From NCBI GenBank assembly GCA_021157805.1, contig JAGGVW010000250.1, forward strand, positions 1 to 12,420: a stretch of 12,420 bases of DNA. Direction: 5' to 3'. This document shows, in pieces, positions 1-12,420 of this stretch. The position numbers and the translations under genes were made by a program. Under the pieces are notes generated by a model. That model saw only the letters and a list, made by a program, of their open reading frames with translations, was not told the origin of the DNA and did no database searches. This stretch comes from a bacterium. Lineage in GTDB: Bacteria; Ratteibacteria; UBA8468; B48-G9; JAFGKM01. Positions within the stretch are counted from its first letter, which is position 1. The number at the start of each line of letters is the position of its first letter.

Positions 1-1248
1 ATAAATTTATGTTTTACATCTTCCATCATTATTACTCTTTCACTTCTTTTTATAATTTATATTTTAAGTTCTTTCATCCCTCATTTTCTTTCTCTTCAAT
101 CAAAATGGTTCTGGGTATGGACACTTCTTAAATTTACTTTCCCATATCTCATTTTTATTTCTCTCGCTTCTTTGAATATGGGAATTTTAAATGTCCATAA
201 AAAATTTTTACTCCCTTCATTTTCCCCTGTGATACTTGACATATTCTGGATTGGTTCTCTTTTTCTACTCCTGCCACTTTTTGGAAATTCACTTAATGAA
301 AGAATTTTTGGTTTATGTTTTGGGATAATTGGCGGAGGTCTTTTTCAATTTCTCTATCTTCTCCCTATTATTAAAAAAATGGGGTATTCTTATAAACTGG
401 ATTTCAATTTTTCCCATCCCGCTATAAGAAAAATGGGAAGATTAATTCTACCTGTTGTTGCCGGTGTTGCCGTTGTTCCAATAAACTTACTTGTTGATTA
501 TTCTCTTGCAGGGACTTTATTCAATGGTGCTGTTTCTGGTTTATGGTATGCTACAAGAATATTCCAACTTCCACTCGGTGTTTTCGCTATTTCAATTTCT
601 ACTGCTTCTCTACCTTATTTTTCAGAAAATATAGTAACAAAAAATTTTGAACAATTTAAAGAAAACTTTTATTTTGCAATGAAATTATTATTCTTTATAC
701 TTGTTCCTTTCACATTTGGAATTATTCTTTTTAAAACTGAAATAATCACTTTCCTGTTTAAAAGAGGACTTTTTACAGATAAATCAGTTAATATTGTCTC
801 TTTCCCCCTTATGTTTTATTCAATAGGACTTGCTGGATACGGTGGTATTTCTGTTCTTACTCGTGCTTTTTACGCTTTTGGAGATACATCTACCCCTGTT
901 AAAATTGGAATTTTTAGTATATTGGTAAATTTTGTTCTTGATGTTATACTTATGAAATTTCTATCACATGGAGGAATTGCTCTTTCTACTTCTGCAGTTG
1001 GTTTTACAAACTTCTTTCTCCTTTATATCCTTTTTATAAAAAAGCATATTTCTCTTAACAATAAAAAAGTAATCTCTTATTTTTCAAAATCACTTATTTC
1101 TTCCTTAATTATGGCTTTTTTTATTATGTTTTTTAGAACAGGTTTTTATTATTTGCCATTGCCAATTTTTCTCATCACCGGTATAATTTCAGCAGTTATA
1201 ATTTATTTTTTAATCTGGAAAATAACTGAAAAGGTGAAAATATGGTAA
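1..1248 (+). CDS. murJ: Lipid II flippase MurJ (MviN), 5'-truncated by window edge
   Basis: This reads open from base 1 in frame 1, so the true start lies upstream and about 415 residues are visible, against a usual length near 450-520. MurJ is an inner-membrane MOP-superfamily flippase that moves lipid II outward for peptidoglycan synthesis. The visible part is almost entirely hydrophobic helices. It carries family-typical stretches: SLNMGILNVHKKF followed by LPSFSPV, then LWYATRIFQLPLGVFAISIS and the downstream ASLPYFSE. An internal TTG at 172 could be mistaken for a start, but the family-like sequence (FPYLIFISLASLN) continues upstream of it. The stop overlaps the next gene by 7 nt, suggesting translational coupling. 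Arginine is almost all AGA/AGG. MurJ is the best call; a related polysaccharide flippase is less likely given these motifs. Confidence 0.93.
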   Translation: MNLCFTSSIIITLSLLFIIYILSSFIPHFLSLQSKWFWVWTLLKFTFPYLIFISLASLNMGILNVHKKFLLPSFSPVILDIFWIGSLFLLLPLFGNSLNERIFGLCFGIIGGGLFQFLYLLPIIKKMGYSYKLDFNFSHPAIRKMGRLILPVVAGVAVVPINLLVDYSLAGTLFNGAVSGLWYATRIFQLPLGVFAISISTASLPYFSENIVTKNFEQFKENFYFAMKLLFFILVPFTFGIILFKTEIITFLFKRGLFTDKSVNIVSFPLMFYSIGLAGYGGISVLTRAFYAFGDTSTPVKIGIFSILVNFVLDVILMKFLSHGGIALSTSAVGFTNFFLLYILFIKKHISLNNKKVISYFSKSLISSLIMAFFIMFFRTGFYYLPLPIFLITGIISAVIIYFLIWKITEKVKIW

Positions 1249-1844
1249 TAAATATAATTCTTTTATTTATCCTTTTTTTCTCAGTAGTTATTCACGAAAT
1301 CTCACATGGATATGTTGCTCACTTAAATGGAGACGATACAGCAAAAATAATGGGAAGATTAACTTTAAATCCAATTCCTCATATTGACCCTTTCGGAACA
1401 ATAATTCTTCCTTTTATTCTTTTTATTTTTCATTCAGGTATCATAATTGGCTGGGCAAAACCTGTTCCAATAAATCCATTCAATTTCAGAAATCAGGATA
1501 AAGGAATGCTTACAGTCGGACTTGCAGGCCCTTTAAGCAATATAATTCTTGGAACCATTTTTGCTTTAATTGTAAGATTTATACCTTCGGGAGTAGGTAA
1601 AACAATATTTCTATATGCTGCCTATATAAATTACATCCTTGCATTTTTCAATCTTATACCAATTCCACCTCTTGATGGCTCAAGAATTTTATCTGTTTTT
1701 CTCCCCTACAATGTAAGAATAAAATATGAAAGTATTGAAAGATATGGAATTTTTATAGTTATCATTGTTCTTTTCCTTTTCAACTTAATAAATCTTTTAT
1801 TTACTCTTACAAAATTGATAGTAAATCCTATAGCAGGAGTTTAA
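1242..1844 (+). CDS. Site-2 protease family protein (M50B, Rip2/YwhC-like)
   Basis: This is a 200-residue intramembrane zinc metalloprotease of peptidase family M50. The HExxH motif is HEISH at residues 18-22, inside the first membrane helix. The third zinc ligand is the Asp of NLIPIPPLDGSRIL (D145). The middle carries the family-typical NPIPHIDPFGTI and GWAKPVPINPFNF stretches and a GLAGPLSN helix start. No PDZ domain is present, and the short form matches the Rip2/YwhC group rather than RseP. The ATG at 1242 has an AAGGTG ribosome site five bases upstream, and the gene overlaps the murJ stop by 7 nt. Such proteases cut membrane-embedded substrates; the substrate here is unknown. Fold and catalytic type are secure. 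Confidence 0.92.
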   Translation: MVINIILLFILFFSVVIHEISHGYVAHLNGDDTAKIMGRLTLNPIPHIDPFGTIILPFILFIFHSGIIIGWAKPVPINPFNFRNQDKGMLTVGLAGPLSNIILGTIFALIVRFIPSGVGKTIFLYAAYINYILAFFNLIPIPPLDGSRILSVFLPYNVRIKYESIERYGIFIVIIVLFLFNLINLLFTLTKLIVNPIAGV

Positions 1845-1878
1845 CCAGAACCTGGTCCTCCGAAAGGGCTTATAAGGG

Positions 1879-1884
1879 TATAAT
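1879..1884 (+). promoter_or_regulatory. Possible -10 box (TATAAT) upstream of the DUF1844 gene
   Basis: A perfect TATAAT lies 25 bases before the ATG at 1910, in the only gap between the M50 and DUF1844 genes. It would give a leader of about 20 nt that just includes the ribosome site. No good -35 box is visible at 16-18 bp spacing (the region reads TCCTCC), so the promoter is uncertain. Confidence 0.4.
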
Positions 1885-1909
1885 TTATTAAAAAGGAGGA
1901 GGGAAAGAA

Positions 1910-2233
1910 ATGAAAGAAGATTTATTCAAATTTGTTATTTCTTTTTTTGCTAACTGGGGATGGCAAACACTGGGGAAAATACCTGACCCTGTTTCAAGAA
2001 AAACACAGAAGAATCTTGAAATGGCAAATAATATAATTGAAATTCTCATAATGTTAGAGGAAAAAACGAAAGGAAATCTTACAGAAGAAGAAGCGCGGAT
2101 TTTAAAAACTACAATTACAGACCTTCAACTCAATTATGTAGATGAATTAGAAAAAGAGAAGAATAAAGAAAAAAGTAAAAGTGAAGAAAATGAAGAGGGA
2201 GGAAATAAAGAAAAAACTAAAAACAATTCCTGA
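1910..2233 (+). CDS. DUF1844 domain-containing protein
   Basis: This is a 107-residue soluble protein whose first 80 or so residues match my memory of the DUF1844 family: LFKFVISFFANWGWQTLGKIPDP, then MANNIIEILIMLEEKTKGNLTEEEARILKTTITDLQLNYV (here split by key blocks: KIPDP, EEKTKGNLTEEE, LQLNYV). The family has no firm function. The last 25-30 residues are a Lys/Glu/Asn-rich tail with no recognisable fold; its coding region overlaps the beginning of uvrC by about 44 nt. The ATG follows a very strong AAAAAGGAGGAGG site at 1890-1902, so expression may be high. Domain assignment is fairly secure; function unknown. Confidence 0.8.
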   Translation: MKEDLFKFVISFFANWGWQTLGKIPDPVSRKTQKNLEMANNIIEILIMLEEKTKGNLTEEEARILKTTITDLQLNYVDELEKEKNKEKSKSEENEEGGNKEKTKNNS

Positions 2234-3629
2234 TTGTCCTGGTGTTTATTTAATGAAAGATGAAAAGGGCGATGTTATTTATGTTGGTAAGGCAATCTCT
2301 CTTTCAAGAAGAATAAGGTCTTATTTTTACCCATCAGGTAATGATACAAAAGTTTTAATTCTTTCTGAACAGATAAATGATTTTGAAGTAATTCCAGTTG
2401 CTTCAGAAGCAGAAGCACTAATCCTTGAAAATAAATTAATTAAAGAATATCAACCAAAATACAACACAAATTTGAAAGATGGGAAGAGTTATCCTTATTT
2501 AAAAATAACATCTGAAAAATTTCCATCAGTTCAAATTGTGAGAGAAAAAAAAGATAACAAATCAATATATTTCGGTCCATTTACAAATGTTAAGTTATTA
2601 AAAGAAACAGTAAGATTTTTGAGAAAGTTTTATCCAGTAAGAAATTGCAAAAAAAACATATACAATGGGAAAACAAAACTATGCACACAATTTTATATTG
2701 GAATGTGCTCGGGTCCCTGTGAAAATAAAATATCAGAAGAAGAATACAGAAAATATATTGAAGGAATTGTTGCTTTTTTTAAAGGAAGTTATAGAGAATT
2801 TGAAAAAAATTTAAGGATATGGATGTATGAAGCAATAAGAAAACTTGATTTTGAAAAAGCAGAAAAATTGAAACAGAGATTATTCTTACTTGAAAAGATG
2901 AAGGAAAAATTTCCTTTTAGAGATGAAGAAACATTATTTTCCTATGGAGAGGAAAATGTTCTTTTTTCTCTTTCCAGAATATTAAACTTAAAAAAAATTC
3001 CTTACCATATTGAAGGTTATGATATCTCAAATATTTCAGGAGACCTTGCTGTTGGAAGTAAAGTTTCATTTAAAGGCGGAATCCCTGATAAGAAAGAGTA
3101 CAGAAGATTTAAAATTAAAAATGTTGAGGGAATTGATGATTATAAAATGTTACAGGAAGTTATAAAAAGAAGGTTTGATTCACCTGAAGAAAGGAAAAAT
3201 TTACCTGACTTAATTCTTATAGATGGAGGGAAAGGGCAACTAAATTCTGTTATTGAAAAACTGAAAGAAATGGAAATTGATATTCCTGTTATTTCAATAG
3301 CAAAAAAATTTGAGGAAATATATCTGCCTTATAAAAACTTACCATTGAAATTACCTGATGACAGTCCTGTTTTAAATCTCATAAAAAATATAAGAAATGA
3401 AGCACATAGATTTGCCATTTCTTACCACAGGAAATTAAGGGAGAAAAAACTGAAATTGTCATTTCTTGATGAAATAAAGGGTGTTGGAGAAAAAACAAAG
3501 AAAAAGATTTTAAATTATTTCAATGACTTTTCTTCTCTTAAAGATGCAGATATTGAAACATTGAAAAAACTCGGGATAAAAGAAAAAATTGCTGAAGAAA
3601 TTATAAAAAAAGCAAAAGAGATTCTTTAA
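2190..3629 (+). CDS. uvrC: Excinuclease ABC subunit C, compact form
   Basis: UvrC makes the dual incisions in nucleotide excision repair with UvrA and UvrB. From the ATG at 2190 it has 479 residues: a GIY-YIG nuclease (about 10-90, with PGVYLMKD and VIYVGKA), four cysteines C153/C165/C173/C177 in the spacing of the UvrC Fe-S site, a UVR motif (about 205-240, KLDFEKAEKLKQR), an RNase H-like nuclease with GYDISNISG (D278), LILIDGGKGQL (D345) and NEAHRF (H406), and a C-terminal helix-hairpin-helix region (IKGVGEKTKKKIL). The usual family length is about 560-620; the missing part lies between the UVR motif and D278. The start is unclear: GTG at 2181 is in frame, ATG at 2190 fits the family N-terminus better, and neither has a good ribosome site. 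Every arginine codon is AGA or AGG. Confidence 0.95.
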   Translation: MKREEIKKKLKTIPDCPGVYLMKDEKGDVIYVGKAISLSRRIRSYFYPSGNDTKVLILSEQINDFEVIPVASEAEALILENKLIKEYQPKYNTNLKDGKSYPYLKITSEKFPSVQIVREKKDNKSIYFGPFTNVKLLKETVRFLRKFYPVRNCKKNIYNGKTKLCTQFYIGMCSGPCENKISEEEYRKYIEGIVAFFKGSYREFEKNLRIWMYEAIRKLDFEKAEKLKQRLFLLEKMKEKFPFRDEETLFSYGEENVLFSLSRILNLKKIPYHIEGYDISNISGDLAVGSKVSFKGGIPDKKEYRRFKIKNVEGIDDYKMLQEVIKRRFDSPEERKNLPDLILIDGGKGQLNSVIEKLKEMEIDIPVISIAKKFEEIYLPYKNLPLKLPDDSPVLNLIKNIRNEAHRFAISYHRKLREKKLKLSFLDEIKGVGEKTKKKILNYFNDFSSLKDADIETLKKLGIKEKIAEEIIKKAKEIL

Positions 3630-3643
3630 ATCACAAATTTCTA

Positions 3644-3660
3644 TTTGACATATAGTCAAA
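3644..3660. promoter_or_regulatory. Inverted repeat (candidate operator) overlapping the -35 box
   Basis: TTTGAC-ATATA-GTCAAA is a perfect inverted repeat with 6-bp arms and a 5-bp centre. It covers the whole -35 hexamer and part of the spacer, a classic position for a dimeric repressor site. Part of the left arm is forced by the TTGACA consensus, so chance cannot be excluded. No regulator gene is seen nearby. Confidence 0.5.
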
Positions 3661-3672
3661 CAGCATTATAAT
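3645..3672 (+). promoter_or_regulatory. Near-consensus sigma70-type promoter for the five-gene block
   Basis: TTGACA (3645-3650) and TATAAT (3667-3672) are both perfect and separated by 16 bp. Transcription would begin near 3679, giving a leader of about 44 nt before the ATG at 3723. It is the best promoter in the window and sits in the 93-base gap after uvrC. Confidence 0.85.
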
Positions 3673-3722
3673 TCATATTGTTTTCTTATATTTTGGTATT
3701 AAAGATAAAAAAAGAAAGAAGA

Positions 3723-4865
3723 ATGAACTCAAAAGAAAGGGTAGAAAAGACATTTAAAAAAGAAGAAACAGATAAAATTCCTATAAATCATCGGGGATTT
3801 TCTTCTAAAATTGCTTCTTACATTTTAGGAAGAGAGGCATTTGTTGGTGGGGGAGTTCAACAATGGAGAGAAGCAAAATCTTTATGGGAAGGATGGCATG
3901 ATGAATATCTTGAAAGGTCATTCAGGGATGCAATAGATATCGCTCTTATAACAGGACAGGATATCATTCGTGCTTCTTACTGGAGAGCACCACAAAAACC
4001 CACAAAAAAGATTGACGAATATACCTATCTTTATGAATATGGGGAAGAAAAAGATTGGAGAGTTTTAAAGTATGACCCAGTAAGTGAACAGGCAAACTTT
4101 TTCTACTATCATCCCAGGGAACTTACATTAGAGGAGATAAGAAAAGAAGTTAAAGAAGGAGAGAAGAATTTATATTCTTATAAACCTAAAGAGGAAAATT
4201 ATTCTTTTCAGATAAAGGCACAAAAGATGTTTGGTAAAGAAAAAGTAATAGAAAATTATGGTGTAACTGTGGGAATTCCTATGAGGCAAGCAAATGTCTG
4301 GCTTGAAGCGATGTTACTTGACCCCGGGTTGGTTAAATCTTTCATTTCCCAGCAGGTAGAAATAGCTAAAAAAAATGTAGAATTTTTGAGTAAATTAGGG
4401 TTCCGCTATTTTTTTGGAGGATTAGATTTTGCTTCTGAGCAAGGACCAATGTTTTCTCCTAAACTTTTTAGAGATTTGATTTTACCTGGTTTAAGAAAAG
4501 TATCTGAAATTTGCCATAAGTATAATGGTTATCATCTTTTTGCCAGTGATGGTAATCTTTGGCCAGTAAGTGATATGCTTTTTGGAGAATCTGGAATTGA
4601 CGGATACTATGAAATTGATAGAAAAGCAGGAATGGATTTAGAGAAATTAAGAAAAAAGTATCCTGATTTAACTTTAATAGGCAACATCAGTTCATGGACT
4701 TTGAGCACAGGAAGTAAAGAAGATGTGAAAAGAGAAGTTTTGTCGTGCATAGAAACTGCAAAAAAATATAAAGGGATAATTGTAGGAGTTTCAAATTATA
4801 TACTTCCTGAAACTCCAGTTGAGAATGTAGAAGAGATGTTAAAACTTTTAAGTGAGATGAGATAA
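3723..4865 (+). CDS. Uroporphyrinogen decarboxylase/MtaA-family (URO-D fold) protein
   Basis: This 380-residue protein has the URO-D superfamily outline: N-terminal NSKERVEKTFKKEETDKIPI, a TIM-barrel body, and a C-terminal IGNISSWTLSTGSKEDVKREV block ending in ILPETPVENVEEML. Members include haem-pathway HemE and corrinoid methyltransferases such as MtaA. In the methyltransferases a His-x-Cys-Gly segment binds zinc; the aligned segment here is ASDGN (residues 274-278), so those ligands are absent and methyltransfer cannot be assumed. Nothing in the context points to haem synthesis. I chose ATG 3723 over an in-frame TTG at 3678 because the predicted transcription start is near 3679 and the family N-terminus begins here. 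First gene of the block. Family is fairly secure, reaction unknown. Confidence 0.82.
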   Translation: MNSKERVEKTFKKEETDKIPINHRGFSSKIASYILGREAFVGGGVQQWREAKSLWEGWHDEYLERSFRDAIDIALITGQDIIRASYWRAPQKPTKKIDEYTYLYEYGEEKDWRVLKYDPVSEQANFFYYHPRELTLEEIRKEVKEGEKNLYSYKPKEENYSFQIKAQKMFGKEKVIENYGVTVGIPMRQANVWLEAMLLDPGLVKSFISQQVEIAKKNVEFLSKLGFRYFFGGLDFASEQGPMFSPKLFRDLILPGLRKVSEICHKYNGYHLFASDGNLWPVSDMLFGESGIDGYYEIDRKAGMDLEKLRKKYPDLTLIGNISSWTLSTGSKEDVKREVLSCIETAKKYKGIIVGVSNYILPETPVENVEEMLKLLSEMR

Positions 4866-4885
4866 AATGAATTTTAAATATTTAA

Positions 4886-4914
4886 TTCCAAATTTGACGA
4901 AAAGGATATATAAT
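4886..4914 (+). promoter_or_regulatory. Weak possible internal promoter
   Basis: The 93-base gap before the first amidohydrolase gene contains TATAAT at 4909-4914 with only a poor TTCCAA at 17-bp spacing. A TTTGAC at 4893-4898 matches one arm of the inverted repeat at 3644-3660 but is too close to be its -35. The gap is wide for this tight block, which is the main reason to list it. Confidence 0.25.
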
Positions 4915-4958
4915 AATTCTTCTTCTAAAAAACATTTTGATAAAAAGGTTAATTTGAA

Positions 4959-5738
4959 ATGTTAATAATTGATATTCATACTCATAATCGTTTATGTAAA
5001 CAGCCATTCAAGAGAATGGAAGAAACTATTCGGCTGGCTAAAAAGTTTGGGATTAATAAACTCTGTTTATTAGGTGATGTTCTCCATTTTGGATACAATC
5101 CTTCTCCAGAACAGATTAAAAAAATTAATGATTTAACTATAAAATTTGTGAGAAAATGGCCAGAATTTTTAATTGGTTTTTGTTTTCTTAATCCCAGACA
5201 TAATAAGAAATTTATCTTTGATGAAATAGAACGTTGTATTATAAAAGAGAGATTTAAGGGAATAAAGTTAGAAATATCAGTCAATGCTCGTGATAAGAGA
5301 TTAGACCCAATTATGAAAAAAGCAGAGGAACTTAATATAGTTGTTTTACATCATTCCTGGGATACTTCTATAATCGGTAGAAAGATAAAAAATGGTGGTT
5401 ATCAATCAGACCCTTCAGATATTGCTGATCTGGCTCGGCGATTTCCAAATGTTAAGATTATTATGGCACATTTATCCGGTGGAGGAATAAAAGGCATTCT
5501 TAAGATTAAACCATTTTCTAATGTTTGGGTTGATACTTCAGGTTCTCAACCTTTTTCAGGAATAATAGAATATGCTGTAAAAGAATTAGGTCCAGAGAGA
5601 ATTTTATATGGTTCGGATATACCTGGGCGTGATTTCTCTTCTCAATTAGGTCGTATCTATGGTGCAAAAATAAAGGAAAAAGAAAAAAGATTAATTTTAG
5701 GAGAAAATGCCAAAAAACTTTTAGGAGAAAAAAGTTAA
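4959..5738 (+). CDS. Amidohydrolase-2 family metal-dependent hydrolase
   Basis: This 259-residue TIM-barrel protein belongs to the amidohydrolase-related family 2, which includes hydrolases, decarboxylases and lactonases acting on aromatic or sugar-acid substrates. The metal-site residues are present: HTH at residues 7-9 (IDIHTHN), H131/H132 in VVLHHSW, H171 in IMAHLSGGG and D220 in LYGSDIPGRDF. No signal peptide is present, so it should be cytoplasmic. The ATG follows AAAAAGG at a fair distance. About half of its 16 arginine codons are CGN, quite unlike uvrC and obg. It begins with nearly the same bases as the gene at 9729, suggesting the two are related. Family secure, substrate unknown; a sugar-lactone or uronate substrate would fit the neighbouring lyase-like gene but is inference. 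Confidence 0.88.
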   Translation: MLIIDIHTHNRLCKQPFKRMEETIRLAKKFGINKLCLLGDVLHFGYNPSPEQIKKINDLTIKFVRKWPEFLIGFCFLNPRHNKKFIFDEIERCIIKERFKGIKLEISVNARDKRLDPIMKKAEELNIVVLHHSWDTSIIGRKIKNGGYQSDPSDIADLARRFPNVKIIMAHLSGGGIKGILKIKPFSNVWVDTSGSQPFSGIIEYAVKELGPERILYGSDIPGRDFSSQLGRIYGAKIKEKEKRLILGENAKKLLGEKS

Positions 5739-5751
5739 AAAGGAAATAAGA

Positions 5752-8658
5752 ATGAAAGACCCAAGATTGAAGAAAGAAATTCCACTTTCAGAAATATTGA
5801 AATTAATAGGTACTTCTTATAAAGAACATCCTTATACAGGAATGTTTTCCAGAAAAGATTTTATTCAAATAAAGAAGTATATCAAAAAATACCCATGGGC
5901 GAAGGATGCTTTTGAGAAAATAAAAAAGGATGCAGATTACTGGGTATCAAAAAGTGATGAAGAAATTTACAATTTTATTCCCCCAGAAAATCCAAGAGCA
6001 TACTGTCCATGTTATGCTTTTGGTTGTCCTATATGTGGAACAGGGAATGTGTTATCTACCAAGGAGGTATTGGCTACAAGTCTTGAAACACCAAATAAAT
6101 GGAGATGTGTATCCTGTGGTAGATGGTTTGGTCCTGGTGAAGAAATAGAATATCAGGGAAAAAGATTTAAAATAATAGATGATGATTCTGGCTGGAAAGT
6201 TCCTGAAGGGCTGCCTGGTGCCGGATATAAATATTATTTTGTTGCTTCCTATAGAACATACAAATTATATCTTTTGTTTGCCTCACATAGAGCAATTACT
6301 ATAAAAGGTTATTTCCATCCTAAAAGTGCTGTTGGAACACTTGTTACTGTTTATGCAATTACCGGGGATACGAGATATGCACATAAGGCTCTTTTAATCT
6401 TAAACAGGGTTGCACAATTATATCCGACATATGATGGGATGATTGATATAGGTAATGAAAGTTATATGCCACATATTAGCTGGACAACTGCTGGAGAAGA
6501 AGATATTGTTGATGAGTCCTGTTATGCCTATGATATTGTTTTTGACTATCTTCCAAAAGATAAGGAGTTGATAAAATTTTTCAAAAGAAAAGGTCACAAA
6601 GATTTGGATGGAGATGGAAAAATTACCTGGGAAGATATACGGCGTAATATTGCAATAAATCTTTTTGGATATATGTATGAATGGCTTTTACGCACAAGGA
6701 GAACCTGTCTTGGTTCTGACTGGATAATCCACCATGCTGCTCAGATGGCACTTATTGGTAGAATACTTGAAAATCCTGATATTGTTTATGAGGCATTGGA
6801 AGGAAAATCAGGATTTAGGGAACTAATGCGTAAATTCTGCTATAATGATGGTAGATTCTGGTATAATTCTCTTGGTTATCATTTTGGTAAATTGGGTTCT
6901 TTTGGAAAAGTAGATTCTGTAGTTAATGGTTACTGTGATGGGAAAAGATTTAAAGAGCCTATTGACCTTTTTAATGATAAAACTATTATTTTGGAACATA
7001 TGGCAAATTATTCACAGGGAATAATATGTAATGGCAGAATTCCAGGAATAGGAGACCAGCGAATAGTAAGAGAAAAGATAGACCCATCTATTGATAAAAG
7101 CCCTGTTCAGTCTCTTGCAACTATACTTCCAAGGTATCCGTACTTAGCACATAGTATTGAAAATAAAGATAATTTTATAAAAAATCTAATTGCTGGTTTA
7201 AATAATAACAAGATTTCTGAAGCGATTGAGTTGATTCTCCGGATTCCTGAAATAGAAAAGGTTGTGAAAAGTTCTTCTTTCAGACCTCAAAGATCAACCC
7301 TATTTACAGATACAGGTCTTGCAATACTGAGAACATCTCATAAAGGAATAAAACAGGTTCATGCAATACTAAATTATGGAGTAGATGGCGAGACACACAG
7401 CCATCATGACCAATTGGCATTAAATATTATTGCTTACGGATACGAATTAACAATAAATAAAGGTTATCCTTATACCTGGGAAGACAAAACAGGCAAAGTT
7501 TCTGATTGGATAATGAATACAGCAGCCCAGAATGTGGTCCTTATTGATGGTAAAAATCAAACAACATACGGATTTGACAAACCTTTACAACAATACGCAG
7601 GGGAACTCCATACTTACCAGGATAATAAACTTTTAGGAATAGTTGATGGTTCTAATGAAAAAGTATATCCTTGCCTTGCAACTTTATACAGAAGAGCAAT
7701 ATTTCTTATAAAAGATCCGGAATATCCATTCATAGTAGATATTTTTAATGTTACTGGAGGAAATATTCGTGATTACCAGTTTCATGCCCAGTCAGATATA
7801 GAAGGGAAAAACTTTAAGATTAAATTTAAAGATGGAACAAAACTTAAAAAAGTTAAAAAAACTCCATTGTTTATAGATAGTCGTTTTATGTATGATATAA
7901 AATCAGCAGATACACAGGGAGATTTTACTGCTTATTGGTGGATAGGAGATAAGGAGAATACAGGAATAGTTTTGCATATGTTGAACAATGGAGGAGTGAA
8001 ACGAACTATAATTACAGGTAAAGGTCAAGCAGAAGGTAGTAATAAACTTATTCCATGCGACCCACATCTTATTGTTAGGGAAAAAGGGAATAAAAATAGT
8101 CAGTTTGTTTCAGTAATATTTCCATATTGCGGTTCAGTTCCCCAATACACAATTGAATCTCTAAGTGATAAGGATGGAATTGTTGCCTTATGCATTACTT
8201 TGGGTAAGAAAAAGTATTTTGTCTTTTATGACTCCAAATGCAGGAAAAAGCACCTTTTTATCTATAACCAACATTATTATACTTTCCTTGGTATTGCTGG
8301 TGTTATTTTAGAAAAAAACAATCAAATTAAGGCAATTTCATTATCCTGTGGGAAATTATTGGGAAGAGATGATACTGTAATTGAATTAGATTCTATAAAA
8401 GAAGGTAAAGTAGTATCAATAAATGAAGAAGAAGAAAAAAGTATTATCGTTGAAGGAATTGGTTTTCCTTCTAAATTACCATCTCTATTAAAATGGAGTA
8501 ATAAACCATGGGTTTACAGAGTAATTAGGGTTAGGAAGAATGGTAATAGACTGAAAATGTATTTAGATACATTCTCTTTCATAGATAGAGGTAAGGAGCA
8601 ACTGATTCAAAAAAATGATAGGGTATTTTTTATCCCTGAAACTTATAAAACTTTATAA
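5752..8658 (+). CDS. Heparinase II/III-family protein, cytoplasmic, with Cys cluster
   Basis: This 968-residue protein resembles polysaccharide lyases of the heparinase II/III type: a helical toroid region (about 130-490) followed by beta-rich domains. The family-defining C-terminal stretch is DGETHSHHDQLALNI (H549, H551, D553) followed by an INKGYPYTW segment. The toroid contains GSDWIIHHAAQMALIG (around 322-337). Two insertions stand out: cysteines C85/C87/C92/C95 and C119/C122, which look like a zinc ribbon, and an EF-hand-like loop DLDGDGKITWED (284-295). No signal peptide or lipobox is visible (MKDPRLKKEIPLSEIL), whereas lyases of this family are normally exported. AAGGA at 5740-5744 sets the ATG. 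It is the largest gene of the block. Family likely; lyase activity and substrate (an acidic glycan) are inferred. Confidence 0.85.
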   Translation: MKDPRLKKEIPLSEILKLIGTSYKEHPYTGMFSRKDFIQIKKYIKKYPWAKDAFEKIKKDADYWVSKSDEEIYNFIPPENPRAYCPCYAFGCPICGTGNVLSTKEVLATSLETPNKWRCVSCGRWFGPGEEIEYQGKRFKIIDDDSGWKVPEGLPGAGYKYYFVASYRTYKLYLLFASHRAITIKGYFHPKSAVGTLVTVYAITGDTRYAHKALLILNRVAQLYPTYDGMIDIGNESYMPHISWTTAGEEDIVDESCYAYDIVFDYLPKDKELIKFFKRKGHKDLDGDGKITWEDIRRNIAINLFGYMYEWLLRTRRTCLGSDWIIHHAAQMALIGRILENPDIVYEALEGKSGFRELMRKFCYNDGRFWYNSLGYHFGKLGSFGKVDSVVNGYCDGKRFKEPIDLFNDKTIILEHMANYSQGIICNGRIPGIGDQRIVREKIDPSIDKSPVQSLATILPRYPYLAHSIENKDNFIKNLIAGLNNNKISEAIELILRIPEIEKVVKSSSFRPQRSTLFTDTGLAILRTSHKGIKQVHAILNYGVDGETHSHHDQLALNIIAYGYELTINKGYPYTWEDKTGKVSDWIMNTAAQNVVLIDGKNQTTYGFDKPLQQYAGELHTYQDNKLLGIVDGSNEKVYPCLATLYRRAIFLIKDPEYPFIVDIFNVTGGNIRDYQFHAQSDIEGKNFKIKFKDGTKLKKVKKTPLFIDSRFMYDIKSADTQGDFTAYWWIGDKENTGIVLHMLNNGGVKRTIITGKGQAEGSNKLIPCDPHLIVREKGNKNSQFVSVIFPYCGSVPQYTIESLSDKDGIVALCITLGKKKYFVFYDSKCRKKHLFIYNQHYYTFLGIAGVILEKNNQIKAISLSCGKLLGRDDTVIELDSIKEGKVVSINEEEEKSIIVEGIGFPSKLPSLLKWSNKPWVYRVIRVRKNGNRLKMYLDTFSFIDRGKEQLIQKNDRVFFIPETYKTL

Positions 8659-8679
8659 AACTTATACTGGAGGTGAAAT

Positions 8680-9735
8680 ATGGTAGAAGTGATAAAGACA
8701 AATTTTAGGAAATATTATTGGGATATCTATTATGGACGAGAGGAAATATCTATAAAATCTATAGAAGAACTTCCTGGTGATGAAATTGGAGTTAAACTTA
8801 TTTTGCAAGCAAATATGCAGAATTTTTCCTATTTTCTTTATTCCGTAAATGGAAAGAAATTTCGCAAATCTTCCACTTGTGATATTACAGTAAATTTTGA
8901 AGATAATGCATTCCATCAGGAGACAACTGTAGTAGTAAAAACAGTGTCTAAAGGAAAAAAGAGTTCAAATTCCTATACCATTAAATTTAAGTATTATCCA
9001 AAAAAATTTTATGAAGCACACCGTATGAAAAATTGCCCCAACATTATTATAGTGGAAAGTAGTCCACCATTAAATTTTCTTTCCAGTTCAGTGGAAGATT
9101 GGATATCTTACATACCGACAGAAGAAGAAAAAAAATATGCTTTGAGAAAATGGGGTAATTTAATTAGAGGAATTAATTCGGAATACCAAAAAGCTAAGGT
9201 ATTGGCTAAATCTTTAATGGATGACCTTTGGCCACATGACGGTATGCCATCCGATGAAATGACGAAACTTTCACCTTTTGAACAATATGAACGAATGGTT
9301 ACAGGAAAAGATAAAGGTTTTTGTAGTCAATTTGCATCTATCTTTGTTTGCGCTTGTAACTGCCTTGGAATTTCTGCTCGCAGGATCCATACAGAGCAGA
9401 TTCATTCTACATCCAATAAATGTAGAATTCAATTGGGCGAAATGCATGGCACAACCGAAATATTTGATAATGGACTGAACCAATGGATATGGATGGACTT
9501 AAGATATTATGCTCTTGGGGCATACTTAGGTAAAGAAGGTCCACTCAATATGGTTGAATTTCATCTTTTTCTTAATCAACAGGAAAGAAGAAAAAGACTT
9601 AAACTGCTTATTTATGACCTTGAAACTAAATCGGAAAAAATGCTACCATTGAACAAATGTCCAAAGAGAAACTTCAGTTGTTATGAGGGATGGGATAAAG
9701 AATTTCATTATTCAAAAACTAAAGAAAAATGTTAA
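8680..9735 (+). CDS. Transglutaminase-like superfamily protein
   Basis: This 351-residue protein has a beta-rich N-terminal part (about 10-115, Ig-like in pattern) and a C-terminal transglutaminase-like core. The triad can be read: C215 in KGFCSQFASIF, H256 in LGEMHGTTEIF and D273 in QWIWMDLRY. Bacterial members are mostly proteases, amidases or cross-linkers, and the fold also occurs in peptide:N-glycanase. No signal peptide is visible, so it is probably cytoplasmic. A strong GGAGGTG site at 8669-8675 fixes the ATG, and the gene starts 21 bases after the heparinase-like stop. It overlaps the following amidohydrolase-like gene by 7 nt. Five CGN arginine codons set it apart from the housekeeping flanks. 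Fold is well supported; reaction unknown. Confidence 0.83.
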   Translation: MVEVIKTNFRKYYWDIYYGREEISIKSIEELPGDEIGVKLILQANMQNFSYFLYSVNGKKFRKSSTCDITVNFEDNAFHQETTVVVKTVSKGKKSSNSYTIKFKYYPKKFYEAHRMKNCPNIIIVESSPPLNFLSSSVEDWISYIPTEEEKKYALRKWGNLIRGINSEYQKAKVLAKSLMDDLWPHDGMPSDEMTKLSPFEQYERMVTGKDKGFCSQFASIFVCACNCLGISARRIHTEQIHSTSNKCRIQLGEMHGTTEIFDNGLNQWIWMDLRYYALGAYLGKEGPLNMVEFHLFLNQQERRKRLKLLIYDLETKSEKMLPLNKCPKRNFSCYEGWDKEFHYSKTKEKC

Positions 9736-10484
9736 TTGATATTAATGTTTCTTTTGGGAACTGGCCATTTCAGAAATTTTTGTTTGATACGCCTGAGAAA
9801 TTAGCGAGACATTTAAAGAAAGAAGGGATTTCTATAGCTTTTGTCTCTCCAATTGAATCTGTGTTTTATCCGGACCCTGATGTTTACAATAAAATCCTTT
9901 TTAAAAAATTAAAGATATTTCCTTCCCTTATTCCGATACCTGTTATTAACCCTTTTCTTTCTAACTGGAAAGAACTTTTTAAAGAATATGTTGCTTATAA
10001 AAAAATCAAAACCATTAAGATTTTGCCAAATTATCATAATTACTCTCTCTTGTCAGAATCTGTTAATGAGATGATGAAGGAACTCACAGAAAGGAAAATA
10101 CCTTTGATAATTCAGATACGGTTAGAAGATGAAAGAAACCAATATCCACTCCTTAAAATTAAAGGGGTAAAAATAGAAGAAATTATTAAACTGGCTAACC
10201 ATTTTCCTCAAGTTCCAGTTATCTGCCTGTGTCCATATTTTTCAGAGGCAATTTTATTAGTCAAAGAGACAGAAAATATTTATGTAGATATATCTTTTGT
10301 AGAATGTCTGGATACCATTGTTACCTTGTTAAAGGAAATTCCTGCAAGGAGGGTTCTTTTTGGTAGTCATACCCCATTTTTATATACCCGCTCTGCAGTG
10401 ATGAAAATTAAATCTGCAGATATTTCTGAAAAAGATATACAGGCAATTACATTCAAAAACTTATGGGACTTATTGAAATTATAA
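9729..10484 (+). CDS. Amidohydrolase-like protein lacking usual metal ligands
   Basis: This 251-residue protein aligns by outline with the amidohydrolase at 4959: strand-like IDINVSFGNWPF at the N-terminus, then IPLIIQIRLED, VPVICLCPYFS, NIYVDISF and VLFGSHTPFLYT. At each place where the relative has a metal residue the residue differs: HxH is NxS, the two later His positions are Gln and Cys/Pro, and GSD is GSH. From memory, a DxNxxxGxWPF subgroup of this family exists in PVC bacteria, so this may be a known divergent clade rather than decay; the frame is intact. The start overlaps the transglutaminase stop by 7 nt, suggesting coupled translation. It may be a non-metal enzyme, a binding protein or a partner of its relative. 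Fold likely, function unknown. Confidence 0.7.
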   Translation: MLIDINVSFGNWPFQKFLFDTPEKLARHLKKEGISIAFVSPIESVFYPDPDVYNKILFKKLKIFPSLIPIPVINPFLSNWKELFKEYVAYKKIKTIKILPNYHNYSLLSESVNEMMKELTERKIPLIIQIRLEDERNQYPLLKIKGVKIEEIIKLANHFPQVPVICLCPYFSEAILLVKETENIYVDISFVECLDTIVTLLKEIPARRVLFGSHTPFLYTRSAVMKIKSADISEKDIQAITFKNLWDLLKL

Positions 10485-10504
10485 GTAATTCCATCCTTTT
10501 TAAA

Positions 10505-10533
10505 TTCATATCTCTTCCTTAATATGGTATAAT
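10505..10533 (+). promoter_or_regulatory. Extended -10 promoter for the obg operon
   Basis: TGGTATAAT places a TGn element directly before a perfect TATAAT (10528-10533). TTCATA at 10505-10510 is a four-of-six -35 match at 17-bp spacing. The leader to the ATG at 10577 would be about 37 nt. It separates the accessory block from the obg operon. Confidence 0.75.
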
Positions 10534-10576
10534 AGAGATAGGGAAAAGGTAAAACAAAATAAAAAGGAGGAGGACA

Positions 10577-10819
10577 ATGAGTGGAAATTGCTTAATAAGG
10601 GAAATATTAAATTTTGGTTATGGAAGTATGAGATATTTTTCAAAAAATGCAAAAAAAATTTTTGAAGAAATAAAGGAAGAAGCAAAAAAATCAGACCATT
10701 CCGACTTTATAAAAATTTGTGAGAAGGTTCGGGAAATACCCAAAACAATTACAAAAAGATTTATTAAAAATCTTGGCTTTATAACTGAAGAGGACTTAAA
10801 AGAAAATAAGAAGAAGTGA
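10577..10819 (+). CDS. Small charged helical protein, possibly phasin-like
   Basis: This 80-residue Lys/Glu-rich protein is probably mostly helical, with an N-terminal amphipathic stretch (LIREILNFGYGSMRYFSKN). The end, FIKNLGFITEEDLKENKKK, resembles the LGLPTREDVEEL region of small phasin-like proteins from memory, but the match is weak and there is no polyhydroxyalkanoate gene in the window. It is a real gene by signal: a very strong AAAAAGGAGGAGG site at 10561-10573, an upstream extended -10 promoter, and a 4-nt GTGA overlap with obg. It heads the obg operon. Function not assigned. Confidence 0.75.
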   Translation: MSGNCLIREILNFGYGSMRYFSKNAKKIFEEIKEEAKKSDHSDFIKICEKVREIPKTITKRFIKNLGFITEEDLKENKKK

Positions 10820-11808
10820 AAAATTTCATTGATGAAGTAAAAATAAAGGTAAAAGCAGGAAGAGGGGGGGATGGTTGTGTTGCTTTCAGAAGAGAAAAAG
10901 GAGTTCCAAAAGGTGGACCCTCTGGAGGAGATGGGGGGAAAGGCGGAGATATAATTTTCATTGGAAATAAAAATATGAGAACACTTATTGATTTTTATTA
11001 TCAACAGTTTTTAAAAGCAGAAAATGGAAAACCAGGAAGTGGAAATAACAAAAAGGGAAAAGATGGGAAAAATCTTGATGTTTTTGTTCCCTGTGGAACA
11101 GTTATAAAAGAAATAGAAAACAATGAAGAAAAAATAATTGGTGAAATACTTAAAGATGGAGAAAGAATTGTTGTAGCAAAAGGAGGAAAAGGAGGAAAAG
11201 GAAATACAAATTTTAAATCATCAACAAATCAGGCCCCAAGAATTGCAACAAAAGGAGAGCAGGGTGAAGAGAGAGAATTAAAACTGGAGTTAAAACTTAT
11301 TGCAGATGTTGGAATTGTAGGATATCCAAACGCTGGAAAGTCAACATTGATATCAAAAATTTCAAATGCGAGAGTAAAAATTGCCCATTATCCTTTTACT
11401 ACTTTAATTCCCAATTTGGGAGTTGTAAAACTTACTAACTTCAGAAGTTTTGTAGTTGCGGATATACCAGGAATTATTGAAGGTGCATCAGATGGGAAAG
11501 GACTTGGAATAAAATTTTTAAAACATATAGAGAGAACAAAAGTTTTACTCCACCTTATTGACCTTTCTCAATCTAATATTGTTGAAAGATATTATAAACT
11601 GAGAGAAGAACTGAAAAGATATAGTGAAAAACTTGCTGAAAAAGAAGAGATAATTGTTGGCAATAAGATAGACATTGAAACAGCAAGAGAGAACATTAAA
11701 ATTTTAAAAGAAAATTTCAAAGAAGTTTATTTTATTTCGTCTTTAACTGGAGAAGGTATTAAAGAATTAGAGGAGGTTATCTGGAATAAACTGGAGAGAA
11801 AAATATGA
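10816..11808 (+). CDS. obg: GTPase Obg (CgtA)
   Basis: Obg is an essential GTPase that binds the 50S subunit and acts in ribosome maturation and stress control. The 330 residues comprise the glycine-rich Obg domain (about 1-158, starting FIDEVKIKVKAGRGGDGCV) and a G domain: G1 GYPNAGKST (169-177), G2 YPFTTLIPNLG, G3 DIPG (216-219), G4 NKID (283-286) and G5 SSLTGEG (from about 308). There is no C-terminal OCT domain, which is optional in the family. The start is GTG, overlapping the upstream stop as GTGA; the stop overlaps the prfB ATG as ATGA, so all three genes look translationally coupled. All arginine codons are AGA/AGG. Confidence 0.97.
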   Translation: MKNFIDEVKIKVKAGRGGDGCVAFRREKGVPKGGPSGGDGGKGGDIIFIGNKNMRTLIDFYYQQFLKAENGKPGSGNNKKGKDGKNLDVFVPCGTVIKEIENNEEKIIGEILKDGERIVVAKGGKGGKGNTNFKSSTNQAPRIATKGEQGEERELKLELKLIADVGIVGYPNAGKSTLISKISNARVKIAHYPFTTLIPNLGVVKLTNFRSFVVADIPGIIEGASDGKGLGIKFLKHIERTKVLLHLIDLSQSNIVERYYKLREELKRYSEKLAEKEEIIVGNKIDIETARENIKILKENFKEVYFISSLTGEGIKELEEVIWNKLERKI

Positions 11809-12420
11809 GTGTTGAACCTGGACAGTTAAAAGAATTGTATGAAAAATTAAAAGAAAAATGGGAAAACTTATGTAATAAATATAACTTGAAAAAGAAAGAA
11901 GAAGAATTTAAATTGCTTGAAAAGGAAAGAGAAAAGAAAGGATTCTGGCATCCAAAAGAAGATAAGGAAAAATTTGAGAAATGGAATATATTAAGCACTG
12001 ATGTTGAGAAAATAAAAGAAATAGAAAATAAATTTTCTGAACTTGAAACAATTTTTGAACTTCTTGAAACCAATCCTGATAGAGAACTTGAAAATGAAGC
12101 GAAAAAGATAATTGAAAAACTGGAAAAAGAAATTCCTTCTCTAAAAATAAGATTTATGTGGAAAGATGAAACTGATAAAAAGAATGCAATTATCACTTTA
12201 CACGCAGGAGCAGGAGGAACTGAAGCATGTGACTGGGTAAGTATGTTATGGAGAATGTATAGCAAATGGGCTTCAAGGAATGGATTTAATGTCAAAATTG
12301 TTGATTTCCTTCCTGGTGAAGAGGCAGGAATAAAAAGAATAACAGGTATAATTTCAGGACAATATGCCTATGGATACCTTAAAGGTGAAAATGGTGTTCA
12401 TCGACTTGTAAGAATATCTC
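11805..12420 (+). CDS. prfB: Peptide chain release factor 2, 3'-truncated by window edge
   Basis: RF2 recognises UAA and UGA and triggers peptide release. About 205 residues are visible: an N-terminal coiled-coil (about 1-120, with KKGFWHPKEDKEKFEKWN) and the beginning of the core, LHAGAGGTEACDWVSMLWRMYSKWA, then FLPGEEAGIKR and ENGVHRLVRIS. The SMLWRMY and GTEACDW blocks distinguish it from RF1. The specificity loop and GGQ motif lie beyond the window. The ATG overlaps the obg stop (ATGA), and an AGGAGG-containing stretch near 11770 is too far upstream to be its site, so coupling is likely. The frame is open from the ATG into the core with no in-frame TGA, so no programmed frameshift is needed here. 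Confidence 0.96.
   Translation, partial: MSVEPGQLKELYEKLKEKWENLCNKYNLKKKEEEFKLLEKEREKKGFWHPKEDKEKFEKWNILSTDVEKIKEIENKFSELETIFELLETNPDRELENEAKKIIEKLEKEIPSLKIRFMWKDETDKKNAIITLHAGAGGTEACDWVSMLWRMYSKWASRNGFNVKIVDFLPGEEAGIKRITGIISGQYAYGYLKGENGVHRLVRIS

What the first reader, a model, noticed from the sequence alone, without database searches (positions are those of the whole stretch)
3645..10484. Five-gene accessory block with foreign-looking arginine codons between housekeeping genes
Seen: uvrC and obg use only AGA/AGG for arginine by my reading, while the five genes between them use many CGN codons (8 of 16 in the gene at 4959, about nine in the heparinase-like gene, five in the transglutaminase-like gene). 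The block has its own strong promoter, no signal peptides, no transporter and no regulator. Inference: it was acquired horizontally, or is under different translational selection, and forms a cytoplasmic module for handling an acidic glycan or glycoconjugate. The combination of URO-D-like, two amidohydrolase-like, heparinase-like and transglutaminase-like proteins is not a pathway I recognise.
Basis: partly seen in the sequence, partly recalled or inferred. Interest (0 to 1): 0.7.

Follow-up and report, generated by a model that had tools for sequence, protein, structure and literature searches.

The report
Imported sugar-breakdown operon with dummy-enzyme partner
Between two ordinary housekeeping genes of an uncultured bacterium sits a block of five genes that looks imported from other bacteria; it seems to break down an acidic sugar polymer, and its two related hydrolases belong to a widespread pair in which one partner has lost its metal-binding active site, a partnership that we did not find described.

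Summary
The five genes at 3645-10484 use CGN arginine codons 27 of 100 times, against 4 of 66 in the window's other genes and 179 of 2,893 in accessory-type loci of the six nearest held relatives. In 12 of 16 usable uvrC neighbourhoods of relatives obg follows uvrC without the block; none of the 16 has the block. Lyase, transglutaminase-like protein and one amidohydrolase are as close to proteins of other phyla as to the kin's, or closer. Horizontal gain is well supported.

The five-gene order was found nowhere else, but a core recurs: a heparinase II/III-type lyase plus the amidohydrolases. These are the new part. One (4959-5738) keeps its metal ligands; the other (9729-10484) has lost them. 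Of 34 such pseudoenzymes counted in this phylum, 31 lie directly beside an HxH-bearing partner; 28 of 28 returned loci in three other phyla are paired or fused. All 12 complete fusions counted have HxH in exactly one half. The pseudoenzyme is under purifying selection.

Best reading: a horizontally moved glycan-catabolism operon built round an obligate amidohydrolase heteromer. Heteromer and transfer are likely; substrate and reaction are inferred. No mobile-element hallmark was seen.

The parts
3645..3672 (+). promoter-like TTGACA-16-TATAAT in the gap after uvrC
   Evidence: 12 of 12 consensus bases; only exact match in the window; function not tested
3723..4865 (+). URO-D superfamily protein, 380 aa, not HemE and not MtaA by curated cut-offs
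   Evidence: PF01208 63.6 bits vs cut-off 23.9; HemE 11.8 vs 302.95, MtaA 33.1 vs 400; best full-length hit 91%, a 24-member cluster
4959..5738 (+). AmH1: Amidohydro_2 protein with metal ligands intact (H7, H9, H132, H171, D220)
   Evidence: PF04909 104.4 bits vs 26.4; ligands invariant in 8 aligned window-type sequences; 62-63% identical in G003
5752..8658 (+). heparinase II/III-superfamily polysaccharide lyase-like protein, 968 aa, short form without the N-terminal extension of several relatives
   Evidence: PF07940 44.7 bits vs 24; closest solved relatives by sequence PL17 alginate lyases; nine relatives 47-67% identical
8680..9735 (+). transglutaminase-like protein, 351 aa; Cys215, His256, Asp273 conserved
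   Evidence: PF01841 27.8 bits vs 23; the three residues invariant in the 31 proteins aligned, of 49 found; strand-rich N-terminal part in the model
9729..10484 (+). AmH2: Amidohydro_2 pseudoenzyme, metal ligands replaced (first His to Asn, last Asp to His)
   Evidence: PF04909 29.4 bits vs 26.4; ligand positions N, S, (I)Q, C, H; 47% to G003, 52% to a Verrucomicrobiia copy
3630..10484 (+). the inserted block between uvrC and the orf80-obg-prfB genes
   Evidence: uvrC to obg without block in 12 of 16 usable relatives' neighbourhoods, 0 of 16 with the block
10505..10533 (+). promoter-like site (TTCATA-17-TATAAT with TG) just before orf80, where the nearest kin have orf80 abutting or overlapping uvrC
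   Evidence: 10 of 12 consensus bases; kin sequences
10577..10819 (+). orf80, small conserved protein between uvrC and obg in kin; right border of the block
   Evidence: 38-43% identical copies in L074, L075, L076, L078, L079, and 30% in L080; no Pfam family

Best explanation
The block is an accessory glycan-catabolism operon gained horizontally and placed, with its own promoter, between uvrC and orf80-obg. Its core is a heparinase II/III-superfamily lyase plus an amidohydrolase heteromer: AmH1 is the metal-dependent catalytic subunit, AmH2 a metal-less pseudo-subunit that AmH1 needs for stability, substrate binding or control. The lyase cuts an acidic (uronate-containing) polymer or oligosaccharide; the AmH1-AmH2 complex then hydrolyses a lactone, amide or similar bond in a sugar-derived intermediate that in other genomes is also handled by aminotransferases, GFO/IDH/MocA oxidoreductases and xylose-isomerase-like enzymes. 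The URO-D-like and transglutaminase-like proteins are accessories whose link to this core is seen only here. Shown by sequence: insertion relative to kin, codon contrast, intact vs lost metal ligands, pairing and fusion, purifying selection. Inferred: complex formation, substrate, reaction, order of steps.
For: Empty site: uvrC and obg lie together without the block in 12 of 16 usable uvrC neighbourhoods. Codons 27/100 vs 179/2893. AmH2's nearest copy among ten compared is in a Verrucomicrobiia genome (52%) whose UvrC is only 40% identical to the window's; TG's nearest named relatives are Latescibacteria, Phycisphaerae and Planctomycetota (57-59%) while the kin genome G029 has a 41-44% copy. 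The three genomes with lyase relatives of 50-53% lie in three different phyla. Core linkage: L003 has AmH1-AmH2-lyase; L001 has the lyase followed by an AmH2-type start cut by the contig end (75.6 bits); the third, G002, has the lyase and a window-type pair on separate contigs; two Verrucomicrobiota loci have another heparinase II/III-type protein next to the pair. Pairing: 31 of 34 AmH2-type proteins directly adjacent to an HxH-bearing AmH1-type one, often with 4-base overlaps; 6/6, 12/12 and 10/10 returned loci in three other phyla. Of 12 complete fusions counted, 12 have HxH in exactly one half, 11 in the order AmH2-AmH1 and one AmH1-AmH2. AmH2 dN/dS 0.04-0.23 in four pairs of genomes. 19 of 36 pair or fusion loci have a PLP aminotransferase within two co-directional genes (19 of 100 neighbour proteins), vs 2 of 796 background ORFs.
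Against: The five-gene order was found nowhere else. The longest-contig lengths of the 9 other close lyase homologues equal none of those of the 48 transglutaminase-like homologues nor of the 120 of 635 URO-D ones listed. In the window the pair is split by two genes, the only one of 34 not adjacent without a contig end being at hand. URO-D-like and AmH2 do not show the codon contrast on their own. For AmH1, a tree holding window, G029, G027 and G020 together is not rejected (p = 0.115). No integrase, tRNA or significant terminal repeat marks an element. L002's 14.6 kb around its lyase holds no pair. Of six window-type pairs of the phylum only one (G029) has the aminotransferase neighbour. One of 19 AmH2-type proteins aligned (G006) keeps the second His of HxH. 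In G018 both genes of a pair are broken by stops, so the pair can be lost. Complex formation and activity are untested.
Confidence: 0.6

Rival explanations
1. AmH2 is not a helper but an enzyme of its own that works without the usual metals, acting next to AmH1 in one pathway; adjacency and fusion then reflect consecutive steps, not a pseudo-subunit.
For: AmH2 keeps invariant residues of its own in 8 window-type sequences (N6, W12, P13, R131, D134, R136) and is under purifying selection.
Against: The usual amidohydrolase chemistry needs metal ligands, of which 18 of 19 AmH2-type proteins aligned keep none and one keeps a single His; AmH1-type genes occur alone, but no AmH2-type gene was found clearly alone, as expected of an auxiliary subunit.
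Confidence: 0.25
2. The block is old and vertically inherited in this lineage and was lost by the sampled kin; its codons reflect weak translational selection.
For: The nearest held kin share only 69% of UvrC, so close sisters are missing. The URO-D family is expanded natively, up to 28 matches per genome.
Against: Accessory-type loci of kin have the same low CGN as housekeeping ones; 12 of 16 kin keep uvrC and obg together, and in the nearest five orf80 abuts or overlaps uvrC; lyase, TG and AmH2 similarities cross phyla.
Confidence: 0.12
3. The block is a composite: URO-D-like gene native (or from elsewhere), AmH1-lyase-TG-AmH2 imported separately.
For: URO-D-like codons are not distinct (3/19, p 0.11); a 93-base gap separates it from the tightly packed other four; its best-matching 90% cluster has 24 members while the lyase's has one.
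Against: None of 16 kin neighbourhoods has any block gene between uvrC and obg (weak URO-D paralogues of 26-33% lie elsewhere in the four loci where obg does not follow uvrC); no listed kin match to the URO-D protein exceeds 43% identity.
Confidence: 0.35
4. The window is a chimeric metagenome assembly, the block being spliced between uvrC and obg by the assembler.
For: The window is a 12,420-base contig and no reads are available; different codon usage inside.
Against: Both junctions keep intact genes on each side and have a promoter-like site before each gene set; the lyase is recorded on two contigs; the flanks are in the same order as in kin.
Confidence: 0.05

Closest known systems
Amidohydro_2 (PF04909) decarboxylases and hydrolases such as ACMSD and 2,3-dihydroxybenzoate decarboxylase
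   Same: AmH1 has the domain score and the metal ligands; the solved sequence matches are of this family
   Different: those are one gene product (recalled); here an intact and a ligand-less paralogue are neighbours or fused
Pseudoenzyme partners in the wider amidohydrolase superfamily (inactive dihydroorotase domains joined to aspartate transcarbamoylase; CRMPs) - recalled, not from a call
   Same: an inactive amidohydrolase-fold protein kept for a structural or regulatory role
   Different: there the partner is usually another enzyme or its own kind; here it is a paralogue of the active subunit, in sugar-catabolism gene neighbourhoods
Polysaccharide lyases of the heparinase II/III fold: PL17 (Alg17c, AlgL17), PL15 (Atu3025), PL12, PL33, PL40
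   Same: superfamily domain and predicted helical plus strand layout; the two conserved histidines H549 and H551 align with the GHGH stretch of AlgL17
   Different: 13-16% identity to the ten best structures; the oligoalginate lyase cut-off is far from met (22.5 vs 1400); 968 aa with a long C-terminal part
Catabolic clusters with a symporter (Verrucomicrobiota loci L256, L263)
   Same: heparinase-type protein and the amidohydrolase pair together
   Different: those add SSF symporter, aminotransferases and a PALP dehydratase (L263's symporter named by eye), absent from the window

Membership tests
Amidohydro_2 (AmH1) | curated Pfam score | tested here: met
   104.4 vs 26.4 bits
Amidohydro_2 (AmH1) | metal ligands HxH, His, His, Asp | tested here: met
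   H7, H9, H132, H171, D220; invariant in 8 aligned window-type sequences
Amidohydro_2 (AmH2) | curated Pfam score | tested here: met
   29.4 vs 26.4 bits, narrowly
Amidohydro_2 (AmH2) | metal ligands HxH, His, His, Asp | tested here: not met
   N, S, Q, C, H at those positions; hence called pseudoenzyme, not an active member
Heparinase II/III-type polysaccharide lyases | curated Pfam score of the C-terminal domain and fold | tested here: met
   44.7 vs 24 bits; 36 PDB matches with E <= 0.001, nearly all lyases of this general fold, plus dermatan sulfate epimerase and a hyaluronate lyase, in a model of mean pLDDT 64
Heparinase II/III-type polysaccharide lyases | catalytic Tyr/His/Asn set and lyase activity | tested here: inconclusive
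   H549, H551, Y572 and Y376 invariant in 10 sequences; the catalytic-site assignment is recalled and the N-terminal motif was not aligned; activity not testable here
PL17/PL15 oligoalginate lyase | NCBIfam equivalog cut-off | tested here: not met
   22.5 vs 1400 bits
Uroporphyrinogen decarboxylase HemE / MtaA methyltransferase | NCBIfam equivalog cut-offs | tested here: not met
   11.8 vs 302.95 and 33.1 vs 400 bits; only the URO-D superfamily domain is met
Transglutaminase-like superfamily | domain score and Cys-His-Asp triad | tested here: met
   27.8 vs 23 bits; C215, H256, D273 invariant in 31 of 31 aligned; that these form the triad is by family knowledge
Genomic island / mobile element | integrase or transposase, tRNA or direct-repeat borders | tested here: not met
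   no such ORF seen among the 17 listed (by eye), no tRNA, longest shared direct repeat at the borders 10 AT-rich bases
Enzyme-pseudoenzyme heteromer | physical complex and dependence of activity on the partner | not testable with these tools
   adjacency, overlap and fusion only

The most novel reading that the evidence does not exclude
AmH1-AmH2 is an undescribed class of catabolic enzyme: an obligate heteromer (or fused pseudo-dimer) of an active and a metal-less amidohydrolase, present in at least four phyla and repeatedly coupled to aminotransferases and to heparinase-type lyases, acting on an amino- or uronic-acid sugar intermediate; the window carries a horizontally moved operon built round it.
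Probability: 0.5. Interest if true: 0.65.

Novelty: new variant of a known kind. Interest (0 to 1): 0.55.

Why it matters
By family score both proteins would be called amidohydrolases. If one of each pair is a conserved non-catalytic partner, tests of either gene alone would fail, and the pair would help explain unassigned sugar-catabolism clusters in uncultured phyla. The ready-made fusions allow a direct test with a single gene. The block also gives a clean example of a catabolic module inserted into a conserved housekeeping gene array.

Tried and rejected
Rejected: (1) decaying pseudogene for AmH2 - dN/dS 0.04-0.23 in four pairs (two of the pairs differ very little and one has dS near 1); a broken pair does exist in G018. 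(2) Accessory genes generally richer in CGN - 179/2893 vs 73/1256 in kin. (3) Site-specific element - no borders; the 10-base repeat is expected by chance in sequence this AT-rich (own estimate, not a call). (4) HemE, MtaA, oligoalginate lyase as exact identities. (5) Viral-contig relatives of the lyase: none confirmed. (6) RNA families: none at gathering score.

Led nowhere: naming the phylum. The kin group of 35 held genomes has no names. One paper (PMC11071339, only two passages seen) was tried because of a hunch about Ratteibacteria and did not settle it; a search for the isolate name SKW160 found nothing. The lyase model is mediocre (pLDDT 64); the TG model (pLDDT 83) gave only weak, partial matches to transglutaminase-fold proteins. 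Literature: six searches aimed at the pair or its context (listings only) showed, by title and abstract start, no description of it; two of them returned no paper, and one search listed 12 of 17. The library lacks most subscription journals, so this is weak evidence of novelty. AU tests on AmH1/AmH2 are partly driven by the strong G020-G029 grouping and were not used as proof of transfer.
Full report
What was checked. The window holds murJ (cut), an M50 protease, a DUF1844 protein, uvrC, five block genes, a small gene (orf80), obg and prfB (cut), all on the plus strand (DUF1844 and block by Pfam, the others named by eye and by position in kin).

Background for the codons. No genome is held for the window. 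UvrC placed it among an unnamed phylum of 35 held genomes, reached through G003; 31 of the 35 gave a UvrC match, the nearest being G027, G029, G030 (69%), G026, G031 (68%) and G016 (66%). In these six, CGN is 73/1256 in housekeeping-neighbourhood loci and 179/2893 in accessory-type loci, so low CGN is general there. Block vs accessory: p = 2e-10. Three of five genes stand out one by one (4959 gene, lyase, TG). GC is 0.322 in the block, 0.289 and 0.307 on its sides. Kin with higher GC have more CGN anyway, for example 108/317 in G022's locus, so the contrast holds only against the near, AT-rich kin.

Empty site. Of the 31 genomes, 17 uvrC neighbourhoods were fetched at length; one (G018) is cut inside uvrC. 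Of the other 16, 12 have obg directly after uvrC (with orf80 matched between them in six), and four (G003, G011, G014, G035) have uvrC not followed by obg in the stretch fetched; none has the block, though those four hold weak URO-D paralogues (26-33%) some kilobases away. In the nearest kin orf80 abuts or overlaps the end of uvrC. The window instead has 7.2 kb between uvrC and obg, with a perfect consensus promoter match before the block and a 10-of-12 match before orf80.

Where the parts come from. The lyase has 15 other homologues at E <= 0.001 in about 5.8 billion proteins (7,999 candidates scored), nine of them 47-67% identical. A scan of the GTDB species genomes gave eight loci, of which three are close, 50-53%, in three different phyla: STF1_6 (G001), a Verrucomicrobiia bacterium (G002) and SKW160 (G003). 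Among the 35 kin genomes only G003 has it at full length; other matches are partial. TG relatives are spread over Latescibacteria, Phycisphaerae, Planctomycetota and others; two of 35 kin genomes have a match, and in G029 a 41-44% copy stands among housekeeping genes. The URO-D family is large and native: all 35 kin genomes have matches, up to 28 each, none of the listed ones over 43% identical to the window's, whose best full-length relative is 91%. AmH1 is closest to G003 (62-63%) and AmH2 to the Verrucomicrobiia genome (52%) among those compared. Clade tests reject a window-G029-G027 group for AmH1 and a window-G029 group for AmH2, but not a window-G029-G027-G020 group for AmH1 (p = 0.115). 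Taken together, transfer is likely; a single event for all five genes is not shown.

The amidohydrolase pair. In L003 the genes run AmH1, AmH2, lyase, a xylose-isomerase-like protein, a glycosidase-like protein and an oxidoreductase-like protein (the last three named by eye). Alignment shows two subfamilies. AmH1-type proteins keep HxH, His, His, Asp with few exceptions. Of 19 AmH2-type proteins in that alignment 18 keep none of the ligands and one (G006) keeps the second His; the first His is Asn in all 19 and in the 17 of alignment A3. More distant AmH2-type proteins have other letters there. With profiles of both types, 34 AmH2-type ORFs (score at least 100, window included) were found in the fetched loci of the phylum; 31 lie directly beside an AmH1-type gene with HxH on the same strand, mostly overlapping by 4 to 8 bases. 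The three others are the window (same operon, lyase and TG between), L193 (contig end, cannot tell) and L221 (a fusion cut by the contig end: its tail runs into an AmH1-type HxH start). A pair in G018, broken by stops in both genes, fell below the ORF count. AmH1-type genes do occur without AmH2.

Other phyla. With the AmH2 alignment, 3 of 3 genomes of G001's phylum, 48 of 240 of G002's (Verrucomicrobiota by its record title) and 53 of 64 of G004's (a Latescibacterota record) match at E <= 1e-25. These hits were not all classified one by one, and some are AmH1-type. The loci returned for the best hits were 6 of 6, 12 of 12 and 10 of 10 paired or fused; in one of them (L238) AmH2 is split over two frames. 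Twelve complete single-frame fusions were counted over all fetched loci; in each exactly one half has HxH. Eleven have the pseudo-half first; one (L278) has the intact half first, the gene order of the window type, so fusion happened in both orders. Only the HxH motif, not the whole ligand set, was used to judge the fusions and partners.

Selection. AmH2 dN/dS is 0.08, 0.13, 0.04 and 0.23 in four pairs of genomes (AmH1: 0.05, 0.07, 0.01, 0.19). AmH2 is kept, slightly less strictly than AmH1.

Neighbourhood. Among 100 neighbour proteins in the phylum: DegT aminotransferase 15, xylose-isomerase-like barrel 9, class-III aminotransferase 4, PALP 3, GFO/IDH/MocA 3, Hepar_II_III_C 3, the first 25 of 76 families being shown. 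A PLP aminotransferase lies within two co-directional genes in 19 of 36 pair or fusion loci (19 of 100 neighbours) and among 2 of 796 background ORFs (the profiles were built from the neighbours themselves, so the ratio is flattered). The link is weaker for the window's own subtype: of six window-type pairs of the phylum (L003, L144, L145, L146, L148, L149) only L145 has it, besides the cut locus L147 and, in another phylum, L252 and L258. Among 103 neighbour proteins of the other phyla: DegT 9, AraC-type helix-turn-helix 6-7, xylose-isomerase-like 6, SSF symporter 4, GFO/IDH/MocA 4, class-III aminotransferase 3, Hepar_II_III_C 2. In two Verrucomicrobiota loci (L256, L263) the pair shares a cluster with a heparinase II/III-type protein, a sodium:solute symporter, aminotransferases and a PALP dehydratase.

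Lyase and TG. The lyase profile matches PL17 alginate lyases (best E 5e-10) and an oligoalginate lyase (3a0o); Foldseek with a mediocre model ranks PL17 first, then ulvan, alginate, heparin and hyaluronan lyases. It belongs to the superfamily; no PL family can be assigned. Two homologues (P0003, P0004) and locus L001 have an N-terminal extension that begins with what looks like an export signal (by eye); in P0004 it matches PF06452. The window's copy lacks it and starts 13 bases after AmH1. TG has a conserved Cys-His-Asp set and a strand-rich part in front.

Mechanism. Most likely: the lyase makes short unsaturated or otherwise trimmed sugars; AmH1, with AmH2 as partner, opens a lactone or amide in a sugar-derived intermediate. 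The frequent aminotransferases suggest an amino or keto sugar. The step is inferred from neighbours; decarboxylation is also possible, since solved relatives of AmH1 include decarboxylases.

Verdict. Observation confirmed; horizontal gain likely; the combination is not a known pathway, but its core recurs. The real find is the enzyme-pseudoenzyme amidohydrolase pair, for which six literature searches of the held library gave no description.

Noticed in passing
window 2193-3629 and loci L081, L083, L084, L087, L089, L090: About eleven kin genomes have a UvrC frame of some 430-460 aa matching only residues 1 to about 420 of the window's 478-aa protein, so the C-terminal stretch is missing; in G017 a separate stretch on another contig matches residues 425-476.
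   Followed up: no
phylum of G003 (35 genomes): URO-D superfamily proteins are strongly expanded, up to 28 matches per genome, role not looked into.
   Followed up: no
window 1-2233 and 10577-12420: murJ, M50 protease, DUF1844, uvrC, (orf80), obg, prfB form a conserved gene array in much of this phylum; orf80 has no Pfam family.
   Followed up: partly
L153, L218, L222, L259, L261, L262, L264, L265, L266, L273, L278, L279: Single-frame fusions of the two amidohydrolase types, each with HxH in exactly one half.
   Followed up: yes
L085 9061-10170: A 369-aa relative of the block's transglutaminase-like protein stands among housekeeping genes in G029.
   Followed up: no
L154, L224 (G036): Two adjacent AmH1-type genes, both with HxH, without a pseudo-partner; in L154 one of them has Gly at the last ligand position: a possible earlier stage of the pair.
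   Followed up: no
L212 (G018): An amidohydrolase pair in which both genes are broken by stops; described only.
   Followed up: partly
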